NCBI GenBank assembly: GCA_951828535.1
Contig: OX639990.1
Coordinates: 2,343,300-2,407,299, forward strand
Source of the DNA: an uncultured Candidatus Entotheonella sp.
GTDB lineage: Bacteria > Tectomicrobia > Entotheonellia > Entotheonellales > Entotheonellaceae
Direction of reading: 5' to 3'
Length of the DNA stretch: 64,000 nt
Part shown: positions 1 through 64,000 of the stretch, one piece after another
Numbering within the stretch: the first letter of the stretch is position 1
How the letters are laid out: each line of letters opens with the position of its first letter
Notes under the pieces: model-generated
The model's database searches: none
The model's input: the letters and a program-made list of their open reading frames with translations, nothing else
What the model was told of the DNA's origin: nothing
Program-made: the position numbers and the translations under genes

Positions 1-1603
1 CGCTGATCCTTTCTGTAGGCGCACCGTTGCCGGGCGCTGGACGAGTTATTACCACACCCTCGGCGACAAGCTGCGCCCGCAGCGCTTCCAGCCAGTCCCG
101 AAGGCGAGCGGCCGAGCGGCAGTCGTCCTTGTTGTACCCGAGCACCGCGGTCTTGGTTTCCTCCGAGACTGGGGAAGAGTCGTCGAGCTCGAGGTTTGCC
201 TGAAGCCTTGCCAAGGCAAGGTCCGCTTCGCTCAGAGCCACCTCCCGTTCAAACTCGTAGAACGGCTCCAGCCGTTTGATGGAGTAGCTTTCTACACTCG
301 CGCGAACGCCGCGACGTACGACTTGGTAAAGATCGACAAACAACCCGGCGCGCAGCATCTGATCGATCTCCTCTTCGCGCGTCGCGTAACGCCCCATCAG
401 GCGTTTCAGGGCTGCCGGTTCATAGGGGGCATAGTGGTAGACGTGCAAGTCGGGGTAGGTCTCCCACCGCCGCATGACGAAATCGACGAACTGCTCGAAA
501 GCATGTTTCTCGTCAGTACGGGACAAGGCCCAATCACCGTGATACTCGACTTGCCCTTTTTCGTCTGCAGCCAGATAGCCAAACAGATACTCGAGACCAT
601 GCTCGCCGACGAACGGATCGCCCTCCAGATCGAGAAAGATGTCCCCGTCTGACGGTTCGGGGAGGCGGACAAGACCCAAGCCGCTTTCCACCGGCAGCAG
701 TTCGAAGCGTTGCCCGGTCTGGCGGCCTTCGACCTGGATTCTCGCCTGTTCGCGGATGCGGACGTACGCCTCGGCCGAGCCGCGACCCGGCTTCCACGTC
801 AGCGGCACGGGCATGCCGGCCAATTTCTCTACCGTTGCAACCCCTTCCTGTTTCAGTTCATTGATCTGGAGTTTCGAGATGCCCGCGACGAGACAGAGGT
901 GATCGTCGTCCCGGCGGCGGCTGTCGCAGACTTCCCGCCAACGACAGATGTCGCAATGCTCTTTCGGATCGGGATAGGGAACTTCCGCGCCGCCGTTCGT
1001 CATGGCGAACCGCAGGCTACGCTTGATCTTTCTGAAGTAAGCGGCGTAGTCCGCGAACCGGTATCGCTGCGGCTCAAACGTCGACCAGGGAACGACGACG
1101 TACATGTTCTCCGGCATAGCGCCTTGCACCTCGGTCAACAAATCGGAGTACAGGCAGAGCTGGACAATCGCTCCCGCCTTTGTTTGGCGCGCTAGCTTGG
1201 TCTCAACGGCCTCGTACGACCAGCCCCCGAAGAGACTCGGAGAATCGTCGACGCGGCGCAGGATGTCGATTCGTCCCGCCCAGCCTTGGTGGGAAAGCGC
1301 CCCCTGAACGATCACCTGCACGCCTTGTTTCATAGCCGCAAGGGTTTCGGAAACCGCCTCGTCCGAAACTCCGATGCCGTCAACTCTGATGACGTCCAGG
1401 CCAGCCTGCGTCAGATGCTCGACATACGCCGCTTCATGAGCCGAACCCCGTTCCCACAGAATTGGCAAGGAGGGATCCCAGATTTGCGGTTTAGGTAAAG
1501 AGCCTTCGGCGACGGCGCGGTCCAGCCCGGAGAGGTGATGGCAATTCAGATATCCGACCAGATCAGTCGCACTGAGTTCCAGGAAACCGTTAATTCGCTG
1601 CAT
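1..1603 (-). CDS. TM0106-type RecB-like nuclease (3' end outside window)
   Basis: Open from an ATG at 1603 to the window edge, giving at least 534 residues. An N-terminal RecB/Cas4-like PD-(D/E)XK region shows GRID (about 110-113) and ETK (134-136), followed by Gln-Leu-Cys and Tyr. Cysteines near 217, 220, 226 and 237 could bind an Fe-S cluster. An RNase H-like region follows, with FLDLEGDPF and, near the visible end, YNKDDCRSA. This is the TM0106 family, often continued by a superfamily 1 helicase; that part would lie off-window. The gene begins 30 bp after the patatin stop on the same strand, so it may be the last gene of the CBASS operon. Family call is firm; a role in defence is inferred from position. 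Confidence 0.82.
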   Translation of the reverse strand, partial: MQRINGFLELSATDLVGYLNCHHLSGLDRAVAEGSLPKPQIWDPSLPILWERGSAHEAAYVEHLTQAGLDVIRVDGIGVSDEAVSETLAAMKQGVQVIVQGALSHQGWAGRIDILRRVDDSPSLFGGWSYEAVETKLARQTKAGAIVQLCLYSDLLTEVQGAMPENMYVVVPWSTFEPQRYRFADYAAYFRKIKRSLRFAMTNGGAEVPYPDPKEHCDICRWREVCDSRRRDDDHLCLVAGISKLQINELKQEGVATVEKLAGMPVPLTWKPGRGSAEAYVRIREQARIQVEGRQTGQRFELLPVESGLGLVRLPEPSDGDIFLDLEGDPFVGEHGLEYLFGYLAADEKGQVEYHGDWALSRTDEKHAFEQFVDFVMRRWETYPDLHVYHYAPYEPAALKRLMGRYATREEEIDQMLRAGLFVDLYQVVRRGVRASVESYSIKRLEPFYEFEREVALSEADLALARLQANLELDDSSPVSEETKTAVLGYNKDDCRSAARLRDWLEALRAQLVAEGVVITRPAPGNGAPTERIS

Positions 1604-1633
1604 GGGGAATTGCTTTCCTACAAAAAGTTGTGA

Positions 1634-2728
1634 TCAAGCCAGAGACCCTCCAGAAATGGGTTCGTATCGCCTTGCGGGTTCCGAAAGGAACGCTTTGGAG
1701 ATACTTTCCCCCAGTTCGTCCAGCGTAGCTTCAGCCGCACCCGGCAGTTCTGCGACCGCGCGGGTCCAGTCATCCATCTGAATCTCGTTGTCGCTTGTTG
1801 ACGGGATCGCTCGGGTAATCCTGTCCGCACCAATCAGGAGGCCAGCCTGCCCGAGCGCATTGAGAGATTGCAATCGCATAGCCGCATAAATGATATCCCA
1901 CCATGCCAACATGCCCCCAAGCCATGTCTGCCAGCGGCCGACGACATACGGATCATCGCCGCACCCCAGGCTCAGAATCCGCACACGACGCCGTGACACG
2001 GAAAAGCAAGACAACACGTCGACGAGGGCTATCATGATCGGGTTGTTTGCCCATACGTCACCGTCAACAAACGTATAGCCGCCATCCTCGAGCGGTCTGA
2101 AGAACGTTGGTGCTGCAGCCGTAGCGGCAGCCACCTTTGTCATCTGCTCGCTCGCGTCCTTTCGGAAGTCTGGGTGATGCGGAGTCTTGAAGATGTAGAC
2201 CTCTCCATGGCGGCCCTCGAACGAGGGGATACACAGGCGGGTCCTTGCCTCGCCTAACTTTCGGTCGCCGAGTGTGTCACACAGAACCCTCATCAGGGCT
2301 TGGCGGTCGTATCGGTATTTGACGTATCGGCTGGTATTCCTTACGAGGCGTTGTGCCGCTCCTAGGATCCCGCTTCTGGTGGGAGGAAAGATTTCGCATC
2401 CACGAGCGATATAGAGGTCACACAAATCGGCAGCCTTCAGGCCGGCAGCGAGACCAACAGCGATGATTCCACCCGTCGAGGTCCCGGCAATGAGGTCGAA
2501 GTATCGCGCCACCGATGCGCCTTCCAGATAACGTTCCTCCAATCCTGCGAGAAAGGCGGCTGGATATATTCCCCGGATACCCCCGCCATCAATGGAAAGG
2601 ATGCGAAATTCCTGATCGGATGGCCAAGGGAGCGGTACCCGACGTCGTTTGAGTGCCCCGGATGACCGCTTCGGGGGAGGCGCCACGCTATTGGCATACA
2701 ATGAAGAACTGGCCCAACTGCTAGCCAT
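1634..2728 (-). CDS. CBASS effector: patatin-like phospholipase (CapV-like)
   Basis: The protein carries the patatin signature: an oxyanion loop GGGIRG near residue 50, a nucleophile elbow GTSTGG, and a catalytic Asp in VDGDVWANNP. In CBASS, patatin effectors are switched on by a cyclic nucleotide and degrade membrane phospholipids, killing the infected cell. I chose the ATG at 2728, which overlaps the stop of the E2-like gene and follows a GGGGGCGG stretch; a GTG at 2752 would add eight residues. It is the third gene of the operon CD-NTase, E2-like, patatin. Activation by cGAMP or another nucleotide is inference by analogy with DncV/CapV. Confidence 0.85.
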   Translation of the reverse strand: MASSWASSSLYANSVAPPPKRSSGALKRRRVPLPWPSDQEFRILSIDGGGIRGIYPAAFLAGLEERYLEGASVARYFDLIAGTSTGGIIAVGLAAGLKAADLCDLYIARGCEIFPPTRSGILGAAQRLVRNTSRYVKYRYDRQALMRVLCDTLGDRKLGEARTRLCIPSFEGRHGEVYIFKTPHHPDFRKDASEQMTKVAAATAAAPTFFRPLEDGGYTFVDGDVWANNPIMIALVDVLSCFSVSRRRVRILSLGCGDDPYVVGRWQTWLGGMLAWWDIIYAAMRLQSLNALGQAGLLIGADRITRAIPSTSDNEIQMDDWTRAVAELPGAAEATLDELGESISKAFLSEPARRYEPISGGSLA

Positions 2729-3158
2729 GTCGTCCGCCCCCTGTCCACTCACCCGTTGCCAGCCAGCCCTCGTAACAGGCTAGCCAGTCAATCGTCCAGG
2801 GAATGATGGTGCGGGCAACCGAAAGGCCCGGATGCCATTCCCGGGCATGCGGGTCGTAGAGACACAGGAAAGGTAGTTCAGGTCGGTCTCGGTTTGGGTA
2901 ATGATGGGGGATGGGGTCGGATGGGTCCTCCGACCGATTGCGAAGCAGGGGGTTCGTCACTGTCACCAACGGCATTGGCATGTGGGCGGAATCGCGGCGA
3001 TTTTGACTTTGATACAAAAACACCTGGACCGTGTAAGTCTGACTCAAGGGCCGGAGGACGCCTTCCCAACACACGCACCGGCGGTCGCGTTGCAGGACCC
3101 TGAATGTTGGCCAGTTCCTTTGCATCAGTTGGGCTTGACCCCATGTGGACAACGTCAT
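2721..3158 (-). CDS. CBASS minimal E2-like conjugating protein (short Cap2)
   Basis: A 145-aa protein whose start ATG overlaps the CD-NTase stop as ATGA (3155-3158). The C-terminal half has the hallmarks of the stand-alone E2 fold found in CBASS: a likely catalytic Cys in FLCLYDP, then RTIIPWTIDWL, YEGWLATGEW and a Gly-rich tail ending GGGRHG. In type II CBASS, E2/E1 proteins attach the CD-NTase C-terminus to targets and prime its activity; minimal systems keep only the E2-like part, and no E1 or JAB peptidase gene is seen here. Tight overlaps on both sides support one translation unit. The family call rests on motif memory, not a search. Confidence 0.75.
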   Translation of the reverse strand: MTLSTWGQAQLMQRNWPTFRVLQRDRRCVCWEGVLRPLSQTYTVQVFLYQSQNRRDSAHMPMPLVTVTNPLLRNRSEDPSDPIPHHYPNRDRPELPFLCLYDPHAREWHPGLSVARTIIPWTIDWLACYEGWLATGEWTGGGRHG

Positions 3159-4413
3159 TGCCCTCTCCGCTCGGTCCCATAGAAGGTGTGCCGGGGCGTT
3201 GAACGGGCAACGGCTGGAACTGGCGTGCCTGCCGCAGCAGCGGGAATGAACAGTCCTCCCTTTTGGGTATCGTATCGGCTGCGTCCGCAGCCTATCCCAT
3301 TTCCGTTTCGTTCGTTGAAGGCTCGGATGGCATCTCTTGCCGGGGTTTCGCCGAACAGGCTCACCATGATTTCTTGCATTTCCGCCAAATCGCACCCCGC
3401 AGCCAGCCGTTCGGCCTTGTGCGCCAAGTCCTCAAGGTCTCGGATGAACAGAGCCTGGACCTGCAGCGATTCCGGCCAGCGATCGGTCAACACATCCTGT
3501 TCACACACCGGGTTGACGATATGAACGGGGAAGCCTCGACCGTGGGCTTGGCGAAAAACCGACAAGATATGGCGGGCCTGAAACAACAACTCCTCTGACA
3601 GGCTCCCCGTATTGTTGGCTGCATCAGCCACAAGCTTCGCAATCATGATGGACGGCGGTCGCCGTCCCTGGCGAGGGTCGTACCGCACGTTGCGCCAACG
3701 CTTCAGGAGTTGCAGCACGATGACAGCTTTCGACTTTCTGAACGGCGGCTCTTGCGGGGGAACAGGGTTGCTGTCGGCCTTTGCCACGGCCAGAAAATTT
3801 TCGTATTCCCTGGCGCGCTCCTCAAAAATCTCGGCGAATGCGTCGTCTGGCGGTGTGTTGTCCTTGAACCAGTCCGCAAACCCATGCGGGTTGGCAACGA
3901 GCCGGCGGGCGAGCTCCTTTGGTGCTTCCGGTCGGTGGTGGAATATCCGACTCTGGCGTTCCGGCGTGCCCCACATGCGTAGTACGGGCGTAACATCAAG
4001 GTGCATGTCATCCCCGTAATCGACTGTGACACAGCGCGTCCTACGCTTTGCCATTCCGTGGTACCTGGCCCCGGCTCTCCACGGATCGCCTTGTACAGCA
4101 AGTCCAGGACCTCCCATGGTAATACGTGGTCAGGCAGATCGAGCTGGGCAACCACATCAATGTCAAACTCATCAGTCCTCAGTTTTGATGCGATAGTTGC
4201 CCCAACGGCCATTGAACCTTGCGGATAGAACAGCCTGACGCGATCCTTCAACGGGCTTTGTTCACGTTCAATCCAGTGGTTTACCGTCCGGTACCGCGAT
4301 ACCGCCTTGCTGTAATCCGTTCGGCTGAGTTGAACCCGAATGGCCACGTCGGCCAGCAGGACGTCCGTCGGGTCAGCAAGGAACTGCCGTGGTAAAGCTG
4401 TCTTCGACGTCAT
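3155..4413 (-). pseudogene. CBASS CD-NTase (cGAS/DncV-like) interrupted by a frameshift
   Basis: Two overlapping frames make one cyclic-nucleotide synthase. The first (from ATG 4413, with AGGAG upstream) has the nucleotidyltransferase core GSMAVGA and DEFDIDVV. The second supplies the third catalytic Asp in MHLDVTPVL and the helical C-terminal lobe, ending at 3155. The break lies at a run of four C on the + strand (4069-4072): restoring one base yields GEPGARYHGMAKRR and an intact protein of about 419 aa. Both halves are well conserved, so this is either a sequencing/homopolymer error, a recent mutation, or frameshifting at the run. It heads the operon feeding the patatin effector. If truly broken, the system would make no second messenger. 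Confidence 0.82.
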
Positions 4414-4442
4414 TTTGATGGCTCCTACTTATAATGTTTGTG

Positions 4443-4485
4443 GTTTACATATTTTGATGATATTGTCTCGTTTGTAAACTGTCAA
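4443..4485 (-). promoter_or_regulatory. CBASS promoter with flanking inverted operator half-sites
   Basis: On the minus strand TTGACA (4485-4480), a 17-bp spacer and TATCAT (4462-4457) make a near-consensus sigma-70 promoter for the CBASS operon. TGTAAAC (4473-4479) lies in the spacer and its reverse complement GTTTACA (4443-4449) just past the -10 box, which is how a repressor operator would sit. A weaker + strand promoter for the regulator gene, TTGTGG-N17-TATTGT (4438-4466), overlaps it. The HTH protein encoded next door is the obvious candidate to bind. Confidence 0.6.
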
Positions 4486-4501
4486 CAAAGGAGAGGCAAC
4501 C

Positions 4502-5587
4502 ATGATAGGGACGAGACTTAAGGTGGCACGCACTGCCGCCGGCCTATCGCTAAGGGGATTAGAGGCAAGAATTGGAAACCTGGTCACGGCGCAGGCGATC
4601 GGAAAATACGAGCGCAACGAATCCGTGCCCGCATCGGCCGTCTTGATCGCACTTGCCGATGCCCTTGATGTCTCGGTGGACTACTTGGCCGGGGACCAGG
4701 AAATGGTCCTTGAAGCGGTGGAGTTCAGGAAGAAAAAGATCACAAGCCGACGGGAGGAAGCCCAAGTCGAAGCGAAGGTCCTGCACCTTCTGGAGCGCTA
4801 CCTGCTGGTGGAAGACCTACTCGGCCTTCGCAGCGTCGAGTGGCACAGTCCGTGTGAGGCCCCCTATCCCGTCGTGCATGACATTTCCGAGGCTGATGAC
4901 GCAGCCCGAAGCCTTCGGGACCACTGGAGTCTTGGCAACGACCCGATCCCGAACCTCGCCGAGTTACTTGAGGAACAGGGCATTAAAGTGCTTGCTGTGG
5001 ACTCCGTGAAAGTCGACGGTTTGACGGCACGCGCCCGTCGCACCGGCAAAAGCCCCCTTCCTGTCATCGTGGTCAACGCCAATGACTGGCGAGAGCGGCA
5101 GTATTTCACCCTTGCCCATGAGCTCGGCCATCTGGTCATGGAGGTGGCTGCCCGTTTGAACGAAGAAAAGGCGGCGCACCGCTTCGCCGGGGCTTTCCTC
5201 ATGCCTGCCGACGCCCTGTGGGCGAAAGTCGGCAAACATCGTACGTCAGTCAGCTTGGGGGAGCTTTTGGAGCTGAAGCAGGTGTTCGGGGCAAGTGTTC
5301 AGGCCATCACGTATCGATGCAAGGACCTCGGCATTTTTAATGAAAGCCTATTCCGGCGGTTGTTCGACGCCTTCACCCGCCTCGGATGGCGTACCCCGCC
5401 CTACAAGGAGCCGTACGCGATGAAAGGTGAGAAGCCGAAGCGTTTTGAGCGTCTCACGTTTCGCGCCCTTGCCGAAGGAGTAGTTTCCGAATCCAAGGCA
5501 GCGGAGTTACTCGGTGTGTCGGTGCATGAACTGAATCAGCGGATGGAGAAACCGCCGGCCGCCGAACATGAGGCGGCTGCAATTTGA
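4502..5587 (+). CDS. HTH (XRE)-ImmA/IrrE fused regulator-peptidase
   Basis: A 361-aa protein preceded by AGGAGAGG. Residues about 1-65 form an XRE-type helix-turn-helix; the middle has the zinc-peptidase motif HELGH (in LAHELGHLVM) of the ImmA/IrrE (COG2856) family; the C-terminus has a further helical segment (SKAAELLGV). It diverges from the CBASS operon across 88 bp holding a shared promoter/operator. Known parallels are ImmR/ImmA of ICEBs1 and CapH/CapP, separate HTH and peptidase proteins that control some CBASS operons after DNA damage; here both functions are on one chain. Alternatively it is the antitoxin half of a pair with the PIN gene that overlaps its stop. Regulation of CBASS is inference. 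Confidence 0.85.
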   Translation: MIGTRLKVARTAAGLSLRGLEARIGNLVTAQAIGKYERNESVPASAVLIALADALDVSVDYLAGDQEMVLEAVEFRKKKITSRREEAQVEAKVLHLLERYLLVEDLLGLRSVEWHSPCEAPYPVVHDISEADDAARSLRDHWSLGNDPIPNLAELLEEQGIKVLAVDSVKVDGLTARARRTGKSPLPVIVVNANDWRERQYFTLAHELGHLVMEVAARLNEEKAAHRFAGAFLMPADALWAKVGKHRTSVSLGELLELKQVFGASVQAITYRCKDLGIFNESLFRRLFDAFTRLGWRTPPYKEPYAMKGEKPKRFERLTFRALAEGVVSESKAAELLGVSVHELNQRMEKPPAAEHEAAAI

Positions 5588-6090
5588 GACCTTTGCATGT
5601 ACTGGTCTCCGACACCTCAGTCCTGATTGATCTGGACCGCGGATCCCTTTTGACGGCCAGCTTTCGCCTGCCTTACAGGTTCACTGTCCCCGATCTGCTA
5701 TACAGGCAGGAGTTGAACAGTTGGGGTGACGAGGAGTTGACAAAGCTCGGTCTATCCGTTGAGGAACTGGACGGGGACGGCGTGAATCGCGCCCTTTCCT
5801 ACCGGCGGCAGGTGCCCGCTCTTTCCCTTCCTGATTGCTTTGCCCTTGTGCTTGCGCAAACCCGTTCCTGGATTTTATTAAGCGGCGATAACGCCCTTCG
5901 TCAACTCGCAGTCATTGAAGGGGTCGAGTGTCACGGCGTGCTCTGGCTTCTCGACGAGATGCGCGCAACTGCCGCAGCGAGCAACCGGGAATTGCACGAC
6001 GGGTTGACCGCCATGGCAGTCCATCCGCGGTGCCGTCTTCCGAGACCGGAAATCCGCCAACGTTTGGCCAGCTATGCCAAGCATCTGTGA
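5584..6090 (+). CDS. PIN-domain protein, probable toxin partner
   Basis: A 168-aa protein starting at a TTG that overlaps the upstream stop codon (TTGA, 5584-5587), so translation is probably coupled. PIN-fold acidic residues are visible: SDTSVLIDLD near the N-terminus, the Glu in YRQEL, SLPDCFALVLAQ, and SGDNALR. PIN proteins of this kind are Mg-dependent ribonucleases and are commonly paired with COG2856 HTH-peptidase proteins as toxin-antitoxin-like modules. Here the pair sits next to CBASS, so it may be a separate module or part of the island's control. The cellular target is unknown. Confidence 0.75.
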   Translation: MRPLHVLVSDTSVLIDLDRGSLLTASFRLPYRFTVPDLLYRQELNSWGDEELTKLGLSVEELDGDGVNRALSYRRQVPALSLPDCFALVLAQTRSWILLSGDNALRQLAVIEGVECHGVLWLLDEMRATAAASNRELHDGLTAMAVHPRCRLPRPEIRQRLASYAKHL

Positions 6091-6170
6091 GCCGGGAATC
6101 CTGGCCGTTCAGTAGCGCACCCCATGGCCGCTGGAACCGTACCTGATACGACACCCGATAGGCAGCCTGC

Positions 6171-6199
6171 TTGACCGCCCGCCGGGACGCCGCTACAAT
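6171..6199 (+). promoter_or_regulatory. Sigma-70 promoter upstream of the SPL-like gene
   Basis: TTGACC (6171-6176), a 17-bp spacer and TACAAT (6194-6199). Transcription would begin near 6206, about 40 nt before the chosen ATG at 6247. Confidence 0.6.
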
Positions 6200-6246
6200 G
6201 GCCCCTCTCATCTTATAAGTATTTGAGAATCAAGGACCATACGACG

Positions 6247-7371
6247 ATGTCTCGTGTTTACCGACCGCAGCACGTGTGGATCGACAGGCAGGTTGTGGAC
6301 AGCCCGATCACCGCCAATGTGGTGCGCCAACTGGCCGCGGTGCCAATGGACGTGATCGACGGGCCGCCGCCGCTGCCGGCGCCGGCGGATCAGGCGGCGT
6401 TGATGACCCTGGCCAAGAAGCACCTGTATCTCACCGCGCAGAAGGGCCGCTTTGTGCGCGACTGCCCCGGCGCCAGCAGCCGCGCTACCGACGAGCGGCT
6501 ATGCTGCGGGTACGTCATCGTCGATACGGTGTCCAATTGCAACTACGACTGCACCTACTGCTACCTGCAAAGCTATATCAATACGCCCTACCTGACCGTG
6601 TACGCCAACATCGACCGGCTGTTCGAGGAAGTCACGGCATTTCTACGCGCCCGGCCGCACCAGCTGGTGCGCATGGGCTCAGGGGAGTTCAGCGACAGCC
6701 TGTCGCTCGACCCGCTGACCGGCTTTTCGGGGCTGCTGGTGCCGTTCATCCGCCAGTTTCCCAACGTGCTGTTCGAGCTGAAAACCAAGAGCGATCTGGT
6801 CGAGGGGTTGTTGGACGTGGAACCCCGGGGCCGGGTGATGGTGTCGTGGTCCATCAATCCGCAGTCCGTGGTGCAGCGCGAAGAGCACAAGACGGCCCCG
6901 CTGGCGGCGCGCCTGCGAGCGGCCCAACGCTGCCTTGAGGCGGGTTACAAGATCGGCCTGCATTTCGACCCTCTCTTGCACTTCCCCGGCTGGGAAGACG
7001 TGTACGAGCCCTTTGTGAAGCAGGTCTTCCAGGCCGTTGACCCGCGGGCCGTCACCACCATGAGCATGGGCAGTCTGCGCTTCGCCCCGGACCTCAAAGA
7101 CGTGGTGCAGGCGCGCTTTCCCAAGAGCCGCCTGATGACCGCCGAGCTGTTTCCCTCCGACGACGGCAAAATCCGCTATTTCAGGCCGCTCCGCGCCGAG
7201 ATGTACGCGAAGATGTGGGGCTGGATTCGCCGCTACGCGCCCGACGCGCCGCTTTATTTGTGCATGGAAACGCAGACCCTCTGGCAGCAGACCTTCGGCC
7301 ACGCGCCGTCGTGCAGCGCCGACGTGGAGCAGCACATCCAAACGGGCAAGATTCCCCTACTCGTCACCTAA
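6247..7371 (+). CDS. Spore photoproduct lyase-like radical SAM protein
   Basis: A 374-aa protein from ATG 6247 (AAGGA 10 nt upstream; a TTG at 6223 would add eight residues). The radical SAM cluster motif CNYDCTYC gives C98, C102 and C105, spaced CX3CX2C as in spore photoproduct lyase, and the flanks match the SPL family (TYCYLQSY, a GLHFDPL segment). SPL repairs a thymine dimer of spore DNA. The conserved Cys that donates a hydrogen in Bacillus SPL seems to be replaced by Glu in the segment GEFSDSLSLDPLTG, so the reaction may differ. Nothing else here suggests sporulation. Its 3' end overlaps the convergent DnaQ-WYL gene by 15 bp. Confidence 0.8.
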   Translation: MSRVYRPQHVWIDRQVVDSPITANVVRQLAAVPMDVIDGPPPLPAPADQAALMTLAKKHLYLTAQKGRFVRDCPGASSRATDERLCCGYVIVDTVSNCNYDCTYCYLQSYINTPYLTVYANIDRLFEEVTAFLRARPHQLVRMGSGEFSDSLSLDPLTGFSGLLVPFIRQFPNVLFELKTKSDLVEGLLDVEPRGRVMVSWSINPQSVVQREEHKTAPLAARLRAAQRCLEAGYKIGLHFDPLLHFPGWEDVYEPFVKQVFQAVDPRAVTTMSMGSLRFAPDLKDVVQARFPKSRLMTAELFPSDDGKIRYFRPLRAEMYAKMWGWIRRYAPDAPLYLCMETQTLWQQTFGHAPSCSADVEQHIQTGKIPLLVT

Positions 7372-8241
7372 TGGGCTAAGCTCGAGGATACGATCCAGGC
7401 GGAAGTGCCGCTCCTCGCGGCGCAGGTGACAGAAGGCGTGCAGGAAGCCGTAGCCGCGCTGGAAGTAAACGGCGAGGGGCTGCACGACGCGGACGGTTTC
7501 GGGGGCGTGCCAAGCGCGGTAGCGCATGCACAGGGGGGCACTCTCAGGCAGGGCGTCCTGCAGGGCGGTTACCATGTCGCGGATGCCGGCGCCGGCGGCG
7601 TCAGGCATGCGCGGCAGAATGAGATCGGCTAGGGTGACTGGCCCACGACGGCGCAATTCCGTGACAAAATGCTGCAGGACATTCCAAGTGGCCAGCACGT
7701 CGCCCATGGCGCGGTGCGCGGCGGTATGGGCGATGCCGAGGGCGGCGGCGATAGCACCGAGACCGTTGCGGGCGAAATCGAAGTACGTACGCGCCAGGGC
7801 CAGCGTGTCGATCGCCACGCATTCCGGCAGCGCGCCGCCGGCGAGGTGCCATTCGTGGCGTAGGAAACGCAGATCGAACTGCACGTTGTGGCCAACGACG
7901 ACGGCGTCGCGCATGAGGTCGCGGATCTCCGGCAGCAGCGCAACGAACGGGGGCGCCTCGGCGACCATGGCGTCGGTAATGCCGTGCACGGCGATCACTT
8001 CCGGCGGCATCGGCTGCTGGGGATGCACCAGCGATTCGAAACGCGCCACTTGCCGATCTCCCTCGCTGCGCAGCAGCGCAATCTCGCAGACGCGGGCGCC
8101 CTTGTCCGGCGTCAACCCGGTGGTCTCGACGTCCACACAAACCAGCGGCAACGCCTCGAACGGCGTCTTCAGCAACGGCACCCCTTCCCTATCCTCCCCG
8201 CCTGCGCGCTGCGTGCGGGCAGGTACAGCCGACACCGACAT
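7357..8241 (-). CDS. DnaQ-like 3'-5' exonuclease fused to a WYL-type domain
   Basis: I start at ATG 8241, preceded by GGGGG at good spacing; an in-frame ATG at 8259 is possible. The first ~190 residues form a DEDDh exonuclease: VDVETTG (Exo I), HNVQFD (Exo II) and HRAMGD (Exo III). The C-terminal ~70 residues resemble a WYL ligand-sensing domain (HFRLDRILEL at its end). Similar fusions exist in many bacteria; the WYL part may bind nucleic acid or a nucleotide and control the nuclease. It could be a proofreading-type or RNA-trimming exonuclease; substrate unknown. Confidence 0.75.
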   Translation of the reverse strand: MSVSAVPARTQRAGGEDREGVPLLKTPFEALPLVCVDVETTGLTPDKGARVCEIALLRSEGDRQVARFESLVHPQQPMPPEVIAVHGITDAMVAEAPPFVALLPEIRDLMRDAVVVGHNVQFDLRFLRHEWHLAGGALPECVAIDTLALARTYFDFARNGLGAIAAALGIAHTAAHRAMGDVLATWNVLQHFVTELRRRGPVTLADLILPRMPDAAGAGIRDMVTALQDALPESAPLCMRYRAWHAPETVRVVQPLAVYFQRGYGFLHAFCHLRREERHFRLDRILELSPLGDE

Positions 8242-8755
8242 TTGAGGACCCCCTTTCATAAGCCAGTTGCGGCCAGTATGACCGTCAAGGCTTGCGGTAT
8301 GCAAGCCTGTCGACTGAAACCGCTCTGCCAAAGCCCACCATTGCAACCCTAATGTGCACTTTCCTACGTAATTGTAAGGCACAGGCCATTCTTGCAGGCT
8401 TCACTCCTTCTCCGACCCCGGACCGGCTCTGCCGAGACATTTGATCGTGCCAAAGCGCGAACACGTTGCAGGTCACGATGATCATGCGACATAGGTTCCG
8501 GATGCCGGGCCGGTTAGACGGCGGTCTTGCAAGTTTGGCATCCAATTTGCTCTATCAAGCCATGCAACGGCTCGCGCGGGACGCATACAGGCACCACCAT
8601 AAGGTCAAAAACAGTAACGTCCTGTCGCTGCCTGATGCTCCGTTGGCTTCCCGGACAAGCGGGCATTCCGATACCCGTCAGATGTCGAGGTGTGACCTGC
8701 AGGGTTTCTCTCCTGGCGGTGCACAGACTCATGGTCTATTAAAGGAGCGAAGAAG
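8242..8755. other. 514-bp intergenic region ahead of the ABC operon
   Basis: No convincing gene. The part nearest the operon can fold: 8692-8726 forms a stem closed by TGTG/CACA with CAGG/CCTG at its tip, and GCGGG (8660s) can pair with CCCGT (8676-8680). A structured leader is plausible. I compared it with the guanidine-I, -II and -III riboswitch signatures and found no acceptable match. AAGGAG at 8742-8747 is the ribosome binding site of the next gene. Confidence 0.4.
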
Positions 8756-9790
8756 GTGGAAAAACGTATGACATACGCGACGGTGAAGCGGCAGATACTG
8801 TGTCTATGTCTACTGGGCTTGATCCTGCTACCCGGCTGGGGCGCTCATGCCGTAGCTGAGGATAGCCCAGCGTTGAAACTCATCTACAGCGACTGGCCCG
8901 GCTGGGTAACCTGGGAGATTGCCAAACAGAAAGATTTTTTCGCCCAGGAAGGCGTCGCGGTGGACTTGTTGTGGATGGACTACGTAGCCGGCATGGATGC
9001 CTTCGCCGCCGGCCAGGCTGATGCCGTCTGCATGACGAACGGCGACGCCCTGGTCATCGGGGCGGCTTCGGGCAAGCCGTCAACCGCCATTATTCTGAAT
9101 GACTATTCCAACGGCAACGATATGGTCGTTGGCCAACCCGGCATTGATTCGATCACGGACCTGAAAGGCAAAAAGGTCGGCGTTGAGGTCGGCTTTGTCG
9201 GGCACCTGCTGTTGCTGACGGCCCTCGAAGCCCACGGCATGACCGAAAACGATGTCACGCTGGTGAATATCCCAACGAATGAACTGCCCCAGGCGCTGGC
9301 AGCCGGCAGCGTCGACGCCATCACCGCCTGGCAGCCGAACTCGGGCCAGGCGCTCAAGATCGTTCCCGGCTCGAAGCGGCTGTACTCCAGCGCGGACAGT
9401 CCCGGCATCATCTACGATATGCTGTACGTGTCGCACGAAAGCCTGTCAGAAAGAGGCGGCGACTGGGCCAAAGTGGTGCGGGTATGGTATCGCATCGTGG
9501 CGTTCATGGAGGACCCGGCCAACCGCGAGGAGATGCTCGAAATACTCAGTGCCCGCGTCGGGCTGCCGCCCGACGAATATGCCCCGTTTCTGGCCGGCAC
9601 GCGCATCCTGTCGCTCGACGAGGCCCTGTCCATCTGGCAGGCGGACGAATCGGCGGGGCTGAAATCCCTCAAGGGCTCGAACGCCTACGTCGACACCTTC
9701 AACGTCAAGTACGGCGTCTATCCGCAGGCAGAGACCGGGGAGAGTTACTTCGACCCGAGTCTCACCCTTACCCTCCAGCAGCAGGAGTAG
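8756..9790 (+). CDS. ABC transporter substrate-binding protein (NMT1/TauA-like)
   Basis: A 344-aa protein starting at GTG with AAGGAG eight bases upstream. A signal peptide ([18 protein letters not shown], residues about 16-33) directs it to the periplasm. The mature part follows the NMT1/THI5/SsuA pattern: [19 protein letters not shown], then [12 protein letters not shown] and an [13 protein letters not shown] hinge segment. This superfamily binds nitrate, sulfonates, thiamine precursors and guanidine-type compounds. It begins an operon with a permease, an ATPase and a ureohydrolase, so a small nitrogen compound such as guanidine is the likely ligand; that is inference from context. Confidence 0.85.
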
Positions 9791-9791
9791 G

Positions 9792-10874
9792 ATGAAACGC
9801 GCGCTCACACCCTGGTTTGCGGTCCGACGTGAGTTCGGGCCGCGCCGTGCCTTGGCGCTGAGCTTCCTGGCGTTTGTGCTGCCCTTCAGCGTGTGGTGCG
9901 CGGTCAGTTATCTGCCGTTTGTCTGGCACCCCAAGGTCCTGATCCTGGCCAAGCACGATACCGCCCTGCTCGAGGGCAAACGGTACGACCCGGCGATGGT
10001 GGAGCGGATGAATGCGCGGGCGTTGAGCGCCGGCAAGACGCCGGCGGTTGGCCAGCCGGCCAATCCCGTGTTCCTGCCGGCCCCCCATGAGGTCCTGAGC
10101 GCCCTTTACACGGTCTTCACCACGCCGCCCCGCAACCGCATCACCGACAAGTGGTTCCACCAACGGGTCTACGAAAGCCTGCGGGTTATCTTCTGGGGCT
10201 TTGTGTGGGCGAGCCTCCTGGGCGTGCCGCTGGGCGTCCTGTGCGGCACGTTCGCCCTGTTCTCGAAGCTCAACGAGCCGGTTATCGACTTCATTCGCTA
10301 CATGCCGGCACCGGCCTTCGGCACGCTGATGGTCGCCATTCTCGGCACCCAGGAAGCCCCGAAAGTCGCCATCATCTTCATCGGCACCTTTTTCCAGATG
10401 GTGCTGGTGCTGGCCAACACCACGCGGCAGATCGACACCGCGCTCCTGGAAGCGGCCCAGACCCTCGGCGCCAGGCGCTGGCGGCTGGTGACGCACGTGG
10501 TGATTCCCGGTGTGCTGCCCAGGCTGTACATCGACATGCGCATCCTGCTCGGCTGGGCCTGGACGTACCTCATCGTGGCGGAACTCATTGGCGAGAAGAG
10601 CGGCATCACAGCGTACATTCAGCAGCAGGGGCGCTATTTCAATTTCGAGCGGGTCTATGCCGGCATTGTGAGCATCGGCCTGCTTGGGCTCGGCACCGAT
10701 CAGATCCTGCGGCTGTTCGGACGCCAGATGTTTCCGGCGCAGCGGCAAGGGGCCCCAGGCTTTCTGACGACCCTCTCTCGAACGCTCGGCGCCGCGGTCC
10801 GTAGACGGATGCCGGCCGCCGTTCCCGCATCTCCCACCCGGGAGGCGAGGTCTGCTGATGGCGCTGCCTCTTGA
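9792..10874 (+). CDS. ABC transporter permease (SsuC/TauC-like)
   Basis: Starts one base after the upstream stop. One N-terminal membrane segment ([20 protein letters not shown]) is followed by about 90 soluble residues, then the BPD_transp_1 membrane domain. Its EAA loop for ATPase contact reads [19 protein letters not shown]. The extracytoplasmic stretch between the first segment and the core is longer than in TauC/SsuC. At 360 aa it is larger than the usual ~260 aa of this class. The ATPase gene starts inside its last codons. Confidence 0.85.
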
Positions 10875-11760
10875 ACTTCCCAGCTATACGGACATGGAGC
10901 CGGCGGTGCGCGAGCGCTTTGCCCGCATCCGGCAGCGCCCGGTAATTCTGCACGTCCAGGGACTCGACAAGACCTTTATCGGCAGCCAGGGCGAGGACGT
11001 GGTGGCGCTCCGGGACATCACCTTCCAGATCCACCGCCGCGAATTCATCTGTGTCATCGGTCCCTCCGGCTGCGGCAAGTCGACCCTCAACCGGATCATT
11101 GCCGGCCTGGAATCCCCAACGGCCGGCACGGTCCTGCTGGATGGCGAAGCAGTGCGGGAGCCGGGCCCGGAGCGCGGCATGGTGTTTCAGAGCTATACCC
11201 TGTTCCCGTGGCTCACGGTGAAAAAGAACGTCATGTTCGGACTGCGCATGACCGGCTGCAGCTCGCAGCACGCCGAGACAACCGCCAGACAGTGGATCGA
11301 CATGGTGGGGCTGGCTGACTTTATCGACCACTATCCACACCAACTCTCGGGCGGTATGCAACAGCGCGTGGCCATTGCCCGCGCCCTCGCCAACGAGCCG
11401 CGCGTTCTGCTCATGGACGAACCCTTCGGGGCCCTCGATGCGCAGACCAGGGCGCAGATGCAGGGTTATCTGTTGCAGATCTGGCGTAACGTCAATATCA
11501 CCGTTCTGTTTATCACCCACGATCTTGACGAAGCCACCTACCTGGCCGACCGGATTGTCGTGCTGGGGCGTAATCCCGGTTCGATCAAGGAGATCATCGA
11601 GGTGCCCGTGCCGCGGCCGCGTCGCCCCGAGCACCTGCTGACGCCGGCGTTCTTTGCCACCAAGCAGCGCTTGGAGAAACTTATTCATCCGCCGGAAGAA
11701 GCCCAGGACATGCCCTTGCCGATTTTTCGCATGACGTACGTTGGCGATGAGGCGCTGTGA
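10858..11760 (+). CDS. ABC transporter ATP-binding protein (TauB/SsuB-like)
   Basis: A 300-aa ATPase overlapping the permease gene by 17 bp. Walker [11 protein letters not shown]-loop [10 protein letters not shown], signature LSGGMQQR, Walker [13 protein letters not shown] and switch HD ([10 protein letters not shown]) are all intact. The [10 protein letters not shown] stretch is typical of the nitrate/sulfonate/taurine importer branch. It powers the importer formed with the permease and binding protein just upstream. Confidence 0.9.
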
Positions 11761-11796
11761 TACAAGATAGACACGTTGGGAGCGAGGAGAACAGGA

Positions 11797-12924
11797 ATGC
11801 CTGAGGATGCCACACCGCAGTCGCAGCACGGTCCGGAGGCGCGTTACGCCGTCGAGGCGGAAGCTGCGCTGCCGCAAACGAAATACGAGCAGGAAATCGC
11901 CTGGCGGCTCGAGGTGGGATTGCCGGCGGCCGATTCGGTCGTGGACCGGTCAATACCCACGTTCAGCCGCGGCGAACTGCCGCATTTCGCCGGCATCAAC
12001 ACCTTCCTCAAACAACATTTCCTTGAGGACGTGCGGCAATGCGGCAACTACGACGTAGCGATTGTCGGGGCGCCCTTCGACGGCGGCACCACGTACCGGG
12101 CCGGCGCTCGCTTCGGACCGCAGGGCATCCGCAAAATATCCGCCCTGTACGGCTCTTACAGCTTCGAGCTCGGCGTCGACCTGCGTGAATCGATCACCAT
12201 GTGCGACCTGGGCGATATTTTCACCATCCCCGGCAATATCGAAAAGACCTTCGACCAAGTGAGCAGGGCCGTGGGACACGTCTTTGCTTCGGGCGCTTTT
12301 CCGGTGGTACTCGGCGGCGACCACTCGCTGGGTTATCCCACCACACGAGCCATCGCCGAGCATCTGGGCGGCGGCAACCTGGGCATTATTCACTTCGACC
12401 GCCACGTCGACACGCAGGACACGGACCTTGACGAGCGCATGCACACCACACCGTGGTTTCATGCCACGAACCTGCCCAACGTGCCGGCCAAAAACCTGGT
12501 GCAGATCGGTATTGGCGGCTGGCAGGCGCCGCGCGCCGGGGTCAAGGTATCACGGGAACGCGGTACGACAATCATGACCGTCACGGACTGCGTCGAGATG
12601 GGCATCGAGAAGGCCGCGGAGCGCGCCCTTGAGGTAGCATGGGACGGGGCCGATGCGGTGTGGCTGTCGTTCGATATCGACTGTCTCGACGCGGCGTTTG
12701 TTCCCGGCACGGGATGGCCGGAACCGGGTGGTTTTCTGCCGCGAGAGGTGTTGAAATTCATCCACCTGATAGCCGCCGAGGGCTTCGCCGGCATGGAAGT
12801 CGTCGAGTGCGCGCCGCCGTATGACAACGCTGAAATCACCTCCCTGATGGCCTGCCGCGTGATTTGTGACACGCTCGGTTGCCTGGTCCGCGCCGGCCAC
12901 CTACCCAAGGCAGGCGCGGCGTAA
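11797..12924 (+). CDS. Ureohydrolase, guanidine hydrolase-like (agmatinase family)
   Basis: A 375-aa enzyme from ATG 11797 with GAGGAGA upstream. Metal-binding motifs of the arginase/agmatinase fold are present: GGDHSLGYPT, a DAHxD variant reading HFDRHVDTQ, and SFDIDCLDAAF with PGTG. The ~70-residue N-terminal extension, the DRHVD variant and the length resemble the Ni-dependent guanidine hydrolases of cyanobacteria (Sll1077 type) more than agmatinase. Co-location with a NMT1-type ABC importer fits uptake and hydrolysis of guanidine to urea and ammonia. The substrate is inferred; agmatinase or guanidinobutyrase remain possible. The next gene follows directly. Confidence 0.75.
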   Translation: MPEDATPQSQHGPEARYAVEAEAALPQTKYEQEIAWRLEVGLPAADSVVDRSIPTFSRGELPHFAGINTFLKQHFLEDVRQCGNYDVAIVGAPFDGGTTYRAGARFGPQGIRKISALYGSYSFELGVDLRESITMCDLGDIFTIPGNIEKTFDQVSRAVGHVFASGAFPVVLGGDHSLGYPTTRAIAEHLGGGNLGIIHFDRHVDTQDTDLDERMHTTPWFHATNLPNVPAKNLVQIGIGGWQAPRAGVKVSRERGTTIMTVTDCVEMGIEKAAERALEVAWDGADAVWLSFDIDCLDAAFVPGTGWPEPGGFLPREVLKFIHLIAAEGFAGMEVVECAPPYDNAEITSLMACRVICDTLGCLVRAGHLPKAGAA

Positions 12925-12944
12925 GGACGCATGGCGGCCCGACA

Positions 12945-14867
12945 ATGCCTCCCTCATTCATACTCGTCACCGAGTTGACGGCGTATCACCCCGACTGGCC
13001 GACCGCCCTGGCGCAAGCCGAGGCGCTGACGGAGCCGTTGGCGCCGCAACTCGGCTTTGCGCCGCGTATCCGTCTGGCCAGCCTGCCACCCACGTCTCAC
13101 CTCCTGCGCACGCCTGACAATCCGGCAGCCGCGCTGCGTTTCGACCTGACAACGGTCCTGGCCCACGAGGCGGCAGCCGGCAGGGGCGATATCTTCCTGA
13201 TTCCCACCATGCTTGATTTTGGCCTCGTGCAAAAAGCACAACTGGCCGAAATTACCGCGAGCGTACGGCAGCAGTTTCCCCAGACGACGATCGCCTACGA
13301 CGACGTGGACCCCTGTCACCCCTTGCTGGTCGAGGCCTGGGCGCAGCGCGTGTACCAACAGCTCGCGGGCTCGCCCCTGAAGCCCGAGCAGGTGGGCCTG
13401 CTGCTCGCCGCCAGCGGTGACGGCGCCGGCGCCGGACGGTCACAAAGCTACCGGTTGATGCGCCTGCTGTGGGAACAAGTCGGTTGCGCGCGGGGCGAGG
13501 TGGGATTTTACCGCCATGCCCGGCCCTCGCTGCGAGAACAGCTTGAGCGCTGTGCGCGGGAGCAACTGACATGGGTCATCGTGCCACAGGCGGCATGGCG
13601 CGATGCACACGACGACGAGATACGAACGAGTTGCGACGAGTTCAGCCACACGGCCCCGGCCGCACGCACCTGGAGGATAACGGAGCCTATCGGCAGGGGT
13701 GTCCCGCCGTTAGAGCGAGGCGGGACTACCCCCGGTCTGTCGACGTGGCTCGCAGAGCGTATGCTGCGACTCTGGCAGGAGAGACGCGACAAATTTGCCG
13801 CCAAGGAACCCTCCGCCAAACGGGACCGCAGCCCGCAGATCAGCCGTCTGCGCGGCCCCCAGGCAAGCTGCCCGCTCACCGACCTGACCGAGCCGTTGGA
13901 CGACAACCTGTGCTACGGAAGCGGATATATTGCCGAGGTCTACGACCAGGAAGGACTCGCCCGTCTCTTCGGACGCTTATGGAAGCAGTCAGGCGCGCCC
14001 GGCGGGGCATCATCTCCGCCCACGCACGTCTTCATCAAGGTCACGTGGCACGGCTACGCCCCGGGAACGTACACGGACCCGGTGGCCCTGGATATGCTGC
14101 TCGGCGCCCTGCCTGGACAGGCGGTGCTCCTTGAGGGCCATACGTCGAGCCGCAACCTCGGCGGCGCCACCTGGGATTGGGCCACGCACAGCCGGCAGCA
14201 TCGCGCCTGGATTGCCGAGCAAGAGGCGGACTACCTGCGGCGCACCGGCCTGGCAGAGGTGATTCGGAAGCACAAGGCACAGTACCTGAATGTCACCGAA
14301 GCCTTCTGGGACGGACGATGTGCGCCGCGAGAGAGCATCGAGGCGATCTTGCGCGAGGCCGGTGTGCAACTGCATCATCCCTCCCTGGCTGCCTATGTGC
14401 CCGAGGTGCTGTTGGCCCACCGCAGCGCGCCGTTCCTCAGCTTCGCCCGGTTCAAGGGACCGACGCGCCTCAGTGTCGCCAATCTGTTCGGCCTCATCCC
14501 GGACGTGCTGCGGACGGCGTGGCACGGCCCGAACATGACGCATTTCGCCCGCGTCTGTTGTGATCTGGCAAAACTGTACGGTTGTCTGTTCCGGATGTAC
14601 GGCATGGTGGAAGGACTGAACGCCGCGGTGCGCTGGAACCGGCGCGGGCTGTACCGCAGCCGGTGGGGCAACTACGACCTCATACCGCATCCCGGCCTGG
14701 TCACGTTCAGCCGGGACCTGGCGGTCGCCGACGTGCTGGCCAGTCGTCTGCAAGGCCGACAGGTACACGACAGCACGTTTTTCCAGGTCCTGCGCCAGGA
14801 ACTTGGTTTTCCCGAACAAATTGCCCGCCTGCCGATTCCCGAAGATCTGGTGCTGCGTCTGACCTGA
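12945..14867 (+). CDS. Two-domain protein: CbiX-like N-terminus, DUF362-like C-terminus
   Basis: A 640-aa protein; I chose ATG 12945 (MPPSFILVTEL) because upstream in-frame starts lie inside the ureohydrolase gene. The N-terminal ~260 residues recall chelatases of the CbiX/sirohydrochlorin type, with the strand GDIFLIPTMLDFG. The region around 370-480 resembles DUF362: a strand IKVTWHGY, then TYTDPVALDMLLGAL and VLLEGHTSSRN. The best guess from position is an accessory to the ureohydrolase/ABC operon, perhaps in metal supply, since guanidine hydrolases need nickel. That role is speculative; neither domain call has been checked by search. Confidence 0.5.
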   Translation: MPPSFILVTELTAYHPDWPTALAQAEALTEPLAPQLGFAPRIRLASLPPTSHLLRTPDNPAAALRFDLTTVLAHEAAAGRGDIFLIPTMLDFGLVQKAQLAEITASVRQQFPQTTIAYDDVDPCHPLLVEAWAQRVYQQLAGSPLKPEQVGLLLAASGDGAGAGRSQSYRLMRLLWEQVGCARGEVGFYRHARPSLREQLERCAREQLTWVIVPQAAWRDAHDDEIRTSCDEFSHTAPAARTWRITEPIGRGVPPLERGGTTPGLSTWLAERMLRLWQERRDKFAAKEPSAKRDRSPQISRLRGPQASCPLTDLTEPLDDNLCYGSGYIAEVYDQEGLARLFGRLWKQSGAPGGASSPPTHVFIKVTWHGYAPGTYTDPVALDMLLGALPGQAVLLEGHTSSRNLGGATWDWATHSRQHRAWIAEQEADYLRRTGLAEVIRKHKAQYLNVTEAFWDGRCAPRESIEAILREAGVQLHHPSLAAYVPEVLLAHRSAPFLSFARFKGPTRLSVANLFGLIPDVLRTAWHGPNMTHFARVCCDLAKLYGCLFRMYGMVEGLNAAVRWNRRGLYRSRWGNYDLIPHPGLVTFSRDLAVADVLASRLQGRQVHDSTFFQVLRQELGFPEQIARLPIPEDLVLRLT

Positions 14868-14885
14868 ATCTCGTTGTTCCAGAGT

Positions 14886-14995
14886 CTTTCGCTCCTCACC
14901 GGCCGGTGAAGGCTGGTGCTGCGTCGTTGATGACGTCGATGGCGCGCCGTACCGACTCGTTTCAATCCTCACCGGCCCGTGAAGGCCGGTGCTGC
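14886..14995 (-). CRISPR. Two CRISPR-type repeats with one 36-nt spacer
   Basis: A 37-nt repeat at 14959-14995 and a degenerate copy (five differences) at 14886-14922 enclose a 36-nt spacer. Each has an 8-bp palindrome CACCGGCC/GGCCGGTG; read on the minus strand it ends in GGATTGAAAC, as in many type I-B/I-C/III repeats. It is unrelated to the type I-E repeat at 40.5 kb. The degenerate copy would be the terminal, leader-distal repeat. No cas genes of a matching type lie nearby. Confidence 0.7.
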
Positions 14996-15311
14996 TCGCG
15001 AGGCACTCGAGGCCCTGCCAGGCGTCGGCCGCAAGACCGCCAACGTCATCCTGAACACCGCCTTCGGCGAACCGACGATCGCCGTCGACACGCACATCTT
15101 CCGCGTCTCGAACCGGACGGGACTTGCGCCCGGCAAAACCGTTCGCGAGGTCGAGGACAGGCTGCTAAAGGTTACACCGGACGAATTCAAGAAGGATGCG
15201 CATCACTGGCTCATCCTGCACGGCCGTTATGTCTGCAAGGCGCACACACCCGCGTGTCCGGACTGCCTCATCGCCGATCTTTGCGACTACCGCGACAAGA
15301 CGACCGTCTGA
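14996..15311 (+). pseudogene. nth: Endonuclease III (nth) fragment, 5' end missing
   Basis: About 105 codons from REALEALPGVGRKTAN to the natural stop. This covers the helix-hairpin-helix with the catalytic Lys (GVGRKTAN), the catalytic Asp region VDTHIFRVSNR, and the four-Cys iron-sulfur loop spaced CX6CX2CX5C. Roughly the first half of the glycosylase is absent because the reading frame runs into the CRISPR-type repeat at 14995. It has no start codon or promoter of its own and should be inactive. Confidence 0.85.
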
Positions 15312-15403
15312 GCGGCCGGCCAGTGGCACCCTCGGCGACGGCACGACGCGTAGCGTCTTGAAGGAACGCGGATGCGTCTCTGAAGCCGTGACAGAGAACG
15401 GTA

Positions 15404-15697
15404 TCAAGCCGCTTCGCGGGGACGGATCGCGCGCAGCGCTTCGCCCTTGTCTCGCGCCGCAATCTCCAGCTCGTAGCGGTTCTGAAGGTTCATCCAGCTT
15501 CGGGCGTCGGTGTTGAAATACCGAGCCAGGCGCAGAGCAGTCTCGGCCGTGATCCCCCGGCGGTGACGCACGATTTCGTTGATCCGCGCCGGCGTCACGC
15601 CGAGCGCCTTCGCCAACGCCGTGGCGGAAAGTCCGAAGGGCTCCATGAAGTCGTGCTTGAGCACCTCGCCGGGATGAACCGGATCCAGACGCGTCAT
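15404..15697 (-). CDS. higA: HigA-family antitoxin
   Basis: A 97-aa protein with the HigA/VapI signature: PVHPGEVLKHDFMEPFGLS, an HTH (TALAKALGVTPARINEIV) and TAETALRLARYF. It neutralises HigB and represses the operon. It lies 22 bp after higB on the same strand, the toxin-first order typical of higBA. It sits within the foreign segment between the two repeats; a working TA pair could help keep such DNA in place. Confidence 0.9.
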   Translation of the reverse strand: MTRLDPVHPGEVLKHDFMEPFGLSATALAKALGVTPARINEIVRHRRGITAETALRLARYFNTDARSWMNLQNRYELEIAARDKGEALRAIRPREAA

Positions 15698-15719
15698 GGT
15701 TTTGTCTCCTTAGTCGGGT

Positions 15720-15998
15720 TCAATGGTAATCGACAATTTCCACGTCGTGGGCGTCTCCGGCCGAATAACGGAAGCAGAGTCGCCATTGATCGTTGATCCG
15801 GATGCTGTAGGTTCCCTCGCGGTCGCCACGCAGTGCCTCCAGCCGGTTGCCGGGCGGAATCCGCAGGAAATCGAGCGTCGTGGCGGCGTCCAACTGCGCC
15901 AGCTTGCGCTGGGCGACCCGCTCGAAGCTGATGAAACGCGGCACCCGATAGCCAGCCGCAAGCCGTTCGGTATCCTTGCAGCGGTAGCTCCTGATCAT
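15720..15998 (-). CDS. higB: HigB-family toxin (RelE/ParE fold mRNA interferase)
   Basis: A 92-aa protein starting MIRSYRCKDTERLAAG, with the family's RKLAQLDAATTLDFLRIPPGNRLEALRGDR-type core (read as RKLAQLDAA, PPGNRLEAL, GDR) and the C-terminal INDQWRLCFRY. HigB toxins cut mRNA in the ribosome. It is the first gene of the higBA operon, with a 16-bp perfect palindrome 14 bp upstream of its start codon as probable operator. Confidence 0.88.
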   Translation of the reverse strand: MIRSYRCKDTERLAAGYRVPRFISFERVAQRKLAQLDAATTLDFLRIPPGNRLEALRGDREGTYSIRINDQWRLCFRYSAGDAHDVEIVDYH

Positions 15999-16011
15999 CT
16001 TCGGTATTTAT

Positions 16012-16027
16012 CGCATATCGATATGCG
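16012..16027. promoter_or_regulatory. Palindromic operator of higBA
   Basis: CGCATATCGATATGCG is a perfect 16-bp palindrome starting 14 bp upstream of the higB start codon, where HigA autorepression would act. Confidence 0.6.
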
Positions 16028-16348
16028 TGTCAAGCGATCCGACGGCCACTCGAAGTTGGTCGCATCATTCGTCATCTCGTCTCACGTACAATCCCCCGCT
16101 CCATGGACCAGGTTCGATTGGAGCGAGTGGCGCAGCAAGCCTACGACGAGACCCACGCATTGCGCGACCAGCGTAGCGCGCGCTTGATCTGTGTAGTCGA
16201 GTGGACGGCGGGCGGTAGAGTCTCTAACAGGAAATGGAGCACGACACGATGCCCGGGCGTTGTGCAGGCCGGAAAAGCGTGAATCCAGGCGCCAGCGGCA
16301 GCAGCAGCGCCGGGATCCGGGATCGGTCTTGCCCGACCGCGCCGAAGG
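16028..16348. other. Gap between higB and the HAD gene; one doubtful small ORF
   Basis: About 320 bp with no recognisable gene. A 59-codon ORF on the + strand (16103-16282, starting MDQVRLERVAQQAYDETHA) has no ribosome binding site and no family I know; I do not call it. Confidence 0.4.
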
Positions 16349-17185
16349 TCACCTGGCTGACTTCGATCCGTGCGTTCTCGCGATGCGCCCGAGAATGCCC
16401 TTCACGATGATGTCGAGTTGCGACTTCTCTTTGTAGTCTGCAGGCGCCACGAACTCGACGTGCCCATCCGAGATGAGGCTGTGGATATTGTTGAGGTCAT
16501 TATCGCTTCTTTTCGAATCGTAGACGGCGACAGAGTGCCCGCCCTTGTGAGTGAGCATCTTCATCGTGGGGATGTCGGTATCTCCGTCGCCCAGAAAGAT
16601 CATGCGATCGAATGGAATCGGACGCTCCTTCTCCGGCATGAAGCGGTTGATCGAGTCATTGTTCCAGTGATTGTCGATGCCCTTGTTGATCCGGAACAGG
16701 TATTGGGTCTTGGTCGTGTAGTTGATGCCGACACCGGGCCAGGCCGCGGCGCCATTTTCGTAGATGAACTTTGACGCGAATACCTGTCGGAAGGCATAAC
16801 GGATCGCGCATCCCTGGATCATCTCGTGAATGCCGGACGAAACGATGTAATGCTCAAGGGCGAGGCCGCAATCCTCGGCATGCTTGTTGATGCGATGAAA
16901 CCAGGACCCGTTCTTCAGGCCGGGAAAGAGGCGCGCCTTCTTGCCGTGGCGCCGGAGGTCCTCTTTGGTGACCTTCACGCATTTCTTCCGCGCCTTGTCG
17001 AGCATCAGGTGCATGTAGACGAGGATTTCATCAGCATCGTGTTCCTCAGTGCGCTTCTTGACCTCGGTCCAGAACTTTTGCTTGGTCATGCCGATAGCCG
17101 GAATGAACCTCGTCTCCTGTAGATTGCCACGGGCGAGCGTTCCGTCGAAATCGTAGATCAGGGCCGTGCGTTTCGGCTCATCCAT
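16349..17185 (-). CDS. HAD-superfamily hydrolase
   Basis: A 278-aa phosphatase-like protein. HAD motif I is IYDFDGTLARGN near the N-terminus; motif II is in YIVSSGIHEMIQG; motif IV is FLGDGDTDIPTM. The long cap insertion between motifs I and II resembles phosphoserine phosphatase-like HAD enzymes. Substrate unknown. It lies in the foreign segment, just downstream (in transcription order) of the lpd fragment. Confidence 0.85.
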   Translation of the reverse strand: MDEPKRTALIYDFDGTLARGNLQETRFIPAIGMTKQKFWTEVKKRTEEHDADEILVYMHLMLDKARKKCVKVTKEDLRRHGKKARLFPGLKNGSWFHRINKHAEDCGLALEHYIVSSGIHEMIQGCAIRYAFRQVFASKFIYENGAAAWPGVGINYTTKTQYLFRINKGIDNHWNNDSINRFMPEKERPIPFDRMIFLGDGDTDIPTMKMLTHKGGHSVAVYDSKRSDNDLNNIHSLISDGHVEFVAPADYKEKSQLDIIVKGILGRIARTHGSKSAR

Positions 17186-17218
17186 CTACCAATGCCCTCC
17201 TTTGGCACTTCCGGTCGC

Positions 17219-17458
17219 TCAACCGGTGCGCATGCGCGGTTTTGGGATATAGAGATCGGTGATCGTGCCTGCCGCTGCTTCGGCGGCGAACGCCACCGTT
17301 TCGGATAACGTGGGGTGGGCGTGCACGCTCAGCGAGATGTCCTCGGCGTCGCAACCCATCTCGATCGCAAGCACCGCTTCGGCGATGAGGTCGCCGGCGT
17401 TCGGCCCGACCATGCCGGCGCCGAGCAAGCGGCCGGGCGCTTCGTCGAACAGCAGCTT
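17219..17458 (-). pseudogene. lpdA: Dihydrolipoamide dehydrogenase (lpd) C-terminal fragment
   Basis: Eighty codons to a natural TGA: the dimerisation domain of the E3 flavoprotein, with GAGMVGPNAGDLIAEAVLA, EMGCDAEDI and the active-site HAHPTLSETV. The FAD- and NAD-binding domains are gone because the frame begins at the edge of the third CRISPR-type repeat (17459). It cannot be functional. Confidence 0.88.
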
Positions 17459-17495
17459 GTTTCAATCCTCACCGGCCCGTCAAGGCCGGTGCTGC
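17459..17495 (-). CRISPR. Third CRISPR-type repeat (leader-proximal copy)
   Basis: Identical to the 14959 copy except one base in the hairpin loop (CGTCAA for CGTGAA). No further repeat follows within 110 bp; 17496-17606 would be the leader side if the array runs on the minus strand. Confidence 0.7.
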
Positions 17496-17606
17496 TTGAC
17501 AATGTTCCACCCAGACACAAAGGCGAGTGCCGTACGTTAGCGGCTGGATCCTTGTGAATACTAAGGATATTTCAGCGCGTCCTCCGTTTGCCGCAACTCG
17601 GCAGGC

Positions 17607-19100
17607 TTACCTCGGCTTCAAGGCAAGGCCATCAATCCCGTCACGCAGGACGCGCGTCGCCCGGCAATCGTCTTCGTTATAGTCAAGAATTCGTTGGCGA
17701 ATCGTTGCATCGCCCGTTTCTACCCAGCGGTGAAACCATTCAATTGACGCCGCTCCAGACGGATGCGGATCACGCCATGCAAACCCCAGATAACTCGCCA
17801 GCGTCTTGATGGAGAAATCCCGCGTCGGCCATTCGGTAGCTTTGAGCACCACGTCGTAATAAAGATCGACCGACCGCTGCGGGTCGAACAGCGCTTCCAG
17901 TTCTTCCTCCGTGCACACGTCAGGGTATTTCTCACGGAGTTTCCTGTAGATGGTTCGCTCGTATTTCGAGTAGTAATACATGACGCAGGACTGACGTTCC
18001 CGCAGGTAGCACCACGCCTCCTCAAAGGCCTGCCGTTCGGCTTCCGCAGTGGGCTCGTCGGCAAAGAAGGCAACGAATCTCTCCGTTTCGTTGTTGCGGT
18101 GGTGCCGCTCGATGAATCCATGCAGGTAACAAACGTCGCGCATCGGGTCGACTTCGATGTCGAAAAAGAGTTCCAACTCCGCCCCTGGCAGCGTGATCGG
18201 CTCCCGGAGATAGGGCTTTGCCTGGTCACCTGCCGTGATGAGCTGCGCGCGGGCGTGAAACTTCTCCAGAGTCGCCGGCCCGATCCCCGGAAAGGCAGTC
18301 TTTTTGCCAACAACAAAGTTGGCGGGGTCGGACTCGGCCAAAGACAGGATGGTCGGGAACCGATTCATCAAGGTGTCGCGGTTGGTGCGGCCCAGCTGGG
18401 GGATCAGCGTCAGGTCGTCCGCATTGACCAGGCGTGACGTGCAAGCGGTGTACCAGTGGCAAAGCTTGCAGACACTGCTGTATGCAGCAAGGGTCTTGCT
18501 GGCCTGGTCAACGATGGATTTCGCTTCGCCGAGACACGCCTGGTAGTCTTGCCAGAGGGTCCTCGGATTCCGTTTGCCCTGAAGTTCCTCGAAGTCGTAG
18601 ACCACTTCCTCCCCGTTGATGTCCCAGACGAAGGCGCGTCTACCAGCAGAAAGGCCCTTGCGTTCCAGAATGTCCGTGTAGAGGGCAAGCTGTACGGCGT
18701 AGTGCTTCTTGGGCCTTGAATGGTCCTCGGGGCCTTCCTCTCCTGAACCTGACTTGATATCGCCAGCCAGATACCCGTCACCTTCTCTGCGCAGCAGGTC
18801 CGGATCACCAAGCAAGCCCGCGGCCTGTATACGTCCGCTGTAGATCAGGAAATCGCCACGCTGCATGGCTTCCAGCGTCAGGCGTTCCTTTTCGTCGCCA
18901 GCTTCCAGGGAAAGATCGGTGAAGGGCACCTCCAGACCTTCGATGACCTGGTTCTCGAAAAGCGAGCCTTTCTCCCAGAGGAGCTGGATGAATGGATTTG
19001 GCGCATCGCGCTCCGAGGGGTTGGCGAACAGATCCATAGCAACCCGATGCGGACACGACACGAGATCGTAGAGCATCGAAGCGGTGACAGGAGCGACTAT
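17607..19100 (-). CDS. TM0106-type RecB-like nuclease, complete short paralogue
   Basis: About 497 aa. It has a RecB-like nuclease region (DIKSGSG acidic-x-Lys motif), a cysteine group VCKLCHWYTAC, and an RNase H-like region with FFDIEVDP and YNEDDCRAT before the end. It is a paralogue of the gene at the left edge but stops without a helicase. The first ATG is at 19076, but it has no ribosome binding site and would cut into the conserved segment ITASxLYDLVxCPHR. A perfect AAGGAGG (19114-19108) sits seven bases before an ATA codon at 19100, giving MVAPVTASMLYDLVSCPHR, so I place the start there. Role unknown; related nucleases act in DNA processing and some resemble Cas4. Confidence 0.78.
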   Translation of the reverse strand: MVAPVTASMLYDLVSCPHRVAMDLFANPSERDAPNPFIQLLWEKGSLFENQVIEGLEVPFTDLSLEAGDEKERLTLEAMQRGDFLIYSGRIQAAGLLGDPDLLRREGDGYLAGDIKSGSGEEGPEDHSRPKKHYAVQLALYTDILERKGLSAGRRAFVWDINGEEVVYDFEELQGKRNPRTLWQDYQACLGEAKSIVDQASKTLAAYSSVCKLCHWYTACTSRLVNADDLTLIPQLGRTNRDTLMNRFPTILSLAESDPANFVVGKKTAFPGIGPATLEKFHARAQLITAGDQAKPYLREPITLPGAELELFFDIEVDPMRDVCYLHGFIERHHRNNETERFVAFFADEPTAEAERQAFEEAWCYLRERQSCVMYYYSKYERTIYRKLREKYPDVCTEEELEALFDPQRSVDLYYDVVLKATEWPTRDFSIKTLASYLGFAWRDPHPSGAASIEWFHRWVETGDATIRQRILDYNEDDCRATRVLRDGIDGLALKPR

Positions 19101-19172
19101 GAGCGAGCCTCCTTATGCCTACGGAAACGTTGAAAGAATCCGGCGCGTGGGGAGCTGCCGGCCCCTTTATTT

Positions 19173-19607
19173 TCAGTATCTTTCTCTTCTCTCCGTTTTC
19201 ACCGCCGCTACCGAGATGCGCCCCTGGGTATTGGAATTGCCCTTTTTCGCCAGAACCTTCCAGAAAAGAGGAAAGGCAATGCCGTCATGGACGACGGACA
19301 AGACGAGGAAGTTGATCGGTGTCCTGCCAAGCATCCATTGGGTTCGATCCAAGGCTAAGGTGTAGGGGGCATCGGGTAGAAAATCGAGGACGAACTCAGC
19401 CATGCGAGCGGGTTGGAATTGGACGTGTTTGAAGAAGCATTGCAGGCGCCGACCGTGCGAGCCGATCTCGGCGGCGCCTGGGAAGGCCGCGGCGAGTTGT
19501 GCCAGATTGACGGTTTTGACCTTGAACAAGGCGATGACGATGGCGGCCAGGCAGGTGAGGCGAGCGCGGTGTAAGGCAAAGGTCGATTGGAGCAAGTCGG
19601 CGAGCAT
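19173..19607 (-). pseudogene. IS4-family transposase, N-terminal fragment
   Basis: From ATG 19607 the product matches the first third of IS4-type transposases: MLADLLQSTFALHRARLTCL, ...LDRTQWMLGRTPINFLVLSVV with the first catalytic Asp, then FPLFWKVLAKKGNSNT. The similarity stops near 19213 and a short unrelated tail ends the frame. The second Asp and the Glu are missing, so it cannot transpose. I could not define terminal inverted repeats. Confidence 0.75.
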
Positions 19608-19728
19608 GGTAGAGTCCTTCACGGGTGTAATCTCCCTGAGACATGAGTCGTTGTAGATCGGTTTGAGACCTTCCGCCATAGGAGGTTACACCCTGTCTTT
19701 CAACTACTTAAAGACTTTTGTCATGTAC

Positions 19729-19751
19729 AGTGTGTAGTTTTTTACACACTG
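19729..19751. promoter_or_regulatory. Perfect 9-bp inverted repeat before the lipoprotein gene
   Basis: CAGTGTGTA, five bases, then TACACACTG, ending 22 bp before the GTG/TTG-type start region of the next gene. It is a likely operator; no regulator gene is adjacent. Confidence 0.45.
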
Positions 19752-19773
19752 TTCACACAGGAAGGAGACTGCA

Positions 19774-20685
19774 GTGTTGAGATTAACTCGTCGGAACTTT
19801 TTGCTTGGTGCCACTGCCACCACCGGACTCTGTGTCCTGACGGGTTGTGGTGGTGGAGATGGTGCATCGTCATCATCTTACGATAACTCTGACAGTGACG
19901 CGGTCACTCAGGCTATCGTCAACTGGCAGATAGTCAGTGACGGACCTGAGCCGGGTTACAAAATCGTCCAATTTTTTACCAAGTTGGACGTACCCGCACC
20001 CCTGATGGTAGCGATGCCGGAGCGAGTCCTGTCCGGTCAAGAGCCGGTTGCCAGTTTGTTTTTGGACGGCGACCTCGACGAAAGTCGGGCGGAGTATTAC
20101 GATGAAGTTCTGGCCGGTTTTTTAAGCAACGCCAGACTCATCGAACGAGAAGAGGATCCGATTGCGGTCTACAGACCGCATGGCTACTACCGACACTCGC
20201 GGAACGTGTACCCTAACGATGAAATCCCGACTCAGAGAGTATTTTTTCGCTATCTGAGCGATGAGTTCGGGATTGAACTCTTTAACCTCTATGGCCACAG
20301 TGGCGGGTCCTTGGTGGCGGCCAGTATCTACCAACACCCACCATTGCAACACTTGGTGGCGACGGTTGGTTTGTCCGCACCACCACTCTACGGAAAATAT
20401 AAACACCATTCGGGTCAATACGATCCTTTTGACCACCTGGAGGAATTGGTGGGGCTTGATCCCCCGATACCGGTCCTTTTTGTGTACGACAGAAGGGACG
20501 GGATAATAGACCCGGCCAAAGGATCTTTGCCTTATGAAGAAAAGGCCAAGAGCCTGGGAATACCGATGATATTGGGGGTGGAGGTTGAGGCCGACGGGCC
20601 TCCGTACCACTACACCTATAACCAACTCGGGGACGAATTGCGTGCCCCGGGACACGAAGCGTACCGTCCTTATCGTTCTGTTTAG
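19774..20685 (+). CDS. Tat-exported lipoprotein with serine-hydrolase motif
   Basis: A 303-aa protein with twin-arginine signal RLTRRNFLLGAT and lipobox LTGC, then an acidic Ser-rich linker. The Ser-nucleophile elbow GHSGG (in LYGHSGGSL) and later D residues in VYDRRDG plus a His near the C-terminus suggest an alpha/beta-hydrolase. It is probably anchored on the periplasmic side after folding in the cytoplasm. It starts with TTG preceded by GGAAGGAG. Base composition is less GC-rich than most of the window, so it may be acquired. Substrate unknown. Confidence 0.65.
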   Translation: MLRLTRRNFLLGATATTGLCVLTGCGGGDGASSSSYDNSDSDAVTQAIVNWQIVSDGPEPGYKIVQFFTKLDVPAPLMVAMPERVLSGQEPVASLFLDGDLDESRAEYYDEVLAGFLSNARLIEREEDPIAVYRPHGYYRHSRNVYPNDEIPTQRVFFRYLSDEFGIELFNLYGHSGGSLVAASIYQHPPLQHLVATVGLSAPPLYGKYKHHSGQYDPFDHLEELVGLDPPIPVLFVYDRRDGIIDPAKGSLPYEEKAKSLGIPMILGVEVEADGPPYHYTYNQLGDELRAPGHEAYRPYRSV

Positions 20686-20737
20686 ATCTACAAAGAAGCG
20701 GTCCTTTGTGACATCAAAAGGGAGATTCGAGGTCGCG

Positions 20738-21415
20738 TCAAGCGGCGACGCTATGCTCAATGGCTAGCAGAACCCACGGCATGGCGCCGCTCTCAGGCAG
20801 CGGAAACGTCCGTAGGCCGGCCCAGGCAGGTGAAGCCAGAAGCGTCTCGGCTTCCCGGTGCTCGGGACTGTCCGGCGGCTTGCGTAGCAGGAGTTTTCCG
20901 TGCGGTCGCAAGAGAGGCCGGGCGAGGCGCATGAGGTGGGCGATGGAGCCGACGCCGCGCGCCACGACGGCATCGAAACGTTCGTCAGGGGGCAGGCGGC
21001 GGGATAGTTCTTCAGCGGAACCCCAGGCGGGGTGGCAATTGTGCAGTCCCAGGGTCAAGGCAGCGTGGCGCACGAAGGCGATTTTCTTGCGGGTGCGGTC
21101 GAGGAGGGTGACATGAAGGGCGCCGCCCCAGATAGCCAGCGTCATGCCCGGCACGCCGGCGCCGGTGCCGAGGTCGAGAACGCGCCCGGAGGTGGGGATC
21201 AAATCGGGGCGGCAGAAATCGAGCGACTCAATGATAAGCACGTCGAGGATGCGTTCGGGGTCGCGCAGGCCGGTGAGGTTGAGGTGCGGGCGCGCCTGCA
21301 ACACAAGCTCCAGGTAGCGCATCAAAGCGTCAACCTGGCCCGCGGAAAGGTCGAGGCCGCGGCGCTCACCCTGCTGGCAGAGGCGCTTCCTGAGGCGTTG
21401 ATCGGTGGTGGGCAT
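20738..21415 (-). CDS. rsmG: 16S rRNA (guanine527-N7)-methyltransferase
   Basis: From ATG 21415 the protein is 225 aa, the usual RsmG size. The SAM-binding motif is [23 protein letters not shown] and VVARGVGSI are family segments. It methylates N7 of G527 in 16S rRNA. It overlaps the mnmG stop by about 50 bp, the common mnmG-rsmG (gidA-gidB) order near the origin. Confidence 0.93.
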
Positions 21416-23330
21416 GCGAGGTGCGGTGCTTCTGAAAATAGACCATGAGGATGGCCACCGCGGCGGGCGTGACGCCGGAAATACGCCCGGCTTGTCCCAG
21501 CGAGGCCGGACGGATGTGCAGCAGCTTTTCCTGAATCTCAAGCGACAGGCCGGGCACTTGGCGGTAATCGAAATCGGTCGGCAGCGGCATGTCTTCGAGC
21601 TGCGCGACGCGCGCGACTTGTTCGAGCTGCCGCCGGATGTAGCCCTCGTACTTCAGGTGGATCTCGACCTGCTCGATCACGTCCGGGCCGAGTTCGGGCG
21701 CCTCGCCCATCAGTTGCAGCACGTCGGTATAGGTCAATTGCGGCCGCCTGAGCAACTCCGACGCCATGGCCGGCTGGCTGAGCGCGTCGGTGCCGCGCCG
21801 CGTCAGCAGGTCGTTGACCCCGGCATGGGGCATCACGCGGCAGGCGGCGAGCCGGCCAACCTCCGTTTCGATGTGCTGGCGTTTGTCGCAGAAGCGCCGG
21901 TACGTATCCTCGGGCACCAAACCCACCGCATAGCCCTTGTCGCGCAGCCGCAGGTCGGCGTTGTCCTGCCGTAGGATAAGGCGGTACTCCGATCGCGAGG
22001 TAAACATGCGGTAGGGCTCGCTGGTGCCCAGCGTCACCAGGTCGTCAATGAGGACGCCGACGTATCCCTCGGTGCGCTTGATGACCAGCGGCGGTCGTCC
22101 GCGTACCTGGAGCGCCGCGTTGATGCCGGCCATCAGGCCCTGCGCCGCGGCCTCTTCGTAGCCGGTGGTGCCGTTGATCTGCCCGGCGTGGTAGAGGCCG
22201 GCGAGACGCTTGGTTTCCAGGGTCGGGCGCAGCTCGGTGGGCGGCACGAAGTCGTACTCCACCGCATAGCCCGGGCGCATGACTTCGGCCTCTTCCAAGC
22301 CGGGAATGGTGCGCACCATGGCGACCTGAACGTCTTCGGGCAGGCTGGTGGAAATACCGTTCGGGTAGATTTCCACCGTGTCGCGGCCCTCGGGTTCGAG
22401 GAAAATCTGGTGCCGCGTCTTGTCGGGAAAGCGTTTGACCTTGTCTTCGATCGACGGGCAGTAGCGTGGCCCAACACCCATGATCACGCCGCTGTACAGC
22501 GGCGAGCGGTCGAGATTCTGCCGGATGACGTCGTGCGTGCGATCATTGGTGTAGGTCAGATAGCAGGGCAATTGGGATTGGGTAATCGCCTCGGTGTCGA
22601 ACGAGAACGGCGGCGGCGGGTCGTCGCCCGGCTGCACTTCCAAGCTGTCGAAGTCGATGGTGCGGGCGTTGAGGCGCGGGCAGGTGCCAGTTTTGAGGCG
22701 ACCCAGCGGGAAGCCGTGGTCGGCGTAGTCCTGCGACAGCCCGTTGGCCGGAAATTCCCCGGCGCGACCGGCCGGAAACTGCCGGAGGCCGACGTGAATG
22801 ACGCCGCCGAGAAAGGTGCCGGTGCTGACCACGATGGCGCGGGCCTGATACGTCTCGCCCATTTGGGTGACGACGCCGCAGACGCGGTCGCCTTCAACCA
22901 GCAAACGCTCGATCAGCGCCTGCTTGATGTCCAGGCCGTCTTGCGCCTCCAGCCACGCTTTCATCTCCAGGCGGTAACCCAGCTTGTCGGCCTGAGCGCG
23001 GTAGCCGCGCACAGCAGGCCCTTTGCTGCGGTTCAGAACGCGGAACTGGATGCCGGTCTTGTCGATGCAGCGGGCCATTTCGCCGCCCATGGCGTCGATC
23101 TCGCGCACCAGATGACCTTTGGCGATGCCGCCGATGGCGGGGTTGCAGGGCATCAAGGCGATGCTGTCCAGGTTGGTGGTGAAAACGGCGGTGCGGCACC
23201 CCATGCGCGCCGCGGCCAGGGCGGCCTCACAGCCGGCGTGTCCGGCTCCCACCACGATCACGTCATACGTACGTCCTCTTGCTAGCAAGCTTTGAGCCAC
23301 AGGCATGGCCTGCTCCTCAACAAGGGTCAT
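21366..23330 (-). CDS. mnmG: tRNA uridine 5-carboxymethylaminomethyl modification enzyme MnmG
   Basis: A 654-aa FAD protein. FAD-binding [14 protein letters not shown], the conserved [14 protein letters not shown] with its catalytic Cys, and the C-terminal helical domain that binds MnmE are all present. The start ATG (23330) overlaps the mnmE stop as ATGA, which supports this start over longer frames. With MnmE it builds the cmnm5 group at wobble U34 of tRNAs. Confidence 0.95.
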
Positions 23331-24715
23331 TTGCCCACGCAGAATTGATGGAAAATGCGGTCCAGCACCTCGCCCGCGACGCTCTCCCCGAGCACGTCGG
23401 CGATGTGCTGCAGCGCCTCGCCGACGTCGAGCGCCACGCACTCAAGCGGCACCTCATGTTGCAAACCGTGCTGCGCTACGCGGACGTTCTCCAGGGCGCT
23501 GACGATGCGCTGATGGTGCCGGACGCGGGTCAGAAGCACCTCATCCTGGCTGAGCGGCTCGTTACCCAGCGCCTGCCGCACAATGGCCTGCTCAAGTTCG
23601 TGCAGGCCATGTTGCCGCAAGGCCGAGACATCAAGCACGGGATCCAACGCGCCCGACAATGCCAAGTCAGCGGCGGGCCAGGACATGGGCAGATCACATT
23701 TGTTGCGTACCAGCAGGCGCGGTACTTCCGCTGTCTCGGCCAGCACCAGAAGGTCGTCCGCGGTCAGCGCGGCGCTGCCGTCGAGTACGACGATCAACAA
23801 TTCGGCACGCTCAACCACGGTGCGAGCACGGCGCATGCCTTCCTGCTCGATCAAATCGGCCGCGGTGTGAAGGCCGGCGGTGTCCGTCAGGCGCACCAAC
23901 ACGCCGTCGACGCTCAATTCCTCTTCAATGGTGTCGCGCGTGGTGCCCGGCTGCGGCGACACGATAGCGCGGTCGCGGCCTAACAGGGCGTTCAGGAGGC
24001 TGGATTTTCCCACGTTGGGACGGCCAACGACGGCGACGGCCATGCCGTCGCGCAGCAAGCGGCCACGCGCAAACGAGGCGCTGAGAGCTTCCAGCTGAGT
24101 TGCCACAGCCTGTAATCGCTCGCAGAGGACCGCCTCGGAGACCAATTGCAGGTCTTCTTCGGGAAAATCGATTCCCGCCTCCAGGTAGACGCTGACCTGT
24201 ATCAATTCCTCGCGTAGCGCCCGGAGATGGCGGGACAGGGCGCCGTCGAGTTGATTGATGGCGGCACGATGGCTCGCCTGGGTGCGGGCATTAATCAGGT
24301 CGATGACCGCCTCGGCCTGGGTGAGGTCGAGGCGCCCGTTGAGGAATGCCCGCCGCGTAAACTCGCCGGGTTCGGCCACCCGCACGCCCGGCGCCAAAAC
24401 CGTTTCCAGGACGCGCTGCGTGGTCATCACGCCGCCGTGGCAACTGATCTCCGCCACGTCCTCGCGCGTGTAGGAATGCGGCTGCCGCATGACGCAGAGC
24501 AACGCTTCGTCGATCCGCTCACCTTGTTCATCAACCACGAACCCATGATAGACGCGGTGCGATTGCAGACGTGTCAGCGGCAAACCACTGGGCCGCACGA
24601 ATGCCCGCTGCGCCACGGCGACGGCGTCCGGTCCGCTGACGCGCACCACGCCGATGCCGCCCACGCCCAACGGCGTGGCAATAGCGGCGATCGTGTCGTG
24701 CCAGGACGCTTCCAC
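23327..24715 (-). CDS. mnmE: tRNA modification GTPase MnmE
   Basis: A 462-aa GTPase starting with GTG at 24715. It has the N-terminal formyl-THF-binding domain ([19 protein letters not shown]), G1 [10 protein letters not shown], switch [11 protein letters not shown]3 DTAGLH, G4 NKCD, and the C-terminal CVGK with the Cys needed for modification. It works as a heterotetramer with MnmG, whose gene overlaps its stop. Confidence 0.95.
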
Positions 24716-24728
24716 GCCTCCGCCTAGC

Positions 24729-26420
24729 CTAGCGTTTGCTCACGGCCCCGGCGCTGGCCTTTTCCAGCCCGCCGGTACGATTCGTCAACATCTGCTGCAT
24801 GACGCTGAGCACGTTGTTGACCAGCCAGTACACCACCAAGCCGGCCGGCGCGTTCAGGAAAAAGAACAGAAACATCAGCGGCATGAACTTCATGATCTTG
24901 GCCTGCGTCGGGTCGCCCACGGTGGGTGTCATGCTCTGCTGCCAGAACATGGTGGCGCCCATCAGCACGGGGGTGATGTACGACGGGTCATACACCGACA
25001 GGTCGCAGATGCCGCGGAAGCCCCAAAGGACTTCGTTGTCCCAACAAATAAACGGGGCATGGCGCAATTCAATGGAATACAGGAGGGCATTATAAAAAGC
25101 GAAGAAGAAGGGAATTTGCAGGATCATCGGCAGGCAGCCGCCCATCGGGTTGACCTTCTGGTCGCGGTAGAGCTGCATCGTGGCGCGATTGAGGCCCGGC
25201 TTGTCGTCTTTGTAAAGCGCCTGCAACTCCTTCATTTTAGGTTGCAATTTCTGCATCGCCTTCATGGACTTGTAGCTTTTGTGGGTCAGCGGCCAGAAGA
25301 TGATTTTAATGAGGATCGTGACGAGAATGATAGACACGCCGTAGTTGTGAACCCAGCGGTTGATCAAACGCAGAAGCTGTAGCATGGGCCGGGCCATGGG
25401 GGAGAAAAAGCCAAGATCAATGACCTTGCCGAGCGAGGGCTCAACGGCCTCCAACAGAAGCTTCTCCTTGGGCCCGACATACACCTGCACGGTTTGCTGA
25501 GACCTGTCGGGGTGCAGTGGGGTGCGGACGGCAACATTCAGCGCCCCCTCCCGGTTACTGCTGACGATGACGGCGTCGGCTTGCGGCTCGAGGGGAATGA
25601 GGGCGGCGGTAAAGTAGGTGTCACCGAGGGAAGCCCACGAGACCGATCCCTGCTCAACGACGGGCGCGCCGTCTTCATCCGGGACCGCGTCGAAGATTTT
25701 GCCGCTCACGTAACTCCGGGGCAGGGCAGCCGTCTGGCCGCGGCGCACGTCGTCGCCGCCGGGGTCAAGAAGCCCGGGTCCCCATTGCAGATGCAAGGTA
25801 TTGCTGGCACGCGGTGGCAAGCCCTCCACCGAGGTGCCTACCTCAAAGTCGTACCGACCGTGGGTAAAACGATAATTGCGGCGCACGGTGACGCCGTTTT
25901 CCAGTGTGGCGTGAAAGCTGACCTCGGCGTCCGTACGGTAGTCGGACAGTGTCACGTCCTCACTGTCGCTCGCGAAGATCTGGCGGCCCAGCGGGATCGC
26001 CAGGATGCCGTCCATCACAACGTCGGCCGCCAGCGGCACCGTTGATGCACCACGCACCGGGGTAATCTCAATGGGCGCCGCGTTGTCGTCAAGACCCGTG
26101 TGGTAATCGTGAAACTGCACCGTCTGCACCCCGGCGCCGCGGCTCGTCAGGGTGACGAGCGCCACACCGGTATCAATCTGGATGAATCGCTCCTGAATAT
26201 TAGAATCAGTCGGCTTCGCGGCTTCGCCGGGAGCGGACGGGGCTTCCTGTTCCGCAATGCGGGTGGATCCCGGCGGTAGCTGCGTATCGGGCGAAAGGGC
26301 ACTGGGCGGAATGGTCTCGTCAAATTCCGTTGGGGGCGGCGTCGAAGGCGCAAACAAAATCGACCACGCAACGACCACGACCAAGGACAGTAAGATGGCC
26401 AGAATGGCTCGTTTTTCCAT
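24729..26420 (-). CDS. yidC: Membrane protein insertase YidC
   Basis: A 563-aa protein of the Gram-negative layout: an N-terminal membrane anchor (AILAILLSLVVVVAWSILF), a Pro-rich linker, a large periplasmic domain and the five-helix insertase core beginning at YGVSIILVTILIKIIFWP. The cytoplasmic loop QKLQPKMKELQALYKDD and MILQIPFFFAFYN are typical. The large periplasmic domain argues for a diderm envelope. It ends 13 bp before mnmE. Confidence 0.95.
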   Translation of the reverse strand: MEKRAILAILLSLVVVVAWSILFAPSTPPPTEFDETIPPSALSPDTQLPPGSTRIAEQEAPSAPGEAAKPTDSNIQERFIQIDTGVALVTLTSRGAGVQTVQFHDYHTGLDDNAAPIEITPVRGASTVPLAADVVMDGILAIPLGRQIFASDSEDVTLSDYRTDAEVSFHATLENGVTVRRNYRFTHGRYDFEVGTSVEGLPPRASNTLHLQWGPGLLDPGGDDVRRGQTAALPRSYVSGKIFDAVPDEDGAPVVEQGSVSWASLGDTYFTAALIPLEPQADAVIVSSNREGALNVAVRTPLHPDRSQQTVQVYVGPKEKLLLEAVEPSLGKVIDLGFFSPMARPMLQLLRLINRWVHNYGVSIILVTILIKIIFWPLTHKSYKSMKAMQKLQPKMKELQALYKDDKPGLNRATMQLYRDQKVNPMGGCLPMILQIPFFFAFYNALLYSIELRHAPFICWDNEVLWGFRGICDLSVYDPSYITPVLMGATMFWQQSMTPTVGDPTQAKIMKFMPLMFLFFFLNAPAGLVVYWLVNNVLSVMQQMLTNRTGGLEKASAGAVSKR

Positions 26421-26421
26421 G

Positions 26422-26658
26422 CTAACGTCCTATGACACCATTCCCACCAGGGATGGGAAAATCAACGCCGCCGCGCGACAGGGGTTGGCACCGCAGCACA
26501 CGCCAAACGCCTTTCAACAGGCCGCGCCACAACCCATACGCGCGCAGCGCCTGGACGACATACTCGGAACAACTGGGATAAAAACGGCAAGACGGGGGAA
26601 AGAGAGGCGACAGGGCCTTTTGGTATACCCGGATGAGAACGATCAACAATTTAATCAT
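26422..26658 (-). CDS. yidD: Membrane protein insertion efficiency factor YidD
   Basis: A 78-aa protein from ATG 26658 (MIKLLIVLIRVYQKALSPL), with the signature CRFYPSCSEYVVQAL and GLLKGVWRVLRCQPLSRGG. It is a small membrane-associated protein that assists Sec/YidC insertion. It lies between rnpA and yidC with a one-base gap to yidC, as in most bacteria. A longer frame reaching 26754 exists, but its extra residues do not fit the family. Confidence 0.92.
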   Translation of the reverse strand: MIKLLIVLIRVYQKALSPLFPPSCRFYPSCSEYVVQALRAYGLWRGLLKGVWRVLRCQPLSRGGVDFPIPGGNGVIGR

Positions 26659-26665
26659 CACGAAC

Positions 26666-27025
26666 TCAGGCTTCTTGCCTCCCGCTCTGGCGACCGCGCA
26701 ACAACCCGCAAAACTGTTCCGTGTAGACGCTAGCCGGCGCATTGGCCGCTGCACTGCGGGCTACGACAACGACGTCACTGTGCGGATTCAACAGGTTCTT
26801 GTGACGGCGAAACACCTCGCGCAGACGGCGTTTGACCCGATTACGCACCACCGCCGAGCCAATGCGTTTCGACACGGCCAAACCCAAACGTGAGTGGGGT
26901 TGCGAGGTAGGCAAGATGTAGAGGACAAAGAGAGGGCTTAACAGCTTCTTCCCCTGTTGGAAAACCCGCCGATAGGCCCTCGGACACCGCAAACGTTCCA
27001 CGGATTGCAGGCGCTGGTCACCCAT
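26666..27025 (-). CDS. rnpA: Ribonuclease P protein component
   Basis: From ATG 27025 the protein is 119 aa, normal for RnpA. The RNR motif reads RNRVKRRLREVFRRH, with RLGLAVSKRIGSAVVRN before it. It binds the RNase P RNA and helps mature tRNA 5' ends. It sits between rpmH and yidD in the canonical order; no RNase P RNA gene was seen in this window. Confidence 0.93.
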   Translation of the reverse strand: MGDQRLQSVERLRCPRAYRRVFQQGKKLLSPLFVLYILPTSQPHSRLGLAVSKRIGSAVVRNRVKRRLREVFRRHKNLLNPHSDVVVVARSAAANAPASVYTEQFCGLLRGRQSGRQEA

Positions 27026-27038
27026 ACGCCATCTTCCA

Positions 27039-27191
27039 TCAATCGTTGCGACTAGCCGTGACGGCCAAACGCCACCGGCCTTTGAGGCGTCGCCTCCGTA
27101 GCACGCGACGACCATCCTTGGTCGCCATCCGGGCACGGAAGCCGTGCTTCCGCAGCCTCTTCACCCTCTTCGGTTGATAGGTCCGTTTCAT
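27039..27191 (-). CDS. rpmH: Ribosomal protein bL34
   Basis: A 50-aa basic protein: [20 protein letters not shown], then [18 protein letters not shown]. It is slightly longer than usual at the C-terminus ([11 protein letters not shown]). It is a component of the large ribosomal subunit and begins the rpmH-rnpA-yidD-yidC run, diverging from dnaA. Confidence 0.95.
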
Positions 27192-27301
27192 GGATTTTGG
27201 AGTAACCTGTATGAAAATGGAAACGTGTGGTTTGAGAAGGCAGAGGGTATCACCCACGCCAAGTGGGTGTCAAGAAACACCTGAGAAGATGCAATAAGAC
27301 T

Positions 27302-27330
27302 TTGTAATAGAACGACAAATTTGCTATTAT
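27302..27330 (+). promoter_or_regulatory. dnaA promoter, predicted leaderless
   Basis: TTGTAA (27302-27307), 17 bp, TATTAT (27325-27330). The expected start of transcription, 7-8 nt past the -10 box, falls on the GTG start codon at 27338, and no ribosome binding site precedes it. Confidence 0.6.
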
Positions 27331-27337
27331 TTGGCCT

Positions 27338-28465
27338 GTGCAAAATGTGAATTTTTACTGTCCTGATGCCACCTTCCCTTCAGTCACCATAACCCCCCCT
27401 GACATCATGAATCACACATTCGCCAACTTCATAGTCGGACCCTCCAACCGACTTGCATACCAAGCCGCCCTGGCCGTCGCTAACGACCCTGCCGCCGCAT
27501 ATAATCCGTTGCTCATTCGGGCGGGAGACAGCTTGGGCAAAAGCCATTTGCTGCATGCCATCGGCCACCACCTTAGTGGAAGTAAACCTGCTTGGCAGAC
27601 CACCTATCTGACGCCTGACAGCCTCAGCCGCAAACTACACAACGCTTTGCAAAATGGCCGTATCGAGACGCTGCGTAGCCAGTATCTGAAGACGGACATC
27701 CTGCTTGTAGACGACATCCAGGACATTGCCGGTAAGAGCTACACGCAGCAAACGCTGCTGCATACCCTCGATGTTCTGCTGAATACCGGCAAACAGATCG
27801 TCATGGCGAGCACGGCCACACCTCAGGACATCACGTCCCTTGATTTACGCTTACAGTCGCGGTTGAGTTGCGGGGTCATCGTCGAGATTCAGCCTCCGGA
27901 ACTGGAAACACGCTTGGCCATCCTCCGCCAGAAAGCTGCCGCTTACCATATCTCATTGCCCGACAGCGTAGCGAGTCGCATCGCATCGAATGCACAGATG
28001 AACATTCGAGAACTGGAGAACAGCCTGACCCGCTTGGCAGCGTATGCCTCGTTGCACGACAGCTCCATTGATGATGGACTCATCAGCGACATGTTACGCC
28101 AGACGCACACAACGAATCAGCACCAGGTCTCGGCCATCCAACAAACTGTTGCCAGCTATTTTGACGTGAAGGTATCGGAGATTAAGGCTAAACATCGCGC
28201 CCACGCTGTCCTCATACCGCGGCAAATTGCTATGTACCTGTGCCAGGAACTGATCGATGTACCATTACCGGAGATCGGCCGGCTATTTGGCGGCCGTAGC
28301 ACGGCTACGGTTCAGCATGCTTATCGGAGGATCAGCGATTTGTTAAACAGTGATGTGGGTCTCGCGGGGACGGTTCGTGTGCTGCGTAAAACACTTGCAA
28401 GTACCAATGTGGAAATCACAAATATCAGTTTTCCACAAGCGCAGGCGCATCGGGTGTGTGGATAA
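27338..28465 (+). CDS. dnaA: Chromosomal replication initiator DnaA, short form
   Basis: A 375-aa DnaA, about 70-100 residues shorter than usual: domain I and the linker are missing, and the AAA+ domain begins almost at once (TFANFIVGPSNRLAYQAAL). Walker A is weakened (AGDSLGKSH against the consensus GGVGLGKTH), Walker B is ILLVDDIQDIAGK, sensor II NIRELENSL. The C-terminal DNA-binding domain is good (IPRQIAMYLCQEL, LPEIGRLFGGRSTATVQHA). It starts at GTG 27338; no upstream frame restores domain I. The stop codon lies within a perfect DnaA box. Domain I normally recruits DnaB helicase, so loading must differ here. Confidence 0.88.
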   Translation: MQNVNFYCPDATFPSVTITPPDIMNHTFANFIVGPSNRLAYQAALAVANDPAAAYNPLLIRAGDSLGKSHLLHAIGHHLSGSKPAWQTTYLTPDSLSRKLHNALQNGRIETLRSQYLKTDILLVDDIQDIAGKSYTQQTLLHTLDVLLNTGKQIVMASTATPQDITSLDLRLQSRLSCGVIVEIQPPELETRLAILRQKAAAYHISLPDSVASRIASNAQMNIRELENSLTRLAAYASLHDSSIDDGLISDMLRQTHTTNQHQVSAIQQTVASYFDVKVSEIKAKHRAHAVLIPRQIAMYLCQELIDVPLPEIGRLFGGRSTATVQHAYRRISDLLNSDVGLAGTVRVLRKTLASTNVEITNISFPQAQAHRVCG

Positions 28466-28598
28466 GAATTTATCCACAGGGGAAAATTTGCTCACAAGGA
28501 AACCGCCGTATCGAGAAAGGGTTGGGACCTTTCTTCACATATGCACCGGATTTAAGTTTACTACTGTTTAATTTTAAGAGGCAGGAGAAAAGCAAATC
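28408..28598. other. Putative replication origin (oriC) at the dnaA-dnaN junction
   Basis: Two perfect DnaA boxes face each other: TGTGGATAA (28457-28465, covering the dnaA stop) and TTATCCACA (28470-28478), four bases apart. Weaker copies lie at 28408-28416 and 28429-28437. An AT-rich stretch (28551-28578) that could unwind follows before dnaN. The dnaA-dnaN location is a common origin site. Confidence 0.65.
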
Positions 28599-29699
28599 AT
28601 GAACCTCACCATCAGCCAAGATATTTTCCTGAAGGGTTTGCAGAAGATACAGGGCATCGTCGAGCGGAAGAACACCCTACCCATCCTGTCCCATTTTCTG
28701 TTGACCGCGGCCAGCAATGAAACCGTGATTCATGCCACCGACCTCGAACTGGGCTACAAGGGCTACTTGGATACAACGGTGAACCAACCCGGAACGACGA
28801 CACTCCCAGCTCGCAAGACCTATGACATCCTGCGTGAACTGCCAGCCGGCGAGCCTGTCAATCTAACGGTTAGCAGCGAAGGTTGGGCACATCTGACTTC
28901 AGGCGTATCCAAGTTCAAGGTTCCCTGCTTACCGGCGGAGGAATATCCTGCCCTGCCTCCAATCGACGAAGCTGAGTTCACCGAGATCGATAGCCACATC
29001 TTTGACGATATGATTCGCCACACGGTTTTCGCGACTTCGCATGACGAAACACGCTATACGCTCAGCGGCGTATTGATGACCTGCGAAAACGGTAATATGA
29101 CCATGGTGGCTACGGATGGTCATCGACTGGCACACGTCAAACAAGCGATGGACCTGGACAAGACCTTACAGGTCATCGTTCCCCGCAAAGCGCTTGAGGA
29201 AGTCAGCCGCTTCTCCGCCGATGGCGAGTCCGAAAAGATAGAAATCGCGGTTCTGCCCAACCATTTGGTCTTCCGTAAAGACCGCGCCACTCTGGTGACC
29301 CGCCTCATCGAAGGCCAGTTCCCGGATTATCAGGGTGTCATTCCGAAAGAGCACAAGGCTACCGCAACCGTTGCCCACGAGGGCCTGCTACGAGCTCTGC
29401 GGCGCGTGTCACTCCTGTCCAACGAAAAAACTCGGCCGGTGCGCATCGACTTCGACTCACAACACCTCACGTTGTGTTCCAACACGCCGGAAATGGGTGA
29501 GGCAACCGATCAGATTTCAACCGACTATCAGGGCGACAACCTGACAATCGGTTTTAACGCCCGCTATTTGATGGAAGTACTGGCCGTTACGACTGAAAAC
29601 GACGTATGCCTGGAACTTACCGACGCGGTCAACCCGGTTATTCTCCGGCCGTCCGGCAGCGATGCGTTCTTCTACGTCATCATGCCAATGCGGGTCTGA
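28599..29699 (+). CDS. dnaN: DNA polymerase III sliding clamp (beta subunit)
   Basis: A 366-aa clamp with three repeated folds; MNLTISQDIFLKGLQKIQGI starts the first, KFKVPCLPAEEYPALP the end of the first, and the protein closes with the usual VIMPMRV. AGGAG precedes the ATG. It encircles DNA and tethers polymerase III. It is part of the conserved dnaA-dnaN-recF-gyrB-gyrA run. Confidence 0.96.
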   Translation: MNLTISQDIFLKGLQKIQGIVERKNTLPILSHFLLTAASNETVIHATDLELGYKGYLDTTVNQPGTTTLPARKTYDILRELPAGEPVNLTVSSEGWAHLTSGVSKFKVPCLPAEEYPALPPIDEAEFTEIDSHIFDDMIRHTVFATSHDETRYTLSGVLMTCENGNMTMVATDGHRLAHVKQAMDLDKTLQVIVPRKALEEVSRFSADGESEKIEIAVLPNHLVFRKDRATLVTRLIEGQFPDYQGVIPKEHKATATVAHEGLLRALRRVSLLSNEKTRPVRIDFDSQHLTLCSNTPEMGEATDQISTDYQGDNLTIGFNARYLMEVLAVTTENDVCLELTDAVNPVILRPSGSDAFFYVIMPMRV

Positions 29700-29729
29700 T
29701 CGTCCTTCGTTCGCGAACAGGATAAAGCA

Positions 29730-30911
29730 ATGTTACTTGAGAAGCTGGCACTTCATCGCTTCCGAAGTTACCATGATATCGACTTGGTATTTCCCTCGGC
29801 TGGTGCCTATATCACCGGATGCAATGGCAGCGGCAAAACGAACCTGTTGGAATCCATTTTTTTCTTGGCCAATCTGTCCTCATTTCGCACCAACAATCGG
29901 GAAGAACTACGAAACTGGGATGCCGCGCAAGGCATTGTTAAGGCAACGGTTGCCGATCGGTACGCCGACCGGCAAAGCGAGCTGGCCGTGCAACTGTCGG
30001 CGGGCACTCGACGCCTATGGCTCAATGGCAAGGAAACGAGGGAAACGAGGGAATTTACCAGCCGTTTCACCGCTGTTGCCTTTCATCCGGGAACGTTACA
30101 GGTTGTCCGGGGTGGACCTGCGGGAAGGCGGTATCTCATCGACCGGGGAATTACCAGTTTGCACCCTGGCTTCGTACGAGTCAGTCAGGATTTCCAGCAC
30201 GTTCTGAAACAGCGCAACTCGTTGCTACGTACGTCAACCGACACCGGCTTTCTGGCCGCGTGGACCGAGCGGTTTATTACGGCTGCCATCCAATTGATGC
30301 GGGCGCGTTGGCGGCATGCCGAATTATTGAACAGCATCCTGTCGGCCGAACTCCTGCAGGATTTGGGGTCAGACATCGGCACGCTGTCACTCGATTACCG
30401 TCCAGCCATTCTGGCCAAGTGTTCGACCCAGCAATACGAAAGGCTACTGCCAACCAATGGCACGGACGCGCCATTGCGCGAGCATTTCCTGGCTGAGGCT
30501 CAGCGTCTCCAACATGCCGAAACGGCTATGGGGCAAACCCTTTTCGGCCCACAACGTGATGACATTGCGATCAATTTTTGCGGCCGGGAGTCGCGCGGCT
30601 ATGCCTCACAGGGTCAGCAACGGCTCGTCGTTTTCCTGTTGGTCGCTGCATTGGCTCTCGGTATCCAGCGTCAACGCGGCCATCGACCCGTCATGCTACT
30701 TGATGACATTGTTTCCGAGCTCGATGCACGTAACCGCGAGATCATTTTCACGTTTCTGAAGACCCATGCCTTTCAGACCTTTATCACCGCTACCGAGGAG
30801 CGGGAGCAGTTCGATGATCTCAACTCGCTGGCTCGCTTCCAAGTGCAGCGACTCAATGACCAGACGACCCTCCGGAACGACATGCCATACGCTGCCTCCT
30901 GCACCCACTAG
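29730..30911 (+). CDS. recF: DNA replication and repair protein RecF
   Basis: A 393-aa SMC-like ATPase. Walker A GCNGSGKTNLLES, the RecF segment SFRTNNREEL, signature YASQGQQRLVVFLL and Walker B VMLLDDIVSELD are intact. It loads RecA at gaps with RecO and RecR (recR is at 39.9 kb). It lies 30 bp after dnaN in the usual place; about 15 C-terminal residues beyond the family end are unrecognised. Confidence 0.95.
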   Translation: MLLEKLALHRFRSYHDIDLVFPSAGAYITGCNGSGKTNLLESIFFLANLSSFRTNNREELRNWDAAQGIVKATVADRYADRQSELAVQLSAGTRRLWLNGKETRETREFTSRFTAVAFHPGTLQVVRGGPAGRRYLIDRGITSLHPGFVRVSQDFQHVLKQRNSLLRTSTDTGFLAAWTERFITAAIQLMRARWRHAELLNSILSAELLQDLGSDIGTLSLDYRPAILAKCSTQQYERLLPTNGTDAPLREHFLAEAQRLQHAETAMGQTLFGPQRDDIAINFCGRESRGYASQGQQRLVVFLLVAALALGIQRQRGHRPVMLLDDIVSELDARNREIIFTFLKTHAFQTFITATEEREQFDDLNSLARFQVQRLNDQTTLRNDMPYAASCTH

Positions 30912-33356
<2,445 letters not shown>

Positions 33357-33367
33357 GCAGGGATGAC

Positions 33368-35947
33368 ATGGCCATTCAAGAAAGTTATACGCCGATCAGT
33401 ATTACCGACGAACTCCGTACGTCCTTCATGGACTACGCGATGTCGGTCATCATCAGCCGGGCGCTGCCCGACGTGCGGGATGGCCTCAAGCCGGTGCATC
33501 GGCGCATTCTCACTACCATGCGAGACCTGAACCTGACGGCCAACCGCGCGTACCGCAAATGCGCCAAGATCGCCGGCGACGTCAGCGGCAACTACCACCC
33601 GCATGGCGAGAGCGCCGTGTACCCGTCGCTGGTGCGCATGGCGCAGAATTTCTCGCTGCGCTACCCGCTGATTGACGGGCAGGGGAACTTCGGCTCGGTT
33701 GACGGCGACCCGCCCGCTGCCATGCGCTACACCGAGGCGCGTATGACCCGCCTCGGCGAGGAAATGCTGCGCGACATCAACAAAAACACCGTCGATTACG
33801 TCCCCAACTACGACGAGACGCGGCAGGAGCCCACCGTTCTGCCCTCCGCCATTCCCAACCTGTTGGTCAACGGCTCGGCCGGCATCGCCGTTGGCATGGC
33901 GACGAACATCCCGCCTCACAACCTCACGGAGGTCATCGATGCGCTGGTCCTCGTTCTCGAGCACCCGGACTGCACGCTGCCCGAGTTGATGGAGTGCCTT
34001 CCGGGTCCGGATTTCCCCACCGCGGGCTTCATCCATGGCCGGCAAGGCATTCTGGAGGCCTACCACACCGGGCGCGGCTTCCTGCAACTTCGCGCTCGCT
34101 GTGATGTCGAAGTTTCGGACCGCACCGAGCGCGAGAGCATCATCGTCAACGAGATTCCCTATCAGTTGAACAAGACCAAGCTCCTTGAGCGCATCGCCGA
34201 GATGGTGCGGGCTAAGAAGATCGAGGGGATTGCCGATCTGCGCGACGAATCGGACCGCAACGGCATGCGTGTCGTCATCGATCTCAAGCGCGATGCGGTT
34301 TCCCAGGTGGTGCTGAACCAGCTCTACGCCAATACGCAACTGCAGTCGACGTTTGGCGTCATCATGCTGGCGCTGGTCGACAACGAGCCGCGTGTCCTGA
34401 CCCTGAAAGAAATGTTGATCTATTTTCTGGAGCATCGCCGTGAGGTCATCGTACGCCGCACGCAGCACGACCTGGAGCGCGCCCGCGAACGCGAGCACGT
34501 GTTGGTCGGTCTTCTGATTGCCCTGGATCATCTCGACGCCGTCATCGATCTCATCCGCAACGCCGCTTCGCCGGACGAGGCACGCCAGGGGCTTATGGAG
34601 GGCAGGTTCCGCCTTCTTGAAGCCGAAATTCATGCACCCGATTCATTACCCCTGGATGCTGTGGACGACACAGAACTTCCGACGCTCTCAGCCATTCAGG
34701 CGCAGGCCATTCTGGATTTGCGTCTCCAGCGCCTGACCGGGCTGGAGCGCGACAAGATACTCACCGAGCATACCGAACTTCGCGAAACCATCCAGGACTA
34801 CGAAGACATCCTGGCTAATGACGCCCGCCTGCAAGGCATCATCAAAGATGACCTTCTCGCTCTCAAGGAACAGTACGGCGACGCAAGGCGCACGGAGATC
34901 GTCGATGCCGAGGAAGAAATCCACCTCGAAGACCTTATCGTCGAAGAAGACATGGTGGTGACGAAAAGCCACACCGGCTACATCAAGCGTCAGCCCGTCA
35001 GCCTGTACCAGAACCAGCACCGCGGCGGCAAAGGCAAGATGGCCATGCAGACGCGCGAGGAGGATTTCGTCGAGCAACTCTTCGTCGCCTCGACGCACGA
35101 CTATCTGCTCTTCTTTACCAACATCGGCAAGGTCCACTGGCTCAAGGTCTATCAGCTGCCGCTGGCCAGCCGAATCGCCAGGGGCAAGGCGGTGGTCAAC
35201 CTGTTGCAGCTTCAGCCCGACGAGCGCATTTCCACGGTGGTGCCGATCCGGCGCTTCGAGATCGACCGCTACCTGATTATGGCCACCAAGTTCGGCGTCG
35301 TGAAAAAGACCTCCCTCAAGGCGTACAGCAACCCCAGGCAAGCCGGTATCATCGCCCTGAACCTCGACGACGGGGACGAACTCATTCGCGTCGGTGTCAC
35401 CCAGGGCGACCAGGACATTCTCCTCGGCACCCGAAAGGGCAAGGCCATTCGCTTCAACGAATCGGACGCACGGGCCATCGGGCGCACGGCTCGCGGCGTC
35501 AAGGGTCTCCGGCTCGCTAAGGACGACGAGGTCGTCGGCATGGAGGTCCTCAGTCCCGATTCCACGATTCTGACTGTTTCCGAAAGTGGTTACGGCAAAC
35601 GTACCACCGAGTCCGAATACCGTACCCAAAGCCGCGGCGGCAAGGGACTCATCAACCTGCGCATCACGGCCAAAACCGGGCCTGTCATGGGTATCTTGCA
35701 GGTTTTCGATGATGACGACGTCATGGTTATGAGCGATCAAGGCAACCTGGTCCGCCTGCCGGTCGGCGATATCCGGCCAACCGGTCGCAATACCCAGGGC
35801 GTGCGGCTCATCAATCTGCGAGCCGATCAACGCCTCGTCGGTGCGGTACGCATTGAGGAGGACGGGGAGGACGACATCGGTGAGACGGATGATACGGGCG
35901 AAGGCAGCCCGCTGCTTCCGGGAAGCTCCAACGGTGCGTCGGCCTAG
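33368..35947 (+). CDS. gyrA: DNA gyrase subunit A
   Basis: An 859-aa subunit starting 11 bp after gyrB. The active-site Tyr is in [10 protein letters not shown]; the quinolone region around [19 protein letters not shown] is normal, with Ser after the Gly-Glu. The C-terminal beta-pinwheel has the GyrA box QRGGKG in variant form (QSRGGKG) and ends in an acidic tail. It makes the double-strand break that gyrase passes DNA through. Confidence 0.97.
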
Positions 35948-35960
35948 CCAAAGGAATGTC

Positions 35961-35990
35961 TTGAAGGTTTCCATGATGTCGTGCTATTCT
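35961..35990 (+). promoter_or_regulatory. Possible promoter of the tRNA cluster
   Basis: TTGAAG (35961-35966), 18 bp, TATTCT (35985-35990), about 40 bp upstream of the first tRNA. The match is moderate. Confidence 0.35.
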
Positions 35991-36033
35991 TTTCCGCTCT
36001 GAACGAATACCAAGCGTGATGTTCTTGGACACG

Positions 36034-36117
<84 letters not shown>

Positions 36118-36159
36118 TGGCACCACTCATGTCGAATCACGCACATCCGTTGATACCCT

Positions 36160-36249
36160 GGAGAGGTGACCGAGCGGCTGAAGGTGATCGCCTGCTAAGC
36201 GATTTAGCGCCTAAAAAGTGCTACGAGGGTTCGAATCCCTCCCTCTCCG
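36160..36249 (+). tRNA. tRNA-Ser(GCT)
   Basis: GGAGAGG/CCTCTCC acceptor stem, long variable arm, anticodon GCT at 36194-36196 in the loop CTGCTAA. CCA is not encoded. Confidence 0.95.
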
Positions 36250-36264
36250 TCACATGGCTCCTGA

Positions 36265-36338
36265 GCGCCGGTAGCTCAATTGGATAGAGCGCCAGACTAC
36301 GGATCTGGAGGCTGGGGGTTCAACTCCTCTTCGGCGCG
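36265..36338 (+). tRNA. tRNA-Arg(ACG)
   Basis: GCGCCGG/TCGGCGC acceptor stem; anticodon ACG at 36299-36301 in the loop CTACGGA. This is the tRNA whose A34 is turned into inosine by TadA, encoded just downstream. Confidence 0.95.
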
Positions 36339-36348
36339 TTTTCCACGC

Positions 36349-36386
36349 AAGGGCACCTCCTGAAAAAGGGTGCCCTTCTTTTTTCC
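36349..36386 (+). terminator. Rho-independent terminator after the tRNAs
   Basis: AAGGGCACC (36349-36357) pairs with GGTGCCCTT (36369-36377), followed by a run of T (CTTTTTT). It ends the Ser-Ser-Arg tRNA transcript and lies before the tadA start chosen here. Confidence 0.8.
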
Positions 36387-36411
36387 CCGAACGTCAGGAA
36401 GTCCCGCCGCC

Positions 36412-36903
36412 GTGCAAGTCGATCACCAACACTTCATGCAAGCGGCCTTGGGCGAGGCGCGCAAAGCGTTGCAGGCAACGGACGTGCCGGTCGGGGCGGT
36501 TGTCGTCGTGGATGACGTGATCGTCGGCCGGGGTTGCAACCAGCGGCAGGCGCTGGGCGATCCGACAGCTCACGCGGAGATGTTGGCGCTGCGCCAAGCG
36601 GCCCAAAAAATAGGCACTTGGTACCTCACTGGGGCCGTCTTGTACGTCACCCTTGAACCCTGTATCATGTGCCTCGGCGCCGCGGTTCTGAGCCGAATTG
36701 AGCGGCTCGTGTTTGGCTGTCACGACCCCAAGGCCGGTGCCTGCGGCTCGCAATTCGACATCCTGGGCAGCCAACGACTCAATCACACATTTCCGGTTGT
36801 CAGTGGTGTCTGCGAGGCGGAATGCAGTGCCTTGCTCAGTACGTTCTTTCGGAACTTACGTCAGCAGCATCGTTCGCAGGGCACGGGGCGATGCGGCGCT
36901 TAG
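36412..36903 (+). CDS. tadA: tRNA-specific adenosine deaminase TadA
   Basis: From GTG 36412 the protein is 163 aa. Zinc and catalytic residues: HAE (H54, E56) and PCIMC (C84, C87). It deaminates A34 of tRNA-Arg(ACG) to inosine. An upstream in-frame start at 36370 lies inside a transcription terminator, so I rejected it. AGGAAG stands about 12 bases before the chosen GTG. Confidence 0.92.
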
Positions 36904-36931
36904 CTGCAAGCGCACGCGGACCAGCAACCAC

Positions 36932-37016
36932 GGAGAGATGGCCGAGCGGTTGAAGGCGGTTGATTCGAAATCAACTGTACCTACGGGTACCGGGGGTTCA
37001 AATCCCTCTCTCTCCG
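36932..37016 (+). tRNA. tRNA-Ser(CGA)
   Basis: GGAGAGA/TCTCTCC acceptor stem, long variable arm, anticodon CGA at 36966-36968 in the loop TTCGAAA. CCA is not encoded. Confidence 0.95.
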
Positions 37017-37038
37017 CTTTTTTTATCACCAGTGAAGA

Positions 37039-37126
37039 GGAGAGGTGCGAGAGCGGTCGAATCGGCGCGCCTGGAGAGCGCGTGGGTGCCAAAAGCGCCC
37101 CGTGGGTTCGAATCCCACCCTCTCCG
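37039..37126 (+). tRNA. tRNA-Ser(GGA)
   Basis: GGAGAGG/CCTCTCC acceptor stem, long variable arm, anticodon GGA at 37073-37075 in the loop CTGGAGA. CCA is not encoded. Confidence 0.95.
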
Positions 37127-37161
37127 TTCACCAGCGTGAAGGCCCCGGGAGCAGCAGAGCG

Positions 37162-37448
37162 CAAGAAAGGTCGTGCTAGGTGGGGAGGTAGCGGTGCCCT
37201 GTAACCCGCAATCCGCTATAGCGGGACGGAATTCCTCATGTTGAGGCCCCCATCGGGCGGAAGGTTCGCCCCATAAACAGCTTTGAAGGTTGGGTCCTGT
37301 GCCACGAGGCGTTGTGAACCCGGTCAGGTCCGGAAGGAAGCAGCCGTAAACAGCTTTCCTCGGGGGCCGCAGGAGTGCCTGATCTGAGCTCGCTATGGGA
37401 AACGGCGTTTCGTCCCGGTAGGTCGAGACTGGGTGCACGGCCGTCTTG
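37162..37448 (+). ncRNA. ffs: Signal recognition particle RNA, long bacterial type
   Basis: The Ffh-binding tip GTCAGGTCCGGAAGGAAGC is at 37323-37341. The 5' part (GTGCTAGGTGGGGAGGTAGC, then TGCCCTG and CGCAATCCGCTATAGC) matches the Alu domain of the long Bacillus scRNA. The ends pair: CAAGA and GGTCGTGC at the 5' side with GCACGGCC and TCTTG at the 3' side. At about 287 nt it is the long form, not the ~110-nt 4.5S RNA of most Gram-negatives. Exact ends are uncertain by a few bases. It guides membrane proteins to the translocon with Ffh. Confidence 0.92.
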
Positions 37449-37502
37449 GAATCGCGGTCCACTGCAGTCGATGCTGATGAACATGGAGATCGGAGGCTTG
37501 TT

Positions 37503-37868
37503 GTGAGCAAAGCGGCCTTCAAACATTGGATCGACAAGTACGGCGCTGCTTGGCAGGCAAAAGACGTTGATGCATTCGGCGATCTTTTCTCGAACACCGC
37601 GCGCTACTACTGGACACCGTTTGAAAAGCCAAAATGCGGTGTCGAAGAAATCGCAGGCGCATTTCGCGATGCGGTTGCGACTCAGGAAAACATCCACTTC
37701 GAATACAACCTGATCGCGTGTCAGGATGATACCGGGCTCGCACATTGGCTCTGCCGCTTCAATAGATCTGGAAGGGTGGTTGAAATAGACGGGATACTTC
37801 GCGGACATTTCAACAAAGATGGCCTGTGCGAAGAGTTCCGGGAATGGTGGCACTCGGCCGAACAGTGA
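37503..37868 (+). CDS. NTF2-like (SnoaL-type) small protein
   Basis: A 121-aa protein from GTG 37503 with GGAGG seven bases upstream. The pattern WIDKYGAAWQAKDVDAFGDLF near the N-terminus and the C-terminal strands (GRVVEIDGILRGHF) fit the cone-shaped NTF2/SnoaL fold. Such proteins bind or isomerise small hydrophobic ligands; no function can be named. It lies between SRP RNA and dnaX. Confidence 0.65.
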   Translation: MSKAAFKHWIDKYGAAWQAKDVDAFGDLFSNTARYYWTPFEKPKCGVEEIAGAFRDAVATQENIHFEYNLIACQDDTGLAHWLCRFNRSGRVVEIDGILRGHFNKDGLCEEFREWWHSAEQ

Positions 37869-37881
37869 TATGGAGAGAGCT

Positions 37882-39519
37882 ATGGGGTACCAAGTCACCG
37901 CACGGAGATGGCGGCCCCAAACATTCGACGACATCGTCGAGCAGCAACACGTCACCCGCACCCTGAAAAACGCCATCCAGCTCAACCGCGTCGCCCACGC
38001 CTACCTGTTCTCGGGCACCCGCGGCGTCGGTAAAACCACCATGGCCCGCCTGCTGGCCAAAGCCCTCAATTGTGAGCAAGGTCCTACCGTTCAACCGTGC
38101 AACACCTGCCAATCCTGCCAAGAAATCACGCAAGGTTCCTACCTGGACATCATTGAGATTGACGGCGCTTCCAACCGCGGCATCGACGAGATACGTGACC
38201 TGCGTGAGCAGTTGCGCTACCTGCCGTCCGGCGGGCGCTACAAGATTTACATCATTGATGAAGTCCACATGTTGACCAAGGAGGCGTTTAACGCGCTGCT
38301 CAAGACGCTTGAGGAGCCGCCGCCGCACGTCGTGTTCGTCTTTGCCACCACCGAGCTGGAAAAAATCCCCCTCACCATTGTCTCCCGCTGCCAGCGGTTC
38401 GAGTTCAAGCGCGTCTCCCTCACGGGTATCTGCGAACAACTGGCCGCCATCACGCAAAGCGAGGGCATCACCATATCGCCGACCAGCTTGTCGCATATCG
38501 CGCGTGCCGCCGAGGGCAGCATGCGCGACGGTCAGAGCCTGCTCGATCAGGTCATTGCCTTCTGCGGCACGGAGATTCAGGACGACGACGTGCGGCAACT
38601 TCTTGGGCATGTGGGCAGCGAACCGTTGGTGGCGTGCCTGGACGCCTTGTTCAGACAGGACACTGAAACGGCGTTGCGCACCGTCGGCCTGCTACAGATG
38701 GAGGGTTATGAGGCCGGCAGTATCATGAAGGCGCTGCTGGAGGCGCTGCGGCATCTCATTGTGCTCAAGACGGTGCCGCAGCCGGAGGGTCTGATCCCGC
38801 TGTCGGAGTCAGACATGACGGCGTTGCGCCGTATTGCAGACGCGGTTAGCCCGGAGGAGATCTACGGGCAGTTCCACACGCTGTCGGCGGCGGAAGGGGC
38901 GCTGCGATATGCCAGCAATCCGATGCTGATTCTCGAAATGGCGCTGGTGCGCATGTCTTGCATCGGTCGGGTGCAGCCGCTGCAATCGGTGTTGGACTAC
39001 CTGCAACAGGTTGGTGACGGACAGGCTCCGGCGCCGACCCCCTACCCTGTAGCCGCTCCCGAGCCGACTACGAGCGCGGTGCATGAATCGTCAGCCTCGG
39101 GATCAACTGTTGCTACAGCGTCCGAGGCGCCGCCGTCATCCGAAGGTGACCTCTGGCGCATGTTGCAGGAGCGGGTTGCACGGAAACGCCCCTCGTTGGC
39201 GGGCTGTCTGGAGCAGGGCATCGTCGTTTCCAGCCAGGACAACAAATTGAGGATTGGCGTACACGAACGCGACGCGTTCCATCTGTCGACGTTAAGTGAG
39301 CCTGAAAACCTCGCCACGATCCGGGAAATCGCCCAGGAGCTTTTCGGACCGGACTTTCATGTGGCGATCGAACCTTTACTAGAGCCAGAGCCGGACATCG
39401 CTCCGACCCCCGGCGCCGCCGCAACCAACTCCGGCGAGTCCACCTTGGAGGACATGCAGAAGAGCAAACTTGCTTTCAAGGAAGCGGTCGTGGATATCTT
39501 TCAAGCCGTACCTCGATGA
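37882..39519 (+). CDS. dnaX: DNA polymerase III subunit gamma/tau
   Basis: From ATG 37882 the protein is 545 aa. Clamp-loader AAA+ domain: [20 protein letters not shown] (Walker A), the four-Cys zinc module around [27 protein letters not shown] (Walker B) and sensor [11 protein letters not shown]. The C-terminal part is low-complexity and then tau-like. I saw no slippery run of the E. coli gamma-frameshift type in a suitable place. dnaX-ybaB-recR is a standard operon. Confidence 0.93.
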
Positions 39520-39526
39520 GGAGCAT

Positions 39527-39844
39527 ATGATGAAAGGTGGTATGGGCAATCTGTTCAAGCAGGCCCAGCAGATGCAGCAGAAGATGGTCAAAATGCAAGA
39601 GGAGCTCGCCCAGCGGACCGTCGAGGCGTCGGTCGGCGGTGGCATGGTTTCGGTCACGGTCAACGGCAAAAATGAGCTCCTGCGCCTCAAGATCGAGCCG
39701 CAGGTCGTTGACCCGGACGACATCGAAATGCTTGAAGACCTTGTTCTGGCTGGTGTTAACGAAGCCCTGCGCAAGTCTCAGGAGATGATTTCCGACGAGA
39801 TGAGCAAGCTGACGGGTGGAATGAAAATCCCCGGTCTCTTCTGA
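39527..39844 (+). CDS. ybaB: Nucleoid-associated protein YbaB/EbfC
   Basis: A 105-aa protein ([20 protein letters not shown]) with GAGGAG a few bases before the ATG. It has the family pattern [16 protein letters not shown] and [13 protein letters not shown]. It is a dimeric DNA-binding protein, standard between dnaX and recR. Confidence 0.93.
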
Positions 39845-39863
39845 GCTGCTACAGGGAATCGCT

Positions 39864-40460
39864 ATGTTCCGACCCCGCACGCTCTCCATCCTGATGGAAG
39901 AGCTTTGTCGCCTGCCCGGCATCGGTGAGAAAACCGCCCAGCGCCTTGCCTTTTATATCCTGCGAACCCCACAGGAGCGCGCTCAGCGCCTCGCTCAGGC
40001 GATTGTGGAAGTGAAAGAGAAAATCATCTTTTGCTCGCGCTGCCGCGGCATTACGGAGGCCGATCCCTGCGCACTGTGCACCGACGCGTCGCGTGACGGC
40101 GGTCTCATTTGCGTGGTGGAAGACCCGAGCGATGTGTTTCTCATCGAACGCACCGGGGTGTACAAGGGGCTGTACCACGTCCTGATGGGCGCACTTTCGC
40201 CGCTCGACGGAATCGGACCCGATCAGCTGACGATTGACGCCTTGCTGGCCCGGGTGGAACGGGGCGGCATCCGCGAAATCATTTGTGCGACCAATCCCAA
40301 CATGGAGGGCGAAGCCACGGTCCTCTATCTCGCCCGGCTCGTGAAACCCCACGGCATCCGCCTCACACGCCTCGCGCATGGTCTGCCGGTCGGTGGTCAT
40401 CTTGAATACGCCGACGAAATCACGCTGAGCCGCTCGCTGGAAGGCCGGCGCGACATCTGA
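39864..40460 (+). CDS. recR: Recombination protein RecR
   Basis: A 198-aa protein: helix-hairpin-helix LPGIGEKTAQRLAF, four-Cys zinc finger CSRCRGITEADPCALC, TOPRIM with VVEDPSD and CATNPNMEGEAT, and Walker B-like end GGHLEYADEITL. It forms the ring that works with RecF/RecO in loading RecA. It ends 27 bp before the CRISPR array. Confidence 0.95.
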   Translation: MFRPRTLSILMEELCRLPGIGEKTAQRLAFYILRTPQERAQRLAQAIVEVKEKIIFCSRCRGITEADPCALCTDASRDGGLICVVEDPSDVFLIERTGVYKGLYHVLMGALSPLDGIGPDQLTIDALLARVERGGIREIICATNPNMEGEATVLYLARLVKPHGIRLTRLAHGLPVGGHLEYADEITLSRSLEGRRDI

Positions 40461-40487
40461 GAGCGCAACTCCCCCTCCCTGACCAGA

Positions 40488-41979
40488 GTCTATCCCCGCG
40501 TGTGCGGGGGAACCTCGTAGGGCAGGTGGGCTCGCATGTCTTTCTTCGGTCTATCCCCGCGTGTGCGGGGGAACCCGCAGACGTGTGGGAAGCCAGCTAC
40601 TTCGGAGAGGTCTATCCCCGCGTGTGCGGGGGAACCTCCAGGCGGCCGACAATGACGTTGAGCAGCACCGGTCTATCCCCGCGTGTGCGGGGGAACCGCG
40701 CATTCGGTTCCAGCGAGCCAGTGGAAAGTGGGTCTATCCCCGCGTGTGCGGGGGAACCGGTGGGTTCGGCTTCTTCCGCATCACCCTGGACGGTCTATCC
40801 CCGCGTGTGCGGGGGAACCCAGAGAGATCAGCGTCGCCACCAGTTCTGACTGGGTCTATCCCCGCGTGTGCGGGGGAACCGCGCTGGCGGCGTCCGAGTT
40901 GCGCTGGATGCCGGGTCTATCCCCGCGTGTGCGGGGGAACCTTCGCGGTCGCAATGGTGGCGCCTTCAATGCGGGGGTCTATCCCCGCGTGTGCGGGGGA
41001 ACCTGGGGCGTCGGCAACGTCATAGATACTCTGAAAGGTCTATCCCCGCGTGTGCGGGGGAACCGCGGGGCGGTCGGGGGGCGCTCAGAGCGGTATCGGT
41101 CTATCCCCGCGTGTGCGGGGGAACCAGCGTGGCTTGCAACTGGCGTCTTACAAGAAAGGGTCTATCCCCGCGTGTGCGGGGGAACCGTGCAGTGGGTCCA
41201 GTACTACGATAACCCGTGGGGTCTATCCCCGCGTGTGCGGGGGAACCGCCGCCGCCGCAGATGGCTGACACGCAGGTCAAGGTCTATCCCCGCGTGTGCG
41301 GGGGAACCCACAGGGCACCCGCCACGCCACCATCTGCCACAGGTCTATCCCCGCGTGTGCGGGGGAACCACGCGCCCGGCGTAGCGAATCGCCCGGCTCA
41401 AGGGTCTATCCCCGCGTGTGCGGGGGAACCTCCGCACGCCCGATAAAACCAGTCGTATCTAAAGGTCTATCCCCGCGTGTGCGGGGGAACCCCTTTTTGA
41501 GATGCAGGCGGATAATGACATACAGGTCTATCCCCGCGTGTGCGGGGGAACCCTCGATAGCGGCGAGCGAGGCGCCGGCGTCCAGGGTCTATCCCCGCGT
41601 GTGCGGGGGAACCGGGAAGTGCCCGAAGTATTTCGCAGGTGTGCGAGGTCTATCCCCGCGTGTGCGGGGGAACCACCTCGGCCACACGCACCGGATCGCC
41701 AGTCATCGGTCTATCCCCGCGTGTGCGGGGGAACCGGTTCTGACCCGCGTGAGGTGTTCCTCAAAATCGGTCTATCCCCGCGTGTGCGGGGGAACCCCTG
41801 AGCCCTGCGCTGGTATTGTTTGTACGTCAGGTCTATCCCCGCGTGTGCGGGGGAACCGGGCCTTGCCTTCCTGGATCAACGTGTCGTAAGGGTCTATCCC
41901 CGCGTGTGCGGGGGAACCGATGTCATGGAACCGGGCGATGTTGGTGACGGGGGTCTATCCCCGCGTGTGCGGGGGAACC
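40488..41979 (-). CRISPR. Type I-E CRISPR array, 25 repeats and 24 spacers
   Basis: Repeats begin every 61 bp (core 27-28 nt, spacers 33 nt) except for one 34-nt spacer before 40977. In the sense orientation (minus strand) the repeat has GTTCCCCCGC/GCGGGGATAGACC features: a CCCCGC/GCGGGG hairpin and the 5'-handle ATAGACC, as in E. coli and S. thermophilus type I-E. All repeats are identical save the first base of the distal one at 40488. Transcription should run from the cas2 side towards recR. Confidence 0.97.
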
Positions 41980-42115
41980 TGCACAGATGTATACCCTGTC
42001 GATGGACGGGGGTAATCGTCATGTGTGCGGGCAATTGTATTGATTCTGCTGTGATTTCCGCCTTGGTGCGGACACCTGGATTGACTGGGAGGAAAGATTT
42101 GGGGTTGTCAAAGAA
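41980..42115 (-). promoter_or_regulatory. CRISPR leader
   Basis: The 136 bp between cas2 and the first repeat in transcription order. It is less GC-rich than its surroundings and holds a minus-strand TTGACA near 42105 and a TACAAT near 42028, which could serve the pre-crRNA promoter. Confidence 0.6.
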
Positions 42116-42421
42116 CTATTCATCGTGGGAGGTGTCAGGGCGGCGTGACAGGATGACGCCGTCGTGGTCTACCAACTCAACTGGCGGTTCTCCAATTACC
42201 CGAACCATTTGTCCGCTGGGCGTGCGCGGGTCTTGCCAGGTCATGACGATGCATCGCCCACCAAGTTCTTCGAACCATTCCGTGATGACTGCCCACACCC
42301 GCTCTCGTACGGAGGTGGAAAGTCTGGGAGACGTGTAGACGCCTGGAGCAATCTCAATCATGCAGGAAGCCAGAAATCCCCGGATACGGGGAGCCACATC
42401 ACGGGTGACTATTATGGTCAT
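42116..42421 (-). CDS. cas2: CRISPR integrase subunit Cas2, type I-E
   Basis: A 101-aa protein of the Cas2e (CasB-type E. coli) class: MTIIVTRDVAPRIRGFLASC, then GVYTSPRLSTSVRERVW and MTWQDPRTPSGQ. It pairs with Cas1 to insert new spacers at the leader end. It overlaps cas1 by 23 bp and is the last cas gene before the leader. Confidence 0.95.
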   Translation of the reverse strand: MTIIVTRDVAPRIRGFLASCMIEIAPGVYTSPRLSTSVRERVWAVITEWFEELGGRCIVMTWQDPRTPSGQMVRVIGEPPVELVDHDGVILSRRPDTSHDE

Positions 42422-43280
42422 CGCGGTCGATCAACTCCGTTATGCGCTCGATCATTTTCGGGATGATTCTTGCGTCTTTGAGACGGCGCCCTGCCAAACG
42501 CCGCACGTGACGTTCAAGGGAAATGTCCCCATTCGCTTGATGCTGCCGCACCGCCTCGAACGCCACGGGGATGGTTATCTCAGTGCGAAACAAGTCCGAA
42601 ATATCCAGGCAGAAGGCCACGGAAGCGTCTTCGTGAATAAACCCAAGCTGCGGCAAGGTGGCCGTTGCCGCCACGGCAATGGTCGCCGCCGCCTCCAAGG
42701 CCGTGGAGGCGTGATTGATGGCTTGGTTGGGGGCGTCGGCCGATTCCGGGTCCTGCCGGTCGTAGCGCCGTCCGTGCCAGTCGATGCCGTATTTGGTTGC
42801 CAGCAGGCTGTAGGAGCGCCGCATGCGGGCCCCTTCGATGCCGCGCATGTTCATGATGTCCTGTTCGGGCAGCACCTCGCCAAGGCGCCATGCGTACATC
42901 CGGCGGGCAATGCGGAGGCGGGCGCGGGGGTCATTCCAGAGTTCTGCCTGGCGGCGCGCTCTTCTCGAATCGCTGGCGCCAAAGGGCTGCGCGCTGTACA
43001 TGCGGACGCCGTCTTCCCCCACGGCGACAAGCCCGGTGCCGTGGCGGGCCATGAGACGGAATACGTCGTGACTCACGGTTGAACCGGGTCCCAGCAGAAT
43101 GAACGAGATGTTCTGGTAGGGGATGGCATAGTCGCCGGCGGCCATGTCCGGGGAGCCCGCGGTGCGAAAATGCAGCGTGCCGTCTTCGACGGTGAGGTTT
43201 CCCCGCGATAGCCACAGCAAGCCGTGGCGGTCTGCATAAGGAATCTTTGCCGCCTCAAGTCCTAACCTGCCTTTGAGCAT
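42399..43280 (-). CDS. cas1: CRISPR integrase Cas1, type I-E
   Basis: From ATG 43280 (AGAGGA upstream) the protein is 293 aa. The metal-binding set is visible: Glu in RGIEGARMRRSY, His in INHASTALEAA and Asp in FIHEDASVAFCLDISDLFR. It catalyses spacer integration with Cas2. A longer frame to 43325 has no family support. Confidence 0.96.
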   Translation of the reverse strand: MLKGRLGLEAAKIPYADRHGLLWLSRGNLTVEDGTLHFRTAGSPDMAAGDYAIPYQNISFILLGPGSTVSHDVFRLMARHGTGLVAVGEDGVRMYSAQPFGASDSRRARRQAELWNDPRARLRIARRMYAWRLGEVLPEQDIMNMRGIEGARMRRSYSLLATKYGIDWHGRRYDRQDPESADAPNQAINHASTALEAAATIAVAATATLPQLGFIHEDASVAFCLDISDLFRTEITIPVAFEAVRQHQANGDISLERHVRRLAGRRLKDARIIPKMIERITELIDRDDHNSHP

Positions 43281-43290
43281 GGTTCCTCTT

Positions 43291-44049
43291 TCAGGCCGGA
43301 CGTAGCAGCAGCATCCCGTAGCCATAGGCGCGGTGCCGTCCGATGCCGTGGGCCAGCAAGTGTGAAAAGGCGTCCGGATTCATGATGGTCAGAACGCCCC
43401 GCATCACGGCGTCCGGTCCCTCGCTGTGGCGGGCGTGCAGCCTGCGCACGGCGCGGGTGCGCTGGAAGGACACCAGCTTTGTCCGGTCGCGATCGAGTTG
43501 GGCGCCGCCGCGTCGGTTGAACTGTTCGGACAGCCAATCGGTATAGACCGCTTCGCGGCTTCGGGGCATTTCTCCTTTTGGGTATCGGATGGCTTCCAGT
43601 TGAAAGGCGTCCCACTCCGTGCCCGGGCGGTGGTCAGCGTTCCTGGAGCGCCGTGCGATAGGGCGAATCCGCGTCTCAAAGCCTAACCGGTTGCCCGCTT
43701 GCCAGACTGAGGGCATTGGCTTGCTGGCGATGCGATCGGCGGACAGGATACGCAGCTGCGATGGGTCGGCATAAGTGCCCGCCGCATTGCGCAGTGCGGT
43801 GGCTTCAGCCTGTGCGTAACCGTACAGAACGCCACGGGATTGGTCCCGCGGCATCATCAGGCGAAAGGGCCGCGGCGCCAGCTCTCCGAAACTCTCCGTC
43901 AGGAGGCAGTGCATGGCGTGGTCGGCGTCTTGCAATCGCTTAATTCCCATCCAACGCCGAAATTCTCTCAGGGCAACCTCGGTGCGTATCATAAAGAGCG
44001 GCTGGGATGCGACCACGGTGCCACGATCTGCAAGGGCAGCATCAGTCAT
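43291..44049 (-). CDS. cas6e: CRISPR RNA endonuclease Cas6e (CasE)
   Basis: A 252-aa protein with a double RRM fold and the terminal Gly-rich loop GIGRHRAYGYGMLLLRP. It cuts pre-crRNA at the repeat hairpin and stays on the 3' handle in Cascade. It overlaps cas5e by ATGA (44046-44049). Confidence 0.93.
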   Translation of the reverse strand: MTDAALADRGTVVASQPLFMIRTEVALREFRRWMGIKRLQDADHAMHCLLTESFGELAPRPFRLMMPRDQSRGVLYGYAQAEATALRNAAGTYADPSQLRILSADRIASKPMPSVWQAGNRLGFETRIRPIARRSRNADHRPGTEWDAFQLEAIRYPKGEMPRSREAVYTDWLSEQFNRRGGAQLDRDRTKLVSFQRTRAVRRLHARHSEGPDAVMRGVLTIMNPDAFSHLLAHGIGRHRAYGYGMLLLRPA

Positions 44050-44816
44050 TGTTCTTCATTCCTTTCCGTTGGCGCCTCGATGGGCTCGCCAAATTGGCTC
44101 CGCTTCGCCGTGCCTTCGCACACCCGTCGCCCGCCCCCGTGCAAACCGGAGCCCCAATTGCGCTGGTCGGTGAGCATGTGGGTACGATTCGGGGCGATGC
44201 CGTCCGCGCCTTCCCCGTTGGACCACAGTAGCTTGACGTCATCTTGACCGCTGCCAGGCTCATCAATGGCTGTCGTCATCAGGGCGGCCAGCGCGGTATC
44301 ACCGGCGCTGAAATCTCTGAACAGGCTTGCGGTGGGCAGGCACGGCTTGCGTCCGATGAACAGAGGGCGCGCGGGTTCTTGCAAGGCGTCAGCCAAGTCA
44401 TCCAGCGTTGGCGCTTCCGTTTCGGGCTGCAGTCGGAGGGCAACGGTTACCCGCATATCTGCGAAGTAGTCGCGGAAGCGCAAGTGGGGCGAATCGTAGG
44501 TGTTAGCTCCCCCGGCCCGACCTTCCGGCCGGCCGTGGGTCGTCCAGCCTTTGTCATTGGCGCCTAACTGGGCGGTCTGAAAGTCGGTCATCCGCACGCC
44601 GCCGGACGGTTCCCGGTCGATGCGAACGGCAAAGATCAGCCGGTCCTGCAACCGCTGGTGCCGTTCTCGTTCCGTGCGTCGCCAGCCCAAGGCGTTGGCG
44701 AACAGCCCGGTGAGCATGGACGCCGCCGGAAACCACCTGATGACACCGAGGTTGTCGATGGTCTCGCCGCCGAAGGCCATCAGCGGGCTTTCGAGGTTCA
44801 GAATGAGGTGCCGCAT
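44046..44816 (-). CDS. cas5e: Cascade subunit Cas5e (CasD)
   Basis: From ATG 44816 the protein is 256 aa, starting MRHLILNLESPLMAFGGETI, the typical Cas5e N-terminus. Later comes RRFCxxR-like GGRRVCEGT. It caps the crRNA 5' handle. The start is two bases past the cas7e stop. Confidence 0.93.
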   Translation of the reverse strand: MRHLILNLESPLMAFGGETIDNLGVIRWFPAASMLTGLFANALGWRRTERERHQRLQDRLIFAVRIDREPSGGVRMTDFQTAQLGANDKGWTTHGRPEGRAGGANTYDSPHLRFRDYFADMRVTVALRLQPETEAPTLDDLADALQEPARPLFIGRKPCLPTASLFRDFSAGDTALAALMTTAIDEPGSGQDDVKLLWSNGEGADGIAPNRTHMLTDQRNWGSGLHGGGRRVCEGTAKRSQFGEPIEAPTERNEEQ

Positions 44817-44818
44817 GA

Positions 44819-45979
44819 TTACTCCGCCTCGGCGTTGCGGACTGCATTCGCCGCCCACTGCGCCAGTTCGTCGAGATTGACCCGTGTGGCGTTGGGTACG
44901 GCATATTCCTCAAGCGACATCACGCGTCTGGATTCCTTGCTGCCGTATGCATTGTCGAGACAGCCCAGGTACGCCGACAAGTTGCGCACGGCGTCGTCGG
45001 TTTGCGCCTTCGACGGCCTGCGAAAGGCGTTGGCCAAGCTGCGGGGTTGACGCGATCCAGCCTCGATGAGCATGAAGTCGGCGTAGGCGTAGGGCGCCGT
45101 GGAACCCAGCTTGGCGCCGGGCGACACGGTAGCAATGAGGTGGACGAGGTTGTACACCACTTGGCTGGCCAGTGACTTGTCGGCGGTTTCCCATTCTTCA
45201 CCCTCAAGATTGGAAACTAGGCCCGGCACGTCCACGACGACATAGCCGTAGAACAACCCGGCGGTTAGCTCCATGTCACCGATGTGGGCGGCGCCGGCGT
45301 CCTCGTCGTCTCGCTGCAAGTCGTCCACGACGGAGAAGTAATCGCTTTCACTCTCTTCCCGGTGCACCGTGAAGGCATGGGCGACATGAATAGCGGCTTC
45401 AATGTTGGCGCCGGGGTCGGAAGTAACCATCCGCCCGAACAGAGCACCCACCAGTCCACCGGGCAAACTGGCCTGTTCACGAAAAGTGCGAAAGTTATTG
45501 CCCTCGCCGCGACGGGCACTGAACAGATTCGTGGCAGCTTCGCCAGCCGCTTTGGCGTCATTCGCGTGTTCAGCGCAGATGACGGCAGCCTTTTCCCGCA
45601 GGTATTCCACTTCGGGTAAGCCGAGCAGCAGGGGCTGCCGCCCGGTTTCCGATGTGCCGCTGCTGCCGTACACACCGATGTTGAAAGCGTCTTGCACCGC
45701 GGTCAGGACTTCGGGGGCAACGCTGCCGGCATTTTCCAATGGCTCAATCACTTCACGCTCAACAACGTTCCGTGACCGTATCGCATCCGGCGCGATGGCG
45801 GAGAGGGCAAATTCATCCTGCGTCGAACGCCAATGCCGCTTGAGGCATTGCGACGAGATACGGGTACGTACCGCGTCTCCAAAAGGCATCCGCTTGGCCA
45901 AGCCGCTGTCATCCCTGTTCAACAATGCCGCCGGGTACGAATGCAGGGTGTGAATTTGCAAAAACCTTGAAACCACCAT
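44819..45979 (-). CDS. cas7e: Cascade backbone subunit Cas7e (CasC/Cse4)
   Basis: A 386-aa protein beginning FLQIHTLHSYPAALLNRDDS, followed by AKRMPFGDAVRTRISSQCLK, the Cas7e hallmark. Six copies coat the guide and impose the every-sixth-base kink on the crRNA. It follows the nuclease-Cas11e gene by 27 bp. Confidence 0.95.
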   Translation of the reverse strand: MVVSRFLQIHTLHSYPAALLNRDDSGLAKRMPFGDAVRTRISSQCLKRHWRSTQDEFALSAIAPDAIRSRNVVEREVIEPLENAGSVAPEVLTAVQDAFNIGVYGSSGTSETGRQPLLLGLPEVEYLREKAAVICAEHANDAKAAGEAATNLFSARRGEGNNFRTFREQASLPGGLVGALFGRMVTSDPGANIEAAIHVAHAFTVHREESESDYFSVVDDLQRDDEDAGAAHIGDMELTAGLFYGYVVVDVPGLVSNLEGEEWETADKSLASQVVYNLVHLIATVSPGAKLGSTAPYAYADFMLIEAGSRQPRSLANAFRRPSKAQTDDAVRNLSAYLGCLDNAYGSKESRRVMSLEEYAVPNATRVNLDELAQWAANAVRNAEAE

Positions 45980-46006
45980 TCTGAAAGCTCCTTTGTTCGC
46001 GGTTCG

Positions 46007-46945
46007 TTACTCGTCGTCGGATTCAGTGGGCTGGGCGCTGCGTCGTTCCGCCCGATAGTATGCGCGGGCTATGGCAATTCGGGCTTTATCGGCCTCCTCT
46101 TCGTTGTAACCCTCATTGAGAATAAACCAAGCCATCTCTCGCCAGTTAAAGGTGCATCTTTCATTTGCCAGCATTCTAAAAAGCCGGCCCAGCAATCGGT
46201 GCAGTGTAGGTCCTCTGGCTGCGAGCAGCGTCGACAGCCGTTCGTCGCTATAAAAAGCCCTGGCCGTTCTGTCACCATTGCCTTCATATAACGTCTGACC
46301 GACTGGGTGCCGGGGGTTATGAGCCAGACCGGCAGTGTGAGCCATCAGGGCCATGCCGTTTGTGATCAGCCCCCACTTGCCGACGTCCAGATTTCGGGGC
46401 ATTCCCTGCTGGCTGATTAGTTTCCAGAATATGGCGCTGTCTGGATTACTGGGGTCCATACGTCGAAGGCTGGCTTTTTCGCCAGTGGTCATTTCCTTTG
46501 CTTCGATGGCTTCAACGATGTTGGTGATAATGTCGCGGAAGTTGGTGGGTATAGGCATGCTTCGTGATTCTGATGCCGGTTCCCATGTGCTGGAGTGGTC
46601 TGCTACACCATTCTGGAGTACATCGTCGATTTCACCCCAGTTTTCTGGACGCCAAGTGTAGGTTGGCAGGTGATGGCTTAATGCTTCCAGCCATTCTTCC
46701 TGTTCCTCGGTCGGTTCAACACCGTACCCGCGCTTCAGTTCCGCAACGATCAGTTGGATGTTGTCAGTCGCTTGGTTTTTGCGAAACATCACTAAGTCTG
46801 GAAAACCTCTACCTCGGACGATATGGATGCTGTCTTTATCTCGGAGGTGAAACGTCCTCCACCCATGACGCTGCGCAGTGTTTATTACTTCGTCGTTGAA
46901 AGACCTTTCCCGTATGGGTTCCGGCTGCGTTTGTGCCTCTGACAT
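46007..46945 (-). CDS. cas11e: Cas11e (Cse2) with N-terminal VRR-NUC-like nuclease domain
   Basis: A 312-aa fusion, against ~160-200 aa for ordinary Cse2. Residues about 14-113 are a PD-(D/E)XK nuclease of the VRR-NUC type: E19, RGRGFPDLVMF with D50, IVAELKRG with E69 and K71, and EQEEWL with Q82, then a YTWRPENWGEI end typical of the family. Residues about 133-305 are Cse2: EKASLRRMDPSNPDSAIFWK, a central helical segment, and RLFRMLANERCTFNWREMAW. AAGGAG precedes the ATG, three bases past the cas8e stop. Cse2 lies along the R-loop in Cascade, so the nuclease would be held near target DNA. All catalytic residues look intact. Confidence 0.85.
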   Translation of the reverse strand: MSEAQTQPEPIRERSFNDEVINTAQRHGWRTFHLRDKDSIHIVRGRGFPDLVMFRKNQATDNIQLIVAELKRGYGVEPTEEQEEWLEALSHHLPTYTWRPENWGEIDDVLQNGVADHSSTWEPASESRSMPIPTNFRDIITNIVEAIEAKEMTTGEKASLRRMDPSNPDSAIFWKLISQQGMPRNLDVGKWGLITNGMALMAHTAGLAHNPRHPVGQTLYEGNGDRTARAFYSDERLSTLLAARGPTLHRLLGRLFRMLANERCTFNWREMAWFILNEGYNEEEADKARIAIARAYYRAERRSAQPTESDDE

Positions 46946-46948
46946 CCT

Positions 46949-48559
46949 TCAATCTCCTTGCTCTAACTCTGGCTGAGAAACCGATTCCCTATTCTTCGGG
47001 AGAAACAGAAATGGCAAGTCGCTGTTGCCGCGTATCCGTCCCTCAAACAGTCCCTCGGCGTTGACACGCGCACGGTAGCGATACATGGCGGGGCAGGGAA
47101 GTGAGTCTTCGGCGTCGTGCAGGACGCCGCGAGCGTGGTCAATCACGCCGCCTTTGTCGTCGTTCAGCAGCCATCGGTTACGGATGCTTTGACGTCCGCT
47201 GTCGTCGTCCGCTTCAAACTCGGTTTGCAAGTCCTCAAAAAACGTACGGTCGACGATGTCGTCCAGCTTGTTCAGCCAAGGGCGAGCCAACGCCCGGTGC
47301 TCGGGGCTAACTTTGTCGGCGTTGCCCCGCGCTGCAAAAACCTGGATGGCGTGGCTCAATATGCGCTGCACGATGCCGACCTGTTCAATGCGCTGCCTCC
47401 CGATATCGCCGAGTTCCTGCGTCCCGCCTGTTCTTCCGATAAGTCGCACCGTTTTGGGCCGTAGCGGAATGATGCGCTCGTGGTAGCCCTCGGTTTTGCC
47501 CTGCCCCCGCACCATGGCGCGGGCCACCAACTGCATCGTGTCTGACGAATGCTGCTCGGCCTGTGTTGGCCGCAGCAGTAGCGGCGGTCCCCATTCGGTA
47601 AGGTACTCGGTGACGCGCTTGTAGGTGAATCCCCCAGCGGCCAGGGTCAAGGGCAGATCATCCCGCTTCCTATTCACGGGAACCCACGGGTCCCCGGTCC
47701 GTCCCTTGAGGTCCTTTCCTTCAATGCGCGCCGCTTTGGAACTGGTCCGGATTCCATACAGATTGCCGTCCGCATGGACGCGCAATCGGATACGACGGCA
47801 CACCTCAATGTAGAAGGGTTCCAGTCGATTGGCTGGTAGAGATTCCGCAGCGGTGCCGTCCCAGGGCATCGTCCACAATAGACCCGCCCCACCGTCGGTC
47901 ATCGGAAATTCCGTCAGCAGTGTCGGGCGCCATTCAAGCAAGGCAGTGATGTCGCGTCGCGCGTGCGCTCCCAGTCGCTCGGAAGGCGCGAGCGTGAACG
48001 CAGGGCGGCTGCCCAAGCCGCCATTCATCCGCGAGATGCCGTAGTTACCAGCCCCGCCGAACCCCTCCATGGTCTGCAGCGTAATCAGCGCGAAAATCCA
48101 GTCGTCAGCGCTGGCTCGGGTCGCCATCACCGATTTCAGATCATGGTTCTTGGAGGTGACCAGCATATCCAGTTCATCCGGCGTTGCGACGGTGCTCTTG
48201 TAGTCCGTTTCGCGTGTTTTGGAACGAGCCGGCGGTTGCATGAAGGCGGATTTGGTAATGTCATCCACCATCAATTGCCAGGGCTCGTCTTGCGGGTAAT
48301 CGAGCGTTAGCCCCCGTATCAGGTCAGCCCACTGTGCCGAATCCGCCGGCAGTTCGCCGACGCCAGCGCGATGTATTGCCATTGCGCCAAGCTGAACCAG
48401 AAAAGCATGCCAAGCGTGGCGCTGGTGGGGCCGCAGCGAGGGAAAGGCTTCAACCTCGTCCTGCATCAGCACGGCGTACACCCCCGGCAAGGAGGAAATT
48501 TCCTGGCTTCCCGTCCTGGTATGCATGCGTATGACGGCTTCCGATATGATATTGAACAT
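46949..48559 (-). CDS. cas8e: Cascade large subunit Cas8e (CasA/Cse1)
   Basis: A 536-aa protein. Segments such as SRPHQRHAWHAFLVQLGAMA-type (LRPHQRHAWHAFLVQL), YKSTVATPDELDMLVTSKNH, GGAGNYGISRMNGGLGSRP and GLLWTMPWDG are typical of Cse1. It reads the PAM and recruits Cas3. It lies between the 56-aa ORF and the nuclease-Cas11e gene. Confidence 0.93.
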   Translation of the reverse strand: MFNIISEAVIRMHTRTGSQEISSLPGVYAVLMQDEVEAFPSLRPHQRHAWHAFLVQLGAMAIHRAGVGELPADSAQWADLIRGLTLDYPQDEPWQLMVDDITKSAFMQPPARSKTRETDYKSTVATPDELDMLVTSKNHDLKSVMATRASADDWIFALITLQTMEGFGGAGNYGISRMNGGLGSRPAFTLAPSERLGAHARRDITALLEWRPTLLTEFPMTDGGAGLLWTMPWDGTAAESLPANRLEPFYIEVCRRIRLRVHADGNLYGIRTSSKAARIEGKDLKGRTGDPWVPVNRKRDDLPLTLAAGGFTYKRVTEYLTEWGPPLLLRPTQAEQHSSDTMQLVARAMVRGQGKTEGYHERIIPLRPKTVRLIGRTGGTQELGDIGRQRIEQVGIVQRILSHAIQVFAARGNADKVSPEHRALARPWLNKLDDIVDRTFFEDLQTEFEADDDSGRQSIRNRWLLNDDKGGVIDHARGVLHDAEDSLPCPAMYRYRARVNAEGLFEGRIRGNSDLPFLFLPKNRESVSQPELEQGD

Positions 48560-48612
48560 CAGAAATTCATCCTTAGAGCGGTGTTGGGACGAGAACGCTG
48601 CGTTGACCTTGC

Positions 48613-48783
48613 CTACGCTTGGCGGCCTTCGGACATCAGTGAAATTGCTGCCCGGAGTGTGTCCCGCTGATACCGGAGAGCGTCATACTCAGCTTCCGCC
48701 GGATTGAGTTTCTTCTCGATGGCTGCCAGTTTGATTTTAAGGGCACTCAATATATCAGCGGGGGCGTCGTTCTGGGTTTTCAT
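48613..48783 (-). CDS. 56-aa helical protein heading the Cascade operon
   Basis: ATG 48783 with AGGAGG five bases upstream, stop at 48613, then 53 bp to cas8e. The product starts MKTQNDAPADILSALKIKL, continues AAIEKKLNPAEAEYDALRYQ and is almost wholly helical and charged, like a short coiled coil. I recognise no family. The strong ribosome binding site and its place between the Cascade promoter and cas8e argue that it is translated. It could be an anti-silencing leader peptide, a Cascade accessory, or a small toxin governed by the guide RNA upstream; it lacks the tandem rare Arg codons of known CreT toxins. Confidence 0.6.
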   Translation of the reverse strand: MKTQNDAPADILSALKIKLAAIEKKLNPAEAEYDALRYQRDTLRAAISLMSEGRQA

Positions 48784-48823
48784 TTGGTCCTCCTACTTTG
48801 ATTTGCCGTTATCGCAGTTGTTT

Positions 48824-48840
48824 ATTGTAGCTCGTAGATT
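48824..48840 (-). promoter_or_regulatory. Protospacer-like target in the Cascade promoter
   Basis: Read on the minus strand: AA (48840-48839, PAM), T, then CTACGAGCTACAAT. Against the guide of the degenerate unit at 48882-48970, counted from its second base, positions 1-5, 7-11, 13 and 14 match; only 6 and 12 differ. The site begins at the expected transcription start and includes a TACAAT element. Confidence 0.7.
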
Positions 48841-48843
48841 GTG

Positions 48844-48874
48844 ATAACATGAAGCAAACTTGTCTGGATGTCAA
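48844..48874 (-). promoter_or_regulatory. Probable promoter of the Cascade operon
   Basis: TTGACA (48874-48869) and TGTTAT (48849-48844) with a 19-bp spacer, or CATGTT (48851-48846) with 17 bp. Transcription would start near 48837, inside the guide-RNA target. Confidence 0.5.
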
Positions 48875-48881
48875 GTTCCAA

Positions 48882-48970
48882 GGTGCCACACAGTTCGTGT
48901 GGATAGACCACTACGCGCTACCATGCTTCAAAGTTGGTCACGAATTCCCCCGCAAACGCGGGGACAGGTT
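48882..48970 (+). ncRNA. Degenerate two-repeat CRISPR unit: putative cas-regulating guide RNA
   Basis: The first degenerate repeat (48882-48909) keeps the last nine bases GGATAGACC, including the full 5' handle, and rebuilds the hairpin with changed bases (CCACAC/GTGTGG instead of CCCCGC/GCGGGG). The second (48943-48970) matches 21 of 28 bases and keeps the original stem. They are 61 bp apart, the exact period of the main array, enclosing a 33-nt guide. The unit lies on the + strand, divergent from Cascade. This is the layout of CreA/CreR RNAs: a crRNA-like molecule directing Cascade to a nearby promoter for repression without cleavage. Confidence 0.78.
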
Positions 48971-49133
48971 AAGATCCAGAGGGCTTTCCGGCATATAACC
49001 TTCACAGCAACTCCGCTCTGCCTATCTTTCCGGCAATTCGCCGGCGCGAAGGTAGATGGTCTGTCCATTGGGGGCCTTTCGGAGTCCCTTTTCTCGTTGT
49101 AAAGTGGGGTGTTCACTGGAATCGGAGACAGCT

Positions 49134-49367
49134 ATGCAATTTCAGTATGCAGGAATTATTACTGTCGAGCCTGGCAAGCGTGGGGGAAAGCCCTGCATTC
49201 GCGGGCTGCGAATCACCGTCTACGACGTTCTGGAATATTTGGCTTCCGGCATGACCGAAGCGGAAATTCTTGCGGATTTTCCAGACCTGACCTGTGAAGA
49301 CGTCAGGGCGTGTCTGGCATTCGCCGCTGACAGGGAACGCCGCATGGTGTCCGTTCCGCCCGCATGA
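49134..49367 (+). CDS. DUF433 antitoxin-like protein
   Basis: A 77-aa protein from ATG 49134. The DUF433 pattern is clear: GGKPCIRGLRITVYDVLEYL, SGMTEAEILADFPDLT. This family has an HTH-like fold and acts as the antitoxin partner of DUF5615 proteins. Its stop overlaps the next start (ATGA at 49364-49367). The 160 bp before it hold a weak GC stem followed by TTTT (about 49070-49095), possibly the terminator of the guide RNA. Confidence 0.88.
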   Translation: MQFQYAGIITVEPGKRGGKPCIRGLRITVYDVLEYLASGMTEAEILADFPDLTCEDVRACLAFAADRERRMVSVPPA

Positions 49368-49696
49368 AACTGCTTTTTGATCAAAATCTATCTCCGAACC
49401 TTACGGAGGTATTGAGGGACCTCTTCCCTGGCTCGCTTCATGTAAGGGATGTGGGTCTTGATGCCGCCACCGATGCTGCAGTATGGGCTTATGCCAAAGA
49501 ACAAGCATTCGTAGTCGTCTCGAAGGACGCCGATTTTCGGCATCTTGGCTTCACTTATGGTCCGCCGCCCAAAATTGTCTGGATTCAACGCGGCAATTGC
49601 ACAACAAGGGAAATTGGGGCGCTTCTTCGCGAACGAAGCGATGAGGTGTTCGCCTTTTATGAGAATGAGAGCGAGGTTGTTCTGGCCTTGCGTTGA
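49364..49696 (+). CDS. DUF5615 (PIN-like) toxin
   Basis: A 110-aa PIN-like protein: MKLLFDQNLSPNL with the first acidic site, HVRDVGLDAATDAAVWAYA, and VVSKDADFRHL with the second. It is probably a ribonuclease toxin paired with the DUF433 protein. The pair faces cas3 and separates it from Cascade; toxin-antitoxin genes inside cas loci may make loss of the locus costly. Confidence 0.87.
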   Translation: MKLLFDQNLSPNLTEVLRDLFPGSLHVRDVGLDAATDAAVWAYAKEQAFVVVSKDADFRHLGFTYGPPPKIVWIQRGNCTTREIGALLRERSDEVFAFYENESEVVLALR

Positions 49697-49742
49697 CGAA
49701 GAATGTTGTTGTCGTGCTCGAAGCCATCTTGTTGTCGCCTAT

Positions 49743-52385
49743 CTAAGCCCTGCGTAGTCCTTTCCGGTCATAGCGGAATTTCCGATCCCCCACGTTGAAA
49801 TCGAACCCGCCTTCGCTTGCCGTTGTTTCCACGGTTTCCGGCACGTCCTGCCCTTTCAGCCAGTCGGCCGACACCGCCAGCTTGTCGATCGAGCGGGACG
49901 GATCAAACGGGCTGGCAGGCATCGGGTCGAAGGCAATGTCGATGCGGTCGTCGCCCAAGCGAGTGCGGATTCGCTCCTCGGCGGAGCCGAATACGACGTC
50001 CCGGTTGTCCTCGAAAAACGATCTGTCGAGGCGCACCAGGTTGCTGCGGGCGGTTTGTTTATCGCCATGGTAGCCGCCCTCGGTGCTGTTGGCGTGGGCT
50101 CGCCATGCCTCGCCCATTTCCTCGGTGATGCATTCCAGGACGTCGGAGTGGGTGGCGCGTTCGACCAGTTCGCGGTTCATCGCCGGGATATGCCATTCCG
50201 GGTGTTCGTCAATCAGCCGCCGGGTTGCCTCAAGGACCTGCAAACTCCCGTATACGTGGCCGCGGGGACCCAGGCCATTGGCGTTCTGCCCGCTTGTCAG
50301 CAACGGCGACAGGTCATCACCGGGCGTCAGCACGATGCAAGCCGGCGTTTCGTAGCCATCGGGCCGGTCATCCCGCCGGTGGCGGTGCAGGCGACCGACA
50401 CGTTGCAGCAGCACATCCACCGGACAGAGATCGGTTATCAGCAGGTCGGCGTCGATATCCAGCGATTGCTCCAGCGTTTGCGTGCCCACCACAATGCGAC
50501 CACCGGCTCGGCGGCTTTTGCCCAACAATGCCTCCACCGCGCCGTCTAGCAGCCGACGGTCACCGGCGCCGAACCGGCCATGATGCAGCGTCGTGATGCC
50601 ATTGACGCCGAACAAAAGCCCGGCGCCCTCTTTGCCGGCTAACTCCTCCAACGCCTGCTGAGTCTGAACGGCGTAGCCCACCGTATTGCGAACCACCAGT
50701 ACCTTTGCGCCGGCGCGGGCTGCTTGAAGGGCACGTTGGGCGGTGTCGGCGAAGTCCGACATCATGGACCGCGGCGTAATGGCAACGGTCTTTGCATAAC
50801 CGTTTTCGCCGACAGCCGTGATGCCCTTCGGCGTGCTGACCGCGGGATAGGGTGTGTTGTCGATGGCTTTGGTCAGCGGCGGCGGATTGTTCTGCCCCAG
50901 CCAGCGGCAACGCGCAACGGAGCCCAGCGTAGCTGACATGAGCATCGCGTAACCACCCGCCTCGACGTGGGCACATAGCAGGTGTTCGAGGATGGTGCTC
51001 ATGTAGGTGTCCGAAGCGTGTACTTCGTCGACGACCAGAAGATTGCGCGCCAGACACGCGGCGCGCATATGGGCGTGCTTGACCTGCAGGACGGCCATCA
51101 TGGCTTGATCCACGGTGCCCACGGCAATCTGTGCCGCCAGGTAGCGCTTGGCGCTTGCGGCTGCCCAGCGGCGTTTTTCGGTGCGAACGTCGGGATGGTC
51201 GTCCCACCATACCTCATAGTCCGGGAGGCGCTTGCCGGTTGCGTCTCCGGCTCTCACATAGCCGGGAACGGCCAGTACGGGTTCGAGACCCGTCTCTGGG
51301 GGCAGCAGGTTTCGCATGAACGCCGTTACCCGCCCATGAATCTGGCTGGCTGCCGCGCGGGTGGGCAGCGCGAAATACAATCCGTCCACCAGCCCCTTTT
51401 CGTACAGATGGGCGAATCGCAGCAACGCGGCTTCGGTTTTGCCCGAACCGGTTTCCGATTCGACAATGACCAATTGCTCCTCCCATGGAACGGATGTCAC
51501 CACCTGTTGGATAGCGTTTTCCGTTGCGTTTGGAAGGCCGAACAACTGGCCAAAGACAGGCAGAGCGGGATACGAGAGAAACGTCTTCCGTTGATCTTCC
51601 AGATTCAACCCAATTCCCGATACGGCACGACGGGCGTTCGCGCGCGCGGTCAGCATATAGCCGCCGTCCGGTTCGGGGCAGAAGGGGAAACAGCTTTCAT
51701 CTGAGCCTATCCAGTCAGCCAGCATGCACAGACCTGTGAACATGTGCTGGAAGGCGACGGCTGAGGGCAGCGGTGGCGCGCCGGGCGACCAAGCCTCGGG
51801 GAACCACTCGCGAACCAATTGGCCGATGTGCGTCACCTGCCGCTGCGGATTCAGCGCGCCGTAGGAATGCCAGATTCCGGAATTGCGCTGACGTGTGCTG
51901 TTGAGGTCCAGAGGCGCGCCGTGGTGTGACAACGCCGCGATGAACAATCCGCATACGGTGCGTCCATCCTCGGCATCCCATGTCAAAAGGTTATCCCAAC
52001 CCAAAGCGTCAAAGAACCAGGCAGCCGTTTCACGGTCGTCATAGTTGAGGACAGGCGTCAGGTCCGCTATGTGGCCGGAGCGGCGCGGCAGCTTCGTGTC
52101 GCCTGTGGGCGGGTCTTCAGGTTGCCATATCCGCGCCTGAAATCCGACGTTGACCTTGCCGATGTCATGCAGCGCGGCGAAGACGCAGAGCCGGGCGATG
52201 GTTGGCGCATCCAGGTCGTCGAGCCCGCCGCTACGGGCTAGGCGCCGGCGGATGGTCGGCTGGGCCAGCAGCGCTTCGAGACAGGCGCCGACGTCCGCCA
52301 TGTGATGCTCCAGCAGGTGGATGCGTTGCGGGTTTTCGCGGTCCGATTTTGCCCAGAAATACCGGGTGTAAGCTGGGGCTGTCAT
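49743..52385 (-). CDS. cas3: CRISPR helicase-nuclease Cas3 (HD first, type I-E)
   Basis: An 880-aa protein. The HD nuclease domain is intact: LLEHHMADVG, ALHDIGKVNVGFQ and ALSHHGAP. The helicase follows with Walker A ESETGSGKTEA, VVDEVHASD (DEVH), MLMSATLGS and QRVGRLHRHR (motif VI). It unwinds and degrades DNA once Cascade has bound. The gene is away from the Cascade operon and begins only 12 bp after the polX stop, so it may be expressed from the repair operon. Confidence 0.95.
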   Translation of the reverse strand: MTAPAYTRYFWAKSDRENPQRIHLLEHHMADVGACLEALLAQPTIRRRLARSGGLDDLDAPTIARLCVFAALHDIGKVNVGFQARIWQPEDPPTGDTKLPRRSGHIADLTPVLNYDDRETAAWFFDALGWDNLLTWDAEDGRTVCGLFIAALSHHGAPLDLNSTRQRNSGIWHSYGALNPQRQVTHIGQLVREWFPEAWSPGAPPLPSAVAFQHMFTGLCMLADWIGSDESCFPFCPEPDGGYMLTARANARRAVSGIGLNLEDQRKTFLSYPALPVFGQLFGLPNATENAIQQVVTSVPWEEQLVIVESETGSGKTEAALLRFAHLYEKGLVDGLYFALPTRAAASQIHGRVTAFMRNLLPPETGLEPVLAVPGYVRAGDATGKRLPDYEVWWDDHPDVRTEKRRWAAASAKRYLAAQIAVGTVDQAMMAVLQVKHAHMRAACLARNLLVVDEVHASDTYMSTILEHLLCAHVEAGGYAMLMSATLGSVARCRWLGQNNPPPLTKAIDNTPYPAVSTPKGITAVGENGYAKTVAITPRSMMSDFADTAQRALQAARAGAKVLVVRNTVGYAVQTQQALEELAGKEGAGLLFGVNGITTLHHGRFGAGDRRLLDGAVEALLGKSRRAGGRIVVGTQTLEQSLDIDADLLITDLCPVDVLLQRVGRLHRHRRDDRPDGYETPACIVLTPGDDLSPLLTSGQNANGLGPRGHVYGSLQVLEATRRLIDEHPEWHIPAMNRELVERATHSDVLECITEEMGEAWRAHANSTEGGYHGDKQTARSNLVRLDRSFFEDNRDVVFGSAEERIRTRLGDDRIDIAFDPMPASPFDPSRSIDKLAVSADWLKGQDVPETVETTASEGGFDFNVGDRKFRYDRKGLRRA

Positions 52386-52397
52386 ATTCCTCCGTGA

Positions 52398-54101
52398 TCA
52401 ACCTGTTGTGGGCACCCTTCCCTGTGGACTTCCGTTCAGAAACTGCAGAACTGCTTGGAGTGGCCGGGTATTGAGCAGATGCCGCGGTTCGGCCCAGCCG
52501 CGGCGCGCCGTCGTGACGCCGAGGGCCATGGATTGCATGTCACGGATGCGCTGCGCGCCGGAGCCAAGCGCGAGCATCACGCCGCGCTCCGTGGCTTGGC
52601 GGACGTGGACCTCCGGCAGGCCAGGGCGCAGGGGGTGGCTATTGATTTCCAGACAAGTATTGGTGGCAGCCGCGGTTTCCAGGATCGCTTCTATGTCGAT
52701 GGGCGGCATCTCCGGGTCACCCGGAGGGCGCCCGGGCGGGGGTGCCAGAATGTGGACGAGTGGATTCTCCATGGCCTTGCACAAACGGCGGGTCAGTTGA
52801 CGGCGCGGTTCTTTGAGGCCGGTGCGTGCGGCGGCGACCACCACATCGCACGTCTGTAGCAGTTCCGCAGGGGCCTGAAGGCCGCCGTCGGGCGAAATGT
52901 CGACTTCCACGCCGGCCAGGAGGCGAAAATCGTCCGGCAAGGCGGCGTTCATCAACTCGATCGAAGCGATCTGCTGCTCGAGTTCGCCAGGGGTGAGCCC
53001 ACGGCCTGTGGCGGCTGAGTAGGCGGCATCGCAGATGCCCACATATTGGTAGCCCATCTTCCGGGCGGCCTGGGCAATCTGGTCCAGGCCGTTGGCACCG
53101 TCTCCCCAATGGCTGCTGACGCGAAAATCGCCAAGCACATCTTGCTGCGACACGAGTTGCGGCAGATTGTCTGCTTCCGCCGCCTCAATCTCCCCGCGAC
53201 CCTCGCGCAATTCAGGGGCGATAAACGGCAATTCCAGCAGTTCGTACAGGTCCGCTTCTTCTGCCGCGGTGCGCTCGTTGAGGCACCAGCCGTGAAGTTG
53301 AGCCCGCTGCTGCAGCGCGGCCAAGTGGGCGTCCGAACCGGTGCCCAGCAGCAGGGCGCCGCCAAACTCCGTCGGCGGCACGGCGGCGAGCGAGACGCGC
53401 AGACCCTCGGAGATGCGCATCACCGTTGAGGTCGCTCCGCTGGCGAGAATCTGGGTTACTTCCGGCTGACGACGGCAATATCGAATCAGGCCCTCCGGGT
53501 CCTCGGAGCCCATGACGATATTGATGTCGCCTACCAGGACTGCGCCGCGGCGGATACTACCAGCAATTTCAATCTGTTGAACAGTCGAGAGCTTTGCGAG
53601 GTTATGCGTCAGGGCCTCGGCGCGCGGGCGGGCGGTGCCGAGCAACATGCGATTCTCGCCCCGCTCCCGGGCCGCAAGGTCCCTACCCAAGACGGCAAGG
53701 GTGGCTGCGTCCAGGGGCGTCTGGTCGGTTCGGTAAGCCTGGGCAAGTTGCTCCAGAGAGGTGATCCGATGCTGCCGCCACAAGGTGCGTGCCTGCTGGA
53801 TCGTCAGGCTCGGGAGGCGCAGCAGGCCCGGCAGACCCTCGGGCACCGTACTTTTCAGGTGGTCGTGATAACGCAGTCGGCCGGTGTCGAGGAGTTCGTC
53901 GATTTCGCTGGCGAGTGTCTTGCCAATGCCCGAAATGTCTTCAAGCCCACCGCGCCGAGCGATTGCCTGCAAGCTCTCGTCGACGGACAGGATCGCTTGC
54001 GCGGCCCGTCGATAGGCGCGGATACGAAACGGATCGTCGCGCCGCAGTTCCAGCAGATTGGCGATTTCGTCAAAGATGGCGCTGACGTATTGCTGATCCA
54101 T
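52398..54101 (-). CDS. PolX-family protein with lost catalytic residues
   Basis: A 567-aa protein laid out like bacterial PolX: an HhH region (ISGIGKTLASEI, 56-67), polymerase palm (about 150-290), PHP domain (about 320-560). Key residues are gone. The palm motif GDID reads GDIN (N194) and the third Asp (DLR) is Ser237. In PHP, DLHxH reads D325-F-R327-V-S329, the DHS motif is D358-A359-A360, the HP near 450 is PP and the final DAH is SGA. It cannot be a normal polymerase or PHP nuclease; perhaps a DNA-binding scaffold. It lies between cobA and cas3. Confidence 0.8.
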   Translation of the reverse strand: MDQQYVSAIFDEIANLLELRRDDPFRIRAYRRAAQAILSVDESLQAIARRGGLEDISGIGKTLASEIDELLDTGRLRYHDHLKSTVPEGLPGLLRLPSLTIQQARTLWRQHRITSLEQLAQAYRTDQTPLDAATLAVLGRDLAARERGENRMLLGTARPRAEALTHNLAKLSTVQQIEIAGSIRRGAVLVGDINIVMGSEDPEGLIRYCRRQPEVTQILASGATSTVMRISEGLRVSLAAVPPTEFGGALLLGTGSDAHLAALQQRAQLHGWCLNERTAAEEADLYELLELPFIAPELREGRGEIEAAEADNLPQLVSQQDVLGDFRVSSHWGDGANGLDQIAQAARKMGYQYVGICDAAYSAATGRGLTPGELEQQIASIELMNAALPDDFRLLAGVEVDISPDGGLQAPAELLQTCDVVVAAARTGLKEPRRQLTRRLCKAMENPLVHILAPPPGRPPGDPEMPPIDIEAILETAAATNTCLEINSHPLRPGLPEVHVRQATERGVMLALGSGAQRIRDMQSMALGVTTARRGWAEPRHLLNTRPLQAVLQFLNGSPQGRVPTTG

Positions 54102-54109
54102 GAAATGGC

Positions 54110-54865
54110 TCACACGTCTCTGCCAGCTTGCAGGCGTTGCCAGAACGCCACAACGTCGCCAACGACCAGCAGGGACGGCGGTGTCAACTCGGAGGCCGCT
54201 ACCGCATTGCCGATCTGCGACAGCGGCGCTGTGAGCAACGCCTGATGCGGATACGACAGCCAGGAAACGCACAGAGCCGGCGTCTCCGGTGGCATGCCGC
54301 GCGTCATCAGCGTGTGCGCAATGTTGCCGACATGCTGGAACGACATGTAGAACACCAGGGTTTGGGAGGGCGTGAGAGGTGCCGGCAGCGGTAGTTCGTC
54401 AAACATGCCGGTGGTCGTGCGGCTGCCGGTCAGCAGCGTCACCGATGACGACACGTCCCGATGCGTAACGGGAAAGCCGAGCAGCGAGAGCCCACCAATG
54501 CCGGCGCTAATGCCAGGGACGACCTCCCACGGTATGCCGGACGCGGTGAGAAACTCCATCTCCTCGCCGCCGCGGCCGAAAACGCACGGGTCGCCGCCCT
54601 TGAGACGGACGATCGTACTGTACCGCCCGGCTGCCTCGGCCAGAAGCTCGTGGATTCGCTCTTGCCGGTTGGGAGCACGAAAACCACCACGCGTGCCGAC
54701 CGGAACCAGGACGCACCCGGCGGCGCAATGCGACAGCGTTTCCTTGTTGATCAGTGCGTCGTGAAAGACAATCTCGGCGCGTGCCAGCATGTTGGCGGCG
54801 CGCACGGTCAGCAGGTCTGCGGCGCCTGGTCCCGCGCCGACGAGATAGACTTTGCCGCTAACCAT
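54110..54865 (-). CDS. cobA: Uroporphyrinogen-III C-methyltransferase
   Basis: About 251 aa from ATG 54865 (an ATG at 54883 is also open). It has the SUMT signature: GKVYLVGAGPGAADLLTVRA at the N-terminus, VRLKGGDPCVFGRGGEE, and VPGISAGIGG. It adds two methyl groups to uroporphyrinogen III, making precorrin-2 for siroheme or cobalamin. The stop is 8 bp before the PolX start. No other tetrapyrrole genes are nearby, an odd place among repair genes. Confidence 0.92.
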   Translation of the reverse strand: MVSGKVYLVGAGPGAADLLTVRAANMLARAEIVFHDALINKETLSHCAAGCVLVPVGTRGGFRAPNRQERIHELLAEAAGRYSTIVRLKGGDPCVFGRGGEEMEFLTASGIPWEVVPGISAGIGGLSLLGFPVTHRDVSSSVTLLTGSRTTTGMFDELPLPAPLTPSQTLVFYMSFQHVGNIAHTLMTRGMPPETPALCVSWLSYPHQALLTAPLSQIGNAVAASELTPPSLLVVGDVVAFWQRLQAGRDV

Positions 54866-54928
54866 AGAGAATCGAGTTCCCATTCAAGAGATTCAGTGGA
54901 GTTGAAAAAGGGGCCGCAACGTAGTTGC

Positions 54929-57900
54929 TCAAACCACCTCGAAGGAAGAGCCGAGCACCGGGTCCTTGGTGACCTCGATATGCGTCTCGAAGGCATTCTT
55001 CAATTCGCGTAGATGGGTAATGATGATGATCTTGGCGAAGTCGTCCTGGATGGCCTTGATCACCTCGACCAAACGTTCGAGGCCCTGAGTGTCCTGGGTG
55101 CCAAAGCCCTCGTCGATCACCAGGGTGCGAAGGCGGGCGCCGGCGCGTCGGGCCAGCATGCGGGACAGTGCGATACGCAGGGCGAAATTGATGCGAAACG
55201 CCTCGCCGCCGGAGAACAGTTCGTAGTTGCGGGTGCCCAGGTCGTCGCTGATCTTGATGTCGAGCGTTTCGGCAACGCCACCAGTGCGGGTGTCGCGCTG
55301 CGTTTCGAGCGTCACGTGCATGGCGTTATCGCTGACCCGGGAAAGGATGCGGTTTGCCTCTTCTTCCAGCTCCGGTATGGCGTTCTCGATCATGATGGCC
55401 TGGATGCCGTTCTTCCCGAACATGCGGGTGAGGTCGTCGTAGAGCTGCCGTTCGGATACCACGCGTTGCCGTTGCTGTTGTTGTGCCTGTAGCTCGGCCT
55501 CCTGCTGTAAACACACCTCATATTGCGACTGGCTACGACCCAAGGCGAGGCGGGTCTCTCCTTCCCGTTCCCGCAGTGCGCGCACAAGGTCCTCGACGGT
55601 GTCGGCGTCAGCGCGCACCGCGTCGAGGGATTGCACCTCGTGCTCGAATCGTTGGCGGTCTTCTTCCCGTGCCCCGATTTCTATATCGGTACGCGCCTGA
55701 CGAGCTTCGAGGTCTTGGAGGGCGGCGTGCGTTTCGCTCAGGTGTTGGCGGGCCGTTTCGAGCTGCGCGAACTGGCGTTCGACACCCTGCTGTTCTTGCA
55801 GCTTGCGGCGCAGAAGGTTGTGCTGTTCGGGCTGATAATCCAGGCGCTGGAGGCGCTCGGCTATTTCCTGTAGTTCCTGCTGCTCGCTGAGGGCGAACCG
55901 GTTTGAGGTCAGGGTCTCTCGCAGCACGGCCTGTTGTTGGGTTATCTCCTGGCGCTGGGTGTTTAAGGTCAGCAGATCGGCCTTTGCCTGTTGCAACTGC
56001 AGGTGCCGGGTCTCGGCTTCGGCGAGTCGGGCCAGCTTTTCGCGCAACGCCTCGTATGCTTCGGGGTCATAGGCCAGTTGTTCGAGCTCGACGTTCAGCC
56101 GTCCCAGATGTGCCAAGTCCTCGCGGGCGTATGCCCCCGCCGCGAGTTGAGCGTCAATCTCCCGCAACGCCTGTAAGACCGCGGCGCAGTGATCGCGGGC
56201 GCGTGTGGCCTCTTCAAGACCTGCCTGCGCGGCGGCAAGCTGTTGTGTGAGCGTCCTGCCCTGCTTGATTTGCTCTTCCAACTGCTTGTACGTCAGATGC
56301 AGTTCCTGCTGCCGCGCCTGCAACTGATTACGTTCGTCCTGCATGCCGCGGATGCGCTGCTCGCGCTGCTCGATTTCCAGCTTCAACTTCCGCATCACGC
56401 GGTGCCGTTCCTGATCGGTCAGGGCGTTTTCGCACAAAGGGCAGTGCGCCTCGGCACTCTCAAGCAGCAGGCGTTTGCCCTCGTAGTCCCTGATTTCCGT
56501 GCGCAACGCATCGTGCTTCTGCGGCAGGGCGTGGTCGAGCTGAAATGTCATCGTCGCTCCGGCTGCACGCACGTCTTCAAGTTTCAGTGCCTGCTGTTCG
56601 ACGTTGCCCAGTTGCTGGCGCAATTGTTCCGTCTGTTCCTGCCAGGTCGGCAGCGTGGCTTCCTTCCGCTGGTATTCCTTCTGCCTGTCCAGGAGGGAGC
56701 GTTGTTCCAGCTCCAGTGCGTGCCGTTTCTGCTGGATGCTCAATTCAATCTGGCCCTTCTCCTGCTCCCGGACGTATCGTTGTTGCAGTGTCTGGGCCAT
56801 TTCAACATCGCGTCGGCGGGCCGCTTGCAATGCCTCGTATGCCTGCACGATGCACGGCTCCTCTAGCACGATGACCTCGCAATCCCGGCGTTTCGCGTCG
56901 ATCTCCGTGCCCCGCTGTTCGGCGTTCTGCAGTTGGATGTCGAGGCGCTGGCGGGCCGATGCGACGGCATGTTGCAGGCTTGTGCGTTTCTGGTTTAGCG
57001 CCGCGTATTCGTCCGCCTGCTGGCTGTAGACACGTTCCTGGTCGCGGAGTTGTTGCAATGCTTGATAGGCGGTGGTGATGGCCTGTTCCTGTTTCAGCAG
57101 GGTTTCATAATCGGCGAGGTGCTGACGGTGAAGGGCCAATTGCGGAGCCAGATCGCCCTGTTCCTGACGAAGTTGCTGCAAGCGTCGGGACACGTCCTGG
57201 AGCCGCTGCTGTTGCAATTCCAGAGCGTTTTGCCGTTGCTGCAGGTGCGTCAGGTTTTTCTGGGCTTCGTGCAGCTCGGCCTGCAAGCTGGTTAGTGTTT
57301 TCCGGTGGGTATCCACCGCGGCGGCAAGGTCGGCTTTGCGCGCGACCTGATGTTGCAACTCGTGCAGATGTTCGGCGATCGTCTTGGCTTCCTGGTCCAG
57401 GCTGCCGTGATGAATTCGGGCGCGTGTCTGGAGCTCATCGAAAACGGACAAGCCCAGGATTTCCGACAGGATACGTTTGCGCTCGCCGGGACGGCGGGTG
57501 GTGAATTCATCGGCCCGGCCTTGCAGGATGAACACCGAGTTGACGAACGTGTCGTAGTTCATGTGCAGGATATGCGCGATTTTGGCTTCGGTCTCGCGGA
57601 TGGAGTTGCCGCTCAGGGCGCGGTAGGTTTGTGCCGCCGGGTCGAAGCCGTGCAGTTCGAGGGCTGAGAGGCCGCTGCGGGTCCGCAGGCTGCGCTTGCG
57701 CAGCACGCGGTAGCGGTCGCCCTCGAGGTCGAAGACGAACTCGACCTCACATTCCTCCTGGCCGAGGCGCACGATGTCGTCGAGGTTTTTGGCGCGCGTC
57801 TGGCCCCAGAGCGCCCAGGTGATGGCGTCCAGCAGGGCCGATTTGCCGTGTCCGTTGTCACCCGTGAGGCAAGCGGTGGTGATGGGGGTGAAATCGAGGG

Positions 57901-57958
57901 GTGGCACATGCTCGCCATAGCTCATGAAATTCCGCAGTCGCAGGCTGAGCGGAATCAT
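54929..57958 (-). CDS. sbcC: Exonuclease subunit SbcC (Rad50-like)
   Basis: A 1009-aa SMC-like ATPase: Walker A GDNGHGKSALLDA, Q-loop VFILQGRADEF, long coiled coils around a zinc hook CPLC (in HCPLCENALTD), signature LFSGGEAFRINFALR and Walker B LVIDEGFGTQD. With SbcD it processes DNA ends, hairpins and covalent protein blocks. Its start overlaps the sbcD stop as ATGA (57955-57958). Confidence 0.95.
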   Translation of the reverse strand: MIPLSLRLRNFMSYGEHVPPLDFTPITTACLTGDNGHGKSALLDAITWALWGQTRAKNLDDIVRLGQEECEVEFVFDLEGDRYRVLRKRSLRTRSGLSALELHGFDPAAQTYRALSGNSIRETEAKIAHILHMNYDTFVNSVFILQGRADEFTTRRPGERKRILSEILGLSVFDELQTRARIHHGSLDQEAKTIAEHLHELQHQVARKADLAAAVDTHRKTLTSLQAELHEAQKNLTHLQQRQNALELQQQRLQDVSRRLQQLRQEQGDLAPQLALHRQHLADYETLLKQEQAITTAYQALQQLRDQERVYSQQADEYAALNQKRTSLQHAVASARQRLDIQLQNAEQRGTEIDAKRRDCEVIVLEEPCIVQAYEALQAARRRDVEMAQTLQQRYVREQEKGQIELSIQQKRHALELEQRSLLDRQKEYQRKEATLPTWQEQTEQLRQQLGNVEQQALKLEDVRAAGATMTFQLDHALPQKHDALRTEIRDYEGKRLLLESAEAHCPLCENALTDQERHRVMRKLKLEIEQREQRIRGMQDERNQLQARQQELHLTYKQLEEQIKQGRTLTQQLAAAQAGLEEATRARDHCAAVLQALREIDAQLAAGAYAREDLAHLGRLNVELEQLAYDPEAYEALREKLARLAEAETRHLQLQQAKADLLTLNTQRQEITQQQAVLRETLTSNRFALSEQQELQEIAERLQRLDYQPEQHNLLRRKLQEQQGVERQFAQLETARQHLSETHAALQDLEARQARTDIEIGAREEDRQRFEHEVQSLDAVRADADTVEDLVRALREREGETRLALGRSQSQYEVCLQQEAELQAQQQQRQRVVSERQLYDDLTRMFGKNGIQAIMIENAIPELEEEANRILSRVSDNAMHVTLETQRDTRTGGVAETLDIKISDDLGTRNYELFSGGEAFRINFALRIALSRMLARRAGARLRTLVIDEGFGTQDTQGLERLVEVIKAIQDDFAKIIIITHLRELKNAFETHIEVTKDPVLGSSFEVV

Positions 57959-59187
57959 GCCAGGAGTTCCTCCTGCATTTCCTGGAGCAACCGTTGCGTG
58001 CGTTCCAGCAGAGCCTGCTGGCGGTCGGCGTATTCCGGGCGGCTTTGCAGGTAGCGCTCCATGGCCTGCAGCGGTGTCAGCGTTTCGGTCAGACCGGAAT
58101 CGCGCGTGCGCGCCGGGCCGCGTACCTCATCCCTGACAATGCCGGCGACGAGATAGGCGGACCGCAGGCGCTCGCGCATCCGGCGCTCGTCGAGGGGAGC
58201 GGTGTGTTCGGCGGGTATGGTGACGATAACCCGCACGATGGCATCGTCGATATCGTGTGTGGCCAGCCCTTCCTCCAGTAGCTGAACCGGCTCTCCGTTT
58301 CGAGCATCCAGGCGCAGGGTGACGAAGCGCCGCGCCGGCACGGGAATGAAGGTGAACGTGGTATGCCCCTTTTCGACCTGCGCCCACACGAACCCCTTGT
58401 CTTCCTTTTCCTCGCCGAAATCGATGCGTTCGATGCTGCCCGCGTACACCACCGGCGGCTGCGCCCCGTGGTGTAGGTCCTGATGGCGATGGATATGCCC
58501 CAGGGCGACGTAATCCCAGGCGGGATTGGTCAGGATACTGAGCGGTATGATCGGATCGTGCCCTATCATCATGATGCTTTGTTCGGAGCTGAGAATGGCG
58601 TTGGACACGCTGCCGTGGAGGGTGAGCACAGCCGGCAGCGAGGGGTCGAGTTGCGTCGCCAGGGAACGCAGGATTTCTTCGGCCTGCTTGACCATCAACT
58701 GGTGAGCGTTGGCGATCGACAGCTCTTTGTACTGTTCGCGCGACAGCATGAAACTGCGCGTCATATAGGGAAAGCCCGCGACCTGCACGGGGCCGGCGGC
58801 TGTCGCGATCGTGTGCAGTTCCGGCTTGCTGATGACCGTCACGCGGGGAAGTCCAAGGGTATCGAAGATTTCCACGGCGTGGGCTTTGCCGAAGGTGTTC
58901 GGCTGGTCGTGATTGCCGACCAGGATGACCACGGGAATCTCGGCCTCGGCCAGGCGTCGCACGCATCCGGCGAAGGCGCGCTGCCAGGAGGGGTCGGGGT
59001 CGCGGTGTTTGTAGATATCGCCGGCGAAAATGGCGAGATGGACGTCGTGATCGAGGGCGTAATCAATCGCCGTGTGCACCGAGCGGGTGAAGTCGAGCAG
59101 ACGGCGGTTCAGCCCGCTGGCGGGGTCGAGGCGGCCGTGGTTTTCCATGCCAAAATGGATGTCGGCGAGGTGCAGCAGGTGGAGCAT
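57955..59187 (-). CDS. sbcD: Exonuclease subunit SbcD (Mre11-like)
   Basis: A 410-aa metallophosphoesterase: LADIHFGMENHG, FAGDIYKHRDP, LVGNHDQPNTFG, TLHGSV and YVALGHIHRHQ give the full set of metal ligands. It is the nuclease of the SbcCD complex. It follows herA by 30 bp. Confidence 0.95.
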   Translation of the reverse strand: MLHLLHLADIHFGMENHGRLDPASGLNRRLLDFTRSVHTAIDYALDHDVHLAIFAGDIYKHRDPDPSWQRAFAGCVRRLAEAEIPVVILVGNHDQPNTFGKAHAVEIFDTLGLPRVTVISKPELHTIATAAGPVQVAGFPYMTRSFMLSREQYKELSIANAHQLMVKQAEEILRSLATQLDPSLPAVLTLHGSVSNAILSSEQSIMMIGHDPIIPLSILTNPAWDYVALGHIHRHQDLHHGAQPPVVYAGSIERIDFGEEKEDKGFVWAQVEKGHTTFTFIPVPARRFVTLRLDARNGEPVQLLEEGLATHDIDDAIVRVIVTIPAEHTAPLDERRMRERLRSAYLVAGIVRDEVRGPARTRDSGLTETLTPLQAMERYLQSRPEYADRQQALLERTQRLLQEMQEELLA

Positions 59188-59217
59188 ATCGAAACGCCAT
59201 CCTCTCCGGTGGCGGCG

Positions 59218-60876
59218 CTACCGGTCGCCGAACAGATCCGTGATGTTGGACTCGGCTTTGCGGGTCAGGTCCTCGCCCTCCACGTACCCCAGCGCGCTGT
59301 AAAAGGCGGGATTGTAGTCTCGCGTGCGGATGACGACCGGCATCGGCACGGCGTGTCCCATGAGCAGGGCCTGTTGCTTGGAATCCAGGCTTGCCAGGAC
59401 GCCGCGCAGCCAACTGGCGTTGCTGACGCCGGTGAGCACGGCGCCAATGTCCTTCTCGTCGTTCAACAGAGCGGTGATGCGGGTGCCCACCTGCGACAGG
59501 ATTTCATCATCGATACTGGAGGGCCGCTGATCGACAATGAGCAGGGAGACGAAATACTTGCGCATTTCGCGCGCAATGGTACCGAAGATGGTCTGTCGGG
59601 CGGCAACCGGGTTGAGGAACTTGTGCGCCTCTTCGATGGTGATGATGAGCTGCTTCGGCTTATCCTGCGGCTGGTGGGTGGCGAGGTATTGCTCGGTTTT
59701 CCTGACGTAGAGGTCGTGGATGCGGCGGGTCAGGATGTTGGCGACCAGCATGTAGCACAGGAAGCTGCTTTGTTGGCCGAATTCCAGGACGATGTGCATG
59801 CCCTTGCCAAGGAACTCCATGATTTTGTAAACGGCGTCCTCGTGCACCTGCTTTTGCAGAAAGTCGAATTTTTCCAGGCGTTTGAGCTTGCGGTGGAGGG
59901 CCGAAATGGATTCCGGGTGCGCGCCAACGTTGTCGGCAAAGTCCTTGATCTGCTCAGGCTCCTGGCTTAACAGGGTGGATAGCCACTCGCGCCCGTGCTT
60001 GTTCCAGATCAAGTACGCCGATTCCACCGCGGTTGGGTGCAGGTTGAGCTCGTCTGACAGAGAGGCGATGTCTTCCACGGTGATCTGGTTGTAAGGGATG
60101 TTGACCACAAAATCGCTCTGCACGCCGCGCCGCCTGGCCGATTCGGGATCGATGGTAAAGATGGCGACCTTGCTGCCGAAGAGTTGCTTCAGGCCTTTGA
60201 CGAATCCCTGCCGCCCGCCGCTGCCGGATTCCTGCGTCGCCTGCCAGCCGTATTCGCTGTGCATGTCGAAGATGAGGTTAACTGCACGGTCTTTATGAAT
60301 CAGGCCCGCCAGCATCAGGCGGGTCAGGAAGGTCTTGCCGGTGCCCGTCTTGCCGAAAATCCCGTTGCTGCGCTCGATAAAGCTTTCCAAGTCGACGCAG
60401 ACCGGCGTATCCATGTCCAGAGGTTGGCCGATGTGAAAATAGCGGGGGTTGCCCTCGTGGCCAAAGATGTGGTTGACGTCTTCCTCTTCGGCCTCGCCGA
60501 CCACGGAAAAGTGAATGGGGATGGTTTTGACGAGGTGGGGTTCCCCCGGTCTGTCGCCGACAACGTCGTCCTTCTCCGTCATCAGGAGCGGGCGCAGGCA
60601 GACGGTGCCGTAGGTTGTCGTGCCGTGCAGCACCTGGCGCATGAGCTCTTCCGCCTCGTCGGGCGGGTCAGCCAGCACCTGGGGGTTGGTGGTGTCGAGG
60701 CGCACGTCGGTGACCATGCAAAAGAAGCAGCTCTTCTCGCCTTCGATGACCACGAATCGGCCGGCGCGAATGTCCTCCACGGAGTACCATTCGTCCAGCT
60801 TCATCTCCAAACCGTTAATCAGGGAGCCGTTGACGATCACGCCGACGCGCCGTCTGCCTTTCTGCACGTTGTCCAT
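59218..60876 (-). CDS. herA: HerA-like DNA-translocating ATPase
   Basis: A 552-aa FtsK/HerA-class ATPase: an N-terminal HAS-barrel-like part, Walker A GIFGKTGTGKTFLTRL, FDMHSEYG, Walker B IITIEEAHKF and VDQRPSSIDDEIL. In archaea HerA is a hexameric motor that works with the nuclease NurA in resecting DNA ends next to Mre11-Rad50. Here nurA, herA, sbcD and sbcC are in one run, so a similar machine is likely. Bacterial HerA-NurA pairs also act in phage defence. Confidence 0.88.
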   Translation of the reverse strand: MDNVQKGRRRVGVIVNGSLINGLEMKLDEWYSVEDIRAGRFVVIEGEKSCFFCMVTDVRLDTTNPQVLADPPDEAEELMRQVLHGTTTYGTVCLRPLLMTEKDDVVGDRPGEPHLVKTIPIHFSVVGEAEEEDVNHIFGHEGNPRYFHIGQPLDMDTPVCVDLESFIERSNGIFGKTGTGKTFLTRLMLAGLIHKDRAVNLIFDMHSEYGWQATQESGSGGRQGFVKGLKQLFGSKVAIFTIDPESARRRGVQSDFVVNIPYNQITVEDIASLSDELNLHPTAVESAYLIWNKHGREWLSTLLSQEPEQIKDFADNVGAHPESISALHRKLKRLEKFDFLQKQVHEDAVYKIMEFLGKGMHIVLEFGQQSSFLCYMLVANILTRRIHDLYVRKTEQYLATHQPQDKPKQLIITIEEAHKFLNPVAARQTIFGTIAREMRKYFVSLLIVDQRPSSIDDEILSQVGTRITALLNDEKDIGAVLTGVSNASWLRGVLASLDSKQQALLMGHAVPMPVVIRTRDYNPAFYSALGYVEGEDLTRKAESNITDLFGDR

Positions 60877-60898
60877 TTATTGGCCTTTAACCCAGTGG

Positions 60899-61474
60899 TC
60901 AATCCTGGATTCTGCGTAAGATAGAGGAAAGCAACTCGTAATCGTCGCCGATGATTTTGATCAATTCCTTGCCGACCTTGACCAGGAACGACCGCTCGCC
61001 CTTGTGTTCCGCGTAGGCGGTGCGGATAGCGGCGGCGATCAGCTCGTCGCGCGGGGCTTTCTCGACGCTCATCAGCGAACGCAGGAAGTGGAATTGCGAC
61101 GTCAGGCGGCGGACTTCCAAGGGGCGACACGGATAGACGAAACTGTGGATGCGGGGCGGTTGCGGCGGCAGGTGGTAGCGGACAGTGCCTTCAAACTCGT
61201 ACCCGATGATGACCGCCTCGAATTTTGTCTTCAGGAGCTCGAAAATCTGTGGCTGCTCGTCGCGCAGTTCCTGCTCCGAGCGGTGGTAGGCAATGGCCAG
61301 GCGGTTGGGCTCCAGGCTGTGGGTATAGGAGTTGAACACGGCAGCGTAGATCGTCTCGCGCGACTGCACCTTGATGAAGGTGCCAAAGGGCGGGGAATTG
61401 TGCAGCAAAACGCTTTCGGCAATGAATTCGGTATTGCTGCTGCCGATCACCTCACCAATTTCGCCGTCTTGCAT
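60899..61474 (-). CDS. HAS-barrel-type protein of the HerA/NurA operon
   Basis: A 191-aa protein (IGEVIGSSNTEFIAESVLLH, then FIKVQSRETIYAAVFNSYTH) resembling the HAS-barrel domain found at the N-terminus of HerA-like ATPases. The C-terminal half is helical and charged. It begins two bases after the nurA stop and ends 22 bp before herA, so it is probably an assembly factor of that complex. The domain call is from memory of cyanobacterial proteins. Confidence 0.6.
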   Translation of the reverse strand: MQDGEIGEVIGSSNTEFIAESVLLHNSPPFGTFIKVQSRETIYAAVFNSYTHSLEPNRLAIAYHRSEQELRDEQPQIFELLKTKFEAVIIGYEFEGTVRYHLPPQPPRIHSFVYPCRPLEVRRLTSQFHFLRSLMSVEKAPRDELIAAAIRTAYAEHKGERSFLVKVGKELIKIIGDDYELLSSILRRIQD

Positions 61475-61476
61475 GG

Positions 61477-62652
61477 CTACACCGTCATTCTGCGTTTGCG
61501 AAGGTTCTTGGGTGACACGGCCATGGCTGCGCCACGTTGCCGGAACACGGCGGTTACCATGTCGTAAAATAGATCGCGTTCGGCGCCCCGCACCACGGCT
61601 TGCTGGTGGGCCTCAGCCAAGGCAACCGGATAGCCCATGCCTTTCTGGGCCTGATCATAGGCGACGGCATGGACCAGATCAAGCAGCGCAGCGTTTGCGC
61701 TGACCCATTGCGGCAACTCGATACGCACAATCTCCGACCCCACGTGAAGATAGAAAAAGCCGATGCGGTGCACCCCGTATTTGCTGAGGATTCGGGACGT
61801 GCTGCCAAAGACCTGGGAGCGCTCACCCGCCTTCAGGAGATTGGCGAAAAGGCGGCGATCCGTCAGCCCCTCGATCTGCGCACACGGCGGTCGCTCATCC
61901 TGTTCGTACGGGCAGCGATCGTAGTTCGGGGCGTCTTCGGGGCAAAGCCCAACCCGCAAGGCGTTCACAACGTCGCGACTGCGCGGCCGACTGATGTAGC
62001 CAATGATCGGAACGTCTTGATGGTTGCCCTGATCGAGACATGCCAGATAATCCGTCAGCATGGATTCTCGGTAATCCGGCGGTCGCCCCTCGAGCTGCCA
62101 GAGAATCAGACTGCCGTCACTAAGGGCACAGACAACATCGCCACCCTTGCGGGCGGCGACCGCCTGTTCGATAAGGCTGCCGAATTCCATCAGCGTCCGG
62201 CGCATGCCCAGCAGGTCACCGGTTACCTGCACGCGCTCGCCGCCGTAATCCAGGTACAGGTCCTCGTCACGATAAAACAGGCTTGGCGTGCTGGTAAACG
62301 CTGCTCCTCCACCGTTGCCGTAGTGTAGGACGACCGTGGCGATATTGAGTAGAAAAGCCGGTATCACCTCGTGATGGCTCGGCATGATTTGCGAACCGTC
62401 AGCGGCCACGACGGTGACCGTCTCGGGGCGCGGTGGCAGGTCGTAGGTGCGGTTGAGAGGCTCGTGAATGGTAGCAACCAACCAGGAGGTCTTGCTCATC
62501 GCAAGTTTGTCAACGAATTCTTGCCAGCGGTCGGATTCCAGATGCAGGCGTTCCACGGCCAAGGCGAGCCGTTTGGCCATGTCATCGGCAACGAGATGCC
62601 TCTCAGTAGCCATCTTGGTGATTTGCTGATTCACCTCCATCAAGTCAAGCAT
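61477..62652 (-). CDS. nurA: NurA-domain nuclease
   Basis: A 391-aa protein. NurA metal sites are seen in VVAADGSQIMPSHH and CALSDGSLILWQLEG, with later conserved segments (IGFFYLHVG, RIELPQWV). NurA is a 5'-3' nuclease driven by HerA. A cysteine-containing insertion (GLCPEDAPNYDRCPYEQDE) lies in the middle and may bind a metal. The gene starts 62 bp after mraZ. Confidence 0.83.
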   Translation of the reverse strand: MLDLMEVNQQITKMATERHLVADDMAKRLALAVERLHLESDRWQEFVDKLAMSKTSWLVATIHEPLNRTYDLPPRPETVTVVAADGSQIMPSHHEVIPAFLLNIATVVLHYGNGGGAAFTSTPSLFYRDEDLYLDYGGERVQVTGDLLGMRRTLMEFGSLIEQAVAARKGGDVVCALSDGSLILWQLEGRPPDYRESMLTDYLACLDQGNHQDVPIIGYISRPRSRDVVNALRVGLCPEDAPNYDRCPYEQDERPPCAQIEGLTDRRLFANLLKAGERSQVFGSTSRILSKYGVHRIGFFYLHVGSEIVRIELPQWVSANAALLDLVHAVAYDQAQKGMGYPVALAEAHQQAVVRGAERDLFYDMVTAVFRQRGAAMAVSPKNLRKRRMTV

Positions 62653-62714
62653 GCGAGCCTTTCTTTTGTCCCGGGGTCTGGAATCGTTGGAGCAAATCGC
62701 CGCGCTCCACCAGG

Positions 62715-63200
62715 TTAGGCGCCTGAAAGGGCTGGCTTGAAACTGGGCATGCGGAGCACGTCGCTCAGGGTCGTTTCATGTTCCTCTTCCAAGGCGGCGA
62801 GGTGAGAAGACCAAGCCTGACTGCCCCACACCTCCAGGTGATCGTACATACCGACGAGCACGACGTTGTCATTGGCGCCGATGTGCTCTCGCAGCCTGCG
62901 GGGTACCAGAAGACGATTGGCGCGGTCCATTTCAACCTCGACCACGTCATACACCACGTGGTGCATGAAGAGCCGGCTTTCACGCTCGCTCAGCCGCTCC
63001 TGCTGAAACTCAAGCAACGCGCGCCAGTGCGGTACGGGAAGAAGCCAAAGGCATCGTTCCTGTTGCGATTTGACCAGCATTGCCCGCTTTGCATCGCTCC
63101 TTTCCGAAAGACTGAACGGCTCCCGGAGGGACGTCGGGACGGAAAAGCGACCCTTGTCATCCAGTTTGCATGCGTATTCACCGGCAAACATTTCCCGCAT
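62715..63200 (-). CDS. mraZ: Transcriptional regulator MraZ
   Basis: A 161-aa protein from ATG 63200 (AAGGAG ten bases upstream). Two AbrB-like repeats are seen: FAGEYACKLDDKGRFSVPTS and VVEVEMDRANRLLVPRRLRE. MraZ usually heads the dcw division cluster and represses it. Here it stands between recA and nurA with no rsmH, ftsL or mur genes beside it, and I did not find the tandem TGGGN boxes MraZ binds. Confidence 0.9.
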   Translation of the reverse strand: MREMFAGEYACKLDDKGRFSVPTSLREPFSLSERSDAKRAMLVKSQQERCLWLLPVPHWRALLEFQQERLSERESRLFMHHVVYDVVEVEMDRANRLLVPRRLREHIGANDNVVLVGMYDHLEVWGSQAWSSHLAALEEEHETTLSDVLRMPSFKPALSGA

Positions 63201-63255
63201 GACCGCGCTGCTCCTTCCCATCGAGATTGCCTATCGTCAACGCCCTGGGTCGCAT

Positions 63256-64000
63256 TCAACTGTTTTCCAGTCGATCGCCGTCCTCTTCCACGGAAGCAGG
63301 CTCATACAGATCGTCTTCGGTGCTGGCGGCCTCGGCGGCAGCGGCAAGCTTTTCGCTGGCTACCTGCGGAATGTCGTAGGCTTCACGTATCCGCGCTTCG
63401 ATGGCCGTGGCCATATCGGCGTGTTCTTCCAGATAACCCTTGGCGTTTTCTCTCCCCTGGCCAATACGCTCGCCGCCGTAGGAGAACCAGGAACCGCTTT
63501 TTTGCACCATGTCACGCTGTACCGCCAAGTCAAGTAGTTCTCCGATCGCGCAAATTCCCGTACCGTACAGCACGTCAAACTCGGCTTGCCGGAAGGGCGG
63601 GGCCACCTTGTTTTTGACGATCTTGACCCGAGTACGGTTTCCGAGGACTTCTTGGCCGGATTTGATCGAGTCGATGCGACGGATATCGAGACGCACGGAA
63701 GCATAGAACTTCAGGGCATTGCCGCCGGTCGTCGTCTCCGGGCTGCCAAAGAAAACACCGATCTTTTGGCGGATCTGGTTGATAAAGATCACGCAGGTCT
63801 TCGTTTTGTGGATGATGCCGGTGAGCTTGCGCATGGCCTGCGACATCAGACGCGCTTGCAGGCCCATCTGGGGTTCGCCCATATCGCCGTCGATCTCGGC
63901 TTGGGGCACGAGCGCTGCCACTGAGTCGACAACGACGACATCCAAAGCCCCACTTCGGACCAGGACGTCGGCAATCTCCAATGCCTGCTCACCGCTGTCG
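63256..64000 (-). CDS. recA: Recombinase RecA (5' end outside window)
   Basis: The visible part covers most of the core and the C-terminal domain: [20 protein letters not shown] (Walker B), [20 protein letters not shown] (loop L2), [21 protein letters not shown], and an acidic tail. Walker A lies beyond the right edge. RecA forms the filament for recombination and SOS induction. It leads the co-directional run into mraZ and the nuclease genes. Confidence 0.97.

Follow-up and report, generated by a model that had tools for sequence, protein, structure and literature searches.

What is the role of a tiny CRISPR-like unit, made of two decayed repeats and one guide, lodged between the cas3 and cas8e genes of a complete type I-E locus? 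In the window, the whole 64,000-nt stretch of Candidatus Entotheonella DNA that was analysed, the locus resides on the minus strand, and extends from the array through the cas genes to cas3. The canonical array (40486..42000) includes 24 exact 28-nt repeats, GGTTCCCCCGCACACGCGGGGATAGACC, plus a terminal variant, and its spacers are nearly all 33 nt long. None of the spacers has A as first base, hinting that the PAM may be AA followed by a non-A base. On the same strand are found cse2, cas7e, cas5e, cas6e, cas1e and a cas2e-like ORF assigned by position (42110..46945), and a divergent Cas8e (46949..48559), which scores 64.9 bits against TIGR02547, where the cut-off is 70.05, and matches no Pfam family. 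A small ORF of 56 aa (48613..48783, minus strand), which has a partial relative in the Binatia locus L075, is probably the first gene of the Cascade operon. The cas3 gene (49743..52385) is 1.18 kb away from cas8e, and the gap hosts, on the plus strand, the mini-CRISPR and a DUF433-DUF5615 gene pair.

The unit is delimited by two degenerate I-E repeats, at 48882..48909 (psiR1) and 48943..48970 (psiR2) on the plus strand, set exactly 61 bp apart, as reported in a first-pass annotation of this DNA. Both rank among the three best matches to the array repeat found outside the array in the 64-kb window. psiR1 is more diverged, and matches the array repeat at 18 of 28 positions against the 21 of psiR2; relatives are alike in this respect. 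The 5' handle ATAGACC of psiR1 is entire (7/7), as had been claimed. The annotation had also proposed that the psiR1 hairpin was rebuilt by paired base changes. A 6-bp stem (CCACAC/GTGTGG) with a 5-nt loop is indeed formed by bases changed relative to the array repeat, but it is displaced by one base on the 5' side. In psiR2 the hairpin CCCCGC/GCGGGG is intact, and the 3' handle has decayed. Since psiR1 provides the 5' handle and psiR2 only the 3' hairpin, the two have all that a single crRNA-like unit needs. The source genome contains a second type I-E system, which is canonical and has a different repeat, with the handle ATGAACC; the handle preserved in psiR1 therefore fits the Cascade encoded in the window.

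The 33-nt guide ACTACGCGCTACCATGCTTCAAAGTTGGTCACG (48910..48942, plus strand) lies between the repeats. Its first base, A, is unpaired opposite a T in the DNA, and numbering starts after it. Guide positions 1-14 align to 48837..48824 on the minus strand, where 12 of 14 match: positions 1-5, 7-11 and 13-14 pair, and the mismatches fall at the flipped-out positions 6 and 12. The match stops at position 14 of a protospacer expected to cover 32 nt (48806-48837, minus strand), and 13 of the 17 pairable positions within 1-20 are paired. An AA PAM adjoins the target (48839..48840, minus strand). The promoter of the Cascade operon was called by a relaxed sigma-70 scan, not by a strict one, at 48844..48874 (minus strand), with TTGACA (48869-48874) as predicted -35, and either CATGTT (48846-48851, spacer 17) or TGTTAT (48844-48849, spacer 19) as predicted -10. 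Transcription is predicted to start near 48838, and the target would therefore begin at about +1, on the predicted core promoter. Register, numbering, PAM and promoter location all agree with the first-pass annotation. The seed pattern AANCTACGNGCTACNAT has one mismatch-free site in the 3.6-Mb genome, which is the target at the Cascade promoter. When guides were shuffled, the best score beside an AA PAM, calculated over the 12 non-flipped positions, was 10 in 4 of 1160 trials, and in none was it 11 or 12.

Autorepression via partial complementarity to the promoter has been described for CreRs of types I-B, I-E and V-A, as summarized in PMC13131331 (citing Liu et al. 2023, Cell Host Microbe), PMC12737573 and PMC12948488. 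We assign the unit in the window, with a probability of roughly 0.93, to these cas-regulating crRNA-like RNAs, and on sequence grounds consider it a well-supported member of the I-E CreRs. As in the CreRs outlined in those articles, a mini-CRISPR with degenerate repeats is linked to the cas operon, the guide has limited complementarity to the cas promoter next to a PAM, and a dedicated toxin target is missing; it differs from them in residing in a divergent Cas8e subfamily, between cas3 and cas8e and beside DUF433-DUF5615. The earlier statement that CreA and CreR RNAs are established for other type I systems needs widening. Since PMC13131331 refers to CreRs of type I-E as well, the find is less novel than had been implied.

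According to this reading, the unit would be transcribed on the plus strand, and Cas6e would cut at the base of both hairpins. The mature RNA, consisting of 5' handle, guide and 3' hairpin, would be loaded by the Cascade of the locus, which would then sit on the AA-PAM site, from about +1 to +32 of its own operon, via ~13 base pairs, plausibly enough to block RNA polymerase and too few to trigger Cas3. The expression of cas genes would be kept low, and, by extrapolation from published CreRs, may climb once ordinary crRNAs or anti-CRISPR proteins divert Cascade. The unit would very probably be a built-in RNA thermostat of CRISPR immunity. For E. coli Cascade, 5 bp can suffice for binding, and interference requires >18 bp (PMC5904413); measured on the threshold of E. 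coli, rather than on that of this Cascade, the pairing is too short for interference. In E. coli, transcription was unaltered by Cascade bound via short seeds (PMC5904413), and ~13 pairs need therefore not repress. The repeated occurrence of this design in different phyla, however, speaks for an effect of short-seed binding on transcription here.

Genome scans with a single Cas8e sequence gave no match, and scans with 60 Cas8e relatives retrieved only the window itself; by an alignment of Cas8e built from plasmid hits, 80 loci were recovered. Cas8e proteins 56-72% identical were found in 23 of the 80, which belong to Candidatus Binatia, Chloroflexota and one Nitrospira. For units located through their repeats alone, the best guide match is the own promoter, with an AA PAM and the same 6/12 mask. 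In a handle-anchored scan of 86 loci, 22 of 84 handle sites had a target matching at 11 or more of the 12 non-flipped positions beside AA, and eight control handle sets (reversed, complemented, six shuffled) had none in the same loci; other mismatch registers yielded 3-4 matches, other PAM dinucleotides 0-3 each. By adding to the 22 the units with 10 matches, another PAM or a handle variant, plus a second-repeat hairpin, the scripted count is 29 of the 86 loci of this Cas8e subfamily. Three further units were recognized, one (L111) by a one-mismatch handle search, two (L112, L131) by eye from gap sequences. Although the guides differ between loci, every one fits the cas promoter of its own locus, leaves 6 and 12 mismatched, and nearly always has AA as PAM. 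The loci are scattered among Binatota, Chloroflexota, Pseudomonadota, Acidobacteriota and Gemmatimonadota, which would extend RNA-guided autorepression of cas genes to a divergent and widely distributed I-E Cas8e subfamily. In repeat 1, 5-6 stem pairs are kept in 24 of 29 units (mean 5.83, against 4.63 with the arms shuffled), and the stem is weak or absent in L075 and L078. A -35 of the type TTGAC(A/T/G) is found within -65..+55 of the seed in 20 of 29 units (null, 16%). Eight of the 29 guides are only 21-22 nt long, plausibly two Cas7 segments or so below the normal length. Two canonical I-E loci (L057 and L060) likewise carry a CreR-like unit. The second I-E locus of the source genome is also canonical (G000:C1:3126619-3128082, with the array in L049 and the repeat handle ATGAACCG), and no CreR was detected there in the stretch searched.

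Covariation of guide and target in relatives had been set beforehand as a test by the first-pass annotation, and the outcome is positive. When the window is compared with its orthologues in Binatia (L075 and L076), 8 of the twelve paired positions vary, and the target changes identically in all 8; positions 6 and 12 do not covary. The pair L086/L093 adds one more compensatory change at position 7, where guide and target differ alike. The mean score of guides on their own targets is 11.3/12, a match at the 12 non-flipped positions which is partly high by construction because these served for selection, against 4.2 for crossed pairs. Guide-target coevolution is evidence that the units are used in nature. 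At positions outside the selection, 66-79% of the 29 units match at 15-17, and 48-79% when 15-17 and 19-20 are taken together; matches fall to 24% at position 18, and are about 25% past position 20. Within 1-20, where 17 positions can pair, the 29 guides reach 16 matches at most and 14.7 on average. Mismatches are tolerated at positions 3, 9 and 15 (21/87, against 23/348 elsewhere; p ~1e-5). Besides 6, 12 and 18, mismatches thus gather at the centre of each 5-bp segment; no usable account of a three-nucleotide periodicity in Cascade turned up in a literature search. Natural pairs are an evolutionary record of Cascade binding without cutting, in which positions 6, 12 and 18 are free, 16 pairs in 1-20 are the ceiling and mid-segment mismatches are tolerated, and can be directly compared with biophysical models of Cascade.

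The distribution of the units is uneven, and part of the relatives lack them. Among the 77 loci in which the spacing between cas3 and cas8e could be measured, a unit was found in 28 of the 32 with gaps of at least 240 bp (30 of 32 with two by eye), and in none of the 45 with shorter gaps. On the Cas8e tree, about 18-22 changes are required to account for presence and absence, and near sisters differ (L074/L076, L095/L083). From the gap-size rule and these many changes, promoter and CreR would seem to come and go together, as one cassette. Units are found in two arrangements, either divergent to the Cascade operon, as in the window, or co-directional, ~65-190 bp before cas8e and with the target further upstream.

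Large cas3-cas8e gaps often hold varied type II toxin-antitoxin genes, several directly 3' of the CreR and on its strand. In the window, the toxin-antitoxin-like DUF433-DUF5615 (PIN-like) pair (49134..49696, plus strand) is so placed, a neighbour not mentioned in the first-pass annotation, and the same pair is found in L076 in the like position, DUF433 alone in L075, BrnT in L078, a HicB-family protein in L086, RHH with or without ParE in L093 and L094. Such neighbours raise the alternative that the guide is a CreA/CrePA-type antitoxin, which represses the pair rather than the cas genes and serves addiction or abortive infection; the target also overlaps the likely position of the plus-strand promoter of the unit. 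The sole matching site, in contrast, is the cas promoter, and the pattern search of the 3.6-Mb genome found no match in the upstream region of the pair. The majority of CreR loci host no toxin pair. Between the unit and the pair, the intergenic DNA shows little conservation, and itself includes terminator-like and promoter-like sites. This alternative is hence improbable. Co-repression is conceivable, since the CreR promoter of divergent loci is expected in a region which the target overlaps. A further picture, also unlikely, is that of a portable promoter and CreR cassette which is inserted or lost between cas3 and cas8e, splits the operon, and in several lineages brings a type II toxin-antitoxin pair under the same Cascade-repressed divergent promoter, as a hybrid of CreR and CrePA. 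If so, the loss or inhibition of Cascade would induce both cas genes and toxin pair. In Salinibacter (L068) the gap hosts a DUF6364-PIN pair, and no CreR was detected.

Two repeats around a 33-nt spacer look like a mini-array, and units of this kind abut real arrays in L085 and L152, as would be expected of a decaying remnant of ordinary CRISPR with a spacer acquired from the own cas promoter, in which case self-targeting would be accidental and nothing would be regulated. An acquired spacer, however, would match over the full length, whereas matching is over by position 20 in the family; mismatches recur at 6, 12 and 18 in ~29 loci with different guides, guide and target covary, and handle and stem persist despite sequence decay, all of which make a remnant very improbable. 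That the repeats are relics, and the conserved element a protein-binding operator or a terminator-like structure, is scarcely credible. Hairpins do form in both repeats, but guide-target covariation, AA PAM and 6/12 register would be left unexplained, and an Rfam search matched no family; a search of PDB was likewise without a match.

The unit shares several traits with CreA of CreTA. In type I-B CreA, positions 6 and 12 are dispensable, pairing involves 1-5 and 7-11, and psiR1 has decayed more than psiR2 (PMC8501985, PMC9458426); both the two degenerate repeats and the pairing scheme recur here. CreA, however, represses the promoter of an RNA toxin, whereas the only exact genomic target of the unit is the cas promoter, and pairing in the Cas8e subfamily reaches about position 20. 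CrePA, known to us through the accounts in PMC12737573 and PMC13131331 of Shu et al. 2025, involves guided repression by Cascade near protein toxin genes; in the window, no match of the guide was found at the promoter of the toxin pair, which shares the strand of the unit and is located 3' of it. The scaRNA of Francisella novicida Cas9, as sketched in PMC9458426, is similarly a degenerate repeat RNA that turns a CRISPR effector into a repressor of host genes, but belongs to type II and targets a lipoprotein operon. Relative to known I-E CreRs as described in reviews, and as far as checked, the subfamily survey, the 16-pair ceiling, the cassette pattern and the tolerance at 3, 9 and 15 are additional. 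New at the level of the whole family are the cassette-like gain and loss, the 21-22-nt guides and the toxin-antitoxin cargo.

The surveyed loci exhibit a few further peculiarities. Between cas3 and cas8e, a longer array has a CreR-like unit as its first member in L085 (offsets -482 to -1219, counted from the start of cas8e) and as its last in L152; this suggests that CreRs may derive from arrays, or arrays grow out of CreRs. In five Chloroflexota loci (L078, L081, L086, L093, L094) a Cys-rich, weakly B-box-like small ORF (~56-92 aa), which matches no Pfam family at cut-off, is interposed between target and cas8e, and appears to be the opening gene of the cas operon. In Sphingomonas parapaucimobilis (L070), the locus with this Cas8e comes immediately after a DISARM operon, which stands in the place of cas3.
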